From assembly GCA_021463145.1 (NCBI GenBank), contig JAJTWZ010000021.1, positions 1-64,000 on the forward strand: DNA of 64,000 bases, given 5' to 3'. Numbering within the stretch: the first letter of the stretch is position 1; every line of letters begins with the position of its first letter. Below the pieces are notes generated by a model. That model was not told the DNA's origin. It made no database searches and saw nothing but the letters and a program-made list of their open reading frames with translations. Position numbers and translations under genes: made by a program. Shown here piece after piece: positions 1-64,000 of this stretch. The stretch comes from Blastocatellia bacterium. GTDB lineage: Bacteria > Acidobacteriota > Blastocatellia > UBA7656 > JADIYM01.

Positions 1-117
1 TAGTCGCATTCGCATCGTCGGGTACCACGGGCACTGAAGCGTCAACCTATCGTCCGTCAAACGGCGGACCGGGAGTCCGTGTGCGCCGTTACGTCTCTTT
101 TCACAAGAGGAGAGACC

Positions 118-156
118 GGGGAGTTTCTTGAGAGCCGGCAACGCCGGCCCGCTGAT
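118..156 (+). other. remnant right half of a long-type attC site
   Basis: The stretch contains GGGGAGTTTCTTGAGAG and then GCCGGCCCGCTGAT. These match the interior and right arm of the long attC sites at 3684-3863 and 4462-4646. The left arm and the terminal GTTRRRY are missing, so the site is probably dead. It shows that the array once extended at least to the left edge of the window. Confidence 0.6.
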
Positions 157-592
157 CGCGGGAGGGGGTGAAAGTCCCTTGACTCTCCGTAAACATCACA
201 AGGCACGGCAGTTCCAGCGAAGGAAGGCTGTCCCCGTACATTCCGAAGCCATGGAGCGCGGACGTCCCGGCTTCGAGGAGCGTCGCAAGAGTGAGGGCTA
301 CGTCGACCGGACGATCGACCGAGCGACCGAATTCCTGTCAAGACTCCGCGAACGGGGCCATAGCCGAAGCCGATGACGGAGCTTCGCGTCGCCGGCGAGA
401 GTGATTGGACGACCAGTTCTCCAAGGCACGCTGCGGAGAGCAGCTCTCCCTCGGCAAGAATTGGTCGATCTCGTCCACAGTTCTGCTCACTTCACGAGGC
501 CAGAGTGACCGCTTAGTGCAATTGTCGGCATTACCGTCGGACACAGTCGACCGTTCTGCGGGTTGCCATTCCCACGCGCACGATCGGTCCCC
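157..592. other. non-coding stretch left of the insertion sequence
   Basis: I see no convincing gene here. Bases 167-195 carry a run (GGGGGTGAAAGTCCC, then TTGACTCTCCGT) that recurs in diverged form at 50684-50712. Bases 222-237 carry the GGAAGGCTGTCCCCG tag found at several other places in the window. The open frames here lack ribosome-binding sites and recognisable domains. Confidence 0.4.
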
Positions 593-598
593 ACTAGT

Positions 599-2451
599 CC
601 TAAAACAAGCGAATAAGCTGAATATGTCAGCTGGAGTTGAAGCCACTCTTGCGAGCCGCTCCCTGGCGGCTTCCTGTCGTCGCGAGTGTGGTCCTGGTGC
701 GGTCTAACGACACACATATCCTGACTTGGCGCCGGTTCCGTGTTGTTCCTGTTTCTCCCTCTCCCTCCTGTTCGCCTGTGTTCCCGCTTTCCTATGTCAG
801 AGTCGCCACGGCGCAATGCCGACTCCCTGCCGTCGTCACGTAAAGTCGTACCACCTTATCCGTTCGAAGGTCCGGAAGAAGGTCTCCAGCTGATCCCCGT
901 ATCCAAGAACCCGAAAGACCAGTCGCCGCCCCGTCTTCAGAATCTGGCAGGGTATCTGCAGGAATCCGTGCGCGAAGCGCTTGAACTCCATTCCCAGTAT
1001 CGCCTGCCGCGTCGGCGCGTGCTCCACCATGAGTCCGAACCATGCCTTCAGGTTCCATGCCAGTCCCGCGATCACCATGTATGCCCAGTTCGCCTCCAGA
1101 TCGCTCGACGGCATCCGCATCGCGTTCACGCCGTTCTTGAGTTGCTCGATGACGTTCTCCTGGTCGCATCGGCCCATCGCGAACTCGACAACTTCCTCCG
1201 CCGTCCTCGTCTTGTCGTTCGTGATGTAGAAGAAGTAACGGATCTCGTCGAACAACCGGACGTCCTGCTTCGACACGCTCAGGTTCTTTCGAACCACGAT
1301 CATCCGGTAGTCCCTCTTGCATGCGACCGGCCGGTAGCTGAACTCCGCGACGTGCTCGTCCTCGAGCCGGATCTTCTCGTAGCCGCGCGCAACGACTATC
1401 GCATCCTTTTCGTTACGGCGTCTCGCCCTCGCGCCCGATACCTTCCTGCCTCGCTCCAGTGGCCTCCAGTCGGCCTCGGGCAGCTTGTCGGCGAACTCGA
1501 CGACGTTCTTCCGGGCGTCGTATCCAAACGTGAAGTCGATCCCACCTGCGTCCCATCCATCGAAGTTCCCAGTCAGCGCAAAGTCCGTGTCTCCCCTCAA
1601 CGAAACCTTCTCGAACGACTCGCCGACCAGCGCGATCGCCCGGTCCACCCACGGCACCGCTCCCTGATGGGACGGCGCGTTGCCCGAACGGTTCACCAGG
1701 TAGAGCACCTCCTTGGTATTGGCCAGCGACACGATCAACGGCGCGTAACCCCAGATCCCCTTGTAGCTGATGTCCATGCCCGCCTTCCGCTCGCCCAGCG
1801 TCCCGGCGATCGTTCCATCGACGTCGATGATCGCGTGCTTGCGAAACGCCGCGTTCTGCGCCTTCCACACCTTCACCCTGCCATCGTTGATCGCATCCTG
1901 AAGCGCTGCAATATCCTCTTCGGAGAACCTGCGCAGGAAATCGCCCGCCGTCGTGGGATCGGGTATGCGACTGGCTCCAAGTGCGTCGAGGTAGGCCGGA
2001 TCGCGGCGCAGTCGCTCGATGTCCTCGAGGCGGGTGCCGCCCGGCAGAATGCTGAAGGCGATGGTGAGAACGTGATCGGATTCGAAGTAAGGCTTGTGGA
2101 CCTTCAGCAGGTCTAGCGCGTCGTCGATGCCTTCGACTAGTCCGAGCCGCGAGACGAGGGTGTGAAACGCCTCGATCCCACCGTGGCCGATGGCACGTAC
2201 CCGGGCGCTCATCTGGTACGCGATTCCGCTGGCGTCGAGCACCGGCGTCGCCGACACGTACAGCCCTCGCCGGTCTATCCTGTTCTCCGATTCGGCCTTG
2301 CGCCCGAGGATGGTTGCGTGGTCTCGTATATTCACCTGAAATGCTCTCCTTTGTGGTGTGTTCGGCGTTACTTACGAATATTATCACCAACTCTGGAGGG
2401 CATTTCGTGCGTTTGTATAACTTTTATTCGGTTCTGTGCGCTTGATGCAGG
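599..2451 (-). mobile_element. complete IS1380-family insertion sequence
   Basis: The left end reads CCTAAAACAAGCG. The right end, on the opposite strand, reads CCTGCATCAAGCG. These are imperfect terminal inverted repeats, with a further shared GAATA inside. The same hexamer, ACTAGT, lies immediately outside both ends (593-598 and 2452-2457) and looks like a target duplication, although it is also a palindrome. The element is 1853 bp and carries one uninterrupted transposase gene, so it may be active. Confidence 0.8.
836..2335 (-). CDS. IS1380-family DDE transposase
   Basis: This 499-residue transposase cuts and joins the ends of its own element. Visible family features are the catalytic-core stretch around residue 170 (IIDVDGTIAG), the IS1380-type run around 188-215 (KAGMDISYKGIWGY, then LVSLANTKEVLYLVNRSGN), and LRGDTDFALTGNFDGW around 245. 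The C-terminal half has a YxxTN stretch followed by the RCDQENVIEQLK region that normally carries the last acidic residue. The start is GTG at 2335, with GGAG about ten bases upstream. The length is normal for the family and no frameshift is seen. A 458-residue open frame on the opposite strand is a by-product of high GC. Confidence 0.93.
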   Translation of the reverse strand: MNIRDHATILGRKAESENRIDRRGLYVSATPVLDASGIAYQMSARVRAIGHGGIEAFHTLVSRLGLVEGIDDALDLLKVHKPYFESDHVLTIAFSILPGGTRLEDIERLRRDPAYLDALGASRIPDPTTAGDFLRRFSEEDIAALQDAINDGRVKVWKAQNAAFRKHAIIDVDGTIAGTLGERKAGMDISYKGIWGYAPLIVSLANTKEVLYLVNRSGNAPSHQGAVPWVDRAIALVGESFEKVSLRGDTDFALTGNFDGWDAGGIDFTFGYDARKNVVEFADKLPEADWRPLERGRKVSGARARRRNEKDAIVVARGYEKIRLEDEHVAEFSYRPVACKRDYRMIVVRKNLSVSKQDVRLFDEIRYFFYITNDKTRTAEEVVEFAMGRCDQENVIEQLKNGVNAMRMPSSDLEANWAYMVIAGLAWNLKAWFGLMVEHAPTRQAILGMEFKRFAHGFLQIPCQILKTGRRLVFRVLGYGDQLETFFRTFERIRWYDFT

Positions 2452-2707
2452 ACTAGTACAGCTCGGGGCCTGAGGTCGCAATGCTCGCGACCGATAGCTT
2501 CAGGTAGCTCCCCCGAGCGCCGATTGAACGTCAGAGCCCTCGAGCGCAACGGAGGTAGCCGCAGATCGTCCTGGCAAAGCGATCACCCCGAGGATTCCGG
2601 CCTATACCTGCTGCAACCCCTTTTTTTCACAAGCATTTTATCTGCCTTACAACAGATGGCTAGGGGCGAGCCATGCTAAGATCACGACAGTTGCGAAGGA
2701 CCCGCCA

Positions 2708-3520
2708 ATGCGCAGATCATCACCTGTCCGTCGTTCACGACTCTCAAGCCGGCTATTGGCCAGCTTGGTAACTCTCGGAATGTTCATTCCTGGGGCCGCA
2801 GGTGCGTCCTCGGCGACCAAGTCCGTGCCTACTGCGGACATCAGCGTTGAAGAGAGAACGTTTCTTGATCCCTCGTATGACTCGGGATTCTTCTTCTACG
2901 GGCTCGCCGTGTGTAACAACGGCCCGGATGTTGTCGACAGCGTCACTTTCACAAATCCGATTCCGGAGGGCACGGTATTCGGGGCTCTTCAGGGGAAAAC
3001 GTCGGGCCTGGAGGACATTGACCTTCCCTGTGTGACGCCGCAACCCGGCGAGCAGGGCACCATCAGTTGCTCGCTGGGTCCGATCCACCCAAACGACTGG
3101 ATTTTCGTGTACCTCTATCTCAGGGTCACGGCGGAACCCGGCGCCCTCGTCACGAATATCGCGAGCTCAGAGAGCCCAACGTCGTACGACCCCGTCACTG
3201 ACAACAACTCGCTGGTAATCGGGCACGGCGTTCCGTACCCACCAGTTCTCTATTCGATCAGGTCTGTGACCACTTCAGGTAAGTACCGGCTTCGCATTCA
3301 TGCTGGTAACATGGATGACAATGCAGCCTTTCCGGAGTATCCGCTCGTCTACATTGGCGAAGGTGAACCTCCGTGGCCCTTACGTCGACGGAAGGATCTT
3401 TTTCACCTCTTTCTCACAGGTGGTAGCGACCTCAAGGCGCGCTTTCCGAAGGGCGTACCTGTTCCTCTCCGAATCGTAAATCGTGACGGCGGATACATTG
3501 CCACGACATTCACGAGATAA
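2708..3520 (+). CDS. secreted DUF11-domain protein
   Basis: This 270-residue protein begins with a basic, then hydrophobic, signal peptide that probably ends near residue 33 (GAAGASS). Residues 42-170 read as one DUF11 repeat. Its typical features are an NNGP stretch after the first strands, a PIPEG turn, a VTNIASSESP segment and a closing DPVTDNNS. Four cysteines may form disulfides. DUF11 folds are extracellular beta sandwiches of unknown partner. The remaining 100 residues match nothing I recognise. GAAGGA precedes the ATG. It is probably the cargo of the first intact cassette, since the next attC follows it at 3684, and the IS1380 element lies just upstream. Confidence 0.75.
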   Translation: MRRSSPVRRSRLSSRLLASLVTLGMFIPGAAGASSATKSVPTADISVEERTFLDPSYDSGFFFYGLAVCNNGPDVVDSVTFTNPIPEGTVFGALQGKTSGLEDIDLPCVTPQPGEQGTISCSLGPIHPNDWIFVYLYLRVTAEPGALVTNIASSESPTSYDPVTDNNSLVIGHGVPYPPVLYSIRSVTTSGKYRLRIHAGNMDDNAAFPEYPLVYIGEGEPPWPLRRRKDLFHLFLTGGSDLKARFPKGVPVPLRIVNRDGGYIATTFTR

Positions 3521-3605
3521 TGCTCTGGTCGGTGAGGAACCGAACTCGCAACCGTGTCTGTCGAGGCGAGCAAAGGAAGGCTGTCCCCGACTACTCTTGC
3601 CAGCC

Positions 3606-3743
3606 ATGGTCGTCTTCTACTGGCCTGTTGCCCTGTTGCTCGTGCTTCTCTGGCGAAAGCTCCCGCGCTTCGGCGGCGGCGAGGCCGAACTAGCGCGTGC
3701 AGCGGAGTTTATCTCAGTGATTCGCACTGACAGGGCATGCTGA
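3606..3743 (+). CDS. possible small membrane peptide running into attC
   Basis: An ATG at 3606 opens a 45-residue frame whose first 18 residues (MVVFYWPVALLLVLLWRK) form one hydrophobic segment with a basic stop. The rest is translated attC sequence. Single-pass peptides occur in cassettes, but there is no clear ribosome-binding site. The preceding GGAAGGCTGTCCCCG tag belongs to a dispersed repeat, so this could be chance. Confidence 0.3.
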   Translation: MVVFYWPVALLLVLLWRKLPRFGGGEAELARAAEFISVIRTDRAC

Positions 3744-3863
3744 AACTTAGAAGAGCCTGTACCTGGAATCAACTTACAGGGGAGTTTCTTGAGAGCGCGC
3801 GCAACAGAGGCTCACGTGTTAGCTAGTGGGCTCGCGCCGGCCCGCTGAACCTGGTCGTAGGGG
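3684..3863 (+). other. attC site 1 (long type)
   Basis: The left end is GCCGAAC, followed by TAGCGCGTGCAGCGGAG. The right arm, GGCCCGCTGAAC, pairs with that CAGCGG stretch, and the terminal box is degenerate (GTAGGGG at 3857). The interior carries the conserved long-type core: CTGACAGGGCA, CTGGAATCAAC, GGGGAGTTTCTTGAGAG. It ends the DUF11 cassette. Confidence 0.75.
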
Positions 3864-3898
3864 GGCCACACTCACCCATACGCCATAAGAGGCACGAG

Positions 3899-4471
3899 AT
3901 GAGGTTCATTCGACACACCTTTGCCGCGTGCGTGATCTCGGTCATCGCCTTTGTGACCGTTCACGCCAACGTTCAATCGGACGAACCGGAATGTTCACGC
4001 TGCGGCACCACTCGCCTCACCGGAATCAATACATTCCAAAGCGAAGTCGTGTGCGCCGTCGCAAGGCTCGGATGTGTCGATTGGTCTGACCCGGCTGACG
4101 CCGAGCTGGCTATTGGTCGCATTCAAACGTTTTTTCGTGGTCGCGGATTTCTCGACGCGAAAGCCGAGGTCGGCGAGTCTCTGGGTCACGTGTCAGTCCA
4201 GGCTGGCCAAGCCTACCTTGTGAATCGCATCGAATTCCGTGGCAACGAGACCGTTTCAGATAAGGTGATTATGTCAGCCGTATTCGATAACCTGGGCATG
4301 CAGTTCGATGGCCGCATCCTCGAGGCCTCGGTTCGCAGTATCAATGATCTAGGGCTCTTCGAGCCCCTTTCAATCGACGACATTCGCATTGAACCAGTCG
4401 CGGAACGACGACTTGTGAACTTGGTGTTTACTGTGACCGAACGCCCATTTCGCAATGGGCCCCCCAACTAG
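3899..4471 (+). CDS. secreted POTRA-domain protein without a beta-barrel
   Basis: This 190-residue protein starts with a signal peptide (about residues 1-23). Residues 40-100 look like a degraded first POTRA module and residues 104-182 like a second, complete one: VNRIEFRGNETVSDKVI, then NDLGLFEPLSI, then LVNLVFTVTER. In BamA and TamA such modules sit in the periplasm and receive outer-membrane proteins, and they are followed by a barrel. Here the protein ends right after the module, and the TAG stop lies inside the left arm of the next attC. It may be a soluble periplasmic binder or a decoy. As a one-gene integron cassette it is unusual. A free POTRA protein could act on the assembly machinery, but that is inference. 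Confidence 0.75.
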   Translation: MRFIRHTFAACVISVIAFVTVHANVQSDEPECSRCGTTRLTGINTFQSEVVCAVARLGCVDWSDPADAELAIGRIQTFFRGRGFLDAKAEVGESLGHVSVQAGQAYLVNRIEFRGNETVSDKVIMSAVFDNLGMQFDGRILEASVRSINDLGLFEPLSIDDIRIEPVAERRLVNLVFTVTERPFRNGPPN

Positions 4472-4646
4472 CGCATTCAGCGGAGTTCATCTCATTGCTT
4501 CGCACTGACAGGGCAGACTGAAACTTGGAAGAGCCTGTACCTGGAATCAACAAGTTACAGGGGAGTTTCTTGTGAGCGCGCGCAACGAGAGTTCATCGAT
4601 TCCCCTTGACGCCGTCGCGCGCGCCCGCTGATGCTTGTCGTTGGGC
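4462..4646 (+). other. attC site 2 (long type)
   Basis: This 185-bp site has CCCCAAC at the left end and GTTGGGC (4640-4646) at the right. The inner boxes TAGCGCATTCAGCGG and CCCGCTGATGCT are complementary across the site. GC-alternating tracts near 4575 and 4610 can form an inner stem. The upstream gene's stop codon is the TAG of AACTAG at the site's left edge. Confidence 0.85.
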
Positions 4647-4650
4647 GCCT

Positions 4651-4814
4651 ATGAACTTCGACTATGGCGAAGTCGCTACATTACGGTGGGTGTGGTCAAC
4701 GGAATAGTGCTGACCGTGGCTCACACAGAGACCGATGAATTGATTCGAATCATCTCGGCACGCAAGGCTACAAGTGATGAGGAAGAAGCCTACTTCAAAC
4801 AGATCAGGGACTAA
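4651..4814 (+). pseudogene. brnT: truncated and frameshifted brnT toxin remnant
   Basis: Directly after the attC right end the sequence encodes MNFDYGEV. After a one-base shift near 4673 it continues as RYITVGVVNGIVL, then HTETDELIRIISARKATSDE, to a TAA at 4812. This matches the C-terminal half of BrnT ribonuclease toxins, whose usual length is about 90 residues. The N-terminal half with the first catalytic residues is absent. The toxin is therefore dead, while its antitoxin gene, which overlaps it, is intact. The truncation point coincides with the cassette boundary. Confidence 0.7.
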
Positions 4815-5055
4815 CTGGGAACGGCTCCGGGTCGTCACCGATGACCAGATCGACATGTCCGACGTACCTGTGATCACGCCGAAACAGTTTGCCCGGGCCG
4901 TTGTGCGCAAAGGGCTCAAGCCGGTCGAAGCCAAGTCCCAAGTGACGCTTCGAATCGACAGCGACGTTCTGGACTGGTTTCGCATGCAGGGCCGCGGCTA
5001 TCAAACGCGAATCAACGCTCTACTTCGTGCGTATGTTGACGCACACAAGCCGTGA
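4774..5055 (+). CDS. brnA: BrnA-family antitoxin
   Basis: This 93-residue protein carries the BrnA signature near its C-terminus (residues 58-90: KSQVTLRIDSDVLDWFRMQG, then RGYQTRINALLRAYVDA). This ribbon-helix-helix-type region binds the operator and neutralises BrnT. The start may be GTG 4774 or ATG 4777; both overlap the toxin remnant, as in normal brnTA operons. Without a functional toxin it is an orphan antitoxin, which could still protect against BrnT from elsewhere or simply be decaying. It ends five bases before the next attC. Confidence 0.85.
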   Translation: MMRKKPTSNRSGTNWERLRVVTDDQIDMSDVPVITPKQFARAVVRKGLKPVEAKSQVTLRIDSDVLDWFRMQGRGYQTRINALLRAYVDAHKP

Positions 5056-5059
5056 TGTG

Positions 5060-5155
5060 GGCGAACAAGCGGTTGCACCGGAGCGCTCGCCGCAGACCTT
5101 GAACATTGCTAGTGTTTGGTGGTGGCTTCGCGCCCGGTGAACCCGCGCGTTCGGC
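5060..5155 (+). other. attC site 3 (96-bp type)
   Basis: The left end GGCGAAC is followed by AAGCGGTTGCACCGGAGCG. The right arm GCCCGGTGAACCCGCGCG pairs with it, and the site ends in GTTCGGC (5149-5155). It is one of three 96-bp sites of nearly identical sequence in this array. Confidence 0.88.
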
Positions 5156-5243
5156 GCCTAGCGTTATCGCCGATGTGCTGTCGATGTGCGATGCAAATCG
5201 GTTAGAAGTGCCACTGCCTGAGCACACTTCGGCACGGATCGAT

Positions 5244-5450
5244 ATGAAACTGCGAATCGAACTTGAACTGGAACTCGACTGCCGCTGGTTGGCGGACATT
5301 CCGGAACTACGAGGTGTTCTTGCCTACGGTGCTACACGCGAGGAAGCGGCGGCCAGGGTGCAAGCGCTTGCGTTGCGCGTGCTCGCCGACCGACTCGAAC
5401 ACGGTGAGGGGACCAACGACTTCAACCACCTGACCTTCGTCGCGGCGTGA
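5244..5450 (+). CDS. hicB: HicB-family antitoxin
   Basis: This short 68-residue HicB-like protein begins MKLRIELELELDCRWLADIP and continues LRGVLAYGATREEAAARVQAL. This is the partial RNase H-like fold typical of HicB, where the substrate-like domain binds and blocks HicA. I chose ATG 5244 because an upstream in-frame start would lie inside the attC. No DNA-binding C-terminal domain is present, so regulation would need another factor. Its stop overlaps the hicA start by four bases (GTGA), a normal arrangement for translational coupling. Confidence 0.85.
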   Translation: MKLRIELELELDCRWLADIPELRGVLAYGATREEAAARVQALALRVLADRLEHGEGTNDFNHLTFVAA

Positions 5451-5629
5451 GCGCTTGGAAGGCGTCCAAGGCACGACGGGTACTGGCTGCGCTTCTTCGG
5501 ATTGGCTGGTCGGTCAAACGCGAGACGGGATCGCATCGGGTTCTGCGACGTGACGGTTGGGAGGACTTTGTGTTCGCATTCCACGATGGCACGGAACTCG
5601 GACCCCGAATGCTCGCGCGAATCTCGTAG
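5447..5629 (+). CDS. hicA: HicA-family mRNA interferase toxin
   Basis: This 60-residue protein has the compact HicA fold: GWSVKRETGSHRVLRR, where the histidine of GSH is the usual catalytic residue, and the closing FAFHDGTELGPRMLARI. HicA cleaves mRNA and tmRNA when free of HicB. All visible key residues are present, so this cassette carries a potentially working addiction pair. Such pairs may stabilise cassette arrays. The start is GTG at 5447, coupled to hicB. Confidence 0.88.
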   Translation: MSAWKASKARRVLAALLRIGWSVKRETGSHRVLRRDGWEDFVFAFHDGTELGPRMLARIS

Positions 5630-5693
5630 AAGACCGGACTTCGGCCAGACGACGTTTGAATTCACGAATCAGACTCTTGCTCCGTACCGTGGC

Positions 5694-5789
5694 GCCGAAC
5701 AAGCGGTTGCAGCGGAGCGCTCGCCGCAGACGTTGAACGTTGCTAAAGTTTGGTGGCGGCTTCGCGCCCGCTGATGCTTGTCGTTGGGC
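5694..5789 (+). other. attC site 4 (96-bp type)
   Basis: It runs from GCCGAAC to GTTGGGC (5783-5789). The inner boxes AAGCGGTTGCAGCGGAGCG and GCGCCCGCTGATGCTT are complementary. It closes the hicBA cassette. Confidence 0.9.
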
Positions 5790-5811
5790 ACCTTTCGCCA
5801 CTGGAAGGTTG

Positions 5812-6465
5812 GTGCGGAACTTGCGAATTCTCGCTTTTACGCTTCTCGCCGTCGCAATGGTGTCTTGCGCTCCGCACGGGATCGCGGGATCACCCGCGTC
5901 GCGAGACGCAGTAATTGATGCGCTTGTCGCTGCTCCGACTCTCAACTGCGACTACCACGACGATGGGGCGGCCGACGCAACCGTGCTCGAGAACCCCGTC
6001 GCGCCAGTGCTTGCGATCGTCAAGTTGCGTAGCCACGCGATCCGCCTGCTCATTGACCACCTTGACGACAGTCGATTGACGGCGGCGACCTTTGATCCAA
6101 ATGGCACGGGTTCGCCGGCGATCCGTGTTCCAGTGGGTTACATCTGCCTCGACATTCTGACCCAAATTGTGCGCGCCAAGCACGGCATCGTCCGATCCGA
6201 CTGCGCCGATGACGGCCTTGGTGCGTGCGTCGCTAGTGAATACTACTTTCGACCCGACGCCTTCGGCCATGCTCGAACCTCTTCGTACCAGCGGGCACGC
6301 ATCCGTAAGGTAAAGGCATACTGGTCTCGCGCACTCGCTCGGGGATGGTTGTCGTTCGAACAACCTCGTTGGCTTCAAGGCGGCGCCCAACAAGCGGTTG
6401 CACCGGAGCGCTCGCCGCACACCGTGAGCGTTGCTGGAGTTTGGTGGTGGCTTCGCGCCCGGTGA
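5812..6465 (+). CDS. lipoprotein of unknown function in a cassette
   Basis: I place the start at GTG 5812, after GGAAGG at 5803, because the longer frame begins inside the attC. The 217-residue product starts with a lipoprotein-like signal: basic residues, a hydrophobic run, then MVSC at the probable lipidation cysteine. The body has no motif I recognise; it is mixed alpha/beta in appearance with a few cysteines. The frame runs on through the following attC, so the last 28 residues are site-encoded and the stop lies at 6463. This is common for cassette genes and suggests the real fold ends earlier. Confidence 0.6.
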   Translation: MRNLRILAFTLLAVAMVSCAPHGIAGSPASRDAVIDALVAAPTLNCDYHDDGAADATVLENPVAPVLAIVKLRSHAIRLLIDHLDDSRLTAATFDPNGTGSPAIRVPVGYICLDILTQIVRAKHGIVRSDCADDGLGACVASEYYFRPDAFGHARTSSYQRARIRKVKAYWSRALARGWLSFEQPRWLQGGAQQAVAPERSPHTVSVAGVWWWLRAR

Positions 6466-6480
6466 ACCTGATAGTTCGAC
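6385..6480 (+). other. attC site 5 (96-bp type)
   Basis: The left end is GCCCAAC and the right end GTTCGAC (6474-6480), the latter slightly off consensus. The interior is almost identical to sites 3 and 4, including the GTTTGGTGGTGGCTTCGCGC stretch. Confidence 0.88.
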
Positions 6481-6569
6481 GGCATCCTCCAGCGTAAGGC
6501 CCTTCAACGAATGTGCGTTGTGGCTATCGTCGTGCTTGAACACGATCTGGACCAAGGAGTTCTACCACC

Positions 6570-7280
6570 ATGAAAGCCTTACTCTCGATTTTGCTCCTCC
6601 TCGTGCTTTATGTGCCCACTGCGTTTGGGCAGCATGGAGCATCTATACCCCTCGTCACAGTAACGGGCACCGCCGAGGTCCTCGTTGTCCCAGATCAGGC
6701 CGAACTTCGACTCACCGTGAAGACGCTGGACCTGAACCTTCAAATCGCGAGGACCAAGAACGACGACCTCGTCAAGCGCGTCTTCACTCTCGCTGCAGGA
6801 TTGAAGGTTGAAGGCGTCGATTTACAGACTGACAGCATTTCCGTTGAACCGGAATATCAGGAAGACGACGAGACGGCGGAACCCAGGAAATTTCTCGGCT
6901 ACTCCATGTCGAAGCGAGTTGTGATCGTCGTCCGTGACGTGGCGATCCTGGATAGGTTGATAACTGGAATTGTCGAGGCAGGCGTCGATCGGCTTGATGA
7001 CATCGACTTCCGCTCGTCGACTCTCAGGGAGCACAGCGATGAAGCCCGCTTGTTGGCTGTGCGCGCTGCCAAACAGAAGGCTACAGCGATGGCGAAGGAA
7101 CTCGGGCAAACCATTGGCAAGGCGGTCATCATATCGGAGGAGCAGTTGCCATACGGCTCCGCGGCGAATAACACGGGCTTGGCTGGGCGGGTTGCCGTAG
7201 GCGACTCCGTGGAAAGCACGGTGGCATTGGGGAGGATCCGTGTCTCGGCACGCATTCTGGTTGCCTTCGAGCTTCATTGA
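6570..7280 (+). CDS. secreted SIMPL-domain (DUF541) protein
   Basis: This 236-residue protein has a signal peptide (about 1-20, ending AFGQ) and then a SIMPL/DUF541 domain over nearly all the rest. Its features are VTGTAEVLVVPDQAELRLTV at the start, a central LQTDSISVEPEY, LGYSMSKRVVIVVRD, and the closing long helix LLAVRAAKQKATAMAKELG. Members of this family are periplasmic or outer-membrane associated, and some respond to oxidative or envelope stress; no enzymatic activity is established. AAGGAG ten bases before the ATG gives a good ribosome-binding site. It is the sole gene of its cassette. Confidence 0.88.
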   Translation: MKALLSILLLLVLYVPTAFGQHGASIPLVTVTGTAEVLVVPDQAELRLTVKTLDLNLQIARTKNDDLVKRVFTLAAGLKVEGVDLQTDSISVEPEYQEDDETAEPRKFLGYSMSKRVVIVVRDVAILDRLITGIVEAGVDRLDDIDFRSSTLREHSDEARLLAVRAAKQKATAMAKELGQTIGKAVIISEEQLPYGSAANNTGLAGRVAVGDSVESTVALGRIRVSARILVAFELH

Positions 7281-7326
7281 ATCGTAAGGGCGTGGTCCAG
7301 ACCTTACGGAACGTCGACGAAATGCC

Positions 7327-7511
7327 GCCAAACGAGCGCATCCACCGGAGTTCATCTCAGTGCTTCGCACTGACAGGTCAGTCTGAAACTCGGAACTCGT
7401 CGAACCTGGAATCAATAACTTACGGGGGAGTTTCTTGAGAGAACGCGCACCTCAGCTTGATCGTGGTACCTTGATACCGTCGCGCGCGCCCGCTGATGCT
7501 TGACGTTCGGC
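7327..7511 (+). other. attC site 6 (long type)
   Basis: This 185-bp site has GCCAAAC at the left and GTTCGGC (7505-7511) at the right. Its length and internal core equal those of site 2 (CACTGACAGG, CTGGAATCAA, GGGGGAGTTTCTTGAGAG, GATACCGTCGCGCGCGC). Confidence 0.85.
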
Positions 7512-7542
7512 GCCTGCGCTCATTCGAAGGAGGTGTCTGCGA

Positions 7543-8016
7543 GTGGCCGTCGCGGTTTCGTTGCGTAACGTCGCCGAGGAGCTCGATGCCCTGATGGAGG
7601 GCTTCCTAGCTTACCTTAACAGGGAGACCGGTGAAGTAGCCGTCATCTCGCTCGAAGACATTCGCATCCTTGACTCCGATGGCGATACCGAAGAGAGCGA
7701 CCTTCCCGAGTGGCAACTCGCAAACCTCGTGCTCACGCGAGACGTTCTCGAGTCGGACGACTGGGTCCGACTTCCGTCCAGGTTCGACATACATGAATGG
7801 GCCCTGATGGAAGAGTTCTCAGAATCTGTCAATGACGCGGCTCTTCGAGATGAGCTCCTTGCAGCCATTCGAGGTGCGGGGGCCTTTCGGCACTTCAAAG
7901 ACGCAGTCGCTCGCCACGACATTCGAGAATCCTGGCTAGACTTCAAGCTAGCTGCCCTCGAACGGCTTGCTGCCACTTGGCTAGACAGGCTCGGCGTCGC
8001 CTACAGCCGATCGTGA
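7543..8016 (+). CDS. UPF0158 family protein
   Basis: This 157-residue acidic protein starts at GTG 7543 with GAAGGAGG upstream. UPF0158 features are the N-terminal strands with LNRETGEVAVIS, then LPSRFDIHEWALMEEFSES, and the C-terminal AIRGAGAFRHFKDAV followed by a tryptophan. The family's function is unknown. It recurs as a single-gene cargo in integron cassettes, as here. No membrane segment or signal peptide is visible, so it is probably cytoplasmic. Confidence 0.85.
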   Translation: MAVAVSLRNVAEELDALMEGFLAYLNRETGEVAVISLEDIRILDSDGDTEESDLPEWQLANLVLTRDVLESDDWVRLPSRFDIHEWALMEEFSESVNDAALRDELLAAIRGAGAFRHFKDAVARHDIRESWLDFKLAALERLAATWLDRLGVAYSRS

Positions 8017-8030
8017 CCCTCGGCATCGGC

Positions 8031-8155
8031 GCCGAACTAGCGCATACAGCCAAGTTCATCTCATTGCTTCGCACTGACGGGGCAGTCTGAAACTCGGAGT
8101 CCGCAGGACCTGGAATCAAGAGCTGATAGGGGAGTTTCTCGAGAGACGGCCGTCT
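8031..8155 (+). other. attC site 7, left part only (long type)
   Basis: It begins with GCCGAAC and follows the long-type sequence through CTGACGGGGCAG and CTGGAATCAAG to GGGGAGTTTCTCGAGAG at about 8145. The right arm is missing and replaced by a palindromic repeat element. The site probably cannot recombine. Confidence 0.7.
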
Positions 8156-8195
8156 CGTCCGCGCAGGCTTTACCCGTACATTCGGCCATCCTCCG

Positions 8196-8470
8196 CGACC
8201 GCGGCGCGACCCGTGGAATTGCCCGCCCCAACGCGGCGACCGCGGAGCGGTCGCACCGTCGCTCCGGTCAAGCACATCGGGATCGTTTCGACTTGCCTGC
8301 AACGATGAGTTTTCGCCATTGGGTGCGACCGCTCCGCGGTCGGGACGATCTGGGTGGGCGGACCGGGGGTAACGGCGGATCGCTTCGCTCACCGCCGTTA
8401 CCCCCGGCTATCGTCGGTGACCGCTTCGCGGTCACCGCGTCGCGGGCATCGTCCGCGACCGCGGAGCGCG
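8196..8470. repeat. 275-bp palindrome-rich repeat, copy 1
   Basis: This element recurs in inverted orientation at 62848-63122. It contains several hairpins: GACCGCGGAGCGGTC units and a large stem at 8363-8407 with arms CCGGGGGTAACGGCGG and CCGCCGTTACCCCCGG. It has no coding capacity that I trust. It lies between two broken attC halves, so it either inserted there or was captured with an ORF-less cassette. Confidence 0.8.
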
Positions 8471-8528
8471 CTGAGTCCGGTTCGGCCGCCCGCGTCATTC
8501 GCGTTTCACACGTCGCGGGCATCAGTCG

Positions 8529-8699
8529 CACGTGCGGAGTTCATCTCGGTGCCTCGCACTGACAGGGCAGGATGACACTCCAAATCCATCGAATCTGGAA
8601 TCAACGACTTACGGCGGAGTTTCTTGAGAGCGCGCGCGGCGAGTTCTTTCGTTTGCCCTTGACGCCGTTGCGCGCGCCCGCTGATGCTTGACGTTAGCC
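8529..8699 (+). other. attC site 8, lacking its left end (long type)
   Basis: It starts at CGGAGTTCATCTC without the RYYYAAC box. It continues with the full long-type core and right arm CCCGCTGATGCTTGAC, ending in GTTAGCC (8693-8699). It marks the left boundary of the membrane-protein cassette. Confidence 0.7.
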
Positions 8700-8722
8700 A
8701 GCCATCCGTAGCGACGAGTGCG

Positions 8723-9241
8723 ATGCCCTTCACGCCGTATCACTTTGGCCCTGGACTGCTCGTAAAGTCGCTCCTGCCGCGATGGTTCTCGATGATCGGA
8801 TTCATCGCGACTCAGGTCCTGATTGACTGCGAGACGCTCTACTACCTGATTACGCGTCAGTATCCAATTCATCGTACCTTCCATACGTTTGCGGGGTCGG
8901 CCGTGGCTGCGCTTGTCCTGGCCGTACTCCTTATTGGGCTCGCTGCCGCGAGTGCGAGATACGTCGGCAAGGGGGCGGTTTCGCCACGACTCGCAGCTAC
9001 TCTGGGTGGAGAGGTCTCGAAGGCTGGCCTTGTCGTAGGCTGTCTTGTCGGCGGCGCGTCTCACACGCTGCTCGACGGAATCTTTCATCGCGACGTCTGG
9101 CCATTCGCGCCATGGCACCAGGGAATCCCGTTCTTCAGTATTGTCGGGCCAGGTGACCTTCAACTCCTCTGCGTCGCAGCTGGCTTGATCGGCGTAGTCG
9201 TCTTGGGTGTTCGGTCGTGGCTTCTACGAAAGGCTGGCTAA
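8723..9241 (+). CDS. multi-pass membrane protein, YdjM-like
   Basis: I start the gene at ATG 8723, since the longer frame begins inside the attC. The 172-residue product begins MPFTPYHFGPG, has about four hydrophobic segments, and carries conserved-looking histidines in HRTFHTF (residues 52-58) and SHTLLDGIFHRD (about 114-125). Histidine and aspartate at membrane edges recall the YdjM/DUF4184 group of predicted metal-dependent membrane hydrolases, but the match is loose. Its stop codon lies in the left arm of the next attC, typical for a cassette gene. Confidence 0.6.
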   Translation: MPFTPYHFGPGLLVKSLLPRWFSMIGFIATQVLIDCETLYYLITRQYPIHRTFHTFAGSAVAALVLAVLLIGLAAASARYVGKGAVSPRLAATLGGEVSKAGLVVGCLVGGASHTLLDGIFHRDVWPFAPWHQGIPFFSIVGPGDLQLLCVAAGLIGVVVLGVRSWLLRKAG

Positions 9242-9507
9242 CCAGCGCATTCAACGGAGTTCGTCTCATTGCTTCGCACTGGCAGGGCAAGCTGAAACCC
9301 AGAATCCGTCGAACGTGGAATCAACAACTTACGGGTGAGTTTCTTGAGAGTTCAACTCATTGCTTCCCACTGATAGGGCAGGCTGAAACTTGGAGGAGGC
9401 CGCACTTGGAATCAACAACACAGAAGGGAGTATCTTGAGGGAGCGCGTATTTCGGCGTGGTCGTGCCACCCTTGACGCCGTCGCGCCTGGCCGTCGCGTT
9501 CCGGCAG
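9236..9507 (+). other. attC site 9, tandem fusion of two long-type sites
   Basis: A complete left portion (GGCTAAC, CAGCGCATTCAACGGAG, up to GTGAGTTTCTTGAGAG at 9354) is followed at once by a second copy that starts inside the core (TCAACTCATTGCTTCCCACTG). The second copy runs to GACGCCGTCGCGCC and a degenerate GTTCCGG end near 9498. This looks like a cassette deletion or an unequal exchange between two sites. Confidence 0.65.
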
Positions 9508-9646
9508 GCCGAAGTGGGCATTCAGGGTAGCCATCGCGTGCCTTGCGCAGGTATTCGGAGAATTTGGGCCTCGACGGGCGCGCCGCGAGGCTTCGTCTGC
9601 ACCGTCTGGTATCGTCGCGCACTCCTGCTGCCGGTTGGCGTTCGGC
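9508..9646 (+). other. weak attC-like site 10
   Basis: The left end GCCGAAGTGGGCATTCAGGG resembles the long-type left arm, and the right end is GTTCGGC (9640-9646). The interior does not match either family. I infer a diverged or foreign attC bounding the small membrane-protein gene that follows. Confidence 0.4.
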
Positions 9647-9670
9647 AACACACAACGGTTTTCGTCTAGA

Positions 9671-9946
9671 ATGAATTTCGGCCAGGTGATGACCCTCACG
9701 GAAATCTCGACCAGCATCGCGGGTTCACCGATTCCATACCGGAGTATGAGTCGCGGCCAACTTGTGCTGATGCTCGCATTGATTGCCTCAACGGCGGCCG
9801 TACTGGCCGCGCTGGGTGCGGTGTCGTGGGCGAGACAGGCGAGTCCGCGGTCACGATTGTGGTCGATAGCCGGAATCGGACATGCATTGTGGATCGCAGT
9901 CATGGTCACATTTGCCATCGCATGCGCGATTGGCGCGATATTGTGA
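9671..9946 (+). CDS. small two-segment membrane protein
   Basis: This 91-residue protein starts at ATG 9671. Two hydrophobic segments (about 36-58 and 72-91) flank a short basic loop (RQASPRSRLW). No family is recognised. Its place, 24 bases after an attC-like right end, fits a cassette gene, but no attC follows it. A prokaryotic promoter or strong ribosome-binding site is not obvious. Confidence 0.5.
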   Translation: MNFGQVMTLTEISTSIAGSPIPYRSMSRGQLVLMLALIASTAAVLAALGAVSWARQASPRSRLWSIAGIGHALWIAVMVTFAIACAIGAIL

Positions 9947-9985
9947 AGCCCCGGCGGTTCGCCGAATCCGTTTGGAGAAATCTCA

Positions 9986-10549
9986 TTGGGAATTCTGACC
10001 TTCGGCATCAACATCACACTCGACGGTTGCGTTGACCACCAGGAGGGAATTGCCGACGACGAGACGCACGCTTTCTATACTCGCTTGATGGATGATGGTG
10101 GGGCCATGCTCTGGGGCCGCATCACCTACGAGATGATGGAGAGCTTCTGGCCAGCAGTCGCCCGCGGCGATACGGAGGCGCCGCCTGCGATGCACGAATG
10201 GGCGGTCAAACTCGAGGCAAAGCCGAAATACGTCGTGTCGTCGACTCGATCGAACTTCCCGTGGGCCAACAGTCACCACATCGAAGGCGACCTGCTCACG
10301 GGCGTGCAGAAACTGAAGGACGCGACCCCGGCTGGAGTGCTTCTCGGCAGCGGAAGGCTCGCGGCCGAATTGGATCGGCTGGATCTGATAGACGACTATA
10401 GATTTCTCGTCCACCCGAGGATCGCCGGCCACGGTCCGAAACTTTACGAGGGCGGGTTACCCAACACGCGACGCCTCGAGTTGATCTCGTCGTACCCGCT
10501 ACGCTGCGGCGCGGTCGCCGTGCACTACCGGCGAGTTCGTGGCAAATGA
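9986..10549 (+). CDS. dihydrofolate reductase-like (RibD C-terminal domain) protein
   Basis: This 187-residue protein spans the RibD_C/DHFR-like fold. It opens with a strand and the family-like GINITLDGCVDH. MLWGRITYEMMESFWP (about 38-53) corresponds to the region with a conserved glycine-arginine, followed by KYVVSST and a C-terminal FLVHPRIAGHGPKLYEGG. Such proteins are presumed NADPH-dependent reductases; the substrate is unknown. The start appears to be TTG, nine bases after GGAGAA. It lies at the boundary between the cassette array and the core chromosome. Confidence 0.8.
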   Translation: MGILTFGINITLDGCVDHQEGIADDETHAFYTRLMDDGGAMLWGRITYEMMESFWPAVARGDTEAPPAMHEWAVKLEAKPKYVVSSTRSNFPWANSHHIEGDLLTGVQKLKDATPAGVLLGSGRLAAELDRLDLIDDYRFLVHPRIAGHGPKLYEGGLPNTRRLELISSYPLRCGAVAVHYRRVRGK

Positions 10550-10675
10550 CTGGCTGCAGAAGGGAATCCGCCGCGTGTCCCGCCATTGTGTGCGCGTCTT
10601 CGGTGCCTTTCCTTCGTATCGCAGCCAGGAGAGCTGGTGAGAGCTTCGCCGGGCAGCGGCGCCGAGGGCGCGCTG

Positions 10676-12781
10676 CTACAGGTTGTCCCAGTCCCCCCGC
10701 AAGGAGATCATCCCCGCTGGCGGCCCGTAACCGAAGACCAGCGCCGCGCTCCCAGGCGAGTTGGCGTTTCGAAGGAAGAACGAACCTCCTGACGGCTGGT
10801 AAAGGCCGGCGGTATCGGCACCGTCGCCGTTCCAGTCGCCAACTGCAGGCAGGTAACCGGCGCCACCAGCGCCGAAGCTGAACACGAGGTCGGCAACTCC
10901 AGGCGTGCTCGAGTTGCGGAGGAAGTAAGTAGATGTCGCCGGAATGTAGATTCCGATCGTATCGGTTCCGTTCCCGTCCCAATCGCCTGAGACGGGCGTA
11001 GCGCCGGCCGGTCCGTATCCGAACGCCAGATCAGCCGCACCCGGCGCGTTCGAGTTACGCAGGAAGAACGTTCCCGTAGCTGGATTGTATAGCCCGATCG
11101 TGTCGGTGCCGTTTCCGTCCCAGTCGCCGACCAGGGGCTTCCACCCAAGACCGGTGGGGCCAAAATTGAACGCCAGATCCGCTCCACCCGGCGAATTCGT
11201 GTTCTTGAGGAAAAACACACCCGAGACCGGGTCGTACAGCCCGATGGAGTCCGATCCGTCTCCGTTCCAGTCCCCCGAGAGCGGCAGGTATCCGGCTCCT
11301 CCGGCGCCAAAGCCGAACGTCAGATCCGCTGCGCCTGCCGAATTCGAATTTCGCAGGAAGAAATTCGACGTCGCCGGGTCGTACACGCCAATCGTGTCAG
11401 AACCGGTTCCTGCCGGGCCACTGGCGATCATCTTCGCAAGTGCGGCGACATTCATCCGCAGCGTCTGAAGCCCCATGTCGATGGTGATGTTGTTCGCCGT
11501 ATCCGTCGTACGGTGATAATCGGGATAGCTGTCCCAGTCGTTCTCTATTGTCAGCAACGCAGCCATTCCCCTGTTCAGATAGGGCACGTGGTCAGAGCCG
11601 AACGGATTGAGCGACGAGACGATCCGAAGCGTCGTGTACTGTGCGGCAGCCGCCGAATATGCGTCTATCAGGAACTGGCCGCTCGCATTGGTCTCGAGCA
11701 GGCAGTCGAGGTCCGCGTCCCCCGTGTATCCGATCATATCCATCGTAAGCACGGCTTGAACCTTGTCGTCGTTGTTGGCCGAAACGAGGCTCGCAGCGTG
11801 CGCGGTGCCGCCGTGAAGTCCCTGTTCCTCTCCCGAGTAACACACGAAGATGATGGTGGCCTCGGGTGGATGAGCGGCAAAGATACGAGCCAGTTCCAAT
11901 ACGCCGGCCGAGCCGCTGGCATTGTCTTCGCAGCCAGGCGCCGCCGTCGCCACGCTTTGCGAAGTCGAATCGAAATGCCCGCCAACGATGTACCACTCGT
12001 CAGGACGCGTGGTGCCTGTGAGCGTGGCAATTACGTTGTTTGAAGTAACGGACGGGCTGCCGGGAATCGTGAACGATTGAGTGGTCACCGCGAGGCCCGG
12101 AATCGACTGGAACTGGCCGACGAGCCAGTCGCGCGCCGTCACGTTGCCCGGCTGGCGCGAATTGCGGTTCCACTGCCCGAGTGTCTGGATGTTGCCGAAC
12201 CAGCGATTTCCATCGACGGAATCGACGAGCGCCTGGATCGCGACGTCCCACGATTCGGGTTGCCGCGAACGCGAGTTGGCTGCCTGATGGGCAAGCGACA
12301 GGTTTGGAACGAACGCACGCACCTCGTTGTGGCCGTGGGCCACATCCGAATCTCGATCGAAGTCGCTTTCGATCCGGGCCTTCTGCTCGGGCGTTGCGAC
12401 GATGACAGCGGTCCGCCCGCCTCTCACGAGCACTCGCGCGCCTGAAGCCTCCGCGTCGCGGCCGAGCAACAGATAGAGGTTCTCCTGATCGATTTCGCCC
12501 GTCAGCGGTCGCGACGCGTAACCGGCGCGCGCCAGGTTCGCGAGCATCACCGGCTGTCCGATGACGAGCATCTCGTCGTCGGCTTCGATCCACCAGTCCA
12601 GTCCCTCGAGCGCCTGCAGTTGAACCAGCCGCTCTCGCCCAATCCGATCGATGTCGACGATTGCGAAAACACGCTTGTCAGAGCGCGTGCCGCCTTCGGT
12701 CACGGACGGAAGGACGAATGAGAAGACGACGGCGAAAAGTGAGAACAGGGAAACGATGCGTGACGGAAGAAACCTCGGCAT
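10676..12781 (-). CDS. secreted M28-family zinc aminopeptidase with C-terminal repeats
   Basis: This 701-residue protein starts at ATG 12781, with AGGAG eight bases upstream. A signal peptide occupies about residues 1-29. The M28 catalytic domain has the zinc ligands and catalytic residues in order: GGHFDS, CEDNASGSAG, YSGEEQGLHGG, DMIGY and GSDHVPY, so it should be active on peptides outside the cytoplasm. From about residue 461 to the end there are five copies of a 46-49-residue repeat (DTIGxYxP, FFLRNSN, AADLxFxFG, GDWxGDG). These resemble VCBS/FG-GAP-like blades and may close into a propeller or bind a surface polymer. The gene is divergent from the FG-GAP protein at 12954. Confidence 0.92.
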   Translation of the reverse strand: MPRFLPSRIVSLFSLFAVVFSFVLPSVTEGGTRSDKRVFAIVDIDRIGRERLVQLQALEGLDWWIEADDEMLVIGQPVMLANLARAGYASRPLTGEIDQENLYLLLGRDAEASGARVLVRGGRTAVIVATPEQKARIESDFDRDSDVAHGHNEVRAFVPNLSLAHQAANSRSRQPESWDVAIQALVDSVDGNRWFGNIQTLGQWNRNSRQPGNVTARDWLVGQFQSIPGLAVTTQSFTIPGSPSVTSNNVIATLTGTTRPDEWYIVGGHFDSTSQSVATAAPGCEDNASGSAGVLELARIFAAHPPEATIIFVCYSGEEQGLHGGTAHAASLVSANNDDKVQAVLTMDMIGYTGDADLDCLLETNASGQFLIDAYSAAAAQYTTLRIVSSLNPFGSDHVPYLNRGMAALLTIENDWDSYPDYHRTTDTANNITIDMGLQTLRMNVAALAKMIASGPAGTGSDTIGVYDPATSNFFLRNSNSAGAADLTFGFGAGGAGYLPLSGDWNGDGSDSIGLYDPVSGVFFLKNTNSPGGADLAFNFGPTGLGWKPLVGDWDGNGTDTIGLYNPATGTFFLRNSNAPGAADLAFGYGPAGATPVSGDWDGNGTDTIGIYIPATSTYFLRNSSTPGVADLVFSFGAGGAGYLPAVGDWNGDGADTAGLYQPSGGSFFLRNANSPGSAALVFGYGPPAGMISLRGDWDNL

Positions 12782-12953
12782 TGACGACAACTCCTGCGGA
12801 CAGCTCGTTGGGGGATAACCAGCGAAGAATAGAGAAAGGATGACTAGTTGGGAAGCCCTGATGCCGTGATCGTGCCGTGCTTTCCAGGCCGATGACGGAA
12901 CGTGGCAGCCGTGGCCAGAGCGCCCAATCCGCGGGTCGCGCGGACATGCTGAC

Positions 12954-14444
<1,491 letters not shown>

Positions 14445-14487
14445 CATTCAGTTTCGGGACGATTCGTCCGTCCAGGAGGTGCGTTCG

Positions 14488-15348
14488 ATGATCTTGCGAC
14501 GGTTGATTACTGTGCTGTTCGTCCTGTTCGTGTTGGCCGGCGAGGCTTCGGCTTACACGTTGGTGCTACGCGACGGCGTACGGGTTGACATCGGCGAGTT
14601 CTACTGGCTTTCGGGCTCGGCGGTCACGTGGGTCACGTCCCGAGGAGAGCGGCGATCCGTCGATCTTTCCAGGCTTGACCTCGACGCCACGGCCCGTTTC
14701 AATGGCGAGGGGATATCGACCTTCATTGACAGGGCGGTCCGCAGGGGAGCGGTCGTTACGGCTCAGACCGCAGCAGCCGCCCGCCGCGACGCCGCGGAGG
14801 ACTTCGCTCCCGCCGCATCGGTGCCGCCGCGCGCGGCGGAGGACGAGCCGATCACCATTACGACAGCCGATATCGCGCCGTACCGCGAAGAGCGCGAGCG
14901 GTCCGAGGCCGAACGCCGCACATCTACCGCGCTACCTGCGGTTGGCACTCCGCCTGTTGACTCGGGCCGCGATGACGCTGCAATCGAGACCGAAGAACGC
15001 TGGCGGGAAGAAGCGCGCGCGCTGAGGGAAGAACTCGACTCGGAGCAAGCACAGATCGACGCATTGTTCGGAGAGCTCGCGTACCGCGAAGCGAACCCTC
15101 GCAAGTTTCGGCTAAGTAACGAGTACAACTACGGGCGCGGGATAATTCTGGCGGATCAGCGGGGCTATTACCGGTATCCGGGCCGATACTATTCGGGCTC
15201 GTCCTATAACCGGGCCGACGAGGAGTTCGCGCAACTTAATTCGCGGCTCATCGACCTCGAGATCCAGCACCGCGGAACGCTTTCTCGCTGGGACACTTTT
15301 CTGGAGCGTGCGCGGCGCGCTGACGTTCCTCCCGGTTGGCTCAGGTAG
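14488..15348 (+). CDS. secreted or periplasmic protein of unknown function
   Basis: I choose ATG 14488, which has AGGAGG eight bases upstream; the GTG at 14479 overlaps that site. The 286-residue product has a signal peptide (about 1-22, cut after EASA). It then has a short SLA1/DUF-like start (YTLVLRDGVRVDIGEFYWLS) similar to the small beta domain of many acidobacterial secreted proteins. A disordered Ala/Glu-rich middle follows, then a predicted coiled coil (ERWREEARALREELDSEQ) and a Tyr/Gly-rich segment (YNYGRGI, YYRYPGRYYSG). No enzyme motif is visible. It is probably structural. Confidence 0.65.
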   Translation: MILRRLITVLFVLFVLAGEASAYTLVLRDGVRVDIGEFYWLSGSAVTWVTSRGERRSVDLSRLDLDATARFNGEGISTFIDRAVRRGAVVTAQTAAAARRDAAEDFAPAASVPPRAAEDEPITITTADIAPYREERERSEAERRTSTALPAVGTPPVDSGRDDAAIETEERWREEARALREELDSEQAQIDALFGELAYREANPRKFRLSNEYNYGRGIILADQRGYYRYPGRYYSGSSYNRADEEFAQLNSRLIDLEIQHRGTLSRWDTFLERARRADVPPGWLR

Positions 15349-15387
15349 AGAGCGCCGATGCCGAAGTATCCGCGACATGGAAGTGCG

Positions 15388-15425
15388 AGAGCCCCGCTCG
15401 GGATCGCCGGGCGGGGCTCTGTTTC
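15388..15425. terminator. strong hairpin terminator between convergent genes
   Basis: Perfect ten-base arms AGAGCCCCGC (15388-15397) and GCGGGGCTCT (15411-15420) enclose a 13-base loop and are followed by GTTTCG. It lies 40 bases past the stop of the upstream gene and probably ends transcription from the + strand. The T-run is weak. Confidence 0.7.
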
Positions 15426-15442
15426 GCAAACTGTCACGGAGT

Positions 15443-15470
15443 CGAGGATCAGGCGGCCGCCTGATCCTCG
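15443..15470. terminator. 28-bp perfect palindrome overlapping the sigma factor stop
   Basis: The arms CGAGGATCAGGCGG and CCGCCTGATCCTCG are exact complements with no loop bases. The palindrome covers the last codons and the stop of the sigma factor gene on the minus strand. It could act as a transcript-end stem or protect the mRNA 3' end. There is no T-tract. Confidence 0.5.
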
Positions 15471-16030
15471 GCCACTTCAAGAAGGAACTTCCGCAAGCGC
15501 AATCGCGCCTTGTGAAGCTGTGACTTCGAAGTGCCCGAACTGCATCCCAGGATCTTCGCGACCTCCTCGTGCTCGTAGCCTTCGACGTCGTGAAGGATGA
15601 ACACCGCGCGATAGCCCTTCGGAAGCTTCGAAATGGCCGAGTCGAGTGCGATCTGATCGACGATCGGCATTGCCCGTGGATTGTCGCTGATTGGGTCGAC
15701 CTGATCCGGCATCTCGCCGTCGTCGGTGCCGACTTCAGAGCGCACGCGGCGCTTTCTGAAGTGCATCAGCACGTGATTGACGGTCAGCCGATGGAGCCAG
15801 GTCGTGAAAGCCGATTCGCCACGGAACGACTTGAGCTTGCGGTGAAGCTGGAGGAAGACCTCTTGCGTGAGGTCTTCGGCTTCGGCCACGTTGCCGGTCA
15901 TCCGAAGGCAAATCGAATAGACCCGACGGTAGTGCTTAGAGTAGATCTCGTCGAATCCGCTCATGTCGTCGACATCGAGTGCGCGTATGACACCGGCCTG
16001 CTGCTTGATCGAAGTTGCGTTCGTGGCCAT
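15449..16030 (-). CDS. ECF-type RNA polymerase sigma factor
   Basis: This 193-residue sigma-70-family protein starts at ATG 16030 with GGAGG six bases upstream; the longer frame lacks support. Region 2 (about 25-95) shows [19 protein letters not shown], then [16 protein letters not shown] and [20 protein letters not shown]. Region 4 (about 133-185) shows [20 protein letters not shown], then [20 protein letters not shown]. The spacing is that of SigE-like group ECF factors. No anti-sigma gene adjoins it, so its control is not evident. Confidence 0.92.
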
Positions 16031-16395
16031 TTCGTCCTCCACCCTTTCCCTGTGCTGCGCGATTCCCGTCGCTCTCGACCCACGTGAGAGCGGCTTCGTG
16101 CGCCGCCACCGCCTGAGCACATCCCGTGCCGCAGCGGAGTCGATTCCTGAACGAGTTGAAAGGAAAGAGGTTAGGTGGGAGTGGAGTGACCGGCGTGGTC
16201 AAATGGTCGTGGCCGATCTGGAGCGCGGACACACGATTTGGTGCAAGAAAGAATGCAGGTGGGGCAACGAATCGGGCGTGTCAGGCGTCGCGCGGGGGAA
16301 TAGGGGGCTGGACTGACCGATTTGCGGAGGGTTAACGGGATTCAGGCATTCATACCTGCTTCCCGCGAGTGCTCGGCAGGTCGGGTCTCCAACGC
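16031..16395. other. intergenic region between sigma factor and fructose bisphosphatase genes
   Basis: Both flanking genes are on the minus strand. I see no gene, no RNA structure I can name and no clear promoter hexamers. It must contain the sigma factor's promoter and any terminator of the upstream gene glpX. Confidence 0.5.
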
Positions 16396-17433
16396 CTAGA
16401 ACCGCACGACCGTGTCGGGACCGCCTTCGATGTGCACCGTGTCGACGAACCGGACGGTGTGCGACTCGGTCGTCATTATCAGAGATTGAGTTCGGATTCC
16501 GGTTCCGAAGAACCGAACCCCGCGCAGAATCGTGCCGTCCGTTACCCCTGCGGCGGCAAAGATCATGCGCTTGCCAGGTGCGAGATCGTCGGTGTCGTGC
16601 ACCTTGTTAGGGTCGCTGATTCCCATCTCGATCATCCGGTCGCGAGCATCCTCGGGGATCCGGCTCGCGTCGTCGATGTCGCTCAGGTCTTCCTTGACGC
16701 AGAAACGCGCCAGAATCTCGCCGTTCAGGCACTGCATCGCCGCGGCGGTGATCACGCCCTCGGGTGCGCCGCCTATCCCCATCACTGCGTGAACGCCGGA
16801 GCCCGCCACCGCAGCCGAGATCCCGGCCGACAGGTCGCCATCCGTAATGAGCTTGATTCGAGCACCGGCCGCCCGAATGTCATCGATAAGCGACTTGTGA
16901 CGAGGCCGGTCAAGAACCATTACCGTCAGGTCGTCGACGTCGCGCTGCAATCGGCGGGCAATGGACTTGAGATTGTCCTTCACCGGCGCATCCAGATCGA
17001 CGCTGCCCTTTGCGGCCGGCCCGACGACGATCTTGTTCATGTAGACGTCCGGCGCGTGGAGCAGGCCGCCTTTCTCGGACGCCGCGAGCACCGCGATTGC
17101 ATTTGCCGCGCCCGTTGCGCATAGATTGGTTCCTTCGAGCGGATCGACGGCAATGTCGACTTCGTGGTGTTGACTGTCCTCGTCCTTCCATCCAAGTCCG
17201 ACCCGTTCACCAATGTAGAGCATGGGCGCTTCGTCGCGCTCTCCCTCGCCAATGACGATAGTCCCGCGCATTGGCACGGTGTCCATAACCGAGCGCATTG
17301 CCTCGACCGCCACGTGGTCGGAGTACTTGCGCTTGCCCTGTCCCATCGTTCGCGCCGAGTCGATTGCCGCCGCCTCGACGACGCGAAGAAAATCGAGCGC
17401 GAGGTCGTGCTCCATCTGCCGCTCGTAGCTCAT
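16396..17433 (-). CDS. glpX: class II fructose-1,6-bisphosphatase (GlpX)
   Basis: This 345-residue enzyme hydrolyses fructose 1,6-bisphosphate to fructose 6-phosphate in gluconeogenesis. The family pattern is clear: [20 protein letters not shown] at the N-terminus, [20 protein letters not shown], the metal and phosphate region [13 protein letters not shown] (about 95-107), TDGDLSAGI, and [17 protein letters not shown] 17433 has AGGAG nine bases upstream; the longer frame is not needed. The length equals the family norm. It is transcribed alone. Confidence 0.96.
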
Positions 17434-17560
17434 AGCAAGATCTCCTGGAGGTAAATGAAGGCGTGTAGGCCGCCAGTATAGGGAAAGGCCGCGGATCGGC
17501 AAAGGCTGGCTGCCTGAAGGATGAGCCGGCGAAGGCCAATCGAGGTGCTACTCTTCGGTT

Positions 17561-18103
17561 GTGGGACCGAAGTACTTCAAGACTCCAGCGGCGATGCGAG
17601 CCTGGCTGCACAAGAACCACGCGAAGGAGAGCGAGCTTGTCGCCGGGTATTTCAAGAAGGGAACTGGAAAGAAGAGCATCACGTGGCCCGAATCCGTCGA
17701 CGAAGCGCTCTGTTTCGGCTGGATCGACGGAATCCGGAAGCGCATCGACGAAGAGCGGTACACGGTTCGTTTTACACCGCGGCGGAAGGGCAGCACGTGG
17801 AGTGCCGTCAACGTCGGCCGAGTCCGGGCGCTCGAAGCCGAAGGCCGGATGACGGATGCAGGACGAACTGCTTTCGCCGCGCGGACCGAGAGCAGGACGG
17901 CCGTCTACTCGTTCGAGAGCTTCCAGAAGGAGTTCGACGGCGACCTGCTCGAGATGCTCAGATCCAACAAGGCGGCCTGGCGCGTCTGGCAGTCGCGAAC
18001 GCCGTCGTATCGCAAAACGCATGTGCACTGGCTCATGAGCGCGAAGCGGGACGATACGCGCCGCCGGCGAATGGAAAAGCTCATCGCATCGCTCGCCGGG
18101 TAA
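17561..18103 (+). CDS. YdeI/OmpD-associated family protein
   Basis: This 180-residue protein is of the YdeI type. It opens with FKTPAAMRAWLHKNHAKE, followed by WPESVDEALCFGWIDGIRKR, RYTVRFTPRRKGSTWSAVNV, and a C-terminal helical part with a WLMSAKRDDTRRRRMEKLI tail. The family is linked to bacteriocin or peptide tolerance in some bacteria, but the mechanism is not established. The start codon is GTG. It runs convergent to the CCA-adding enzyme gene. Confidence 0.88.
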   Translation: MGPKYFKTPAAMRAWLHKNHAKESELVAGYFKKGTGKKSITWPESVDEALCFGWIDGIRKRIDEERYTVRFTPRRKGSTWSAVNVGRVRALEAEGRMTDAGRTAFAARTESRTAVYSFESFQKEFDGDLLEMLRSNKAAWRVWQSRTPSYRKTHVHWLMSAKRDDTRRRRMEKLIASLAG

Positions 18104-18169
18104 AGTTGACTGTCCCAGCCTCTACGTTTCATGGAAGCGCTGGCCGGCGCCGTATCACTCTCGTCCTCG

Positions 18170-19573
18170 CTACTCCACAGCCGAGTCAACTCCGGCCGGT
18201 TCTCCAGCAAGGACGCGGCGTGCCGCAGCGCGCGCCGCGTCGAGGTCTCGCACTTCGCCGTCGAGTTGAAGCTCGTACACCGCCTTCGTGATTCGGCCTA
18301 TCTCGAGACCTGCGGGGACGCCCAGTTCGAGCAGGTGCCGTCCCTGCAGGATCGGAGGCTCGGGTCCGTCCTCGAGATGCAGCTCGCGGATCCGGCCCGC
18401 GAACCAGTCCGCGGCGTCGCACCGGCGCGCCGCTCCCGTCCGCCCGAGTAAATCCGCTCTCGAAACGCGCGCCAGCAGCCCGCAATGCACGCGGCGCGCG
18501 AGCCGCCTGAAAGCCCCGTCCGTGATGCGCTCCCGGTCCTTGAAGAAATGGGAGGGGACCAGATGCTCGTCGACGAGCGCCAACGTCTGCTCGCGGGCGT
18601 GGTATCCGTCGATGGTGAACACGCGCAGACGGTCGAGCATCGCGCGCGTGGGCTCAACGCCGGCGCGGTCGTGCGCAAGTTGACGGATGCGTCCGTCGAC
18701 CGTATGCGTCGTCGCCGGCTTCCCCAGGTCGTGGCACAGCGCCGCGAGCATGACGGTTGTTCGATGGGAACGCGGGAGCCCGTCGCTTGCCTCGACGGCT
18801 TCATCCACGACGAGTTTCGTGTGCGTCCAGACGTCTCCCTCCGGATGGTGCACAGGATCCTGCGGACAGCCGACGAGTGCGCCCAGTTCCGGAAAGAGTT
18901 TCGGCAGCACTCCGAGCACGCGCAACGCCTCGAGTCCGCTCGACGGCTCGGCGGCTCGCACGAGGAGCTTCTCCATCTCGCCCCAGATGCGCTCGGCGGG
19001 AAGATCGTCGAGTGCAATGCCCCTGCAGAGTTCGATCGTCGCCGGATCGAGAGTGAGACCGTACCGCGCCGCCAACTGCGCTGCACGAAGCACGCGCAGC
19101 GAGTCATCGACGAACGTAGCAGCGTCGACCGCGCGAAGCAGACCCCTCTCGAGGTCCGCGCACCCCCCGTGAGGATCGACGTGCTCGCCGGTAAGAGGAT
19201 CGTACAGAATTGCATTGACGGTGAAGTCGCGCCGCCGGGACGCTTCTTCGACCGGCATGAAAGGATCTCCGGCGACGGTGAACCCGCGGTGTCCCCGTCC
19301 GGTCTTCGATTCGCGGCGCGGGATGGACACGTCGATATCGCCGTCGAATCCGCCGATCCAGACCTTGTACACGGTGAAGCTCTCGCCGACGGTCCCGACG
19401 CGTCCAATCCGCCGGAGAAGCGACTTCAGCGCCGCAGGTTCCACGCCGAAGACCTCCATATCGACGTCCTTCGAGTCGCGTCCCAGCAGTCTATCGCGTA
19501 CCCAGCCGCCGACGACGAATGCTCTCCCGCCTGCCTCGCGGACGCACTCAGCGATGTCGCGTATCGCCTTCAC
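18170..19573 (-). CDS. cca: CCA-adding tRNA nucleotidyltransferase with HD domain
   Basis: This 467-residue protein adds or repairs the 3' CCA end of tRNA. The nucleotidyltransferase head carries GGWVRDRLLGRDSKDVDMEV (residues 22-41), with the metal-binding DxD. RRRDFTVNAILYDPLTGEHV and the RNA/ATP-binding arm with LRVLRAAQLAARYGL follow. The middle has an HD phosphohydrolase domain (HHPEGDVWTHT, LCHDLGKPATT), as in bacterial class II enzymes with repair and phosphatase activity. The C-terminal region is of normal length. It is divergent from the pilin-like gene, only 44 bases away. Confidence 0.95.
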   Translation of the reverse strand: MKAIRDIAECVREAGGRAFVVGGWVRDRLLGRDSKDVDMEVFGVEPAALKSLLRRIGRVGTVGESFTVYKVWIGGFDGDIDVSIPRRESKTGRGHRGFTVAGDPFMPVEEASRRRDFTVNAILYDPLTGEHVDPHGGCADLERGLLRAVDAATFVDDSLRVLRAAQLAARYGLTLDPATIELCRGIALDDLPAERIWGEMEKLLVRAAEPSSGLEALRVLGVLPKLFPELGALVGCPQDPVHHPEGDVWTHTKLVVDEAVEASDGLPRSHRTTVMLAALCHDLGKPATTHTVDGRIRQLAHDRAGVEPTRAMLDRLRVFTIDGYHAREQTLALVDEHLVPSHFFKDRERITDGAFRRLARRVHCGLLARVSRADLLGRTGAARRCDAADWFAGRIRELHLEDGPEPPILQGRHLLELGVPAGLEIGRITKAVYELQLDGEVRDLDAARAAARRVLAGEPAGVDSAVE

Positions 19574-19604
19574 GGCCGCAATGATAGCAGTGGAGGGCCT
19601 CTGC

Positions 19605-19617
19605 TATACTCGGCGGG
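19605..19617 (+). promoter_or_regulatory. TATACT -10 box abutting the start codon
   Basis: TATACT at 19605-19610 is followed by seven bases and then ATG. A transcript starting at the normal distance would begin at or next to the start codon, with no ribosome-binding site. The -35 region is not clear. Confidence 0.45.
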
Positions 19618-20100
19618 ATGCGGCGAAATCCCGAATCCGGTTTCACGCTTCTCGAGGCGATGATGGCAGCGCTCATCCTGTTGATTGCCATCGTGTTCGT
19701 CGCGCAGCTCTTTCTGACGGCAATGCAGCAGAACCAGACGTCGCGTCAATACACACACGCAACGGCCATCGCGCAATCGAAACTCGAGGAATTGAACGCG
19801 CTCCCGATAGAGAAGCTCAGTTACGGCGGAGCGCTCGGTGACGGCGGTGACGGGGGAGAAGACGGACCGGGCGTGCAGGGGTACTTCGAGTTCATAGCCA
19901 TAGACTCGGTCGAGAACGGCAAGATTGGAGTGGTCGAAGATCGCGAGAAGGCGAACTACATGCGATTCTGGCAGATCGAGCCGGATCCCGAAGGATGGCT
20001 CGGCGTCTACCGAATCAGCGTCCGTGTAGTGGCGCTCCGAAACGGAGAAGGGGGCAAACGCGAGGAGGTCACTCTCGCGACGGTCCGATCGCAGTTCTAG
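19618..20100 (+). CDS. type IV pilin-like protein (PilV type)
   Basis: This 160-residue protein has the prepilin cleavage and methylation motif near its start (residues 7-12, GFTLLE), followed by a 20-residue hydrophobic helix. Prepilin peptidase would cut after the glycine. The C-terminal head is mixed and contains a glycine-aspartate-rich loop (about 75-90). The size and the [12 protein letters not shown] stretch after the helix fit minor pilins such as PilV. It stands alone rather than in a pilin cluster. The ATG has no ribosome-binding site and lies seven bases after a TATACT box. Confidence 0.85.
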
Positions 20101-20138
20101 CGCGAGGCCTGCGCGCTCTTCGATCCGGCGCCGGACAA

Positions 20139-20176
20139 TCGACAATTGCGGAGGCAGGCTCCTATACTCGCCGCCT
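20139..20176 (+). promoter_or_regulatory. sigma-70-type promoter giving a probably leaderless mRNA
   Basis: TCGACA (20139-20144), an 18-base spacer and TATACT (20163-20168) precede the ATG by eight bases. There is no ribosome-binding sequence between them. The message probably starts at the start codon. Confidence 0.5.
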
Positions 20177-21766
20177 ATGGCGACTTCTTCCCCTGACATT
20201 CCAGCCGCGCCAGCAGGCGACGGCGATCCCCGCCTCGCCGAGCTCGACCGCCGAACCGAGGCCGCCCGGTCAGGCGGCGGCGCCGCTCGAATCGAGAAGC
20301 ATCACAGCGCCGGCAAACTGACGGCCCGCGAGCGCATTGAGTTTCTTCTCGACGATGAGTCGTTCGTCGAGGTCGATCCGTTCAAGACGCACCGCTGCCG
20401 CGACTTCGGCATGGAAAAGGAGCAGTATCCGGGCGACGGCGTAGTCGCCGGCCACGGAACCGTGGATGGACGGCGAGTATTTGTTTTCGCGCAGGATTTC
20501 ACCGTTTTCGGCGGCTCGTTGTCCGAGACCAACGCCGAGAAGATCTGCAAGATCATGGATCTGGCCATGAAGGTCGGCGCGCCAGTCGTCGGGCTCAACG
20601 ACTCGGGAGGCGCCCGGATCCAGGAGGGGGTCGCGTCGCTTGGCGGCTACGCCGACATTTTCCTGCGGAACACGCTTGCTTCAGGTGTCGTGCCGCAGAT
20701 CTCCGCGATCATGGGACCGTGCGCCGGAGGGGCGGTCTACTCCCCGGCGATCACCGACTTCAACGTAATGGTGAAGAACACCAGTTATATGTTCATCACC
20801 GGTCCGGATGTCATCAAGCAGGTGACGCACGAGGACGTCACCAAGGAAGATCTTGGCGGTGCGATGACGCACAACACCGCTTCGGGTGTCGCGCACTTCG
20901 CCGCGGACGACGACGAGGCCTGCCTGCTCACAATTCGCGAACTCCTTTCCTACATGCCGTCGAACAACCTCGACGACCCGCCGCGGTTGACGTGCACCGA
21001 CCCGGTCGGCCGTGCCGACGAAGAGTTGAACTCGATCGTCCCCGAACAGTCGAACGTGCCGTACGACATCCGCGACGTCATTCACCGGGTCGTGGATGAC
21101 GGACACCTGCTGGAGGTTCAGCCTCATTACGCCCAGAACATCGTCGTGGGCTTTGCGAGGCTCAACGGCCGGCCGATCGGCATCGTCGCGAATCAACCCG
21201 CCTTTCTCGCCGGAGTACTCGACATCGACGCCTCGGTGAAGGCCGCCCGCTTCGTCAGATTCTGCGACTGTTTCAATATTCCGCTCGTCGTGTTCGAGGA
21301 CGTGCCGGGCTTCCTGCCTGGCATTTCCCAGGAACACGGCGGAATCATCCGGCACGGGGCGAAACTGCTATACGCATTCGCCGAAGCGACGGTCCCGAAG
21401 CTTACGGTTATCACTCGCAAGGCGTACGGCGGCGCTTATTGCGTCATGGCGAGCAAGCACATCCGGACGGACTTCAACGTCGCATATCCAACTGCCGAAA
21501 TCGCGGTAATGGGAGCAGAGGGCGCCGTCGAGATCATCTACCGGCAGGACCTCAAGAATGCCGATGACCCTGTGGCGCTCCGAGCCCGGTTGATCGACGA
21601 ATACCGCTCGAAGTTCGCGTCGCCCTATATCGCGGCGGAGCGTGGCTACGTCGACGAAGTCATCGAACCGCGCGCCACCCGGCCCAAGCTCATCGCGGCA
21701 CTAGAGATGCTCGACACGAAACGCGAAAAGCTGCCGCCGAAAAAGCACGGCAACATTCCGCTCTAG
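20177..21766 (+). CDS. pccB: acyl-CoA carboxylase carboxyltransferase subunit (propionyl-CoA carboxylase beta type)
   Basis: This 529-residue protein transfers the carboxyl group from biotin to an acyl-CoA, most probably propionyl-CoA. The two crotonase-like halves are visible. The N-half has [40 protein letters not shown] and a [16 protein letters not shown] oxyanion loop. The C-half has [40 protein letters not shown] and [20 protein letters not shown]. The length is normal. The biotin-carrying subunit is not next to it, so the holoenzyme partner is encoded elsewhere. The choice between propionyl- and methylmalonyl-type substrate is by resemblance only. Confidence 0.9.
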
Positions 21767-21790
21767 CCCGGCGTAGGTACGGGTCCATCC

Positions 21791-23179
21791 ATGAAAGAGT
21801 GCTCAACCTGCGCTGGCTGCTTCGACGATCAGGCGCTGTTCTGCCCGACTGATGGCACGCGGCTGGTCGATACCCTCCCGAGTGGCCGCGTGCTCGACGG
21901 CCGTTGGCAACTGGACAGGGTGCTCGGAGTGGGCAGACACGGATCGATCTACGAGGCAACGGACCTCGCCGAGCCGAAACGGGTCCTTTTAAAGACGCTT
22001 CGGCCGATACTTTTCCAGGATCCCGACTCACTCGAGTCGTTTCGCCGCGACGTCGAGAGGCTCACCGCCTTCTCGCACCCGAATGCCGGCGCCGTCTACG
22101 CGGGAGGTCAACTCGCAAACGGCGGCGCATATCTCGCGGGAGAGTTCGTCTCCGGTCCTCTGCTTCGAAAGGTCGTCGAAGACGAAGGGGGGCTCTCGGT
22201 CGCCCGTGCGGTGCGCATTGCGATCGGCATGGCCGACGCTCTTGCCTCTGCCCATTCGATCGGTCTGTTGCATCGAGACGTGAAGCCCGGAAACGTCCTG
22301 CTCGAGCCGGCAGACGGCGGCGAGACCGCAAAGCTTGTCGACTTCGAGTCCACGCGGTGGGCGCAAATGGCTGGCGGATCGTCGCTGACGTCCACGGGTT
22401 CGCTTGTTGTACGGCTTCCGCACTATTCATCTCCAGAGGTATGCCGGGGAGAAGCTGCTACCGCCGCTTCTGACATCTACGCTCTCGGGATCGTGCTTTA
22501 CGAGATGTTGACCGGAAAGCCGCCATTCATCGCTCCCGTGCCGACGGCCGTCATCATCATGCACGTCACCGATACGCCGGAGCCGCCTGCCGCCGTTCGT
22601 CCGGAGGTGCCGAAGGCCGTGAACCGCGCTGTCCTTCAGGCGCTCGAGAAGAAGCCAGGCGATAGATTCGAGACGGCGGACGCAATGGCCAGCGCACTGC
22701 GTGCGGCACTCGGCGCCTGCCGCGACGTGTCGCCGGGTTCCGTGCGCGAGGGCCTCGGCGTGGTTGCCGAAGCGGCGAATGCCGAGGCGGCGGCGCTTGC
22801 GCGGGAGCGCGCGCGCGACACAGACGGACTGCTCAAGTTGACGTTGTCGATTCACGATGCTTCCGACGACTCGAAGGAGTCGCGCAAGATCGAGGGAGTC
22901 GTCCGGGACATGAGCGAGAACGGCATGCGAATCGAGACCGGCACGGTCGAGACCGGCCAGCTCAACGTGATTCGCGATCACACGACCGCATTCAAGAACC
23001 GGCTCGAGATCGATGTCCGGCTGCCTGACGGTCCGATCCACATCAGCGGATTCGCGGCCTGGTACAAGCCGGCGCCCGACGGCATAAACTGGAGTGTCGG
23101 CGTTTACATCCGAGACATGCCGAGCGCCGACCGGGTCCGCTATCAGGCGTACCTGGCCGGCCTGGCTGCGAGTGGGTGA
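21791..23179 (+). CDS. Ser/Thr protein kinase-like protein with zinc-ribbon head and PilZ tail
   Basis: This 462-residue protein has three parts. Residues 3-25 form a zinc-ribbon-like knuckle (CSTCAGCF, then FCPTDGT). Residues 38-300 form an Hanks-type kinase: a glycine-loop-like GVGRHGSIYEA, a candidate lysine in VLLKTLRP, the catalytic HRDVKPGNVLLEP, and LYEMLTGKPPF. The metal-binding DFG is replaced by DFE, so activity may be altered or lost. Residues 345-455 resemble a PilZ domain (RKIEGVVRDMSENGMRIETG), although its cyclic di-GMP-binding RxxxR arginines are not obvious. The protein lacks a membrane segment. Kinase plus PilZ suggests a link between second-messenger and phosphorylation signals. 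Confidence 0.82.
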   Translation: MKECSTCAGCFDDQALFCPTDGTRLVDTLPSGRVLDGRWQLDRVLGVGRHGSIYEATDLAEPKRVLLKTLRPILFQDPDSLESFRRDVERLTAFSHPNAGAVYAGGQLANGGAYLAGEFVSGPLLRKVVEDEGGLSVARAVRIAIGMADALASAHSIGLLHRDVKPGNVLLEPADGGETAKLVDFESTRWAQMAGGSSLTSTGSLVVRLPHYSSPEVCRGEAATAASDIYALGIVLYEMLTGKPPFIAPVPTAVIIMHVTDTPEPPAAVRPEVPKAVNRAVLQALEKKPGDRFETADAMASALRAALGACRDVSPGSVREGLGVVAEAANAEAAALARERARDTDGLLKLTLSIHDASDDSKESRKIEGVVRDMSENGMRIETGTVETGQLNVIRDHTTAFKNRLEIDVRLPDGPIHISGFAAWYKPAPDGINWSVGVYIRDMPSADRVRYQAYLAGLAASG

Positions 23180-23266
23180 CCGGCGCCGTCAACCGGCGTT
23201 CGGCGCATGCCAAGCCAGAATAGGCTGTTTTATGATTGGTCAGCTTCCGAAGGAGGAATTTCGACT

Positions 23267-23821
23267 ATGAGCACCACAGGGAACGCGAGCGGAGACAACC
23301 GGAACTGGCTGCAGAGGCTCGCCGACAAGATCCCGGGGATCTCGGGATACCAGGCCAAGGAGACCCGTCGCGACGTCGACAAGCTTTTCCGGGTCACGCT
23401 GGCGGATCGGTTGCGACGCCTCAAGGACACGACGTCGGCCGTGGTTCGCGATCTGACCGATGGCGGCCGGCTGTTCGAAGTGGCTCCAGTCGAGCGCGTT
23501 TCGAAGAAAATCGACACGCTCGAGAATCGCGTCCGGTTTGCGACCTACGGCTACGCCGGGTTCTTCGACGCCGTTCAGATCAAGGAAGACCAACTCGACA
23601 TGCTCTACCGTTTCGACGTCGGATTGGTCGAGCGGATCGAGAACATCGAAGGACAGGCTGCGGCGTTGCGCGCGGCGACCGCTACCGCGACCGAACTGAA
23701 GGCGGCCACGTCGGCTCTGGAGCAATCGCTCGACGATCTGCACCACACCTTCGACACGCGCCACGATTCGCTCAACGGATTCGGATCGGCGGAGGCGCCG
23801 GGCCGGCCGCTCTTCTCGTAA
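23267..23821 (+). CDS. conserved hypothetical protein paired with an SPFH protein
   Basis: ATG 23267 follows AGGAGG at a good distance. The 184-residue product has no signal peptide or membrane segment. It contains [20 protein letters not shown] near the start, an arginine-rich helical middle ([20 protein letters not shown]), a tyrosine-rich [11 protein letters not shown], and a C-terminal coiled coil (about 135-175). No family is recognised. It lies 56 bases before the SPFH gene on the same strand, which suggests joint function at a membrane or protein scaffold. Confidence 0.7.
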
Positions 23822-23877
23822 CGTCGGTCGGCGGCGCTGGAGCCGCGGTTCATTCCTTCTTTCCCAGAGGAGTTTTC

Positions 23878-24957
23878 ATGGCAATCGAAGTCATTCAATA
23901 CCTCGACGAATCCGGAACCGAGATCGTCCATCGCATTCCCGAGTCCGGTCCGGCCGACATCAAGATGGGCGCTCAACTCGTCGTGCAGGAGAACCAGTCT
24001 GCCGTTTTCTTCCGGGACGGCAAGGCGCTCGACGTGTTCGGGCCCGGCCGGCACACGATCACGACGATGAACGTGCCGATAATCTCGGATGCATTCAAGC
24101 TGCCGTTCGGCGGCGACGCTCCGTTCACGGCAAGCGTGATGTACGTTGCCAGACACACCTTCCTCGACCTGAAATGGGGAACGAAGGATCCGGTGATGCT
24201 GCGCGATCCGTCTATGGGCGGGCTGCCGGTAATGCTCCGCGCGTTCGGCAAGTTCTCGATGCGAGTCGCCGATCCCCAGCTGTTCGTTTCCACGGTCGTC
24301 GGCACGCGGGGCTTCGTTTCGACGAACACGATCGTGGATTACCTGCGCGATCTCATAGCCAGCAACCTGCGCGACATTCTCGGGACGAACTTCAACGACG
24401 TGTTTGCGCTGCCGGGTTTGACGAAGGAGATCGAAGCGGCCGTGAAGGCCGAAACGTCGACCGAGTTCGCGCAGCAGGGTCTCGAACTGGTGAACATCGT
24501 TCTTGGCTCGATTTCGCTTCCTGAGGAAGTTCAGGAAATGATCAAGCAGGGTCAGGCGAAACTCTACGCCGCGAACTACGAGACGATGGCGCAGAAGAAC
24601 CGTCAGGACCAACTCGGCGTCGATTACATGAAGTACCAGGCAGGGCAGGCTCTCAATAACGCGGCCCAGAATCCGGGGGGACCCAGCGAAGGCATGGGCC
24701 TCGGGATGGGCTTCGGGATGGGCCAGATGATGGCTCAGCAGATGGGGCAGGCGATGGCGGGTGTGAACCAGCCTGCGCCGCAGGCCGCTCCGGTTGCTGG
24801 CGCTCCGGCGGGGGGCGGCGACGCCCCGATGACGAAGGAGCGTATCCAGGCCACCCTCGACAACCTCGACGAGCAGCTTGCTTCCGGAAAGCTCTCCGAA
24901 GAGACGTACAACAAGCTCACGGCGAAGTGGCAGAAACGGCTGGAGGAATTCGGCTGA
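23878..24957 (+). CDS. SPFH-domain protein (YdjI/virion-core-like) with C-terminal SHOCT-like segment
   Basis: This 359-residue protein starts at ATG 23878 after GAGGAG. Residues 5-260 resemble the SPFH/YdjI group ([20 protein letters not shown], then [11 protein letters not shown] and [20 protein letters not shown]), which scaffold membrane or envelope assemblies. A Gly/Met-rich low-complexity linker follows ([20 protein letters not shown]). The last 35 residues form a short helical pair ([20 protein letters not shown], then [15 protein letters not shown]) like the SHOCT motif that mediates oligomer contacts. No membrane segment is seen. It forms a pair with the preceding gene. Confidence 0.85.
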
Positions 24958-25052
24958 CATCGTGAGGAACGCCGCACGGAACCGGACGTTTACGGATCGG
25001 CACCGTGCGGCGCTCCGCGCTCTTCGCGACTTGCCGGTGCGGCGGAGGATCC

Positions 25053-26687
25053 ATGCTGGCGCGCCGTTTTCTTATTCCAAGCCTGCTAGCGTTGTCCGCG
25101 TGCCCGTTCGGCTGGCCGTTACCGGCGGTCGCCCAGGAGGCCGCGACGGCCCGCGTCGTTTTCGACGACGCCGCAGCGTCCCGGAAGCGAGCGGTGGAGC
25201 GCGTCCTGGGGCTCGTAGACCGGATTGCGGATGATGCCCGGTCGCTCGAGGATCCGAAAACGAGGCTTGCGATCCAGGTGCAGTCCGCGGCGCTACTCTG
25301 GCCGCTCTCGCCGGATAGATCGCGCGAAGTATACGTCGAGGCGTTCGAGGCGCTCGCGCCGCCGCCGTCGGCAAGCACCGAGGTTCGGCAGCGTGCCGAC
25401 GGGCTTCGCGGCGAACTGCTCACGGCAATCGCCCGCCGCGACCCGGCGCTTGCCGAGAAGCTGGCTTCGCGGGCGGCTGCATCTGAAGCCGCTGCGTCGA
25501 CGGATTCGGGCTCGCGCGCCGAGATGCTTGCGAACCTCGCGCTCGAGATGGTGGGCAGCGATCCGGGGCGCGCCGCCGCCCTCGGACGTCAGTCGCTGGA
25601 TGAGAGGCTGACGCCAGCGCTCATCCGATTTCTCGTGGTCCTTCGCGGCGTGGAGCCCGCACGGGCGGATTCGATCTTCGCCGCGGCTCTCGAGGTATTC
25701 GCGAGAAGCCTGTCCCCGCGAATCTCGGAGGCGCGAGTTCTGGGCGATTACCTTGGCGCGAACGGGCAGACGCACGTGGATGGCGTGCCCGCCGCTGCCA
25801 TCCGGGCGTTTCTCGATGTCGCGTTCCGGCTCATTGCGAGCACGCAGCTCGACTCGAGCGAGGCCTCGGCGGCGTACTTCCTCGGCCGGTCGATCGGTGC
25901 GTCGTTTCCCCGATACCTTCCGGAGCGTGCTGCCGAACTGGAGCGCCGGCTTGCCGTGCTCGGCCAGTCCGTCTCCCGCGGGCTGGCCGCGGCTGGCCCG
26001 GCGGACATTCGCGCCGAGACTGCCGATTCGAAGCGCGCGCGCGATGCGGACGCCGCCTTCGGGCGCGACGACTATAAGACCGCTCATGCCGAAGCCGCGG
26101 CGATCGAGGACCTCGAGCTGAAGACTCGTGTCTACTCGGCCGGCGTCCTGCGTCTCGTGGCGCTCCGGCGGTTCGAAGACGCGACGCAGGAGATCGAGCA
26201 GGTGCCGAGCCCGGCGCGCCGCGCCACGCTTCTGGTTCAGATAGCGCACGCGGCTGCGGCGCGCGGCGACACCGTGACGGCAGAAGCGTCCCTGGCGTCC
26301 GCTGTTCGTGAGTCGCTTCGCGAGCAGAAGGTCGCACCGCGATTGCAATCGCTCATGTCGATCGTCGCGGGATTCTCGAGCCTGGATGCGATGCGCGGCT
26401 TCGAAACGCTCGAAACCGCAATCGAGGCCATCAACAAGGCGGTCCGCTCAATCGACGCGGACGCGCCCGGCAAACAGCCGCCTCCAGCCGTTTCACTCAA
26501 CTTCGACGCCACGTTCGGGAGGCTCGCCGTCCAGGATTTTGAACGCGCACTCCTGCTTGCCGGGCGATTCGATCCGCGTGGGCATCGCCTGCTTGCGGAG
26601 CTCGCCGTGTGCCGCGGCGCGCTTGCGGCCTTCGGCGATATGCAGGATCAGGACGTGGCAGACGAAGAGGTGTTGTCGGGTGGGTAG
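25053..26687 (+). CDS. secreted helical repeat protein of unknown function
   Basis: I use ATG 25053, with GGCGGAGG just upstream, instead of a longer frame. The 544-residue protein has a signal peptide (about 1-28, ending AVAQ). Almost all the rest is alanine- and arginine-rich helices, spaced like tetratricopeptide or related repeats. Two separate stretches (RDPALAEKLASRAA and RFEDATQEIEQVPSPARR) look like helix pairs. There is no catalytic motif. It is probably a periplasmic adaptor; acidobacterial genomes carry many such proteins. The sigma-54-like promoter of the next gene starts at its stop codon. Confidence 0.65.
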   Translation: MLARRFLIPSLLALSACPFGWPLPAVAQEAATARVVFDDAAASRKRAVERVLGLVDRIADDARSLEDPKTRLAIQVQSAALLWPLSPDRSREVYVEAFEALAPPPSASTEVRQRADGLRGELLTAIARRDPALAEKLASRAAASEAAASTDSGSRAEMLANLALEMVGSDPGRAAALGRQSLDERLTPALIRFLVVLRGVEPARADSIFAAALEVFARSLSPRISEARVLGDYLGANGQTHVDGVPAAAIRAFLDVAFRLIASTQLDSSEASAAYFLGRSIGASFPRYLPERAAELERRLAVLGQSVSRGLAAAGPADIRAETADSKRARDADAAFGRDDYKTAHAEAAAIEDLELKTRVYSAGVLRLVALRRFEDATQEIEQVPSPARRATLLVQIAHAAAARGDTVTAEASLASAVRESLREQKVAPRLQSLMSIVAGFSSLDAMRGFETLETAIEAINKAVRSIDADAPGKQPPPAVSLNFDATFGRLAVQDFERALLLAGRFDPRGHRLLAELAVCRGALAAFGDMQDQDVADEEVLSGG

Positions 26688-26701
26688 GCTCGCGCTTTGC
26701 G
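26686..26701 (+). promoter_or_regulatory. possible sigma-54 promoter of the activator gene
   Basis: GG at 26687-26688 and GC at 26699-26700 are separated by exactly ten bases, in the context AGGCTCG then TTGC. This agrees with most of the TGGCACG-N4-TTGCA consensus. The start codon lies 43 bases further on. It may allow self-activation. Confidence 0.35.
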
Positions 26702-26743
26702 ATCGGCCGGGTTTGGGCGAGACTTCTCGCAGCCCGACGCACC

Positions 26744-29700
26744 ATGTCCGAAACGAACTCCGACTCAAGACCGCGCTTCGTGCCTGTCGCCGGCCTTCTT
26801 TGCCGCGAGGCGGCGGGCGATTCGTTTCGTCAGGTCTTGTTGAGTTCCGAGCGCTTTCGAATCGGCCGCCGGTTCGAGAACGACTTGATCGTCTCTCACG
26901 CAAGCGTGTCGCGATTCCACGCGGAGATACTCTGGGAAGGCGGGAACTGGTACGTCGTCGACTGCGATAGCAAATTCGGGACGTCCGTAAACGGCGAGCG
27001 TATCGTGCGCGCTGCGCTCGTCCCCGGTGACGAGATCCGAATCGGCACCGAGGATGGACCGTTGATCGTCTTCAGCCCTTCGGAACTTCCGGACCGCCTG
27101 GAAATGGCCCACCCGGACGCCCGGTTGCAGTCCGGCGGAACCGGCGGCTCGATGCCTGCGAGCGAAGCTGGATTGGACGGGCCGCCCCATAGTGCTGTCG
27201 TAAGCGATTCGAGCACGCCCTCGGGCGATGCCCTTCGGCTCGTCGAGAAGTTTCGAGCGACGAGCCTGATTGGCGATTACCACGAAGCCCTGGCGCTTGT
27301 GGCCGATGCGGCGCTCGAGTTGACACACTTCGATAGAGCTGCGCTCCTGCTCGTTGATCGTGCTACGGGTGCAGCCGGGGCCGTGCGGTTGGAAGTTGCG
27401 CGAACGCGCTCTGGCAGGGTCGTCGCAGTAGACTCGCGTCGCGAGGCTGCCTGTGCCGAAGCCGTTGTCGAGAACGGGCTTGTCGTCCAGATAGACGTCG
27501 ACGCCGAACGGATGGAGGGCGAGTTGCCCATCGCGCTGGCCGCCGCCTCTGCTGGAATCGAGCGCATCGTATGCTTACCCCTCCTGACACCAAGCGGAGG
27601 CGATCTGTCTGCGACTAATGGTTCCGGACCGCGAACGGTGGGGGCTCTGTATCTGGAGGCCGGTCCCGGTGCGCCTCGCGCCGACGGCGTGCGAGCGGTG
27701 CTCGAGTCGCTCGCGAGCGAGGCGGCACACGTGGTCGAACGGCTTTATCACAGACAACGCTACGCGGCTCGTGCCCGAGTTCTGGCTGCAAGTCGCATTG
27801 CGGAGCGGACCGCGCGAGCCGGCGACGCGCTCCTGCCCCTCGTCACGCGAGCGAAAGCCGTGTGCGAGCTGTTGCCGGACCTCTTGACCGTCGGTGACCT
27901 GAATGGCGCCACGCTCGCGCTCGAGCCGTTCGAGGAGCCGGACCTCCGCGCTCAACTTCCGGACAACGTGCGCGCCGACGTGCTCAAGGCCATAGGAATC
28001 GCCCGAATGTGGCAGGGAGCGTGGCATCGTGCGGTCGGACTCCTGAACGAAGCGCTGGCCATCGCGATCGAGGGACAGAACGTAGTCCTCGAGATGTCGA
28101 TCCGCGCCAGCCTCGCACGTTGCTATGCCGAGATTTGCGAATACGCGATGGCTCGCGACAACGCGATGACGGCGGTTTCGGTGCTGCGTCGCATCGACGA
28201 ATCGTCGGTCGAGTACGCGCGGGCATTGCTTGCGCTGGGCGTACTCGAGCACGCCGAAGGCGATTCCGTCTCGGCGATCCACGCGTTTCGACTTGCATTG
28301 CGTGTAGCGGAACGCGCCGACGACCTTCTTGCGCTCGCAACGGCTCACTACCGGCTGGGTTTGCTCCAGTTCGCAAGCGGAGACACTACGGCGGCGATCG
28401 CGGCTTTTCAGGCGGCCCTCGAAGCGGTGCAACCGACCGGCAACGTGAAGCTTGCGCTTGTGGGTCAGGTAGCGTTGGCGACTGCTCTTGTGCGTTCGGG
28501 GGCGTGGCTCCGGGCCGAATCCGTCATCGGAGCCGCTCTCGACGCGGCGACTGAGCCGCTGTACGGCGCGATCAGGGCCCGGTTGCATCTGCTTGCTGCC
28601 TCGATCGCGGTGTGGCGCGACGGCGCGGATGCGGCGGCCGATAGCTCAATCGACAGATTGCGAGCTGCCGTTCACGGACTCGACGATGCGGGGTTGAGCG
28701 ACGAGGTCGATCTACTCCAGGCGGAGCTATGCCTCGACCGAAGTGACCCTGCTGGCGCCCGGCGCTGTCTTCTGAATGTAAACAACGGTGCGCCCGACGG
28801 TCTCGAGGATGGCCTCACCGTGCGCGCGAGACTCCTTCTTGCCGAGGTAGAGCGCCTCGATGGAAATGCGGATGAGGCGCGCCGCCAGATAGTTCTGGCT
28901 CAGCGGTCGATTTCCGGAATGCGCGACCTTGGCCTCGCGGGACTCGCGCAGCGCGCCGAAGGGCGTCTTAATGCCGATCGAGGTCTGTTGACCGAGGCTC
29001 AGCATCGCTATGCGCAGGCGTTGTCGATTTTTCGGACGCTGGACGATCGGCGTCAGATCGGTTGCGTCCATTTCGATCTGGGGAACCTGATGCTTGCCGC
29101 AAACGATGCGCCCTGCGCCCGGACGCACCTCCAGATGGCACATTCGATTTGCTCGGACCTGGGAATGTCGGCACTGCTCGCGCGAGTGGAAGCCAGAGTC
29201 TCGCTTGCGGCGGCGCGGGTGAGCGCCGAGTCGCCCCCGACATATTCGTCGACGGTACTTTCCGCGCGCTCCGAGCCACGTTTCGTCCGGCGGCTGCTCG
29301 AGGCATCGCAGTCGCGGGACCTGATGCTCAGGGAACTGACGTCCATTGCGATTGATGTCGCCAGGTCGAAGAGTGCGGTGATCGTGACCGTGAGTCCGGA
29401 CGGCTCTGTAACCGAGACGGCGACACTGGGCGACCGTGGGCAGCCCTGGCAATCGATCGTCGGCATCCTGAAGGCCGCGCGCGGCGAGATCGTTCGGGAG
29501 CGGGAAGGCACGATCTATCCGATCGAACCAGCGGTAGCCGAATCTCCGCATTCGCCGGTGACAGTGCTGGCTGTCGACATCGCGTTGCGCGAGAGTTCAC
29601 GTCACGACCTGGCAATGCAGTCTGTGGTGCAGATGGTGCGCCAGGGGCTCGAGCTCATTCGCCTTCGGGCATCGCTCAAGCGCGCGGACCTTCCATCGCT

Positions 29701-30739
29701 TCCGATGCTGGGGGCTGGAAACGCGGGGGACGGAGGGGCGCATGAGCCGAGTCTCATTTACGTCAGCGCGCCGATGCGTCTCATATGCGAGCGAATCCAT
29801 CTCATCCGCTCGAGTTCTGCCACGGTCCTCGTCACGGGCGAGTCAGGCGTGGGAAAGGAGCTTGTCGCGCGCGCGATTCACAGCGCGGGACCGAATTCGG
29901 GCAGGCCGTTCGTCCCGTTCAACTGTTCCGCGGCGCCACGCGATCTGATCGAGAGTCAGTTGTTCGGTCATAGAAAGGGCGCCTTCACGGGAGCGACCGC
30001 CGACTCGCCAGGGGTAGCGCGTGCCGCGCGTGGCGGAACGCTGTTCCTGGACGAGGTCGGCGACTTGCCGCTCGAACTCCAGCCGAAACTGTTGAGGTTT
30101 CTCGAATACGGTGAGATCCAGCCCCTTGGCGGGCCGGCGCCGCTGCACGTGGACGTCCGGCTCGTGGCAGCAACGAATGCCGATCTGGAAAGAGCCGTTT
30201 CGGAAAGACGCTTCCGCGAAGATCTCTTTCACCGTCTCAACATCATCCGTTTGCACGTGCCGCCGCTCAGGGAGCGGCCTGACGACATTCCACTGCTCGT
30301 TTCGCACTTCCTCCAGGAACTGTCTGCCCGCGCTGGACACTCAACGGCGCCCTCGATATCGGAGGAAGCGCTTTCGGCGATGGTGCGATCGAGGTGGCCC
30401 GGCAACGTCCGGCAACTGCGAAACGAAGTCGAGCGGCTCGTCACCTTCCATCCAGGCGGCTCGACGATTACTCGCGACAATCTCTCACCGGAGATTCAAG
30501 CCATCGAGCCCCCAGTGTCCTCAGCAGGGAGCTCCTCGTCCTTCCGCTCCTATGACAACTCGTCGATTCCACTTGCCGACCGCCTCCGACTCTTCGAGAT
30601 CGAGCTGATCTCGCGCGCACTCTCAGACTCGGAAATGAACCTGACCCACGCCGCCGACTCGCTCGGCATGGCAAGGCAGAACCTGCAACGTCGCGTCAGA
30701 AAGCTCGGCTTGCGTCCGCAGACCGGCGATGCCGACTGA
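26744..30739 (+). CDS. large sigma-54-dependent activator: FHA, GAF, TPR, AAA+ and Fis-type HTH
   Basis: ATG 26744 opens a 1331-residue regulator. In order it has an FHA domain (about 20-110; GRRFENDLIVSHASVSRFHA, SKFGTSVNGE), which would read phosphothreonine. A GAF-like domain follows (about 165-330), then about 400 residues of tetratricopeptide helices (370-800), a second GAF-like region (about 850-990), the AAA+ motor and a C-terminal helix-turn-helix. The motor has Walker A GESGVGKE (about 1031) and the sigma-54 contact loop GAFTGA (about 1079), then FLDEVGDLPLELQPKLLRFL. The HTH has LTHAADSLGMARQNLQRRVR. All features needed to open sigma-54 promoters are present. Kinase signals through the FHA domain are an attractive but untested input. 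It sits directly upstream of a sigma factor gene with a sigma-54 promoter. Confidence 0.93.
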   Translation: MSETNSDSRPRFVPVAGLLCREAAGDSFRQVLLSSERFRIGRRFENDLIVSHASVSRFHAEILWEGGNWYVVDCDSKFGTSVNGERIVRAALVPGDEIRIGTEDGPLIVFSPSELPDRLEMAHPDARLQSGGTGGSMPASEAGLDGPPHSAVVSDSSTPSGDALRLVEKFRATSLIGDYHEALALVADAALELTHFDRAALLLVDRATGAAGAVRLEVARTRSGRVVAVDSRREAACAEAVVENGLVVQIDVDAERMEGELPIALAAASAGIERIVCLPLLTPSGGDLSATNGSGPRTVGALYLEAGPGAPRADGVRAVLESLASEAAHVVERLYHRQRYAARARVLAASRIAERTARAGDALLPLVTRAKAVCELLPDLLTVGDLNGATLALEPFEEPDLRAQLPDNVRADVLKAIGIARMWQGAWHRAVGLLNEALAIAIEGQNVVLEMSIRASLARCYAEICEYAMARDNAMTAVSVLRRIDESSVEYARALLALGVLEHAEGDSVSAIHAFRLALRVAERADDLLALATAHYRLGLLQFASGDTTAAIAAFQAALEAVQPTGNVKLALVGQVALATALVRSGAWLRAESVIGAALDAATEPLYGAIRARLHLLAASIAVWRDGADAAADSSIDRLRAAVHGLDDAGLSDEVDLLQAELCLDRSDPAGARRCLLNVNNGAPDGLEDGLTVRARLLLAEVERLDGNADEARRQIVLAQRSISGMRDLGLAGLAQRAEGRLNADRGLLTEAQHRYAQALSIFRTLDDRRQIGCVHFDLGNLMLAANDAPCARTHLQMAHSICSDLGMSALLARVEARVSLAAARVSAESPPTYSSTVLSARSEPRFVRRLLEASQSRDLMLRELTSIAIDVARSKSAVIVTVSPDGSVTETATLGDRGQPWQSIVGILKAARGEIVREREGTIYPIEPAVAESPHSPVTVLAVDIALRESSRHDLAMQSVVQMVRQGLELIRLRASLKRADLPSLPMLGAGNAGDGGAHEPSLIYVSAPMRLICERIHLIRSSSATVLVTGESGVGKELVARAIHSAGPNSGRPFVPFNCSAAPRDLIESQLFGHRKGAFTGATADSPGVARAARGGTLFLDEVGDLPLELQPKLLRFLEYGEIQPLGGPAPLHVDVRLVAATNADLERAVSERRFREDLFHRLNIIRLHVPPLRERPDDIPLLVSHFLQELSARAGHSTAPSISEEALSAMVRSRWPGNVRQLRNEVERLVTFHPGGSTITRDNLSPEIQAIEPPVSSAGSSSSFRSYDNSSIPLADRLRLFEIELISRALSDSEMNLTHAADSLGMARQNLQRRVRKLGLRPQTGDAD

Positions 30740-30889
30740 GTAGTGGCGCCGGCTTCGCCGCAACGATTCATTGCAGCGCGTTTAACATATTGTAGAGAAA
30801 GCGTTTACCGTCTTTCTCCGCTGACCGAGCTGCTCCTGACGTAGCCGCCTGCATCGATTTGTTGCGGCCCGGCTGGATAGCCCGATCGC

Positions 30890-30912
30890 GTAACTGCAAT
30901 ATTTGCAGTTAC
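30890..30912. promoter_or_regulatory. palindromic operator or enhancer site
   Basis: The ten-base arms GTAACTGCAA and TTGCAGTTAC are perfect complements around TAT. The site lies 19 bases upstream of the sigma-54 promoter and just after the activator gene, so it is a good candidate binding site for the activator's Fis-type domain. Confidence 0.55.
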
Positions 30913-30930
30913 TTGGGATATCGGTGCTTG

Positions 30931-30947
30931 CGGCACGGGATGTGCAT
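30931..30947 (+). promoter_or_regulatory. sigma-54 (-24/-12) promoter of the downstream sigma factor gene
   Basis: The sequence CGGCACGGGATGTGCAT keeps GG and GC exactly ten bases apart (30932-30933 and 30944-30945). It contains GGCACG and TGCA, close to the full consensus. A transcript would start near 30957 and have about 115 bases before the coding region. Confidence 0.65.
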
Positions 30948-31071
30948 TATGAATCGTGCACCGCACGATCATTCATCTACGACTTCCACTTGGTACCGGG
31001 CCTCCCCACACTAGACGGGATGGGATCGTGCGGTGTCGCCGATATCGGATTCTGGTTTGGAGTTGCTCGAA

Positions 31072-31809
31072 ATGTCTGCCAGACCCTGTTTAGCGGTTGA
31101 CGATCTACCACCCCAAGTCGAAAGCCTTTCCGATGTGGAATTGATGCGCGCATGCCGCTCGGTGGGCGAGTCGGACGTGTGGGACGAGTTCGTCCGCCGG
31201 TTCAATCGATTCGTGTGCCTTGCAGTCGTGCGGGCGTACGGGCATTGCAGTGGGCTGCGGACCGGTCAATTGGATCCCGATGTCGTGGCGGATCTCGTTC
31301 AGGATGTGTACCTGAAGCTCTACGTACGGTCGAGGTCGACCGCGAGGGCATTTCGTGGCGAGTGCGATGCTGCGGTCTACGTGTACATCGGCCGCGTTGC
31401 GATATCGGTGGCTGTCGACGCTCAACGCCGGAGGCTGGCTCGCAAGCGTGGTCGCGACCTCGTCTCGCTCGAGACGATCGTGGGCCGCGACGAAGGCGAA
31501 GACATCACTTTGGGGTCGATCCTCCACTCTCCCGAGGCCAGTCCGGAGCAGATTGCGCTTGCCTCGGTTTTCCGGCGAGAGGTACGGGATATCCTCGCGG
31601 GGCTGGTGCGCGGGCGCAACGCCTCGCGGGATCTTCGGATCGCAGAGGCTTATCTGTTCGAAGGAACACCACTTTCCGAGATTGCCGAGTCGATGTCAGC
31701 GCTTGCGCCAGGAGCGATGAAGTCGTCGGTTCGTCGCACCGGGGCAAAGCTTAGGGCGGAAATCGGGCGGCGTGAGCGGGCCGCAGTTCTTGGTCACGCT
31801 CGAGTCTGA
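31072..31809 (+). CDS. sigma-70 family (ECF-like) sigma factor
   Basis: This 245-residue protein starts at ATG 31072 with GGAG nine bases before. Region 2 appears around residues 22-130: LMRACRSVGESDVWDEFVRR, VADLVQDVYLKLYV and YVYIGRVAISVAVDAQRRRL. It has an unusually long spacing before the core RNA polymerase-binding helix. Region 4 is around 185-235 (ILAGLVRGRNASRDLRIAEA, then LSEIAESMSALAPGAMKSSV) and is rather divergent. It resembles ECF-type factors of deltaproteobacteria and acidobacteria that are controlled at the transcript level. The sigma-54 promoter upstream and the neighbouring activator imply a cascade. Confidence 0.8.
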   Translation: MSARPCLAVDDLPPQVESLSDVELMRACRSVGESDVWDEFVRRFNRFVCLAVVRAYGHCSGLRTGQLDPDVVADLVQDVYLKLYVRSRSTARAFRGECDAAVYVYIGRVAISVAVDAQRRRLARKRGRDLVSLETIVGRDEGEDITLGSILHSPEASPEQIALASVFRREVRDILAGLVRGRNASRDLRIAEAYLFEGTPLSEIAESMSALAPGAMKSSVRRTGAKLRAEIGRRERAAVLGHARV

Positions 31810-31851
31810 CGCCGCGAATGGCGTTGCGCCCCCGGCGGTGCGCGTGCGAAG

Positions 31852-32118
31852 TTGACGATCGTGCGGCTGCGGTCTATCGCCAACGTCCTGACGACTCGGT
31901 TCCGCGAGCCGTCGCAGTGCCCTGCCTGCAGAGGTGAGTTCGTGTGCGGCGCCACGATAACTGGCTGCTGGTGCACTGCAACGAAACTTTCCGACGAGGT
32001 TCGTGCCGAATTGAAACGGCGCTACTCAGGCTGCCTCTGCCGGAACTGTCTCGCGCGGCTAAGCGAGGGGGAACCAGTCGATGCGCTCGCGACGCCAACC
32101 GGCGTCCACCCGGACTGA
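31852..32118 (+). CDS. cysteine-rich CWC-type protein
   Basis: This 88-residue protein carries CPACRGEFVCGATITGCWC at residues 23-41 and a second pair (GCLCRNCL) about 20 residues later. This matches the cysteine-rich CWC family, which is presumed to bind metal and has no known role. The start is uncertain (TTG 31852 or GTG 31861). It follows the sigma factor gene by 43 bases on the same strand and may be cotranscribed with it. Confidence 0.75.
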   Translation: MTIVRLRSIANVLTTRFREPSQCPACRGEFVCGATITGCWCTATKLSDEVRAELKRRYSGCLCRNCLARLSEGEPVDALATPTGVHPD

Positions 32119-32131
32119 GGGCGATTCCGGG

Positions 32132-32461
32132 TCAGGGCTGCGCGGTCTGGCCGGCGTGGGCCAGGTCGATGAAGTCTCCGACAGGAATTCTCGTTCTCGC
32201 CTCGAACTGCTCGTGCAGCGACAGTAGATCGTCGACCGTCTGATCGAGCGAAATTCTCTCGACGCGCCACATTGGGAGGAACATGGCCGTCAGCCCGATG
32301 TTTCGCCCGTTGGCCACGATCATCCGGGTCCAGTCTTCGAAGCTGTTCAGGTCGATGCCCACCATGGTCGCACCGGCCGCATTCAGTTCGAACAGCTGCC
32401 CCCAGAACTTCTCCTTCGGATTCTGAAGATGGATGACGACGTAGCTGCCGGATCCGATCAT
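32132..32461 (-). CDS. conserved hypothetical protein next to a phosphatase gene
   Basis: ATG 32461 gives a 109-residue protein (MIGSGSYVVIHLQNPKEKFW). It has a compact alpha/beta appearance, with an early strand, IDLNSFEDWTRMI, LTAMFLPMWRVERISLD, and a helical end (TVDDLLSLHEQFEARTRI). No domain is recognised and there is no signal peptide. It starts 22 bases after the stop of the phosphatase gene on the same strand, so both probably share one message. Confidence 0.7.
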   Translation of the reverse strand: MIGSGSYVVIHLQNPKEKFWGQLFELNAAGATMVGIDLNSFEDWTRMIVANGRNIGLTAMFLPMWRVERISLDQTVDDLLSLHEQFEARTRIPVGDFIDLAHAGQTAQP

Positions 32462-32483
32462 CTTTAGTTCTCCCCTGCGACCA

Positions 32484-33257
32484 CTAAGAAGTACCGAGGC
32501 TGGCGCCTTCCGCCACGGGACGGCGCTCGTGGTATGCGGCCAGAAGCGGCCCATGATCGTGAACGGTCGTCTCGCCATCTGCGAACGTCTGCCAGAGCGT
32601 GAAGTCGTCGACTCTAAGGCAGCTGAGAGGGCAATCGGGCTCCGAACCGGTGTCCATGCCAACACAGTTGCTAGCCATGAAGATGTCGTACTCGTGTCGC
32701 CGTCCATCGCGCGGCAGGTACCTCGTCGGCGTATGGCCGAAGAAACAAAGCTTGCCCGCGTAATGCATGTAGAACGAGAAGTCCCGGCTCCAGAGGAGAA
32801 CGTCCTCGTCCACGTCCTCGAGCGGGGTTTCCTCGACCAGCCCGGCGTGCACGTAAATCGCCAGGTCATCCTCGTGATAAAGCGGCATCTCACGGAAAAA
32901 CTCGAGGTGGTCGTCAGGAATCACAATGTCTTCGAGCTCGTCGATCTCGTGGAGCGGACACCCGTACTGAGCGATCGTATCCTGTCCGCCATTCTCTGGT
33001 ATGAGCCACGACAGGTCGCCGAAATCGACGCAGTCGAGCAGCATCTGTTCGTGATTGCCTCGAAGCGTCACAACGTTCGGGTGCTCGTTCCTGAGTCGCA
33101 GCACTTCCGAAACCACTTCCTTGATCTGAGCGCCGCGATCGATGAGATCGCCAAGGAACACGAGTTTGTCTTTCGACAGATCGCAGGGGACTTCGCGGAG
33201 GAGGGCAGTAAGCTGGGAGTAACGTCCGTGGACGTCGCCGATGACGTAGGTGCTCAT
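32484..33257 (-). CDS. metallophosphoesterase, serine/threonine phosphatase-like
   Basis: This 257-residue protein carries the full PPP-type metal signature: GDVHGRYSQL (about 8-17), GDLIDRG (about 39-45) and RGNHEQMLLD (about 70-79), then histidines in YVHAGL and FFGHTP. It could be a protein phosphatase or a dinucleoside tetraphosphate hydrolase; the sequence alone does not decide. ATG 33257 is chosen because the residues before it are unlike the family. A phosphatase of this kind could counter the kinase at 21.8 kb, but that is inference. Confidence 0.9.
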   Translation of the reverse strand: MSTYVIGDVHGRYSQLTALLREVPCDLSKDKLVFLGDLIDRGAQIKEVVSEVLRLRNEHPNVVTLRGNHEQMLLDCVDFGDLSWLIPENGGQDTIAQYGCPLHEIDELEDIVIPDDHLEFFREMPLYHEDDLAIYVHAGLVEETPLEDVDEDVLLWSRDFSFYMHYAGKLCFFGHTPTRYLPRDGRRHEYDIFMASNCVGMDTGSEPDCPLSCLRVDDFTLWQTFADGETTVHDHGPLLAAYHERRPVAEGASLGTS

Positions 33258-33449
33258 GGTATAAAGGCCGCGCTTCCAGTCGCACTCGATAGGCGAGCGA
33301 GGGGCCGCTGTGAGCTTGCACTGGACGAAGCGAGCGTCGTCATTAAAGCACATCCACCCAATGGCGTGCGAGCGCAATCCTGGCCACGCGGAGCACGAGG
33401 CCCTTGCGCTAGTCCCATAGTCCCGGTCGCCGTTCTCGAGACCTGATCG

Positions 33450-34721
33450 ATGCTCTTCCGACTACTTTCCACAGCCCTGCACGCGGTCTTCCGTCTAGTA
33501 TTCACGCTCGAGTATTTCGGCGAGGAGCACGTCCCGGAAACGGGAGCGGTGATCGTCGCGGGGAACCATCCCAGTTATCTCGATCCGCTTCTGATCACGC
33601 TTCCGATCGATCGCCGGATCTACTTCATGGCCTGGGATCGGCTCTTCGCGGTCCCGATTCTGGGGTCCATCCTGAAGCAGGCGGGTGCGTTTCCCGTGCG
33701 CCTTGGAACGAAGGACCCGAACGCCTACAACAAAGCGCTCGAGGTTTTGATGGACGGCCGGGCACTCGGGATCTTTCCCGAGGCGGGCCGGACGGCCGAG
33801 GGCCCGATGAACCCGCTCAAGACGGGTACTGCGCGACTGGCCATTGAGTCGGGGGCCCCGATCGTACCGGTGACGATCACGGGAGCCTACGATGCGTGGC
33901 CTTCGTCTCGCCTGATGCCGTGGCCACGGAAGATTACGGTCAAGTACCACCCACCCATCGTTCTCGATCCCGAGGAAGTGTCCAGGCGGGGCGACGATCG
34001 CGACTTCCAGGAAGCCGTGATGCTTGACGTCCGCGAGTCGATAGAGCGACGGTTGCTGCCATCCCTCTCGGCGGATGCCAGGAAGCGACGGGTATTCGAG
34101 GGTCCGGCCTCGCCAGTTCGAATCTACGAGCTCTACCCCATTCTGGCGACTATCTTCTGCCTTGCGCTCCTCGGCCCGTGGTGGATTCTCGGCGGAATTG
34201 CCGGAGCGCACCTCGTCTATCTGCTTGCCGATATATGGTGGATACCGCAGGGACGCCTCGCGAAAGCGTTTCGCGAGCTGGTTACGCCGGTCGTAGCGTT
34301 GGCGTCCGGTCCGGCACTGGCAGCGACGGTCGAATTGCGGGTCGTAGAGTGGTGGACGCTCGCGGCGATTGCGGCCGGCGCAGGCCTGTCCTTCAACTGG
34401 TCGAATCAATACAAGGCGGAGCGCTTCGTCCGCGGATCGCTGCTGGCGTTCTTCACATCGTTCGTCGTCGCGATCGCACACCCTCATCCATTCGGGCCGC
34501 ACCTCGCCTTTGCGTCATTCACACTTGTCTATGTCGTGTTCTGGCGGCCACTCTTCTGGTACGTCACTGCTCTGGTGATGACGGCATACTCAGGCGTCGT
34601 TCTGTGGGTTCCGGGCGCCACCCTGGTTCAGCCGGCAATGTGGTACCTCGGTCTGTCCGCAGTTGTTGCCGTGTACATTCGGGTGATGAAGTTCTCGGCT
34701 CACGACGGACGCCTGGTATGA
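33450..34721 (+). CDS. 1-acyl-glycerol-3-phosphate acyltransferase (PlsC family) with membrane tail
   Basis: This 423-residue protein has the PlsC acyltransferase domain in its first 220 residues. The catalytic HxxxxD box is NHPSYLD (about 36-42). The glycerol phosphate-binding FPEAGRT (about 109-115) and VPVTITGAY follow. Beyond residue 230 it carries five to six hydrophobic helices absent from standard PlsC, so it is a membrane-anchored variant. It should acylate a lysophospholipid or a related acceptor in the inner membrane. It is transcribed alone. Confidence 0.87.
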   Translation: MLFRLLSTALHAVFRLVFTLEYFGEEHVPETGAVIVAGNHPSYLDPLLITLPIDRRIYFMAWDRLFAVPILGSILKQAGAFPVRLGTKDPNAYNKALEVLMDGRALGIFPEAGRTAEGPMNPLKTGTARLAIESGAPIVPVTITGAYDAWPSSRLMPWPRKITVKYHPPIVLDPEEVSRRGDDRDFQEAVMLDVRESIERRLLPSLSADARKRRVFEGPASPVRIYELYPILATIFCLALLGPWWILGGIAGAHLVYLLADIWWIPQGRLAKAFRELVTPVVALASGPALAATVELRVVEWWTLAAIAAGAGLSFNWSNQYKAERFVRGSLLAFFTSFVVAIAHPHPFGPHLAFASFTLVYVVFWRPLFWYVTALVMTAYSGVVLWVPGATLVQPAMWYLGLSAVVAVYIRVMKFSAHDGRLV

Positions 34722-34838
34722 TTCCAGTAGTAAAATGTCGTGTCGGTGGGGCGCTGGGAATCAGAACTCACGCAAATAGGTTGAACGAATTCTACTGACG
34801 GAATCCGATCTTCATATTTGCCGTACTTTGATGCTGTC

Positions 34839-34854
34839 ATATCGGAAACGATAT
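34839..34854. promoter_or_regulatory. palindrome in the AT-rich upstream region
   Basis: Arms ATATCG and CGATAT flank GAAA, 70 bases before the ATG of the EEP gene. A second AT-only palindrome (ATATATCAATATATAT) lies near 34889-34904. The region is AT-rich compared with its surroundings and probably contains the gene's promoter and an operator. Confidence 0.35.
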
Positions 34855-34924
34855 CGAGCCGATTGGCGAACTCGAAATGCGCAAAATGGATATATCAATA
34901 TATATCGGGTAGTTAGGTGACGAA

Positions 34925-35680
34925 ATGAAGGGCATTCGGATCGCCACTTACAACATCCATAAGTGTATCGGGCTAGACCGCCGCGTATCGGTGGACAGGA
35001 TTGGGAGGGTTCTGCGCGAGCTCGACGCCGATGTGGTCGCCTTACAGGAAGTGGTCATCGAGCGTGAGCAGTCCCGCCGGCGCAAGCATCGCGATCAAGC
35101 GGAATTGCTGGGCGAGATTACGGGTCTTCAGTCGATCGTTGGCGCCGCGATAGACAGGCCGGGCCACGTCTATGGCAACGTCGTGCTGTCTCGCCTGCCG
35201 ATCGTGGGCTTCGAGAACTTCGACATCTCGGCAAGCCGCAGAGAGCCCCGAGCCTGTATTCGAGTGGACATTGCGCTCGACGGCGGCCAGGTGATTCACG
35301 TCTACAACACGCATTTCGGAACCAGTCATCCGGAGCGAGTGGAGCAATCGAAGCTGTTGGTGGAGTCAGGGATTCTCGAAGGCTCGCACCCCGAACACGC
35401 GCAAGTCCTCGCGGGCGACTTCAACGACTGGTTTTCGGGCTCGCCCACGCGCCTTCTCGGGGATCACTTCCACGAGGCCACGCGCCGGCTGAAGCCGACC
35501 TACCCCGCCGTGGCTCCTGTGGTCCGATTGGATCGGATTTATGTCAACAAGCACGTACGCGTGCGCCGGATCGAAGCTCACAAGTCGCGGCTCGCACTGG
35601 TCTCGTCCGATCACGCCCCGATTCTGGCCGTGCTCGACGTGGAGGCACAGCCAGCAGAAAGCACGGCCGGGAGCACCTAG
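34925..35680 (+). CDS. endonuclease/exonuclease/phosphatase (EEP) family protein
   Basis: This 251-residue protein begins with a strand and the metal-binding TYNIHKCIGLDRR, followed by VALQEV with the essential glutamate. It then shows NTHFGTSHPERVEQ, LAGDFNDW, LDRIYVN and SSDHAPILAVL, the complete order of EEP catalytic motifs. Substrates of such proteins range from nucleic acids to phosphoesters and sphingolipids. The absence of a signal peptide favours a cytoplasmic role. It is preceded by an AT-rich region with two palindromes. Confidence 0.9.
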   Translation: MKGIRIATYNIHKCIGLDRRVSVDRIGRVLRELDADVVALQEVVIEREQSRRRKHRDQAELLGEITGLQSIVGAAIDRPGHVYGNVVLSRLPIVGFENFDISASRREPRACIRVDIALDGGQVIHVYNTHFGTSHPERVEQSKLLVESGILEGSHPEHAQVLAGDFNDWFSGSPTRLLGDHFHEATRRLKPTYPAVAPVVRLDRIYVNKHVRVRRIEAHKSRLALVSSDHAPILAVLDVEAQPAESTAGST

Positions 35681-35720
35681 CCGGCTTTTCGCCCTCAGTC
35701 AGTGCCGCCGTTCCGAAGTC

Positions 35721-35742
35721 CCGGAGAGCCTCCGTTCTCCGG
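35721..35742. terminator. hairpin between convergent genes
   Basis: CCGGAGA (35721-35727) and TCTCCGG (35736-35742) enclose eight bases, 40 bases past the EEP gene. There is no T-run. It may still stop or stabilise the transcript. Confidence 0.4.
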
Positions 35743-35939
35743 CAACACAGGGTCCGGGCCGAGTTTCGGCACCGGACCGACGAATTGCGCCGTGGGCCCT
35801 CGTGCTCCCGCCCCGGCGGGGCTTCTCAGGGGCCAACGCACAGCCTGCGTCTAGATGGATCAACCGGCTTACCGTCTCGCCCGGCGCGCGCCATTTCATG
35901 AAGGCGTGACTAAGATCGAGGTCGACCGCCCGCTCCAAA

Positions 35940-36686
35940 CTATCGGCCGCGACCGGGGCTGCCCGGCTGACTGGGCCTGAGTTCGATACGGCTCGCGAGT
36001 GCGCGCGACGGAAAACGAAGAATGTCGAGCACCGCCTCGGCTACGTCGTCCGGCAAGAGCTTCCAGTCGGCGCCCGCTCCAGGTTCGTTCCCACCGAATT
36101 CGGTGGCGACGCTTCCTGGCATGACGTAACTGACGCGGATTGAGTCGTAACGAACGTCCTGCATGAGCGCTTCGCTGAATCCGTTGAGGCCGAATTTCGA
36201 GGCATTGTAAGCGGCGCCGCCGGCGAACGCGTTGGTGCCAGCAAGGCTCGAGATGTTCACGATCGATCCGCCGCCCGTCCGTCGCATCGCGGGAATCGCC
36301 GTGTGGCACATGTTGAAGACGCCGATGACATTGGTCTCGATGACTCGCCGGAAGTCTGCCGGATCCATCTCGGGTACCGGGGCGAAGATCCCGACTCCCG
36401 CATTGTTCACGAGATAGTCCAGCCGGCCGAATGCCTCCACAGCGGCCGACACCGCCCGGCGACAGTCGTCGTGCGACGAAACTTCGCACGCAACTCCAAC
36501 AGTCCGGCCAGGGCCAATTTCGGAAAGTTCGCTTGCGACGCGCTCGACACGAGCTGCTGTGCGACCGGTCAGGCATACGTCAACTCCCTCGACGATCAAC
36601 GCGCGAGCGATCGCGTGGCCGATACCCCGGGTCCCGCCAGTGAGGAGCGCGGCTTTTCCGTTCAGTGGACCGCCCGAGTCGTTCAT
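35940..36686 (-). CDS. short-chain dehydrogenase/reductase
   Basis: This 248-residue classical SDR has the cofactor loop TGGTRGIGHAIA (about 16-27), NNAGVG (about 92-97), the catalytic serine in NISSLAG and the YNASK pair (about 158-162). VMPGSVATEF follows. It should oxidise or reduce a small alcohol or ketone with NAD(P); the substrate is unknown. Its start overlaps the stop of the thioesterase gene by four bases, so they form an operon and may act on the same acyl or keto compound. Confidence 0.92.
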   Translation of the reverse strand: MNDSGGPLNGKAALLTGGTRGIGHAIARALIVEGVDVCLTGRTAARVERVASELSEIGPGRTVGVACEVSSHDDCRRAVSAAVEAFGRLDYLVNNAGVGIFAPVPEMDPADFRRVIETNVIGVFNMCHTAIPAMRRTGGGSIVNISSLAGTNAFAGGAAYNASKFGLNGFSEALMQDVRYDSIRVSYVMPGSVATEFGGNEPGAGADWKLLPDDVAEAVLDILRFPSRALASRIELRPSQPGSPGRGR

Positions 36687-37102
36687 TCCAGATCTCCCGA
36701 TTCGGCATCCATCAGGACCGGCGTATCCGTCTGCACGATCGGAATGGGCTTTCGCGAATCGTCGACCGCCACATAGACGACCTCGGCCTCGGTCACCAGT
36801 CGAACGTCGCCGCCGTCGTCACGCGCGCACGCCTGAACCGTGACCTTCGTCGTAATCGAAGTGCGCCCGACTCGCACGGTTTCGGTATAGAACGTGACCA
36901 GATCGCCGACGTAAACCGGAGCGTGGAAGACGACTTCCCGCATCGCAATCGTCACGAACACCTGTGAACTCGTGCGCCGAGCCTCGACGGCGCCTGCCAG
37001 ATCGATGTAGCTGAGAATGATGCCGCCGAAGATGGTGCCCATCGCGTTCGTGTCGCGTGGCAACATAAGGATTCGAATTGCGGGTATCTTGTCGTTCGGC
37101 AT
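36683..37102 (-). CDS. acyl-CoA thioesterase, hotdog fold (YciA type)
   Basis: This 139-residue protein has the hotdog-fold thioesterase pattern: DTNAMGTIFGGIILSYIDLA (about 17-36), where the aspartate/glycine region holds the active site, then FHAPVYVGDLVTFY and a TKVTVQAC strand. YciA-like enzymes hydrolyse acyl-CoA in the cytoplasm. It is the first gene of a two-gene operon with the SDR. Confidence 0.92.
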   Translation of the reverse strand: MPNDKIPAIRILMLPRDTNAMGTIFGGIILSYIDLAGAVEARRTSSQVFVTIAMREVVFHAPVYVGDLVTFYTETVRVGRTSITTKVTVQACARDDGGDVRLVTEAEVVYVAVDDSRKPIPIVQTDTPVLMDAESGDLE

Positions 37103-37188
37103 ATGTCACGGCCGCGCAGGAAATGACAGCGGCGGAACTCTATGCGGCGCTTCATCGTGCGTCAACGCCAGGGGCAGGGATGGATTGA

Positions 37189-37545
37189 ATGACCCAATCA
37201 AACGACGATAGCAACGGATTTGTGGATGTAGCCGCATTGTCCGACCTGTCGGAAAACGAGGGACGGATTTTCGAAATCGCCGGAAGGTGGGTCGCGGTGT
37301 TTCTCGTCGACGGGGTTCCCCACGCCATAGACAACGCGTGCCCTCACATGGCCGGGCCTCTCGGCTCGGGGACGTGTTCGGACGGCATAGTCACGTGTCC
37401 GATCCACGGGTGGAGGTTCGACGTTCGAACAGGAGAGGCTCCGACCAATCCCAATACTCGCGTCGCGCGATTCGAATCGCGCGTCGAGCGCGATCGGGTT
37501 TACGTTCGTGTCGCGGACTCGCGCGCCGAGGATCGCTCGACATGA
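37189..37545 (+). CDS. Rieske [2Fe-2S] ferredoxin-like protein
   Basis: This 118-residue protein carries the two cluster-binding boxes CPHMAGPL (about 49-56) and CPIHGWRFD (about 68-76). The spacing and length are those of NirD-like or dioxygenase-type ferredoxins. It has no membrane anchor and could deliver electrons to a partner oxygenase or reductase not encoded nearby. Its stop overlaps the ATG of the next gene. Confidence 0.92.
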   Translation: MTQSNDDSNGFVDVAALSDLSENEGRIFEIAGRWVAVFLVDGVPHAIDNACPHMAGPLGSGTCSDGIVTCPIHGWRFDVRTGEAPTNPNTRVARFESRVERDRVYVRVADSRAEDRST

Positions 37546-39062
37546 AACGATTCCTCGTCGTCGCGCTGGCGCTCGCCGGATTCCTTGCGGCCGGACTCGT
37601 ACTGTTCGTCCAGCTCTATTCCCCCGAAGCCCAGCGTCTGGTGCTCGAGCGCCGCCTGACGGAGGCGTTCGGCACACCTGCTCACGTCGGCTCTCTCAGG
37701 CTCACACTGGTGGGCGGTTTAGGCGCGGAGGCGCGCAACGTTCGAGTCGAACTGGATCCGGCCTACGGCGAAGGATCGCTGCTCGAGGTCGACGTCGTCC
37801 GCGCTAACGTCTCGGTCTGGCGATTCCTGACGACACGCGAATTGGGCGTAAGGTCCATTGACGTCGTGAATCCACGTTTCCGGTTCGTGAAGAACCCGAG
37901 TGGGGACTGGAACTGGTCGACACTTGGTGCGCCGGGGGCGCCTTTGGCAAAGTCGCGACTCGAATCGACCACCGTGCTGGCGTTTGCACGATCCGCGCAC
38001 GCCATCACCACCGATGCGACGTCGCAACTCGATAGCGTTGACATTTCAGGTGCGGAAGTGACCCTGGTCGATTCCACAGTCGAGCCGCCCGTCGTGACCG
38101 AGTACCGCGGACTCGCCCTCGCTGCCGAAATCGAGCAGAGCGGCAGCGATCGACGAGTCCGGGGCACCATTATCGGCGACTCAGCCGCAGCGGGCGGTGA
38201 GCCGCTCTCCATCGCGATCCCATTCGACACCCTGGTGACTCGATCCGGCGATTCAGGGCGCTGGACCGCAAGCGGAACCATCGACGGAGGACGGCTTGCG
38301 ACGAGGAACACACAGTTCGACGCAATCGAGACGACAGTGACTCTCGACGGAGACCAGCGGCTCTCCTTTCCCCGGATGCGACTCAACCTGTTTGGCGGCG
38401 CTTTCGAAGGATCGGCATCGGTCGAACTGGGCACGTCGAACAACCGTTTCGCACTGCAGGGAAATGTCGTGAATCTCGACATCTCGCGCGCCCTCGCGCC
38501 AAAGCCCGAACTGGCGGGGCAACTGCAGGGCAGCGTAACGGCAACTGCCAGACTGACCGGAGACCTCGGCCCCTATCTGGCAACTCTCGAATCCCTGGAA
38601 GGTGACGGCAACGCCGATGTCGCGGACTTCCGACTCGAGTCGACAAACCTCATGTCCGAGATTTCAAAATCTGCAAAACTTTCGCTGATAGAATTTTCCG
38701 AAACGGATACGAGAGTTCCGGGGCTCTCGACGGGTTTCCGGTTCGAGCGAGGGAGCTTGAGACTGACTAACGCAACTGCCTCAAAAATAAGCGGTTGTGT
38801 TGATCTTGTGGTTCGGGACGGGCTGGTTGGCCTGGGGCGGAAACCGACCTTGAACCTAACTGGGAGCGTAACGATATTTCCAGAAATACAGGAACGAATC
38901 AGGGCGGATTCGTCTGCGGCGCGGCTGTTGGTCGGGGCAATCACCAGTCGCGGCGAAGTGACAGTTCCGCTCAGAGTGCGAGGTACGTTGGTGGAGCCGT
39001 CGGTCGAGCTGGATTGGACGTCGGTTGCCCGTTCGCTGCTTTTTGGCGCCATTCGTCCCTGA
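37542..39062 (+). CDS. AsmA-family envelope protein
   Basis: This 506-residue protein starts with a transmembrane segment (about 3-25). It continues with an AsmA-like N-terminal region (GSLRLTLVGGLGAEARNVRV) and a long run of beta strands typical of this fold. A C-terminal AsmA-like part holds LNLFGGAFEGSASVELG and a repeat of short amphipathic strands. AsmA proteins bridge the periplasm and are thought to carry phospholipids to the outer membrane. Its ATG overlaps the Rieske stop (ATGA), so the two are translationally coupled; why is not clear. Confidence 0.82.
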   Translation: MKRFLVVALALAGFLAAGLVLFVQLYSPEAQRLVLERRLTEAFGTPAHVGSLRLTLVGGLGAEARNVRVELDPAYGEGSLLEVDVVRANVSVWRFLTTRELGVRSIDVVNPRFRFVKNPSGDWNWSTLGAPGAPLAKSRLESTTVLAFARSAHAITTDATSQLDSVDISGAEVTLVDSTVEPPVVTEYRGLALAAEIEQSGSDRRVRGTIIGDSAAAGGEPLSIAIPFDTLVTRSGDSGRWTASGTIDGGRLATRNTQFDAIETTVTLDGDQRLSFPRMRLNLFGGAFEGSASVELGTSNNRFALQGNVVNLDISRALAPKPELAGQLQGSVTATARLTGDLGPYLATLESLEGDGNADVADFRLESTNLMSEISKSAKLSLIEFSETDTRVPGLSTGFRFERGSLRLTNATASKISGCVDLVVRDGLVGLGRKPTLNLTGSVTIFPEIQERIRADSSAARLLVGAITSRGEVTVPLRVRGTLVEPSVELDWTSVARSLLFGAIRP

Positions 39063-39080
39063 CGGGACGCAGCCGATCGG

Positions 39081-39092
39081 TATACTCGACAC
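39081..39092 (+). promoter_or_regulatory. TATACT -10 box abutting the start codon
   Basis: TATACT at 39081-39086 is followed by CGACAC and ATG. It is the third case in this window of a TATACT box six to eight bases before an ATG without a ribosome-binding site. Confidence 0.45.
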
Positions 39093-40130
39093 ATGTCGAA
39101 TGACGAACTTTCTCGACGGTACTCGAGACAGATCCTCTTCTCCGGAATCGGGGACGACGGGCAGCGCCGGCTGCGCGAGGCGCGAGTTGTCGTCGTCGGC
39201 GCAGGTGCCCTGGGCGCAGTGCAGATCGAGACGCTGGCCCGCGCCGGCGTAGGCCGCCTCCGGATCGTAGATCGGGACGTCGTCGAGATGTCGAACCTCC
39301 ATCGGCAGATCCTCTACACCGAGCGCGACGCCGCGGACGGGGTGCCCAAGGCCGTCGCCGCCGAACGCCGGGTCCGAGAGATCAATTCCGAGGTCGATGT
39401 CGAGGGCTTCGTCGAGGACGTCAACGCAATTTCGGCAGGCCGGCTTCTCGATGACGTCGATCTCGTGCTCGACGCCACAGACAACTTCGAGACTCGGTAT
39501 CTGTTGAACGATGCGGCAGCCAGGTCGGGCCTGCCCTGGATCTACGGAGCGGTCGTCGGCGGCGGAGGCGCGACGATGACGATCCGTCCAGGTCTCACGC
39601 CCTGCCTCCGTTGCCTTTTCGAAACGATGCCGGATCCGGGTTCCGCGCCCACTTGCGACACTGCCGGCGTGGCGCTTCCGGCGGTTGCCGTCATCGCTTC
39701 GGTCCAATCGGCCGAAGCCATCAAGCTGCTTTGCGGGCGGACCGAATTGCTTCACGGAGGGTTACTTCAGTTCGACGTCTGGGAGAACCGGTGGACACGA
39801 ATCGGCCTCGACGGCCTGCTCGAGCGGGGTAACTGCCCGGTCTGCCATCAGCGAAAGTTCGAATTCCTGGACGCGCCCGGTCAGCACGCGACCACGATGT
39901 GCGGACGCGGTGCGGTTCAGGTCACATCGGGACGGACGGTAAGGCTGGATCTTGGGGCGCTCGCGGCCCGGTTGCGGCCGTCCGGGGAGGTCTCCGAGAA
40001 TGCGTACCTCGTGAAGTTCCGCTCCGGCGAGATAGAGATGACGATCTTTGCGGACGCTCGCTGTATCATCAAGGGCGTCACGGAACCGTCCGCGGCCCGC
40101 AGTTTGTACGCGAGGTACGTCGGAACCTGA
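39093..40130 (+). CDS. ThiF/MoeB-family E1-like adenylyltransferase
   Basis: This 345-residue protein has the ATP-binding VVGAGALGAVQIETLARAGV (about 35-54), then the strand-turn DRDVVEMSNLHRQ (about 65-77), a DATDNFETR loop and the CxxC pairs CLRC (about 172) and CPVC (about 249) that bind zinc. It adenylates the C-terminal glycine of a ubiquitin-like sulfur carrier such as MoaD or ThiS. The C-terminal 80 residues do not form a rhodanese domain and are unlike MoeB. Its carrier protein is not next to it. Confidence 0.9.
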   Translation: MSNDELSRRYSRQILFSGIGDDGQRRLREARVVVVGAGALGAVQIETLARAGVGRLRIVDRDVVEMSNLHRQILYTERDAADGVPKAVAAERRVREINSEVDVEGFVEDVNAISAGRLLDDVDLVLDATDNFETRYLLNDAAARSGLPWIYGAVVGGGGATMTIRPGLTPCLRCLFETMPDPGSAPTCDTAGVALPAVAVIASVQSAEAIKLLCGRTELLHGGLLQFDVWENRWTRIGLDGLLERGNCPVCHQRKFEFLDAPGQHATTMCGRGAVQVTSGRTVRLDLGALAARLRPSGEVSENAYLVKFRSGEIEMTIFADARCIIKGVTEPSAARSLYARYVGT

Positions 40131-40173
40131 CGGAAAGTCCGGCAACTCAGATGGTAACGAGGCGCAGCACGCG

Positions 40174-40743
40174 ATGAGGGACACCGGAGCACTCAGTCTG
40201 GCGCTCGGAGCAGACCCCGAAAGTCACTTTGGCGGAAAGGGCCGCCTGAGCATTATTCGGAAGGGCAGATATCACCCTGTCTATCTGTTCGTCCGCGGAG
40301 ACTCGACCATCGCCGAACTGCAGTGGCAAGGACCGAGACGTGTCGTCTACCGCGTCGCCGATTCCGACGCAGTGTTCGAAATGAAGGTCGGCCACATGCG
40401 GCGCAAAATCCGCGCCGTCGATCACGACGGAAGGGGTTCTCGCATTGCGGTCAGGTCGAATCGCGATTACGTGCGCCGGAAAATGCGAATCCAGATGGGC
40501 AACGGCGACAACTTTATCGTGACACGCGTGAAGAACGAACGGTGGGGCGGAAACCGCCTCGAGGTCCACAAGCAGCACTACGTGAACAACCTTCTTATCT
40601 TCCATTTCAGTCCGTCGGATCCTTCGGCGCCCGTTCTCGTAGACGTCGAAAGGCTCATGAAATGGGAAGCCCGGCACTTCCACATGCTGCTGGCGCTCGT
40701 GAGCGCGCGCATCACGCTCGAGCATCGCTGGACGGGGAAGTAA
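40174..40743 (+). CDS. conserved hypothetical protein with beta-rich, basic sequence
   Basis: ATG 40174 gives a 189-residue product. It has short beta strands (GRYHPVYLFVRGDSTIAELQ, RRVVYRVADSDAVFEMK), many arginines and lysines, and a C-terminal helix (WEARHFHMLLALVSARITLE). There is no signal peptide and I recognise no family. It converges on the cysteine-cluster gene, whose 3' end it overlaps by 32 bases. Confidence 0.6.
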   Translation: MRDTGALSLALGADPESHFGGKGRLSIIRKGRYHPVYLFVRGDSTIAELQWQGPRRVVYRVADSDAVFEMKVGHMRRKIRAVDHDGRGSRIAVRSNRDYVRRKMRIQMGNGDNFIVTRVKNERWGGNRLEVHKQHYVNNLLIFHFSPSDPSAPVLVDVERLMKWEARHFHMLLALVSARITLEHRWTGK

Positions 40744-41311
40744 GCTCTCGGGTCTTTCGTTCCCGATTCCGCTCCAGTTGCACGAGCCAGACGGGTATGG
40801 TCCGGTAACCCCAGCGCGACACATCCGCGCCGTAAACGAGGCGATTCAGGTCCGCGACTGTACGCTCGGCTTCAACGAGCGATTCATTGCCGGGAAGATC
40901 CTCCTCGCGTTCGTAGCACCCGTGATGGATACACGGAGCGGGCTTCGCGTCCCGGTGCACCAGGCAGCCGGCTCCAGGCTCGAACAGCGGACACGCGTAT
41001 GTGGTCCCGAACGTGTCGCCCTCGGCGGAGAGTCCATAGGCACTGACCGCATCGCGGGCGCGAGTCAGCACGCGGGCCCGATCTTCGTCAGAGAATCGCC
41101 GGTCGTCGCCGAGAACGCGCATCATCGCGTCGGCCTCGAGCCGGGTCACGTTCACATTCACGAACTCGGCATCGGCGCAGCACGGAGTGAGGCACGTGGC
41201 GCAGTCTTTGGCCTTGAAGCCGAACCTCTGGTCCACGTGCGCCCTGAGCGACTCCTTGACATCCCGCAGACGAGCCAGGGCGCGCTCGCGCGTCAGTCTC
41301 CATCGAGCCAT
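40712..41311 (-). CDS. YkgJ-type cysteine-cluster protein
   Basis: ATG 41311 gives a 199-residue protein with CATCLTPCC (about 38-46) and further cysteines in the middle (CPLF, CLVH, PAPCIHHGCY). This is the layout of the YkgJ/UPF0153 family, thought to bind zinc or an iron-sulfur cluster. Its function is unknown. The upstream frame is longer but unlike the family. Confidence 0.8.
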   Translation of the reverse strand: MARWRLTRERALARLRDVKESLRAHVDQRFGFKAKDCATCLTPCCADAEFVNVNVTRLEADAMMRVLGDDRRFSDEDRARVLTRARDAVSAYGLSAEGDTFGTTYACPLFEPGAGCLVHRDAKPAPCIHHGCYEREEDLPGNESLVEAERTVADLNRLVYGADVSRWGYRTIPVWLVQLERNRERKTRELTSPSSDARA

Positions 41312-41348
41312 GGAGGCAAGTCTACGGGGACTGTCGAATGCGAGCCAG

Positions 41349-42698
41349 TCAGGACGGAGGCGGCCGGTACTTGGGCTTCTCGCCAGGCGCGAGAGGCGGA
41401 GGAGGAATCTGCACCGGCGGGGCGCCAAACTTCGATGGGTCGAACGACGGCAGAGGCGCCAGTTCGATGCCCACGGCGGCCGAAGCGGGCAGGCCGGCCT
41501 CGACCGTGAGCCGCACCGAAGTGCTGCGCGGCGCCGGTGGTGCTCCAGAGCGCCTGGCTCCATTCGGCCTGGCCGGTGACGTCGCCGCTTCGGGCGCCGC
41601 TGCAGCCGGTGGACCGAGCGGGGCATCCGGGCCGAATTCGGGCCCCAGATCGGCGTCGGTACGCGCCTGACCCCCTGGCTCGCGACGTTCGGCAACGACC
41701 GGCGCGGATGGCCGCTCGTCCTCCGCGTGGTTGCCGTCCGGCAGATCGGTCGAAGCAAGTTCCGTGTCGTCCGATGTAGCGGTGAACCGGCGGAACTCGC
41801 CGTATCGGAAAGTCAGGCGGTATTTCACCGAGGACGAAAAGCCCGACCCTTCGCGTGCGAAGTGCCCGAGCGACGAGAAGACGATCGTCGTTGGCAGTAG
41901 CACGTCGAAGCGAGACTGGGCGTACTTGAACTCCAGCCGTTGAACGACGACCGGGGAGTTGGTTCCCGCAGAAAGTACGGTCACTTCTCGGATCTCGCGG
42001 ACGAGTCTGCCGGTCACGGGTTCGAGCCAAACCCATCCACGAAAAAGCGGCTCTCCTGCTCTCAGTTCGGACGGCAACGAGAGGTTGAAGCCGAATCGCG
42101 AGTTGGGCACGACCTGCTGATAAGAAAGAATGAGCGTTTCACGGCCGTCGATCCGCTCGGCGCCTGATTCCTTGAAAGTGAAGAGCGCGCGGGCCCACAC
42201 CTGGAGCGGCAGTCCCTGGCTCATCGTCAATCCGCTCACGGTGTAGTCGAGGTCGTAACGCGAGCCCTCCGCGTTCACCCGCTTCAGCTCGTCGCGCACC
42301 GACTTGGACCGCGCCTGCCTGGCGAACAGCGCCTGCACGCGCTCTTCTCGTCCGGCGACCGGTGCTCCATCCACGGATTTCACGTCGCGGTATTCGGAGA
42401 TTGAACCGTTGTCGAGAACCGAGCGATAAACGATGAGGTCCGACACGATCGTCCGCCGCCTCGACACCTCGCCGTTCTCGCGGAATTGTTCGACGGTTTT
42501 CGTCTCTTCGGCGGTAATGTCGCGAAAGAAAACGAAATAGTCGTGGGCACGGGCGCTGGCTGCGTCGACGAACGAGGAAAGACGCATCTCTTTTAGCGTC
42601 GGAACCGGCTGTTGAGCCAGCGGCACGGCCGACGGCGCCAGAAACACTCTCGCCGCCAGTAGAATGGCCAGAACCTGACGATGATGCGCCGACTTCAT
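41349..42698 (-). CDS. secreted protein of unknown function with proline-rich tail
   Basis: ATG 42698 opens a 449-residue protein with a signal peptide (about 1-29). Residues 35-330 form a beta-rich domain with segments such as RDITAEETKTVEQFRENGEV, FGFNLSLPSELRAGEPLFRG and SVKYRLTFRYGEFRRF. I have the impression this is an acidobacterial family of unknown role. The last 110 residues are disordered and rich in Pro and Ala. The 730 bases upstream hold a strong promoter, a riboswitch-like structure and two terminators, so expression appears conditional. Confidence 0.65.
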   Translation of the reverse strand: MKSAHHRQVLAILLAARVFLAPSAVPLAQQPVPTLKEMRLSSFVDAASARAHDYFVFFRDITAEETKTVEQFRENGEVSRRRTIVSDLIVYRSVLDNGSISEYRDVKSVDGAPVAGREERVQALFARQARSKSVRDELKRVNAEGSRYDLDYTVSGLTMSQGLPLQVWARALFTFKESGAERIDGRETLILSYQQVVPNSRFGFNLSLPSELRAGEPLFRGWVWLEPVTGRLVREIREVTVLSAGTNSPVVVQRLEFKYAQSRFDVLLPTTIVFSSLGHFAREGSGFSSSVKYRLTFRYGEFRRFTATSDDTELASTDLPDGNHAEDERPSAPVVAERREPGGQARTDADLGPEFGPDAPLGPPAAAAPEAATSPARPNGARRSGAPPAPRSTSVRLTVEAGLPASAAVGIELAPLPSFDPSKFGAPPVQIPPPPLAPGEKPKYRPPPS

Positions 42699-42767
42699 CG
42701 CGTGCAATACCTGCACCGCAATTTCAACACACTAGCGGATACACAGGCACGCAAAATCGGACCCTGG

Positions 42768-42807
42768 TAAAAAGATGAAGGGCCGCCGGATGGCCATCCG
42801 GCGGCCC
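42768..42807 (-). terminator. intrinsic terminator 2 of the leader
   Basis: The hairpin at 42780-42807 is a perfect palindrome with arms GGGCCGCCGGATGG and CCATCCGGCGGCCC. On the minus strand it is followed by a T-rich run at 42768-42774. It lies about 70 bases before the start of the secreted protein gene. Confidence 0.75.
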
Positions 42808-42872
42808 CGTGAGCTTGGAGTAGCGAAGATCGAGCCCCCATTCGGTCTTCCAGCCCCAGCCCCACATCGATC

Positions 42873-42900
42873 GCGGACGCTCCTGAGAGCGCCCGCGAAT
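42873..42900 (-). ncRNA. stable inner hairpin of unknown structured RNA domain
   Basis: The minus strand can form TCGCGGGCGCTC, a TCAG loop and GAGCGTCCGCGA, with one G-U or mismatched pair. It sits between the two terminators in the leader, so a second structured domain may lie there. I cannot name it. Confidence 0.4.
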
Positions 42901-42937
42901 CTCCTGCTCGAGCCCTCGAGTTTTTCGAAGTCCCCAG

Positions 42938-42990
42938 AAAAACGAAAAGGCCGCCAGCATGGTCCAGCTTTGGCTGGACCCTCTGGCGAC
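42938..42990 (-). terminator. intrinsic terminator 1 of the leader, overlapping the aptamer end
   Basis: On the minus strand the arms GTCGCCAGAGGGTCCAGCC and GCTGGACCATGCTGGCGGC form a long stem with one internal loop, then TTTTCGTTTTT. The 5' arm begins in the sequence that closes the riboswitch-like domain, so the two structures compete. Confidence 0.75.
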
Positions 42991-43100
42991 CCGGCTGGCC
43001 AACCAATCACAATCGAGCCCCCGTTCGATTGAAACTGGCCTGAGCCCCGCAGTTCTGCGTCCTCCGGTTTCCCGAAGTTTGCTCTGAGCAGAAGAAGAAA
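42985..43100 (-). ncRNA. GEMM-I-like (cyclic di-GMP-I) riboswitch candidate
   Basis: On the minus strand the sequence GAGCAAAC, then a stem TTCGG-GAAA-CCGGA, then GGACGCAGAAC, matches the conserved core of c-di-GMP-I riboswitches: GCAAACC, a GAAA-tetraloop stem, GGACGCAAAGC. A downstream GGGGCTCAGGCCAG pairs with TGGCCAGCC. The following GGGTCGCC resembles the family's 3' closing strand and doubles as the terminator's 5' arm. Deviations are AGAAC for AAAGC and a weak outer stem. The order of promoter, aptamer, terminator and gene is as expected for such a switch. Confidence 0.55.
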
Positions 43101-43165
43101 CTTGATTGTCAACTTTTGCCGCCACCGGCTCCCACTGGAGATACCGGCACTGACGCGACGACCCA

Positions 43166-43194
43166 TTTATACGAATTCAAAGAGTTGGTGTCAA
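43166..43194 (-). promoter_or_regulatory. consensus sigma-70 promoter of the leader
   Basis: On the minus strand TTGACA (43194-43189) and TATAAA (43171-43166) are 17 bases apart. Upstream (43204-43220) are A/T tracts that may form an UP element. The expected start is near 43158. This is the clearest promoter in the window. Confidence 0.8.
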
Positions 43195-43246
43195 CCCCTC
43201 GGACAAAAAAAATCGAAAAAACTCAATTCAAGCACCCCGTAAAGTG

Positions 43247-43265
43247 CCATATTCAGTGAATATGG
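43247..43265. promoter_or_regulatory. 19-bp palindromic operator candidate
   Basis: Arms CCATATTCA and TGAATATGG surround one G. The site lies 53 bases upstream of the -35 box of the leader promoter and about 160 bases before the divergent alkyltransferase-like gene, so a regulator could control either. Confidence 0.5.
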
Positions 43266-43427
43266 GGCGATTGTCCTCAAACTCCGCACCCCATTCCTCC
43301 CGTGGGGCATATTGCCGCATGGCTAATGAGCCAGCCGAATGTTCAGGTGGCGAGCCCTGGCCGGTGCCGCCGGGGGGGTGACGGGATGCCGGCATTGCTT
43401 TACTCGACGTGGCATACTCACGTTCCG

Positions 43428-43766
43428 ATGGCGAAAGAATCGAGAAGCGCATTCGAGACGGTTTATGAGGTCGTCGAGAGAATTCCCTTCGGCCGGGTTG
43501 CCACGTACGGTCAGATCTCCCGCATTCTCGATGGCAGGTTCAGTCCGATCTTCGTCGGCTGGGCACTTCATGCCGTTCCCGACTCGAGAGAACCCGTTCC
43601 GTGGCACCGAGTAGTGAACGCCAAGGGAGGAATCAGCACGCGGCGGGTGATCGGCTATGCGCCGAACCTTCAGCGCGAGTTACTCGAGGCGGAGGGAGTT
43701 GCCTTCGACGGCGACGAGCGGGTCGACCTGGAGCGGTTCCTCTGGCGACCAGGGGAGCCGAATTGA
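43428..43766 (+). CDS. alkyltransferase-like protein (MGMT family lacking the catalytic cysteine)
   Basis: This 112-residue protein has the fold of the C-terminal domain of O6-alkylguanine-DNA alkyltransferases: VYEVVERIPFGRVATYGQIS at the start, RVVNAKGGIS and a normal end. The active-site PCHR is PWHR here (about residue 51), as in Atl proteins. It therefore cannot remove the alkyl group, but it would bind damaged DNA and hand it to nucleotide excision repair. ATG 43428 gives the family length; a longer frame is unlikely. Confidence 0.9.
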   Translation: MAKESRSAFETVYEVVERIPFGRVATYGQISRILDGRFSPIFVGWALHAVPDSREPVPWHRVVNAKGGISTRRVIGYAPNLQRELLEAEGVAFDGDERVDLERFLWRPGEPN

Positions 43767-43812
43767 GCGACGTCCCCTTGTACTGCTTCGGTTCGGAGTG
43801 TAGACAGTCTGC

Positions 43813-44088
43813 ATGGCGAGCGATTCCATCGATGAGGGAACGCCAGTGGAGGCGTCGCGGCAGTCACTTCCGCCAAAGCACAGGCCTGCACATCAGACCG
43901 TCTGCGACGAGCCCGGCGAAAAGGACGACCCTTGCTTTGGTCACCTCAAACGGTTCGAGGTTGCGGGGGACGTGGGCGCGATTGCGGTTCCGGCCGGTGA
44001 AGCGCTCTTCCGATGCAATCGTTGCTATCGCCTCTACCAGGGCGAGCCGATGGCGTTCCTGAGGCCTTCGCCGGACAGGTCAAGGTAG
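43813..44088 (+). CDS. small hypothetical protein with a CxxC pair
   Basis: This 91-residue protein has a single CNRC motif near the C-terminus (FRCNRCYRLYQGEP) and a polar N-terminal half. No family is recognised. It lies just upstream of a membrane-anchored protein gene on the same strand, four bases apart, so a shared message is likely. Confidence 0.5.
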   Translation: MASDSIDEGTPVEASRQSLPPKHRPAHQTVCDEPGEKDDPCFGHLKRFEVAGDVGAIAVPAGEALFRCNRCYRLYQGEPMAFLRPSPDRSR

Positions 44089-44092
44089 CTCC

Positions 44093-45163
44093 GTGACCGG
44101 GCCAGCGGATCCAATTGCAGAAGCGGCCGTGCGCCAGGGCCTCTTCTGGAAGACAGCAGTACTCGTCGTTTCCATGCTCGCGGTATGGGCATTCGGCCTC
44201 GGAGTGCTCGACCGGATGCGTCCCGACGAAGCCGGCACGTCGTTCCAGTCGTCTCCTTCCGCGCGTGTCGAGCAACGCCCTGCGCTGTTTGCGGTAACGT
44301 GGGACCGCAGTGGCACGAACGTCGGGCCAGGGACGATAGGCATTGCAACGCCGATCGCGCTCGTAGAGCCTGGCGGCGCGATTGTCTCTGCGATCGTGGC
44401 GCGCTCCGAAGACGCAGCGCGCGCGGAAGCACGCAAGTTCGCGGCGACTTACTTCAAGCCCTCAACCGGGTTGTTGCTGCTTCGTGGCGGCGCCGTTGCC
44501 GGCGAAGTCAGATTTGTCGGAGATCCGCTTCTCGATGGATTCGTTCCTGTAGTTCCGGTCGCGGGCACTGGACCGAACGATTTCGGGCCGCTCGTCGTCG
44601 AAGCGACGACGTTGCTCGCCATCAGCGACCAGCGAGCGACCTCCGAACAGTCGGGAATCCGCCCGATGCGCGACGATCACAGGAAGGCCGTAGACACAGC
44701 CGTACGGCAGGTGTTGAAGGATCGATTCCCGAGTTGCGAGATCGTCGACGAGGGCCTCGCCCGCGTCCGAGTCGCCGATCTGGACCGCGACGGCCTCGCC
44801 GAGGTGCTTGCGTCACGGTTCCTGAAGTTTCGTGGCGAGTCCGGACTCATCGAAAATGCCGTCGTGTTCCTGATCGCCGAACCGGAGCGGGTGCCGGTAG
44901 CGGGCGAAACCAGTTACCGGATTGCGTTCGCGTCGATGCGGGTCTTCGCCATCGATGGTCCTCGGCCCGACATCGTGTTCATCGATCAAGCCGACCTGAC
45001 ATCCTCGGAAGTGGACGAAGTCGTGCTGCGCTATGACGACGGCGCCACGTCGAGGTACGCCGTGCTTCGCCGGGATCAGACGGTCTGGACGCAAGCGTGC
45101 TCGACGCCGCCCGTTCGGCCGCCATCCTTACGACCGCTCGCCACCGGGAAGGCTGATGGGTGA
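44093..45163 (+). CDS. membrane-anchored protein of unknown function
   Basis: This 356-residue protein has one hydrophobic segment (about 20-42, TAVLVVSMLAVWAFGLGV) followed by a large outside domain. The C-terminal half contains VRVADLDRDGLAEVLAS, a calcium-loop-like DxDxDG run reminiscent of FG-GAP repeats, and a long beta-rich part. No enzyme motif is seen. It overlaps the end of the methyltransferase gene, which is on the other strand. Confidence 0.6.
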   Translation: MTGPADPIAEAAVRQGLFWKTAVLVVSMLAVWAFGLGVLDRMRPDEAGTSFQSSPSARVEQRPALFAVTWDRSGTNVGPGTIGIATPIALVEPGGAIVSAIVARSEDAARAEARKFAATYFKPSTGLLLLRGGAVAGEVRFVGDPLLDGFVPVVPVAGTGPNDFGPLVVEATTLLAISDQRATSEQSGIRPMRDDHRKAVDTAVRQVLKDRFPSCEIVDEGLARVRVADLDRDGLAEVLASRFLKFRGESGLIENAVVFLIAEPERVPVAGETSYRIAFASMRVFAIDGPRPDIVFIDQADLTSSEVDEVVLRYDDGATSRYAVLRRDQTVWTQACSTPPVRPPSLRPLATGKADG

Positions 45164-45919
45164 CGATTTGGGAAGCTGACGAGCTCCGGATGGCCGGGCC
45201 TGCGCGACGATCGACACACCGAACGGCAGGTTGATCCTTCGATGAAGCCGGCGTTCCACGGCGAGCAATCCCACGAGAGTTCGATTCAGCCAGGGCGGTA
45301 GCAGCTGAATCGACGTCTGGGGATGGGTCGACTTCTTGAAGAGACCCTGATGGATGCGCATCAGGAGGATCGGGAGAAACAGCGACGTGATGAAGTAGGA
45401 CGTGCGCTCCACGGCAAAGTCCGTCACCGTAAGTTTGTTCCTGAGTTCGTGAGCGGTGTAGCGGCGGCGATGCTTGAGCGCCTCGTCGTGCTCGCTCCAG
45501 AGAAAGCCGTAGGCTGGCACAGTTGCAAGGAGCAGGCCACCCGGCTTGCATACGCGACGCAACTCCTGAAGAGCCAGCAGGTCGTCGTCGGTATGCTCGA
45601 GGACGTCCATGGCCGTCACGACGTCGAACGTCGCATCTGCAAACGGAAGGCGTTCGATCTCGGCGAACGTAACGGAGTCGACGCCGCGTTTGCGGCAGAA
45701 CGCGAGCGCCTCAGGCGACATGTCGATACCTGTCGCCCTGCCGAGTTTCGAGAAGGCCGCGAGATTCGATCCCGTACCGCAGCCAACGTCCAGGATGCGG
45801 GCGTCGTTTCTGCCGCCGAGTTCCCGGCGCAGAAGCTCCACCGCGAGTTCACGGCGGGCGATGAACCACCAATAGACGTCTTCAAGGCCGAACATCGCCT
45901 CGTATTCGTGTTCGTGCAT
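45128..45919 (-). CDS. class I SAM-dependent methyltransferase
   Basis: ATG 45919 gives a 263-residue protein with the SAM-binding DVGCGTGSN (about 43-51), GIDMSPEAL (about 63-71), the VVTAMDVLEHTDDD core and PGGLLLATVPAY. The pattern is that of the UbiE/Type 11 group. A C-terminal hydrophobic stretch (SYFITSLFLPILLMRIHQ) suggests contact with a membrane or a lipid substrate. A TTG at 45967 would add 16 residues; the ATG fits better. The acceptor is unknown. Confidence 0.88.
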   Translation of the reverse strand: MHEHEYEAMFGLEDVYWWFIARRELAVELLRRELGGRNDARILDVGCGTGSNLAAFSKLGRATGIDMSPEALAFCRKRGVDSVTFAEIERLPFADATFDVVTAMDVLEHTDDDLLALQELRRVCKPGGLLLATVPAYGFLWSEHDEALKHRRRYTAHELRNKLTVTDFAVERTSYFITSLFLPILLMRIHQGLFKKSTHPQTSIQLLPPWLNRTLVGLLAVERRLHRRINLPFGVSIVAQARPSGARQLPKSSPISLPGGERS

Positions 45920-45967
45920 AGGAGTTGGCGAGTCTAGAGCGAGTCGTGGGCTCTCCGCTACTGGCAA

Positions 45968-46389
45968 GCGCCGTTTCTAAGAGCGCTGGAAGGTGTCGCG
46001 GATAGTTCTCTCGAAACAATCCGGCGATGATGTCTGTCGGCGAGGGTTCGGCCGCTGGGGCGGCCGCGGTTGATCCGTTGAGGAAATCGGGGTTGGCGGC
46101 GAGCGAAATCTGTCGCCGCGACCTCGGATCCGGACACCAACTCGTCCCGGCCCTCGAGCGCTCCAGAGCCGCGGAAGTTATGGTCGAACTGCCGCTCCGC
46201 GGAAAGTTGTGCGAAGGCGGCTGCGGGCACGCGGCGCTACGTGGCCAGACCGGGCGACAAGCCGGACGCACCGTCCACGGCACGGCGAGGGTCGCAGCAG
46301 CCAGTTGCGATACCCACCGCTCGCCGTGCCCCCGCTAACAATTGTTTCCTGTACGCACTCGTCATCCTGTGATTGACTCCGCGGTTCAC
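45968..46389. other. 422-bp gene-free stretch before the his operon
   Basis: I see no gene I can support. Several frames are open because of high GC content but none resembles a protein family. The region must hold the his operon promoter; no clear hexamers were recognised. Confidence 0.4.
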
Positions 46390-47532
46390 ATGAAACCGGG
46401 CCGTCCAATCGATCTCTCCACCGTGCCGCCAGGCGTTCAGTACTTCCTGGACGACGAAGTAGCCTTACGGCGTTCGATCGAGCGAGACGTTGTTGGCGTT
46501 TTTTCAGGCTGGGGCTACACCGAGATCGACCTCCCGATATTCGACGCCTACGACCTGTTCGCCCTCGGGATGGGCGATGAGGTAGCTTCACGGACGTATC
46601 GCTTCACCGCCCGCGACGGCACAACTGTCGCGCTCAGGCCCGACCTTACCTCGCTGGTCGCGCGTACCGTCGCTACGCGGCTCAGGGCAAGGCAAAGACC
46701 GCTTCGACTCGCCTACACGGGCGAGGTCTTTCGGGCCGACGAGCCGCGGCGCGGACGGCAACACGAGTTCCATCAACTAGGTATCGAACACGTCGGCTGG
46801 GCGAGCCCCGAGTCCGACATCGAGATCCTCCTGGTCGCCCTCGAGGCTCTCACCGTCCTTGGACTCGACGATGCCCGGGTGGTAGTCGGCCACGCCGGGT
46901 TCTTTCGCGGTATCGTCGAACGGCTCGGACTCGCACAGGAAGCCGTCGCAGAACTCCGGACCCTTGTAGACCGCCGACAGTCCGCCGCCGTCGAGCGGTT
47001 TCTCGCGCCGTTCGCTTCCGCCGGTGAGTGCGCCGCATTTGCGCGGCTGATCACTCTCGCCGGTGGCATGTGCGTCGTGGACGACGCCAGGGCGCTCGTG
47101 ACAAATCCGCGATCTGCTGCCTCGCTCGGCGAACTGACCGCCATCTTGACGACACTCGGCGAACTCGGGCTCGAGCGCTGCATTTCGGTCGACCTTGGAG
47201 ATGTGGCGGGACTCGGCTACTACACCGGAATGATGTTCTCGATCTACGTCCCGGGTTGGGGACTGCCGCTCGGCAGCGGCGGCCGGTACGACGGACTGCT
47301 CGCGAAATTCGGCTCGGATGAGCCGGCCGTCGGGTTCTCGCTATCTCTCGACTGGCTCGCAGGCGCGATAGCGGCACGCGGACTGGACGCGTCGCGGCGA
47401 CGGACTCCCGTGTCGGTCGTACTGGAGGCGGGCAGCGAACTCGGCCGGCTCTTCGCCGATGCCAAGCGGCTTAGAAACGAAGGCCGTCCGGTCTGCATCG
47501 TCCCCGCAAAGGCGGAGGAGCCGGCGACGTGA
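46390..47532 (+). CDS. hisZ: ATP phosphoribosyltransferase regulatory subunit HisZ
   Basis: This 380-residue protein resembles a histidyl-tRNA synthetase catalytic core without its anticodon domain. It has a class II motif 2-like RADEPRRGRQHEFHQLGIEH (about 119-138), a YYTGMMFSIYVPGWGLPLGS run and GGRYDGLL. HisZ binds short HisG and makes it active and histidine-sensitive in the first step of histidine synthesis. The following gene is the short HisG, so this is HisZ and not HisS. Its stop overlaps the HisG start. Confidence 0.9.
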   Translation: MKPGRPIDLSTVPPGVQYFLDDEVALRRSIERDVVGVFSGWGYTEIDLPIFDAYDLFALGMGDEVASRTYRFTARDGTTVALRPDLTSLVARTVATRLRARQRPLRLAYTGEVFRADEPRRGRQHEFHQLGIEHVGWASPESDIEILLVALEALTVLGLDDARVVVGHAGFFRGIVERLGLAQEAVAELRTLVDRRQSAAVERFLAPFASAGECAAFARLITLAGGMCVVDDARALVTNPRSAASLGELTAILTTLGELGLERCISVDLGDVAGLGYYTGMMFSIYVPGWGLPLGSGGRYDGLLAKFGSDEPAVGFSLSLDWLAGAIAARGLDASRRRTPVSVVLEAGSELGRLFADAKRLRNEGRPVCIVPAKAEEPAT

Positions 47533-48152
47533 GCCTTACGATCGCGCTTGCAAAGGGACGGTTGCAGGACGAGACGCTTGCTCGTCTGGAACGCGGCGGA
47601 GTGCGGATCGACCGCGAACTGCTCGAAAGCCGCCGGCTGAGGCTTGCCGACACGTCCGGGCAGTACGAGTTGCTGCTCGTCAAACCCGCGGACGTACCTG
47701 TCTACGTCGAGTACGGCGTGGCAGATGCCGGCGTATGCGGTTCCGACGTCCTCGCCGAGCACGACGCGGACGTACACGAACCGCTCGACCTTGGGTACGG
47801 GCGGTGCCGTCTCGCCGTCGCGGCCCCAGTCGAGACGTCAGGAAACGATTACGGGCACGTATCTACCCTCCGCGTGGCGACGAAATATCCGCGAGTTGCC
47901 GGTTCCTACTTCCGCCACCTTGGGGTTCCCGTCGAACTGATCGTGCTTTCGGGCTCGGTCGAGCTCGCGCCGCTGACCGGGCTCGCCGAGCGCATCGTGG
48001 ACCTCGTGGAGTCCGGACGGACGCTCGAGGAGAACGGGCTTGCGATGACCGACGTCATTGCCGAGGTGAGCGCGCGACTTATCGTCAACCGTGCAAGCTA
48101 CCAGCTCAAGCGGGCCGCCGTTGCCGGCCTTGTGGCCATTCTCGCAGGCTGA
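47529..48152 (+). CDS. hisG: ATP phosphoribosyltransferase, short form
   Basis: This 207-residue enzyme joins ATP and PRPP in the first step of histidine synthesis. It has LTIALAKGRLQDETLARLER at the start, VEYGVADAGVCGSDVLAEH around 57-75 and the PRPP-binding LVESGRTLEENGL around 159. The length is that of the short form, which lacks the regulatory C-terminal domain and needs HisZ. It starts with GTG four bases before the end of hisZ. Confidence 0.95.
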   Translation: MSLTIALAKGRLQDETLARLERGGVRIDRELLESRRLRLADTSGQYELLLVKPADVPVYVEYGVADAGVCGSDVLAEHDADVHEPLDLGYGRCRLAVAAPVETSGNDYGHVSTLRVATKYPRVAGSYFRHLGVPVELIVLSGSVELAPLTGLAERIVDLVESGRTLEENGLAMTDVIAEVSARLIVNRASYQLKRAAVAGLVAILAG

Positions 48153-48158
48153 TCGGTG

Positions 48159-49457
48159 ATGATCGAGATCGTCAGGTACAACGGAAACGTCCGCGAGCCC
48201 AGGTTGGCGAGCATCATATCGCGCCAGCTCGGCGGCAGCCCCGAAGCGCTCTCGGCCGTCGCGGCGATCGTCGAAGACGTGCGTGTGCGCGGCGATGCGG
48301 CGTTGCTGGATGCGACCGAACGGTTCGATGGAATCAGGCTGGCGGCCGGGTCGCTCCGATTCGATATGGGCAGTGCGCACGAGCTTGCGGCTCGAGTATC
48401 GCCGGATCTCGCCTCGGCGCTGCGTACCGCCATCGTCAACGTCCGGGCATTCCACGAATGCCAGAGGGAAGCATCGTGGGAGATCGAGGGCGAAAACGGC
48501 GTAGTGCTCGGCCAGCGGATCGGGCCGATCGACCGCGCCGGACTCTACGTTCCCGGAGGCCGTGCCGCGTATCCGTCGTCGCTCATCATGAACGCCGTGC
48601 CGGCGCAGGTGGCGGGCGTCGGCCGAATCGTTGCCGTGACACCGCCGAATACGCTCGTTGAGAACCCGGCGCTTTCGTTCGTGCTGCTCGAGCTCGGAAT
48701 CGACGAAGTCTACTGCGTTGGCGGCGCTCAGGCCGTCGCCGCACTTGCATTCGGGACGGAAACGATTCCGAAGGTCGACAAGATAGTCGGTCCCGGCAAT
48801 CTCTACGTGGCGCTCGCGAAAAAACTCGTGTTCGGAACGGTTGGCATCGATTCGATCGCCGGCCCAAGCGAGATCGTGGTGCTGGCCGACGAGACGGCGA
48901 ACCCGCGCTGGGTGGCCGCCGATATGCTTTCGCAGGCCGAGCATGACGAGGAGGCTTCGGCAATCTGCATTACGGCGGACGCTTCGCTTGCCGAAGCCGT
49001 CGCGCGCGAGGTCGCTGTCCAGTGCCCATTGCTGCCACGGGCCGGAATTGCAACGGCGTCGCTTTCCCGTTACGGCGCGATTTTTGTCGTCGACGATCTC
49101 GAGGCGGGGTGCGAACTGGCGAATTTTCTCGCGCCCGAGCACCTCGAAATCGTAGTGCGCGACATCGACGCCGCGGCGAAGCGTATCCGGCACGCCGGCG
49201 CGCTCTTCCTCGGTCCGTACTCGGCTGAAGTCGTCGGGGATTACGGCGCCGGACCGAATCACGTACTGCCGACGGGCGGCACCGCCAGGTTCATGTCTCC
49301 GCTCGGCGTCTACGACTTCGTCAAGCGGACGTCGGTGATCCGTTACACCCGTGGACGTCTCGAGTCAGAAGGTCCCGGCATCGTCGAGATCGCCGAGGCG
49401 GAGGGGCTTCGCGCTCACGCGACGGCGGTGACGATACGGATGGAACCCTCAACGTGA
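48159..49457 (+). CDS. hisD: histidinol dehydrogenase
   Basis: This 432-residue enzyme performs the last two oxidations to histidine with NAD. The family runs are clear: GRAAYPSSLIMNAVPAQVAG, VDKIVGPGNLYVALAKKLVF, GPSEIVVLADETANPRWVAA with the DxLSQAEHDEEA zinc and catalytic region, and GPNHVLPTGGTARFMSPL. GTG 48156 is an equally possible start. The stop touches the start of hisC. Confidence 0.96.
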   Translation: MIEIVRYNGNVREPRLASIISRQLGGSPEALSAVAAIVEDVRVRGDAALLDATERFDGIRLAAGSLRFDMGSAHELAARVSPDLASALRTAIVNVRAFHECQREASWEIEGENGVVLGQRIGPIDRAGLYVPGGRAAYPSSLIMNAVPAQVAGVGRIVAVTPPNTLVENPALSFVLLELGIDEVYCVGGAQAVAALAFGTETIPKVDKIVGPGNLYVALAKKLVFGTVGIDSIAGPSEIVVLADETANPRWVAADMLSQAEHDEEASAICITADASLAEAVAREVAVQCPLLPRAGIATASLSRYGAIFVVDDLEAGCELANFLAPEHLEIVVRDIDAAAKRIRHAGALFLGPYSAEVVGDYGAGPNHVLPTGGTARFMSPLGVYDFVKRTSVIRYTRGRLESEGPGIVEIAEAEGLRAHATAVTIRMEPST

Positions 49458-50566
49458 TGGCAAAGTTCGACCCGATAACGAAGATCAAACCCGTCGTCCG
49501 GGCGCTTTCGGCTTACACCCTCGATCCGATCGAAACGCCGATCAAGATCAACCAGAACGAGAACCCGTACGACTTGCCCGAACCCATCAAGCGGGAGGTC
49601 GAAGAGCGCGTCAGGTCGCGGGCGTGGTCCAGATACCCGGCGTTCGTGCCCTCAACCTTGCTCGAGCGGCTCGCGGCGTTCTCGGGCTGGCGGGCGGACG
49701 GGATTCTTGCGGGTAACGGATCGAACGAGCTCATACAGGCGCTCTTGATGGTGACAGTTGGTCCGGGGACTCGCGTCCTGCTGGTAGAGCCGACGTTCAC
49801 GCTATACCGGCTGCAGGCGTCCGCGCTTGGCGGGGACGTCCGCTCCGTGGCGCTCGATGCGCAGCTGTCGTTCGATACGGAGGCCGTCGAAACCGCGGCG
49901 ATCAGCGGTGCAGCCGACGTGGTGGTTCTGTGTTCGCCCAACAATCCAACGGGGTGCGTGTACGGCCTCGAGGCGCTCGAGAGGCTTCTCGAGCGCTTCG
50001 ACGGCCTGGTCGTGGTTGACGAGGCGTACCGCGACTTTTCCGGTCAGGACGCGGCCAGGCTGCTGCCGCGTTACCGAAATCTCGTGCTCCTGCGCACCTT
50101 TTCGAAGGCGATGGCGATGGGCGGAATGCGCGTCGGCTACATGCTTGCGGACCCGGCCGTCGCGGTTGAAGTGGCGAAGGCGAAGCTGCCGTACAACCTC
50201 AACATCGTTTCGATGGCGGCAGCCGAGGTAGCAATCGAGCGCCACGACGACCTGCTGCGGCCGATCGTCGAGTCGATCGTCCTCGAGCGGGAACGCCTGA
50301 TCGTCGAGATCGGGACGATCGACGGCCTCGAGCCTTTTCCGTCGTCGGCGAACTTCTTCCTGGTGCGCTGCTCGAAAATTCCCCCGGCCGACCTGTTCGC
50401 CAGGCTCGTGGCCGACGGAATACTGGTTCGCGACGTCAGCCGTTACCCGATGCTCGCCGACTTCCTGCGCATCACCGTCGGCACCCCCGAGGAAAACGAC
50501 TCGCTTCTTCGTTCTCTCCGTTCGGCGATGTCAGACCGGAACCGGGAACGCTGGCGCTCGCTGTAG
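49457..50566 (+). CDS. hisC: histidinol-phosphate aminotransferase
   Basis: This 369-residue PLP-dependent transaminase converts imidazole-acetol phosphate to histidinol phosphate. It has KINQNENPYDLPEPIKREVE near the start, CSPNNPTGCVYGLEALERLL, VVDEAYRDFSG, and the PLP lysine in RTFSKAMAMGGMRVGYM. HisC-like enzymes also act on phenylalanine or tyrosine in some species. It is the last gene of hisZGDC; the remaining his genes lie elsewhere. Confidence 0.95.
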   Translation: MAKFDPITKIKPVVRALSAYTLDPIETPIKINQNENPYDLPEPIKREVEERVRSRAWSRYPAFVPSTLLERLAAFSGWRADGILAGNGSNELIQALLMVTVGPGTRVLLVEPTFTLYRLQASALGGDVRSVALDAQLSFDTEAVETAAISGAADVVVLCSPNNPTGCVYGLEALERLLERFDGLVVVDEAYRDFSGQDAARLLPRYRNLVLLRTFSKAMAMGGMRVGYMLADPAVAVEVAKAKLPYNLNIVSMAAAEVAIERHDDLLRPIVESIVLERERLIVEIGTIDGLEPFPSSANFFLVRCSKIPPADLFARLVADGILVRDVSRYPMLADFLRITVGTPEENDSLLRSLRSAMSDRNRERWRSL

Positions 50567-50961
50567 AACTACCGGGGACAGCCAGGTCGCCGGTGACAGT
50601 CCTGCTTCCCGACAGCTGAAGTTGATTGTGCTTCTCGCCACATACTTCTTCCGAGCCGAAGTGAGGCCACCGTCAAGATCCGCAGGGGGTAAAAGTTCTT
50701 TGACTCTCCGTGCGGGCCTCAGTCAACGGCCTTTCGCGGCAGCAAGCTTGCCTCCGGCAATAGGCAGCTTGGGTGTTGTCAGATCCGGACGAGATGGGCG
50801 CCCCCAACTCGGAGCAGAAGTCCCCGCAAGTCGCTGAGCATCCAGATGTTACCGCGAAGGAAGACTGTCCCCGGTAATTGACCCCGGTAATTGAATGGGA
50901 TCCTTGACGCGTCGGCCGTCATCGACTTAACGTGACTATGTTGGTCATCCCAGGAGGCTCC
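50567..50961. repeat. approximately 325-bp element bounded by inverted GGGGACAG tags
   Basis: ACCGGGGACAGCC at 50570 and GGAAGACTGTCCCCGGT at 50862 are inverted relative to each other and frame a gene-free region. Inside, 50684-50712 resembles 167-195 near the left end of the window. The outer tags look like those that flank IS200-like REP-associated transposase genes; none is present here, so it may be a non-autonomous remnant. Confidence 0.5.
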
Positions 50962-51246
50962 ATGCAGTCCGTCACGATTGCCGAACTCAAGTCGAACCTG
51001 AGCAGCTACCTGCGGCGTGTCCGCTCCGGAGAGGAGATTCTTGTTTGCGACCGGTCCGTTCCCATCGGGAAAATCGTCCCGCTCGCGCGAGGGGAGAGCA
51101 TCGGCGCCGAAGAGATGGAGCTCGCCGCGGCCGGAGTCCTCAAACTGCCGGACGTCGCGCATACCGACTTGAAGCGCTCCGGCCGCGGTGCACGCATCGC
51201 ATCGACTGTCGTCCTCGATGCACTCGACCACGATCGGGATGAGTAG
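50962..51246 (+). CDS. Phd/YefM-type antitoxin
   Basis: ATG 50962 with AGGAGG seven bases upstream gives a 94-residue protein. The N-terminal half is the Phd-like DNA-binding fold (MQSVTIAELKSNLSSYLRRV, then RSGEEILVCDRSVPIGKIVP). The charged C-terminus is the expected toxin-binding tail. It precedes a frameshifted PIN-domain toxin gene, with which its stop overlaps. Confidence 0.9.
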   Translation: MQSVTIAELKSNLSSYLRRVRSGEEILVCDRSVPIGKIVPLARGESIGAEEMELAAAGVLKLPDVAHTDLKRSGRGARIASTVVLDALDHDRDE

Positions 51247-51681
51247 CGATCCGGCATTCTGGGACGCGAGCGGCATCGTCATGCTGTGCCTGGCACAGAG
51301 GGAAGCGGCCCGGGCGAAGCGGCTTCGCCGGTACGCTTCGCACCTCGTGGTCTAGGGGGGGCGGCCGTCGAGGCTACGAGCGCGTTCGAGAGAGTACGTC
51401 GCGACGGTACCGCACCAGCCGGCGAGTGCGACCGGGCTCTGGCGAGACTCGCCGATCTGAGCCGTACGTGGATCGAAGTTCAGCCCGTTGAGCGGGTGCG
51501 CGACTTCGTCAGGGATCTTCTCGGAGAACATTCCCTGCGAGCCGGCGACGCGCTCCAACTGGCGGCGGCACTCGTATGGACACGGGGACGCCCGCGCAAC
51601 CGCGTCTTCGTCACGTTCGATGACCGACTCGGCCGTGTCGCCGAATCGCTCGGCTTTATCGTGCTTCCCGCCGGGCGCTGA
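51239..51681 (+). pseudogene. frameshifted PIN-domain (VapC-like) toxin
   Basis: ATG 51239 overlaps the antitoxin stop. The first frame gives a VapC-like start (FWDASGIVMLCLAQREAARA) with its first catalytic aspartate, then a TAG at 51353 beside a run of seven G (51355-51361). A second frame resumes AAVEATSAFERV and continues to the end with the family's LRAGDALQLAAALVWTRG and VTFDDRLGRVAESLGF. The product would be active only if the frame were restored. A slippage-prone G-run suggests either recent inactivation or phase variation. Confidence 0.75.
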
Positions 51682-52056
51682 GCCCGATCTCAACAAGGGC
51701 TCCATCTGTTCCACGAGCACCTGACGGCAAGGCATTTCGGCACGGGGCACTCAGGCCGAACGTCGACGAGACGTGTACCTCGACCCTGTTTGACGCGCTG
51801 TAAACCTCCACGTTCACAGCAGTTCGAGGAAAGTAAGGCTGTCCCCGGACACTTCCCCGGACACTTCCGGGAAAGACCGGCGGCGGGTCGCCTGTGCGCC
51901 GGACCGCTCCGGGTCGCACGGCCGGCACGTCGGTCGCACTCCGGGTACGACGGCCGGGAGGTGCCTGTGCGGCGGAACGTTCCCGGTCGTACGGCCGGCC
52001 CGTAGCGACCCGTTGGACGGGCAATTCGACGGCGTCGATGCAATCGCGCCCGGGTT
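51682..52056. repeat. gene-free region with GGGGACAG-type and GC-rich degenerate repeats
   Basis: AGTAAGGCTGTCCCCGGAC at about 51831 belongs to the dispersed tag family, and ACTTCCCCGGACACTTCC follows. Further right, three imperfect copies of a CGGGTCGCACGGCCGG-like unit lie within 100 bases. I see no gene. Confidence 0.4.
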
Positions 52057-52941
52057 CTATCTCTCCGCGTCGATCCTGGCCAGCCGCTCACGCAGGAAGG
52101 CGATCAACTCCGGGCCCAGATCGGGCCGCTTGAGCGCGAAATCGAACGTCGCGAGCAGGTAGCCGAGCTTGTCGCCACCGTCGTGTCGCGTACCTTCGAG
52201 CACGCGAGCATACATCGGACGTTCGCCGAGGAGTCGCTGCATACCGTCCGTCAACTGAATTTCGCCCCGCGTATCGGCGCCCGTAGCTTCCAAATGGGCA
52301 AATATATCCGGCGTCAGCACATAACGGCCAACAATTGCCAGATTCGACGGAGCTTCCTCGAACTTCGGCTTCTCGACCATTTTAGTGATCTTGAAGACTC
52401 CGGGTTCGACCTCTTCGCCCGCCGCCACTCCGAACCGGGATATCTCGGGCCCGTCGATAGGAATGACGCCAATGACCGGGGCCTCGTATCGCTCGGCCAC
52501 TTCGGCGAGCTGCGCGACCGCCGGTTTTTCAGAATCGACGATGTCGTCAGGAAGAATCACCGCGAACGGTTCGTCGCCCACGAGCCGCTTGGTAACGAGC
52601 ACGGCGTGGCCGAGTCCGAGGGGCCGCTTCTGGCGGATATAGGCGATCGATGCGAGGTCGGCGACCGATCGCGCCAGTTCGAGCAACTCGGTCTTGTTGC
52701 GATCCTCCAGGGTTCGCTCCAACTCGTAGGAAACGTCGAAGTGGTCCTCCATCGGCGACTTGTCGCGTCCGGTGACGATGACGAGTTGGGTGCAGCCGCT
52801 CGCGATCGCTTCCTCGACCGTGTACTGAATGAGGGGCTTGTCGACGAGGTTCAGCATCTCCTTCGGCATCGACTTGGTCGCCGGAAGGAATCGTGTGCCG
52901 AGACCGGCAGCAGGAAATACGGCCTTTCTGATTCGTTTCAT
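52057..52941 (-). CDS. galU: UTP-glucose-1-phosphate uridylyltransferase
   Basis: This 294-residue enzyme makes UDP-glucose for polysaccharide and lipid glycosylation. Motifs are AGLGTRFLPATKSMPKEML at the N-terminus, with the UTP-binding glycines and catalytic arginine, QKRPLGLGHAVLVTK around 110-124, VILPDDIV and KMVEKPKFEEAPSNLAIVGR. ATG 52941 gives the usual GalU length. Confidence 0.95.
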   Translation of the reverse strand: MKRIRKAVFPAAGLGTRFLPATKSMPKEMLNLVDKPLIQYTVEEAIASGCTQLVIVTGRDKSPMEDHFDVSYELERTLEDRNKTELLELARSVADLASIAYIRQKRPLGLGHAVLVTKRLVGDEPFAVILPDDIVDSEKPAVAQLAEVAERYEAPVIGVIPIDGPEISRFGVAAGEEVEPGVFKITKMVEKPKFEEAPSNLAIVGRYVLTPDIFAHLEATGADTRGEIQLTDGMQRLLGERPMYARVLEGTRHDGGDKLGYLLATFDFALKRPDLGPELIAFLRERLARIDAER

Positions 52942-53059
52942 TCTGAGACGGGTCGGTGGTAACCGCACTCCTTACGCTTGCAATTGGTCTCGTGGTACGG
53001 TTTGCGGCCGGTTCGCGAGCGAGCCGCAACTTCTACCACGGCCTCGAGGAAGTCACCAA

Positions 53060-54343
53060 ATGCTCGACATTTCGTACGTCCGCGAAAACCTCGACGAGGT
53101 GCGACGGCGCCTCGCGACGCGCGGATTCGACACAACCGTTCTCGACAGGTTCGAGGAACTCGACGTCCGCAGGCGCCGGGCCATCACCGAGCACGGAGAC
53201 CTGGCAGCCGAGCGTAACCGGCTGAGTCCCGAGATCGGCGCGCTCATGAAGGAAGGGAAGAATGACGAGGCCGAGGCCAAACGACTTCGCGTCAAAGCCC
53301 TGAAAGAGCAGATTGACGCGCTCGATGCCGAGCGTGACGCCGCCGAGCACGACCTCAACGAGATCATGTTCGGGATTCCAAACCTTCCGCACGAATCTGT
53401 TCCCGTTGGAAAGGACGAGTCCGCAAACGTGGAGGTAAGAAGGTGGGGTGCGGCGCCCGAGCTCGGATTCGAGCCGCTCGATCACGTGACGCTCGGCGAG
53501 AAACACGGGATTCTCGACCTGCCACGGGCGGCGAAGATAACCGGAACGCGGTTCCCTCTGACACTCGGTGCGGGTGCGCTGCTCGAGCGCGCCTTGATGA
53601 ACTTCATGCTCGACGTCCACACCCGCGAGCACGGATACCAAGAAGTTCTTCCGCCGGTAATCGTAAACAGCGACTCGCTTTTCGGAACCGGCCAGCTTCC
53701 TAAGTTCGAGCAGGACCTTTTCAAGCTGGACTACGAGCGGCCGTATTATCTGATTCCAACCGCTGAAGTTCCCGTCACGAACATGTTCCGGGACGAGATC
53801 CTGGAAGCGGATTCGCTCCCCAGAAAGATGGCCGCGCACACGCTCTGCTTCCGGTCGGAGGCGGGCAGCTTCGGACAGGACACTCGCGGCATCATCCGGG
53901 TGCACCAGTTCAGCAAGGTCGAACTGGTCTGGTGCGTCCGTCCCGAGGAGAGTTACGCCGTACTCGAGAAACTCACGGACGACGCGTCCGAGATCCTTCG
54001 CCGGCTGGGGCTCCATCATCGGGTCGTGGCGCTCTCGACCGGCGATTTCACGTCGTCGTCGGCAAAGACCTACGACATCGAGGTCTGGATTCCATCGCAG
54101 CACACCTTCCGCGAGATCTCTTCCTGCTCGAATTTCGAGGCGTATCAGGCGCGCCGGGCGCAGATCCGATACCGCCCCGAACCTGGGGCGAAGACGCAGT
54201 TCGTCCATACCCTCAACGGGTCAGGACTCGCAATCGGGCGCACCTGGGTGGCTGTGGTCGAGAACTACCAGCAGGCGGACGGATCCATCCTGATTCCCGA
54301 AGCGCTCCGGTGCTACATGGGAGGGCTGGAGAGGATAGGTTGA
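53060..54343 (+). CDS. serS: seryl-tRNA synthetase
   Basis: This 427-residue class II synthetase charges tRNA-Ser. It has the N-terminal coiled-coil arm (about 30-105, RNRLSPEIGALMKEGKNDEA, then KALKEQIDALDAERDAAE), the motif 2 region CFRSEAGSFGQDTRGIIRVH, and motif 3 (GSGLAIGRTWVAVVENYQ). Length and order are standard. Confidence 0.97.
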   Translation: MLDISYVRENLDEVRRRLATRGFDTTVLDRFEELDVRRRRAITEHGDLAAERNRLSPEIGALMKEGKNDEAEAKRLRVKALKEQIDALDAERDAAEHDLNEIMFGIPNLPHESVPVGKDESANVEVRRWGAAPELGFEPLDHVTLGEKHGILDLPRAAKITGTRFPLTLGAGALLERALMNFMLDVHTREHGYQEVLPPVIVNSDSLFGTGQLPKFEQDLFKLDYERPYYLIPTAEVPVTNMFRDEILEADSLPRKMAAHTLCFRSEAGSFGQDTRGIIRVHQFSKVELVWCVRPEESYAVLEKLTDDASEILRRLGLHHRVVALSTGDFTSSSAKTYDIEVWIPSQHTFREISSCSNFEAYQARRAQIRYRPEPGAKTQFVHTLNGSGLAIGRTWVAVVENYQQADGSILIPEALRCYMGGLERIG

Positions 54344-54437
54344 GGTTAGAATTCGATCGGACGAAGAAAAGGCAACGCGGCGGGTACGCCGGAGACTCAT
54401 AGGGGCGTCCCATTCTGAAGTGTGGAGTAGCGCGGCG

Positions 54438-55697
54438 ATGCACAGAATTGGAGTGATTCTTGTTCTCGTTCTGACGCTCATTACGATGGCGCCGTCCGTA
54501 GCCAACGGTCAGGGGCGCCCGCGTCGCGTCGATCCTTCCCAAACGGTTCCTCCACCAACGGATGGGAGAGCTCCGGCTCCTACCGGCGCCGAGGCCGACG
54601 ACACGCTGAGCCTGGAAGGCGCGCTCATCGAAGTGCCGGCCGTAGTGTCGGACCGGTCGGGGCACTACGTTCCGCAACTCCGCCAGCAGGATTTCCGGGT
54701 ATTGGAGGACGGCGTCGAACAGGAGATCAGTTTCTTCAGTTCCGAGCGCGTGCCGATTCATGTCGCCCTGGTGATGGACACGAGCGGTTCGGCCCGTGAC
54801 ACGATCTACGATATCCAGTCGGCGGCAATCGAGTTCCTGAACCAGCTTCTGCCTGGCGACAAGGTACTGATCGTTTCGTTCAACAGCCAGGTCATCGTAG
54901 AACAGGAGTTCACCAACGACCGCCGGCAGTTGACTGCGGCGATCCGCCGGACTCAGGCGAACGGGTCGACGAAGCTATATGAAGCCGTCTACCTGACCGT
55001 TGCGGAGCGGTTGAGACACGTCGAGGGCCGCAAGGCGATGGTCATCCTCTCCGACGGAGAGGATACGGCTTCGAGCGATGTCACGGCCGACGAAGCGATC
55101 AACGTATGTTCGGAAAGCGACGTCGTCGTCTACGGAATCCGGTATCCGGAGTCGGCCGGAACGAACGTTTTCCGGATCCCCCAGACGACTCCGCCGGCGT
55201 ACCCGAACCCTGGCCCCAACACGGGCCCCAACACGGGTCCGAACACGAACCCGGGCGGCACCTATCCGCCGGGCTATCCTCAGCCGCGACGGCGCAACAG
55301 GCAGCGGCCCAACGTCAACATCCCGAATATTCCCTGGCCGAGTTGGCCACTTCAGCCGACCGGGTCAGGCTTCGTTGGCCAGCCGCAGTACAGCGGAAGA
55401 AATCCGGGACAGCGCCAGTCGAATCCGGGGTGGGGCAACGCGACGGGTGGCGATCCATTCATGGACGCGGTAGCGGCGAACTCCGGCGGACAGATCTACT
55501 ACTCCGAGAGCATTGGAAACGTAGCCGGGGTGTTCGCGTCGATCGCCGAGGAACTGCGTCAGACCTACATCATCGGATACTCGCCGACGGTTCCGGTTTC
55601 CAAGGGCGGCTACAGGCGGATATCCGTCCAGGTTCCTGCGCGCCCTGAAGTCGCCGTTCGACACCGGCTGGGATATCAGGCCGAGACGTACAAGTAG
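54438..55697 (+). CDS. secreted VWFA-domain protein (acidobacterial type)
   Basis: ATG 54438 gives a 419-residue protein with a signal peptide (about 1-25). Residues 50-85 contain the PAVVSDRSGHYVPQLRQQDF stretch typical of the acidobacterial VWFA-related family. The A domain follows with its metal site DTSGSARDT (about 114-122), and a later ILSDGEDTASSD with the second aspartate. A Pro/Asn/Gly-rich insertion at about 255-340 (with the repeat NPGPNTGPNTGPNTNPG) splits the domain from a C-terminal SIAEELRQTYIIGYSP. It probably mediates adhesion or assembly outside the cytoplasm. Confidence 0.88.
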   Translation: MHRIGVILVLVLTLITMAPSVANGQGRPRRVDPSQTVPPPTDGRAPAPTGAEADDTLSLEGALIEVPAVVSDRSGHYVPQLRQQDFRVLEDGVEQEISFFSSERVPIHVALVMDTSGSARDTIYDIQSAAIEFLNQLLPGDKVLIVSFNSQVIVEQEFTNDRRQLTAAIRRTQANGSTKLYEAVYLTVAERLRHVEGRKAMVILSDGEDTASSDVTADEAINVCSESDVVVYGIRYPESAGTNVFRIPQTTPPAYPNPGPNTGPNTGPNTNPGGTYPPGYPQPRRRNRQRPNVNIPNIPWPSWPLQPTGSGFVGQPQYSGRNPGQRQSNPGWGNATGGDPFMDAVAANSGGQIYYSESIGNVAGVFASIAEELRQTYIIGYSPTVPVSKGGYRRISVQVPARPEVAVRHRLGYQAETYK

Positions 55698-55812
55698 TAC
55701 CGCCACCGAATTTTCTTTGCGCGTACGCGCCGATGCGAGACGATCTCCCGTATCGGCGCGATGTTCTTTCTCGCCAGCCTTCTGCGATGAACTCCCTGTT
55801 ACGAGGTTGACC

Positions 55813-56616
55813 ATGCGAACACGATCCTTACCGGTCGCGCTTGCCGCGATTTCACTGATCCTGCCCCTGACTGGATGTATCAAGGCCGACCCCGCCAAGG
55901 TGCCCGAGTCCGCGACTAGAGTGATGGAGACGCTTCGCGACCGGAACTACATCGGGATGTACGACAGGTCGTCGAAGGCTTTCAAAGGAACGTTCAAGCA
56001 GGCCGAGTTCACGACGAAGATGGCCGGGCTCGAAGGCTTCGGCCAGTTGCTCGAGTTCGCGGCCGTCGGCGAACCGGAAATCAGCCAGGATGGCAACGAC
56101 AAGCTTGCGTGGGTCCACTACAAGGCGAAGTTCGCCCTGGCCGAGGGCCCGTTCAAAGTGAAACTTCGCGGAAACGACGTTACGGGCGAGTGGCAACTCG
56201 ATGGCTACGACTACGACATCTCGGGAAACACGACCGAGCCCCCGTATCCGGCCGACAGCGACGGCGCCGAAAAGCTCGCCCGCCGCTTCCTGTACCTCTG
56301 GCAGAACCGGCGTTATGACGACCTGGCCAAGACGATGAAGCTTCAGGAGGAGCCGGATCGTATCCGCGAGTTCATGCAGAAACTCGAGAACGCGGGCGAC
56401 CTCCTTACACTGACGCGGACCAACTTCACGGAATCTACGGTGCAGGGGGCGCCGGCGGCGTCGATGGACTACGACATGAAGTTCGACAACGGCAGCGGCA
56501 CGATGCATTTCGAACTCGTGGCAATCAAACGCGAGTGGCAGATCGACACCGTGAAATACAACATCACGTACGACAAGAGCGGGGACCGCGCCTCGAACAC
56601 GAACGCTGCGAAGTAG
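55813..56616 (+). CDS. lipoprotein of unknown function
   Basis: ATG 55813 opens a 267-residue protein with a lipobox (LPLTGC, Cys at about residue 22). The rest resembles two NTF2-like or DUF-type modules in tandem (residues 30-130 and 150-260), each with ESATRVMETLRDRNYIGMYD- or RRFLYLWQNRRYDDLAKTMK-like helices followed by strands ending KREWQIDTVKY. The fold is inferred by eye. It is probably tethered to a membrane. Confidence 0.7.
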   Translation: MRTRSLPVALAAISLILPLTGCIKADPAKVPESATRVMETLRDRNYIGMYDRSSKAFKGTFKQAEFTTKMAGLEGFGQLLEFAAVGEPEISQDGNDKLAWVHYKAKFALAEGPFKVKLRGNDVTGEWQLDGYDYDISGNTTEPPYPADSDGAEKLARRFLYLWQNRRYDDLAKTMKLQEEPDRIREFMQKLENAGDLLTLTRTNFTESTVQGAPAASMDYDMKFDNGSGTMHFELVAIKREWQIDTVKYNITYDKSGDRASNTNAAK

Positions 56617-56704
56617 CCATTCGGGACCTCTTCTTGACCCCTGTACGCCGGACGCGGACAATGAGCGCGCCCGATACAACGTCTCGAGAGGAGAACTTTC
56701 GCCA

Positions 56705-57931
56705 ATGGCTCGAATACGTGCCTTCCGTGCGCTGCGTCCGCCAGTGGAACGCGCGGCCGACGTCTCGGCCGTGCCGTACGACGTGGTGAACTCGGAAGAA
56801 GCAGCAGCCCTCGCCAGGGGCAATCGGTGGAGTTTCCTCCACGTGTCTCGACCGGAAATCGACCTGCCAGCCGGCACCGACCTTTATTCGGACGCCGTGT
56901 ACGCAAAGGCTCGCGAGAATTTCGACTCGCTCGTCGCCGGCTGCCCGCTCGAGCGTGATCCCGAGCCGTCGCTCTACCTCTACAGGTTGAGGATGGGCGA
57001 CCACGAGCAGACCGGGCTCGTCGCGTGTTGTTCTGTCGACGAGTACGACGAAGATCGCATCAAGAAGCACGAGCGCACGCGACGCGACAAGGAGGACGAC
57101 CGGACCAGGCACCTGGTCACTCTCGGGGCTCAGACTGGACTGGTGTTCCTGACCTATCGGGGGCAGGCGGCGATAGACGGCCTCGTTGCCGAAGTCACGG
57201 CCACGACTCCGCTCTACGACTTCCTGGCGCCCGACGGGATCGCACACACGATGTGGCGGATTCCGGAGCCGGACCGGTTCGTCGAAGCTTTTTCGAACGT
57301 GCCGGACCTCTACGTCGCCGACGGTCACCATCGTTCGGCATCGGCGAGCCGTGCCCGGGCGCAGTTGCGCGACGCGAATCCGGGTCACACGGGCGAGGAA
57401 GACTACAACTTCGTGCTGGCGGTCGTTTTTCCGGCCGGCCAGTTGCGGATTCTGCCCTACAACCGGGTCGTGAAGGACCTGAATGGTCACACGAAGGATG
57501 AGTTTCTTGCGGCGCTTGGAGAGCGATTCGAAGTGGCGCCCGGCGCGTCTCCCGATCCCGCACGCGGGTCGTTTTCGATGTATCTGGACGGTTCGTGGTT
57601 CGGCCTCACGCCGCCGGACGGCTCGGTGGACAGGAGCGATCCGATTGCCTCGTTGGACGTAAGCGTCCTTCAGGATCGCGTGCTCTCGCCGCTGCTGGGC
57701 GTCGAGGATCCCCGCACGGACAAGCGCATCGACTTCGTCGGAGGCATCCGCGGAACAGCGGAACTTGTGCGGCTCGTCGATTCGGGCAAGGCCGCCGTCG
57801 CGTTCTCGCTTCATCCGACCACGCTGGACGACCTGATGCGAATCGCGGACGCCGGCGAGATCATGCCGCCTAAGTCGACCTGGTTCGAACCTAAACTTCG
57901 TGACGGACTCGTCTGCCACACGATCAACTAA
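56705..57931 (+). CDS. DUF1015 family protein
   Basis: This 408-residue protein matches DUF1015 over its full length: IRAFRALRPPVERAADVSAV then PYDVVN at the start, KKHERTRRDKEDDRTRH in the middle, ADGHHRSASA (about 203-212), and FVGG followed by PPKSTWFEPKLRDGL at the end. The role is unproven. It is followed ten bases later by serA and then serC, and this clustering suggests a part in serine metabolism; that is inference from context. Confidence 0.9.
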   Translation: MARIRAFRALRPPVERAADVSAVPYDVVNSEEAAALARGNRWSFLHVSRPEIDLPAGTDLYSDAVYAKARENFDSLVAGCPLERDPEPSLYLYRLRMGDHEQTGLVACCSVDEYDEDRIKKHERTRRDKEDDRTRHLVTLGAQTGLVFLTYRGQAAIDGLVAEVTATTPLYDFLAPDGIAHTMWRIPEPDRFVEAFSNVPDLYVADGHHRSASASRARAQLRDANPGHTGEEDYNFVLAVVFPAGQLRILPYNRVVKDLNGHTKDEFLAALGERFEVAPGASPDPARGSFSMYLDGSWFGLTPPDGSVDRSDPIASLDVSVLQDRVLSPLLGVEDPRTDKRIDFVGGIRGTAELVRLVDSGKAAVAFSLHPTTLDDLMRIADAGEIMPPKSTWFEPKLRDGLVCHTIN

Positions 57932-57941
57932 CGGAGCATCG

Positions 57942-59144
57942 ATGAAGATCCTGATCGCCGATAAATTTCCGAGTGCTGGCGTCGACGCCCTTGCCGCCAT
58001 CGGATGCGATGTGACGGTAAACCCGGATCTGAAGGACGAGTTGCTCGTCTCGGCGCTCCGCGACGGCGGCGCCGACGTGCTTGTGGTTCGATCCACCAAG
58101 GTGACCGAGCCGATGCTGGACGCGGGAAGGCTGCGCCTGGTGGTCAGGGCCGGTGCGGGCTACAACACCATCGACGTAAAGGCAGCTAGCGCTCGCGGCA
58201 TCTACGTTTCGAACTGTCCCGGAAAGAACTCCGTCGCTGTCGCCGAGCTCGCCTTCGGTTTGTTGCTCGCCATCGACCGGCGCATTCCCGACAACGTCGC
58301 CGACATCCGGAGCGGTATCTGGAACAAGAAGGAGTACGGAAAGGCACAGGGGCTTTTCGGCCGCACGCTCGGACTCGTCGGCGTCGGGAAGATCGGGCAG
58401 GAGATGATCGGACGGGCCAGGGCGTTCGGCATGCCCGTCGTGGCTTGGAGCCGGTCGCTGACCGACGCTCAGGCGGAGGAACTCGGCATCGTCCGGGCTG
58501 CTTCTCCGGTCGACGTCGCGAAGGAGGCGGACGTTCTCAGTCTTCACGTGGCGCTGACGCCTGAAACGCGCGGCCTGGTGGGAAAGGAGGTCCTCGGCGC
58601 CATGCGGCCCGGCGCCGTGTTGCTGAACACCTCCCGCGCTGAGGTCGTCGACCAGTCCGCGCTCGAAGCGGCGATCGACGAGAAGGGATTGCGCGTCGGG
58701 CTCGACGTGTTCGAAGGCGAGCCGGCGACTGCCACGGGAGAATGCTCGGTGCCGATCGCTTCGCGGGCCGGCGTGTACGTCACGCACCATATCGGGGCGT
58801 CGACCGATCAGGCGCAGGCGGCGATCGCGGACGAGACCGTGCGGATCGTCCGCGTTTACAAGGAGACCGGCGTCGTCCCGAACGTCGTGAACCTGGCGGT
58901 CCGGACTCCGGCGACTCATCTGCTGACCGTGCGGCACCGGGATCGCGTGGGCGTGCTCGCGCACGTACTCGGGGCGCTGCGCGCGGCTGGGATCAACGTC
59001 CAGGAAATGGAGAACGTCGTGTTCGACGGGGCCGAGGCCGCCATCGCGCGCATTCAGGTCGACCAGTCGCCATCTGGCGGCGTGCTCGAGACAGTAGCCG
59101 GAAACGAGCACGTGCTCGCGACCGAGGTGATAGACCTCAAATAG
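57942..59144 (+). CDS. serA: D-3-phosphoglycerate dehydrogenase
   Basis: ATG 57942 gives a 400-residue enzyme that oxidises 3-phosphoglycerate with NAD in the first step of serine synthesis. Motifs are VVRAGAGYNTIDVKAASARG, then GRTLGLVGVGKIGQEMIGRA for NAD, and LHVALTPETRGLVGKEVL with the substrate arginine; the catalytic histidine pair is in THHIGASTDQAQ. The C-terminal 75 residues are ACT-like (LLTVRHRDRVGVLAHVLGAL), so feedback control by serine is plausible. Confidence 0.95.
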   Translation: MKILIADKFPSAGVDALAAIGCDVTVNPDLKDELLVSALRDGGADVLVVRSTKVTEPMLDAGRLRLVVRAGAGYNTIDVKAASARGIYVSNCPGKNSVAVAELAFGLLLAIDRRIPDNVADIRSGIWNKKEYGKAQGLFGRTLGLVGVGKIGQEMIGRARAFGMPVVAWSRSLTDAQAEELGIVRAASPVDVAKEADVLSLHVALTPETRGLVGKEVLGAMRPGAVLLNTSRAEVVDQSALEAAIDEKGLRVGLDVFEGEPATATGECSVPIASRAGVYVTHHIGASTDQAQAAIADETVRIVRVYKETGVVPNVVNLAVRTPATHLLTVRHRDRVGVLAHVLGALRAAGINVQEMENVVFDGAEAAIARIQVDQSPSGGVLETVAGNEHVLATEVIDLK

Positions 59145-59241
59145 AAGGACTCAGCGATTCCCGGCAGACTCGCGCGGACTCGTGCGAGTCGACGTCGCAG
59201 ACGGCGGGGTGCCTGGAGGCGCGATTGAACAGGAGAGACCA

Positions 59242-60348
59242 ATGAGCAGCAGCGAAAAGGCCGCCGCCGGCCGCATTTACAATTTCAGCGCGGGCCCCGG
59301 ATGCCTGCCGCTTGCCGTCCTCGAGCAGGCCCAGGCAGACCTCGTGAACTACAAGGGCGTTGGCATGTCCGTACTCGAGATGAGCCATCGGTCCAAGACC
59401 TACGACGGCATTTTCAAGACCGCCCAGGCCGACCTTCGCGAGCTTCTGGGGATTCCGGACGGGTATCACGTCCTCTTTCTGCAGGGAGGAGCTTCGCTGC
59501 AGTTCTCGATGGTCCCGATGAACTTCCTTCCGAAGGAGGGCTGCGCCGACTATATCGTCACGGGCGCCTGGTCGCAGGGCGCGGTCAAGGAGGCGAAGCG
59601 CATAGGGACCGTTAACATTGCCGGTACGACGGAGTCCGAGAACTTCTGCAGGATTCCGAAGCCATCCGAGCTGACGTTCGATTCGAAGGCGGCGTACGTC
59701 CATTTCACGTCGAACAACACAATTTTCGGAACAGAGTGGGCTGCGGAGCCCGAGGCCGGATCGGTGCCGCTCGTCTGCGATGCTTCGTCCGACATTCTCA
59801 GCCGCGGGATCGATGTCTCGAAGTACGGACTGATCTACGCCGGTGCTCAGAAGAACATGGGGCCGGCCGGCGTCACGACCGTCATCGTGCGCGACGACAT
59901 GCTCGCGGGCGTGCCGGACGGGCTTCACACGATGCTCGATTACCGGACGCACGTGAAGAAGGAATCGCTCTACAACACACCGTCGTGCTATGCGATCTAC
60001 GTCGTCGGGCTGGTTCTCGAATGGCTTAAGGGCCTGGGTGGGCTCGATGCGATGGAGGCGGTCAACCGCGAAAAGGCCGGCATCCTGTACGGCGCAATCG
60101 ACTCGACCGAGTTCTACACTGGGACCGCGGAGGTCGAAAGCCGGTCGCTCATGAACGTGACGTTCCGATTGCCCAGCGAGGAGCTCGAGAAGAAGTTCAT
60201 CGCCGAGGCGACGGCTTCCGGGCTCGACGGTCTCAAGGGGCACAGGTCGGTGGGCGGCCTCCGGGCGTCCATCTACAATGCTTTCCCGACCGATGGAGTG
60301 CGCGCACTCGTCGATTTCATGCGCGAGTTCGAGCGCACGAACGGCTGA
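59242..60348 (+). CDS. serC: phosphoserine aminotransferase
   Basis: This 368-residue PLP enzyme converts 3-phosphohydroxypyruvate to phosphoserine. It begins with IYNFSAGPGCLPLAVLEQAQ, then has FLQGGASLQFSMVPMNFLP, DASSDILSR and the PLP lysine in YAGAQKNMGPAGVT. It follows serA by 97 bases on the same strand and completes two of the three serine pathway steps. SerB is not visible in the window. Confidence 0.96.
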   Translation: MSSSEKAAAGRIYNFSAGPGCLPLAVLEQAQADLVNYKGVGMSVLEMSHRSKTYDGIFKTAQADLRELLGIPDGYHVLFLQGGASLQFSMVPMNFLPKEGCADYIVTGAWSQGAVKEAKRIGTVNIAGTTESENFCRIPKPSELTFDSKAAYVHFTSNNTIFGTEWAAEPEAGSVPLVCDASSDILSRGIDVSKYGLIYAGAQKNMGPAGVTTVIVRDDMLAGVPDGLHTMLDYRTHVKKESLYNTPSCYAIYVVGLVLEWLKGLGGLDAMEAVNREKAGILYGAIDSTEFYTGTAEVESRSLMNVTFRLPSEELEKKFIAEATASGLDGLKGHRSVGGLRASIYNAFPTDGVRALVDFMREFERTNG

Positions 60349-60467
60349 CGATCGGGTAACGGAGCTCGGGCGCGGATGGATGGGCCGGCAGTGTCGGCCG
60401 GTGTTCATCCGCGCCCAACTGTGGCAAACTTTCGCGCCGTGGAAATCAATCGAGGAACTCTGCCTGC

Positions 60468-61466
60468 ATGCGACCCACTCCAATAGCGGTGCTTGCGCTG
60501 ATGCTTGTCGCCGCGACGGTGTCGGGTGCTCAGACCGGTACGAACCCTCCGGCGCCTTCTCCAGCGTCCGGGATTATCTTCGTGGACGTGACGCCGGACT
60601 CGATCGTGACGATCAAGACGGCCCAGAACGTCGTGACCCGTGTAGCGCTTCCAGCGGAAGCCAAACAGGCCATTTGCGGCGACGTGTTCGACGCGGCGTC
60701 CGGTACGGGCACCTTCGTCATCGATCGCAGCGGCAACGACGTGTTCATCAAGCCGCTTGCGACGAAAGGCCAGACGAACCTGTTCATCAAGACCGAGCGC
60801 GAGGTCTACAACTTCGATCTGACTGTCGTTACCGCGGCCCAGGCATATCGCGTCGTCAACGTGAACCTGCCGCCTTACGAGCGGCAGATCGCCGAGCAGA
60901 AGGCCGCCGCCGCTAGAGATATTGCTCGCGACCGCGCTGCGATGGAGTCCGAGATGGCTGGCAAGCTCGCCGACCGGAAGCGCGAACTCGAGCAGGCGAA
61001 CGAGGAGACTCTCGCGTCCGAGCGCGGGAAACTGCGGGCAGAGACGGACCGGCGTTCAACGGACCTCGCAATGCGGCGGATTGCCGACGGCGTCATGCAG
61101 GGCTTCACCACGGTTGCCTTCCGCGAGAAAAGGGGACAACTCGACCAACTCGACGTGGTGGTCGACGATGCCGGATACGTGTTCGAGGGCCGGCTCTACG
61201 TGAAGTACCGGATCACGAACCGGGGGACGGGCGAGGCGGCATACGCCGACCCGAAGGTGTACGTCCGTACGGGTGAAGAGGACCGCCCTGTCGCGTCGGT
61301 AACGATATCGGCTCGGGGCGACTTCAAGGTCCCCGCCGGCCAGACCGTGACCGGGGTCGTCGTATTCGAGCGGATAACGCTCGAGCGCGGCGAGCGCCTG
61401 CTCTTCGTCGTCAGAGGGCAGGCGGAGGGGCGGGCCGTTCAACTTCGCTTGCTGGAACAGGCCTGA
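60468..61466 (+). CDS. VirB9/TrbG-like secreted protein
   Basis: This 332-residue protein has a signal peptide (about 1-21). A beta-rich stretch at about 35-130 (VTRVALPAEAKQAICGDVFD, then IDRSGNDVFIKPLATKGQTN and TEREVYNFDLTVV) resembles the N-terminal domain of VirB9/CagX proteins. A charged coiled-coil segment follows (about 145-200), and then a C-terminal beta domain (AYADPKVYVRTGEEDRPVAS). No other type IV secretion genes flank it, but a lytic transglycosylase gene, like VirB1, lies 25 bases downstream. It may be a small envelope complex of its own. Confidence 0.65.
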   Translation: MRPTPIAVLALMLVAATVSGAQTGTNPPAPSPASGIIFVDVTPDSIVTIKTAQNVVTRVALPAEAKQAICGDVFDAASGTGTFVIDRSGNDVFIKPLATKGQTNLFIKTEREVYNFDLTVVTAAQAYRVVNVNLPPYERQIAEQKAAAARDIARDRAAMESEMAGKLADRKRELEQANEETLASERGKLRAETDRRSTDLAMRRIADGVMQGFTTVAFREKRGQLDQLDVVVDDAGYVFEGRLYVKYRITNRGTGEAAYADPKVYVRTGEEDRPVASVTISARGDFKVPAGQTVTGVVVFERITLERGERLLFVVRGQAEGRAVQLRLLEQA

Positions 61467-61491
61467 TTAGGCCAATCTCCTACGCGTGAGT

Positions 61492-62256
61492 ATGAGCCTC
61501 CGAATGGTTCTGGCCGCGACCGCGGTAGCCGGACTCGGCTGTTTCGCCTCGACGGCGTCTGCGCAGACGCCCGTGCGTCCGCCTGGACAGTCGACGCAGT
61601 TGAGCGTTCCCGACGGCAAGCCAGCGGGAGGATCGCTCGTCGTGGACTTCGGCGAGCCGGCGAAGCCGGACGTCGCGAAGCCCTCCAGGCCGGAGCCGGC
61701 GATCGTTCCTGACCGCCCACGCGCCTGTTCCACGGGCGACGCGGCGCTCGACGGGGTGATTGCCGAGGCTGCGACGCGCTACGGCGTTGACCCGTGCCTG
61801 GTCGTTGCAGTGATGTCTCAGGAATCGGGATACAGGCGCAACGCGGTTTCGCCGAAGGGTGCGAGCGGCTACATGCAGCTGATGCCCGAAACGGCACGTC
61901 GCCTCGGGGTGTCGGACATCTTCGATCCGCGCCAGAACGTGCACGCTGGCACACGGTACCTCAGGATGTTGCTCGAGCGTTTCGGCGGAAGCCTGGAACT
62001 GGCGCTTGCCGGCTACAACGCCGGCGAGGGAGCGGTGGAGCGCTACGGCCGCCGAATTCCGCCGTTTGCGGAGACGCAGAACTACGTGCGACTGATATCG
62101 ACGAAATATCGAACGAAGTACGCCGGTGTGACGGCCCTTCGGGGATCGGCGCCCCCGCCTCCTCCCCTTGCGGTCAATACAGGTCCCGCGCGGCCTCCCG
62201 TGGCCTGGCGGATCAGCGTTGACTTCGAGGCGGAAAGCGATCCGCCAAAGCCTTAG
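61492..62256 (+). CDS. SLT-type lytic transglycosylase
   Basis: ATG 61492 gives a 254-residue protein with a signal peptide (about 1-25), a proline-rich linker, and an SLT domain at about 80-200. The catalytic glutamate lies in [17 protein letters not shown], and [31 protein letters not shown] and a TQNYV segment follow. It cleaves peptidoglycan with anhydro product formation. The C-terminal tail is Pro-rich. Linked to the VirB9-like gene, it may open the wall for that complex. Confidence 0.92.
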
Positions 62257-62263
62257 CCTTTAG

Positions 62264-62799
62264 GGCATCTTCGGCAATTGCGGTGCTGAGCTCTGCGGGA
62301 GGACGCCGGTTGCCGGAGCGAACAGTGGGCTTTTGAACTCTGGGCAGATCGTCTCTTCGACGACCACGTATGGCTCGCGAGTGTATTCGCCTGGCGGTGT
62401 CGCGCCTGGAACGTACGACGTCAGATCCTCACGTGCAGGGTTCGTGACTGAAACGACGATGGGTGTTGTCGATACAGAGAACGCGACGACGACCACCGGC
62501 TTCGCCCTCGACCCGACGTCGACCGGCCAGATCAACTGCGGCTACGACGGGCGCGATCAGCTCGTAGCCGTTATCGATCAGGCCGGTGAAGCAGCGATCT
62601 ACAGATATGACTCCGTCGGCAACCTCCTGGCGATCGATCGGCAACTCGCCGCGGATGTTTCGATCATCGAGTTCATGCCCGATGTCGGAGCAACCAACGT
62701 CACGGTGACGATCTTCGGCACACGATTCGGCTCGACGTCCGCGACGAATTCGGTGACCTTCAACGGCGTCGCGGCGTTCGTTCTAAGCGCGTCTGACTG
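62264..62799 (+). pseudogene. remnant of an RHS/TIG-type surface protein
   Basis: The frame opens right after a stop at 62261. It encodes a carboxypeptidase-regulatory-like strand set (APGTYDVRSSRAGFVTE), one RHS/YD unit (YDGRDQLVAVIDQAGEAAIY, then RYDSVGNLLAIDR) and the start of an IPT/TIG domain (TNVTVTIFGTRFGSTSATNS). It is cut at 62796 by a hairpin repeat. No plausible start codon or continuation is found, so it is a fragment of a larger secreted polymorphic protein. Confidence 0.65.
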
Positions 62800-62835
62800 G
62801 CGACAATTAGAATTTCCGGTGGTTCTAACTGTCGC
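62800..62835. repeat. hairpin repeat with GCGACAATTAGAA arms, copy A
   Basis: GCGACAATTAGAA and TTCTAACTGTCGC are inverted complements with one G-T pair. The same stem recurs at 63705-63756, so the two bound the repeat-rich region. It interrupts the RHS/TIG remnant. Confidence 0.7.
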
Positions 62836-62847
62836 TGATCATTCCCG

Positions 62848-63122
62848 ACCGCTCCGCTGTCGCGGACGATGGCCGAGACGCCGTGACCGCGAAGCGGTCA
62901 CAGACGATAGCCGGGGGTCACGGCGGTGAGCGAAGCGATCCGCCGTGACCCCCGGTCCGCCCACCCAAATCGACCCGACCGCGGAGCGGTCGCACCAAAC
63001 GGCGAAAAGCGAGTGCATTGCAGGCAGATCGAAACGACCCAGGTGCGCGTGGCCCGAGCGACGGTGCGACCGCTCCGCGGTCGTCGCGTTGGGGTGGGCG
63101 GTTCCGCGGGTCGCGCCGCGGC
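62848..63122. repeat. 275-bp palindrome-rich repeat, copy 2 (inverted relative to 8196-8470)
   Basis: It reads as the reverse complement of copy 1. The main hairpin at 62911-62955 has CCGGGGGTCACGGCGG and CCGCCGTGACCCCCGG. One pair differs from copy 1 (C-G in place of A-T) and both arms changed, so the stem is conserved. Confidence 0.8.
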
Positions 63123-63151
63123 TCGTTGGACTCGCCGCGCGCGACCCACGG

Positions 63152-63262
63152 CTGCTATGAAACACGGCCGTGCGCTGACACCTGCACTACGCCCGTTTCA
63201 TCTCAGGGGGTACGCCGCAGGCGTGTGGGAAACTATTACATCGACCGCTCCGCGGTCGCGGA
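63152..63262. repeat. 111-bp direct repeat, copy 1
   Basis: It begins CTGCTATGAAACACGGCCG and ends with a CCGCTCCGCGGTCGCGGAC palindromic tail. It is close to identical with 63546-63657. It is non-coding. Confidence 0.75.
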
Positions 63263-63296
63263 CCACCCTGCCTATCGAGGGGCCAAAGCAGTAAAG

Positions 63297-63481
63297 CGCC
63301 GTAGGCGCGAAAGCACCAGAGCCCACGGCGTAAGCCGTGGGTTTAGCGCCCATTTTCGGTCGAGCCCCGGAGGGGCGAAACACGAATCCGGACTTCTTTC
63401 ACCCCTACGGGGCTTAAACCACTCTCCATCCGAAACCTACGGCTTACGCCGTGGGCTCTGGTGCTTTCGCCCCTACGGGGC
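63297..63481. repeat. palindromic element with AGCCCACGGCGTAAGCCGTGGG units
   Basis: The arms at 63297-63341 and 63436-63481 are inverted copies, and each contains a small palindrome (CCCACGGC-GTAA-GCCGTGGG in the left arm). Between them lie GAGCCCCGGAGGGGC- and CCCTACGGGGC-like hairpins. It resembles REP-type units mobilised by IS200-like transposases; no transposase gene is present. Confidence 0.7.
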
Positions 63482-63545
63482 TCTGCAGAGACAGGCTGCC
63501 GACCCACGGCTGCTATGAAACACGGTCTTGCGTGTCAGGCGGCGT

Positions 63546-63657
63546 CTGCTATGAAACACGGCCGTGCGCTGACGCCTGCACCCTGCCCGTTTCATCCCAG
63601 GGGGTACGCCGCAGGCGTGTGGGGAACTATTACATCAACCGCTCCGCGGTCGCAGAC
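63546..63657. repeat. 112-bp direct repeat, copy 2
   Basis: It has the same sequence as 63152-63262 with a handful of substitutions, including the terminal palindromic GACCGCTCCGCGGTC-like tail (slightly changed). With copy 1 it brackets the palindromic element at 63297-63481. Confidence 0.75.
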
Positions 63658-63704
63658 TTGCCGCGCGCGACCCACGAAACACAACTACACCCTTCCCGTG
63701 ACTG

Positions 63705-63756
63705 GCGACAATTAGAATTACTGCGGCGCGCGCGCGCGCGCGTATTCTAATTGTCG
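63705..63756. repeat. hairpin repeat with GCGACAATTAGAAT arms, copy B
   Basis: The arms GCGACAATTAGAAT and ATTCTAATTGTCGC are exact complements around an alternating GC tract. The tract may adopt an unusual DNA form. The remaining 240 bases to the window end hold no gene I can support. Confidence 0.7.
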
Positions 63757-64000
63757 CTGATCCCCACGCCAGTCGTCCCCGGAGCGCCAGCGACGAGCCG
63801 GCCGTGCAAATGGCCCGTGGTCCCGGATCGCTCGTGCGTACCCGGATCCGAGATTGCCTGCCGTTGTCCCGATCGTTCTCGGCATCTACCGCCATCCTGT
63901 ACTGAGCTGGAAGGCTCGCCGAAAGGTGGGTCTGAATCGGTGCACGTTCGGTTTGAGCGCGCTCTCGATTCCTGCCCGCGGCGCAGAGAGTTGCGGTTGG

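Follow-up and report, generated by a model that had tools for sequence, protein, structure and literature searches.

A probable GEMM-Ib-like transcriptional ON-switch, with cGAMP as predicted ligand, ahead of a LolA-fold protein gene in a Blastocatellia bacterium

The leader of a secreted-protein gene in a Blastocatellia bacterium (Acidobacteriota) very probably contains a genuine GEMM-I riboswitch of the ON type, in which the aptamer and an intrinsic terminator compete for the same bases. The best overall explanation, held with reasonable though limited confidence, is a GEMM-Ib-like transcriptional ON-switch that carries adenine at ligand-reading position 20 (A20), responds to 3',3'-cGAMP and precedes a gene for a protein of LolA-type fold. 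The aptamer, its A20, its mutual exclusion with the first terminator (T1) and the LolA fold were computed in this analysis, and from them we infer the ligand and the role of the protein.

Organization of the leader and its downstream gene

The window is the whole stretch of 64,000 nucleotides analysed here (contig JAJTWZ010000021.1). The features of the leader and its gene are as follows.

43166–43194, minus strand: sigma-70-type promoter TTGACA-17-TATAAA, exact match
42982–43093, minus strand: GEMM-I (RF01051) aptamer with an enlarged P3 arm; cmscan 49.5 bits, E 1.2e-6
43083, minus strand: ligand-reading nucleotide, A at the Vc2 G20 equivalent; position 11 of the model as aligned by cmscan
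42986, minus strand: C, the Vc2 C92 equivalent, sequestered by T1 (cmscan alignment; folding of growing transcripts)
42937–42992, minus strand: T1, intrinsic terminator with nested hairpin and U-tract; fold -35.2 kcal/mol, z -4.2
42810–42936, minus strand: structured T1-T2 spacer with a 15-bp hairpin and further ones; z -2.9
42769–42808, minus strand: T2, second terminator, palindromic stem and interrupted U-tract; z -4.7
41349–42716, minus strand: secreted protein gene; 455 aa from GTG 42716 or 449 aa from ATG 42698

On the minus strand, promoter, aptamer, T1, spacer, T2 and gene (42716/42698-41349) follow one another in this order, much as the initial annotation had proposed from the letters of the DNA, with correct coordinates. 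The promoter that it named is present exactly (43194-43166) and represents the sole match to TTGACA-N17-TATAAA in the 64-kb window even when one mismatch is allowed, against 0.02 expected from shuffles. Its suggestion of a c-di-GMP-I or GEMM-like aptamer is likewise confirmed, since the RF01051 scan that it had recommended returns a full-length match (model positions 1-87) at 49.5 bits, well above the gathering score of 35 and with an E-value computed for the 64-kb window, so that the objection a missing covariance-model score would have raised falls away. The aptamer spans 112 nt compared with 87 in the model, owing to the enlarged P3 arm; some P3 pairs are non-canonical in the cmscan alignment, and the binding-site consensus is intact. 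Identity with the related family c-di-GMP-I-GGC (RF03167) is ruled out, as the score of 44.3 bits falls below the gathering score of 59. Elsewhere in the window, an Acido-Lenti-1 RNA (RF01687) lies at 63295-63341 (minus strand) with 40.3 bits, above gathering.

T1 consists of an outer stem (42992-42983/42957-42948) that encloses an inner hairpin (42980-42973/42968-42961) and is followed by a U-tract (42947-42937); none of 200 shuffles matched its stability. Its 5' arm (42992-42983) lies inside the 3' end of the aptamer, which bears out the overlap with the closing strand that had been noticed earlier, and pairing probabilities make T1 and the aptamer mutually exclusive. In ligand-free folding of growing transcripts, T1 reaches a probability of 1.00 once its 3' arm has been made, P1 stays near 0 (0.00), and the C92-equivalent base is locked inside T1. 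Because the ligand-bound aptamer and T1 compete for the same bases, the ligand should switch transcription ON. RNA polymerase would start at the 43194-43166 promoter and produce the aptamer first. Without ligand, the last aptamer bases (the P3 3' strand, the C92 equivalent and part of P1) would pair with 42957-42948 to form T1, and transcription would stop near 42937. Ligand binding would instead keep these nucleotides within the aptamer, so that T1 would not form and transcription would proceed toward the LolA-fold protein gene. The direction of switching inside the cell is thus expected to be ON.

The spacer beyond T1 is more structured than its shuffled versions (z -2.9; 1 of 200 as stable), matches no known RNA family in Rfam and occurs in a single copy in a search of its own genome, so that a repeated RNA is ruled out. 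The second terminator of the initial annotation was also recovered: T2 (42808-42779, z -4.7) has a 13-bp stem followed by UUCAUCUUUUU and sits about 60 nt upstream of the start codon, between switch and gene. T2 may be leaky, may act as an additional checkpoint, or may mark the end of a short RNA that the switch produces as well; for the gene to be reached, transcripts would have to pass through it. Window positions 42780-42807 within T2 form a perfect 28-bp palindrome, which could act on opposite-strand transcription too.

The downstream protein was correctly anticipated to be secreted: it has a signal-peptide-like N-terminal segment and a low-complexity, Pro-rich C-terminus, with no Pfam or NCBIfam match at E<1 and no sequence match in the PDB. 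Homologs were found in 9 of the 58 genomes searched, its own included. An AlphaFold2 model built from eight homologs (mean pLDDT 78.8) yields significant Foldseek matches to LolA3, DUF1329, LolA-like, MucB/RseB and LprG structures (E 7e-7 to 1e-3), with TM-scores of only 0.2-0.44; the top matches thus place it by fold, and not by sequence family, near the LolA/LolB superfamily. What had been described as an undescribed envelope component can accordingly be narrowed to a secreted protein of predicted LolA/LolB-type fold, possibly a carrier or sensor of lipids or lipoproteins. All nine homologous loci in relatives lack the GEMM element, so that GEMM control is not a conserved feature of this gene and the window switch looks newly recruited to it. 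A small ORF (40712-41314, minus strand) with a CxxCxxxCC-like motif and no Pfam match begins shortly downstream of the LolA-fold gene in the same orientation and is a possible operon partner.

The ligand-reading base and its distribution

The Vc2 core reads G14 C15 A16 C17 A18 G19 G20 G21. Model position 11 (43083) directly precedes the conserved GC of P2, and counting from the conserved core assigns this nucleotide to Vc2 position 20. The window core is G C U C A G A G, with U16 and A20 and with C17, A18 and G19 retained, so that the combination characteristic of GEMM-Ib is present, with A (43083) at Vc2 position 20 and C (42986) at position 92. In Geobacter, a GEMM-Ib riboswitch prefers cGAMP approximately 1200-fold, and with the A20G change the Gmet_0970 riboswitch comes to recognise c-di-GMP in place of cGAMP (PMC6456294); conversely, crystal structure 4YB1 is a G20A GEMM-I RNA with bound 3',3'-cGAMP (PMC6274999). 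Position 20 has been described as contributing to selectivity without acting as a strict filter, and binding of c-di-GMP by cGAMP riboswitches via a protonated adenine is reported (PMC9262584), so that cGAMP is a prediction from A20 and no proof. From A20 and the conserved C at the C92 equivalent, 3',3'-cGAMP is predicted, and we regard it, with modest confidence, as the ligand. The initial proposal of control by cyclic di-GMP or a related dinucleotide was correct in kind; A20 favours the latter, making 3',3'-cGAMP likelier than c-di-GMP.

The genome (5.28 Mb) contains three RF01051 matches, on contig C131 (57.2 bits), in the window (49.5 bits) and on contig C57 (42.6 bits), and all three aptamers carry A20, on two different scaffolds. 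The best of them, on C131, precedes pilM-N-O, which is targeted by cGAMP in Geobacter. The window and pilM aptamers are nearly identical across their first 45-50 nt and are therefore probably copies of one another. The 5' half of the C57 aptamer equals that of an element in an order-mate (G004:C296) save for G20A and two other bases; this third element (L019:6579-6659, G000:C57) is not immediately followed by a clear gene; the nearest solid ORF beyond it, for an NAD(P)H-hydrate repair enzyme, begins about 570 nt away.

Within the class, 89 of 162 genomes have RF01051 matches. Among the listed matches that could be read, position 20 is G in 119 of 133 aptamers, A in 13 and C in one; A20 occurs in all six listed aptamers from three genomes of one family (f8) and in 4 of 124 outside this trio and the present genome. 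Thirty-one GEMM loci of the class, including the C131 element, precede pilM, mostly with G20. Class elements mostly lack an overlapping terminator, and one of T1's strength is unusual there. One genome has a lone A20 element with an overlapping terminator (L066, G058:C133:4692-4777) alongside four G20 aptamers; the protein encoded downstream is similar to those that follow A20 switches in Gemmatimonadota (E 4e-49), which suggests horizontal transfer.

A pattern scan of named genomes for the A20 subtype (CUGCUCAGAGCAAA...GACGCAGAG) detected at least 80 loci (L141-L220). Among the matches listed, the subtype is common in Gemmatimonadota (about 42 by record titles) and Nitrospirota (19, including Manganitrophus), with five in Deltaproteobacteria and single records of other groups, including an acidobacterium with pilM downstream. 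Three copies lie in one locus in Candidatus Manganitrophus (L212) and likewise in a Gemmatimonadetes MAG (L173). Most of the related switches listed have an ORF shortly downstream, and the genes behind the listed elements encode secreted proteins, cytochrome-like proteins and pilus components. Among the listed aptamers that were parsed, 70 of 76 form all five P1 pairs, and a GGCGG...TTT terminator arm is present in 46; P1 covaries, with 86 of 95 pairs formed across 19 distinct strand combinations, a level reached by none of 5000 shuffles. This kind of switch is already known, and the A20 family, judged from these matches, extends well beyond Geobacter.

Candidate synthases and competing explanations

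The cGAMP reading is weakest where the synthase of the ligand is concerned. Among the 14 GGDEF domains of the genome no classic Hypr domain (Ser with GGDE[FY]) was seen, most carrying the c-di-GMP-type Asp, and a CD-NTase as the source of cGAMP is not supported, as no SMODS match was found in the genome. The sole Ser enzyme seen among the 14 is an FHA-GGDEF protein (L020:4304-5377, G000:C108:28303-29376) with Gln304, Ser348 and GGEEY. Its orthologs (L258-L286, L287-L311) occur in most genomes of the class, and nearly all of those read have Ser at the PleD D344 position and GGEE[FY]; at position 304 the protein of this genome has Gln, whereas Ser is found in family f3 and Arg in f2, f4 and f8. 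Natural Ser/Thr enzymes have been reported to have exclusively GGDE[FY], and GacA and WspR mutants with Ser and GGEEF are inactive (PMC6456294). At the sequence level, the class-wide Ser/GGEE[FY] FHA-GGDEF family contradicts the former statement. Its Ser is ruled out as decisive proof of cGAMP, because class orthologs have Ser/GGEE[FY] whatever position 20 of the aptamers. In a Chloracidobacterium-like genome, the FHA protein with Ser/GGEEY is the only GGDEF protein seen to carry Ser, and it has Arg at 304, as does the tested Hypr enzyme Cabther_A1065, so that the two may be the same protein.

Ser/GGDEF enzymes of Hypr type (Ser348, no Arg304) were found in all 30 best class matches (L350-L379), from at least 30 genomes, family f8 among them, and an acidobacterium sharing the A20 pilM switch has a Tyr304/Ser348/GGDEY enzyme. 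Genomes with such Ser/GGDEF enzymes often have G20 aptamers, so that a classic Hypr enzyme does not predict A20 and there is no strict correspondence between the ligand enzyme and the base at position 20.

These observations bear on whether the same ON-switch might instead answer to c-di-GMP, supplied in the cell by the many ordinary GGDEF proteins, with A20 merely lowering discrimination. The predominance of c-di-GMP-type Asp, the lack of a classic Hypr domain among the 14 GGDEF domains and the reported binding of c-di-GMP by cGAMP riboswitches via protonated adenine (PMC9262584) fit such a scheme. However, it would leave A20 in all three aptamers, on two scaffolds, in a class where G is the rule, and a Geobacter GEMM-Ib riboswitch favours cGAMP approximately 1200-fold (PMC6456294); we consider it somewhat unlikely. 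Quite improbable is a switch that mainly controls a short structured RNA ending at T2, the gene perhaps being read from its own weaker promoter: the strong T2 between switch and gene and the structure of the T1-T2 stretch (z -2.9, 1/200) are in keeping with it, whereas the single genomic copy, the lack of an Rfam family, the interrupted U-tract that makes readthrough of T2 plausible and the ORF shortly downstream of most related A20 switches among the matches listed count against it. That the aptamer has decayed or arose by chance and has no function, as the occurrence of the element at only one homolog of the gene and the non-canonical P3 pairs might suggest, is extremely improbable in view of the E-value of 1.2e-6, the intact binding-site consensus, the exact promoter and a matched terminator overlapping the right bases.

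The preferred reading, a cGAMP-responsive ON-switch ahead of the LolA-fold gene, draws on the RF01051 score, the dominance of T1 over P1, A20 in all three aptamers, the covariation of the A20 family, the pilM-N-O aptamer and the precedent in G. metallireducens. Against it count the missing classic Hypr and SMODS proteins, the GGEEY motif of the Ser enzyme, the role of position 20 as merely a selectivity factor, the frequent G20 in Hypr-bearing relatives, the position of T2 between switch and gene, and the GEMM-less homologs of the gene. A tentative and rather unlikely extension is that the whole GEMM-I regulon (pilMNO, the LolA-fold protein and the third locus) has moved from c-di-GMP to 3',3'-cGAMP, made by the class-wide FHA-GGDEF enzyme with Ser348/GGEEY in breach of the GGDE[FY]-only rule.

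Relation to known riboswitches and LolA-type proteins

cGAMP riboswitches have been described mainly from Geobacter. The literature searched, which did not include the two PNAS 2015 papers defining cGAMP riboswitches, contains no description of an A20 family in Gemmatimonadota, Nitrospirota or Acidobacteriota, and a text search for the aptamer sequence found nothing relevant. It has been proposed that other bacteria harbour cGAMP-sensing riboswitches yet to be discovered (PMC8835794); the A20 family with ON-type terminators in these three phyla and the Ser/GGDEF enzymes widespread in the class make this proposal directly testable. For the present locus, the prediction is that cGAMP induces type IV pili and a periplasmic LolA-like protein together.

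The protein shares a predicted fold and a secretion signal with the LolA/LolB superfamily (LolA3 9tp6, DUF1329 4z48, MucB/RseB, LprG), from which it differs in lacking a sequence-family match, in an identity of only about 8-13% and in its Pro-rich C-terminal tail. The aptamer follows the same full-length sequence and structure model as c-di-GMP-I RNAs of the Vc2 type (RF01051), above gathering, and has A where Vc2 has G at position 20; the other GEMM-I elements of the class belong to the same Rfam family, whereas they mostly have G20 and mostly lack an overlapping terminator. The closest precedent is the pilM riboswitch of G. metallireducens, a GEMM-Ib transcriptional ON-switch for cGAMP whose terminator excludes the aptamer and sequesters the C92 equivalent (PMC9262584). 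The window switch is distinguished from it by its occurrence in Acidobacteriota, its LolA-fold gene, the enlarged P3, the nested T1 hairpin, T2 and a ligand that is predicted, and resembles it in the A at the selectivity position, the sequestration of the C92 equivalent by the terminator and the mutual exclusion of aptamer and terminator.
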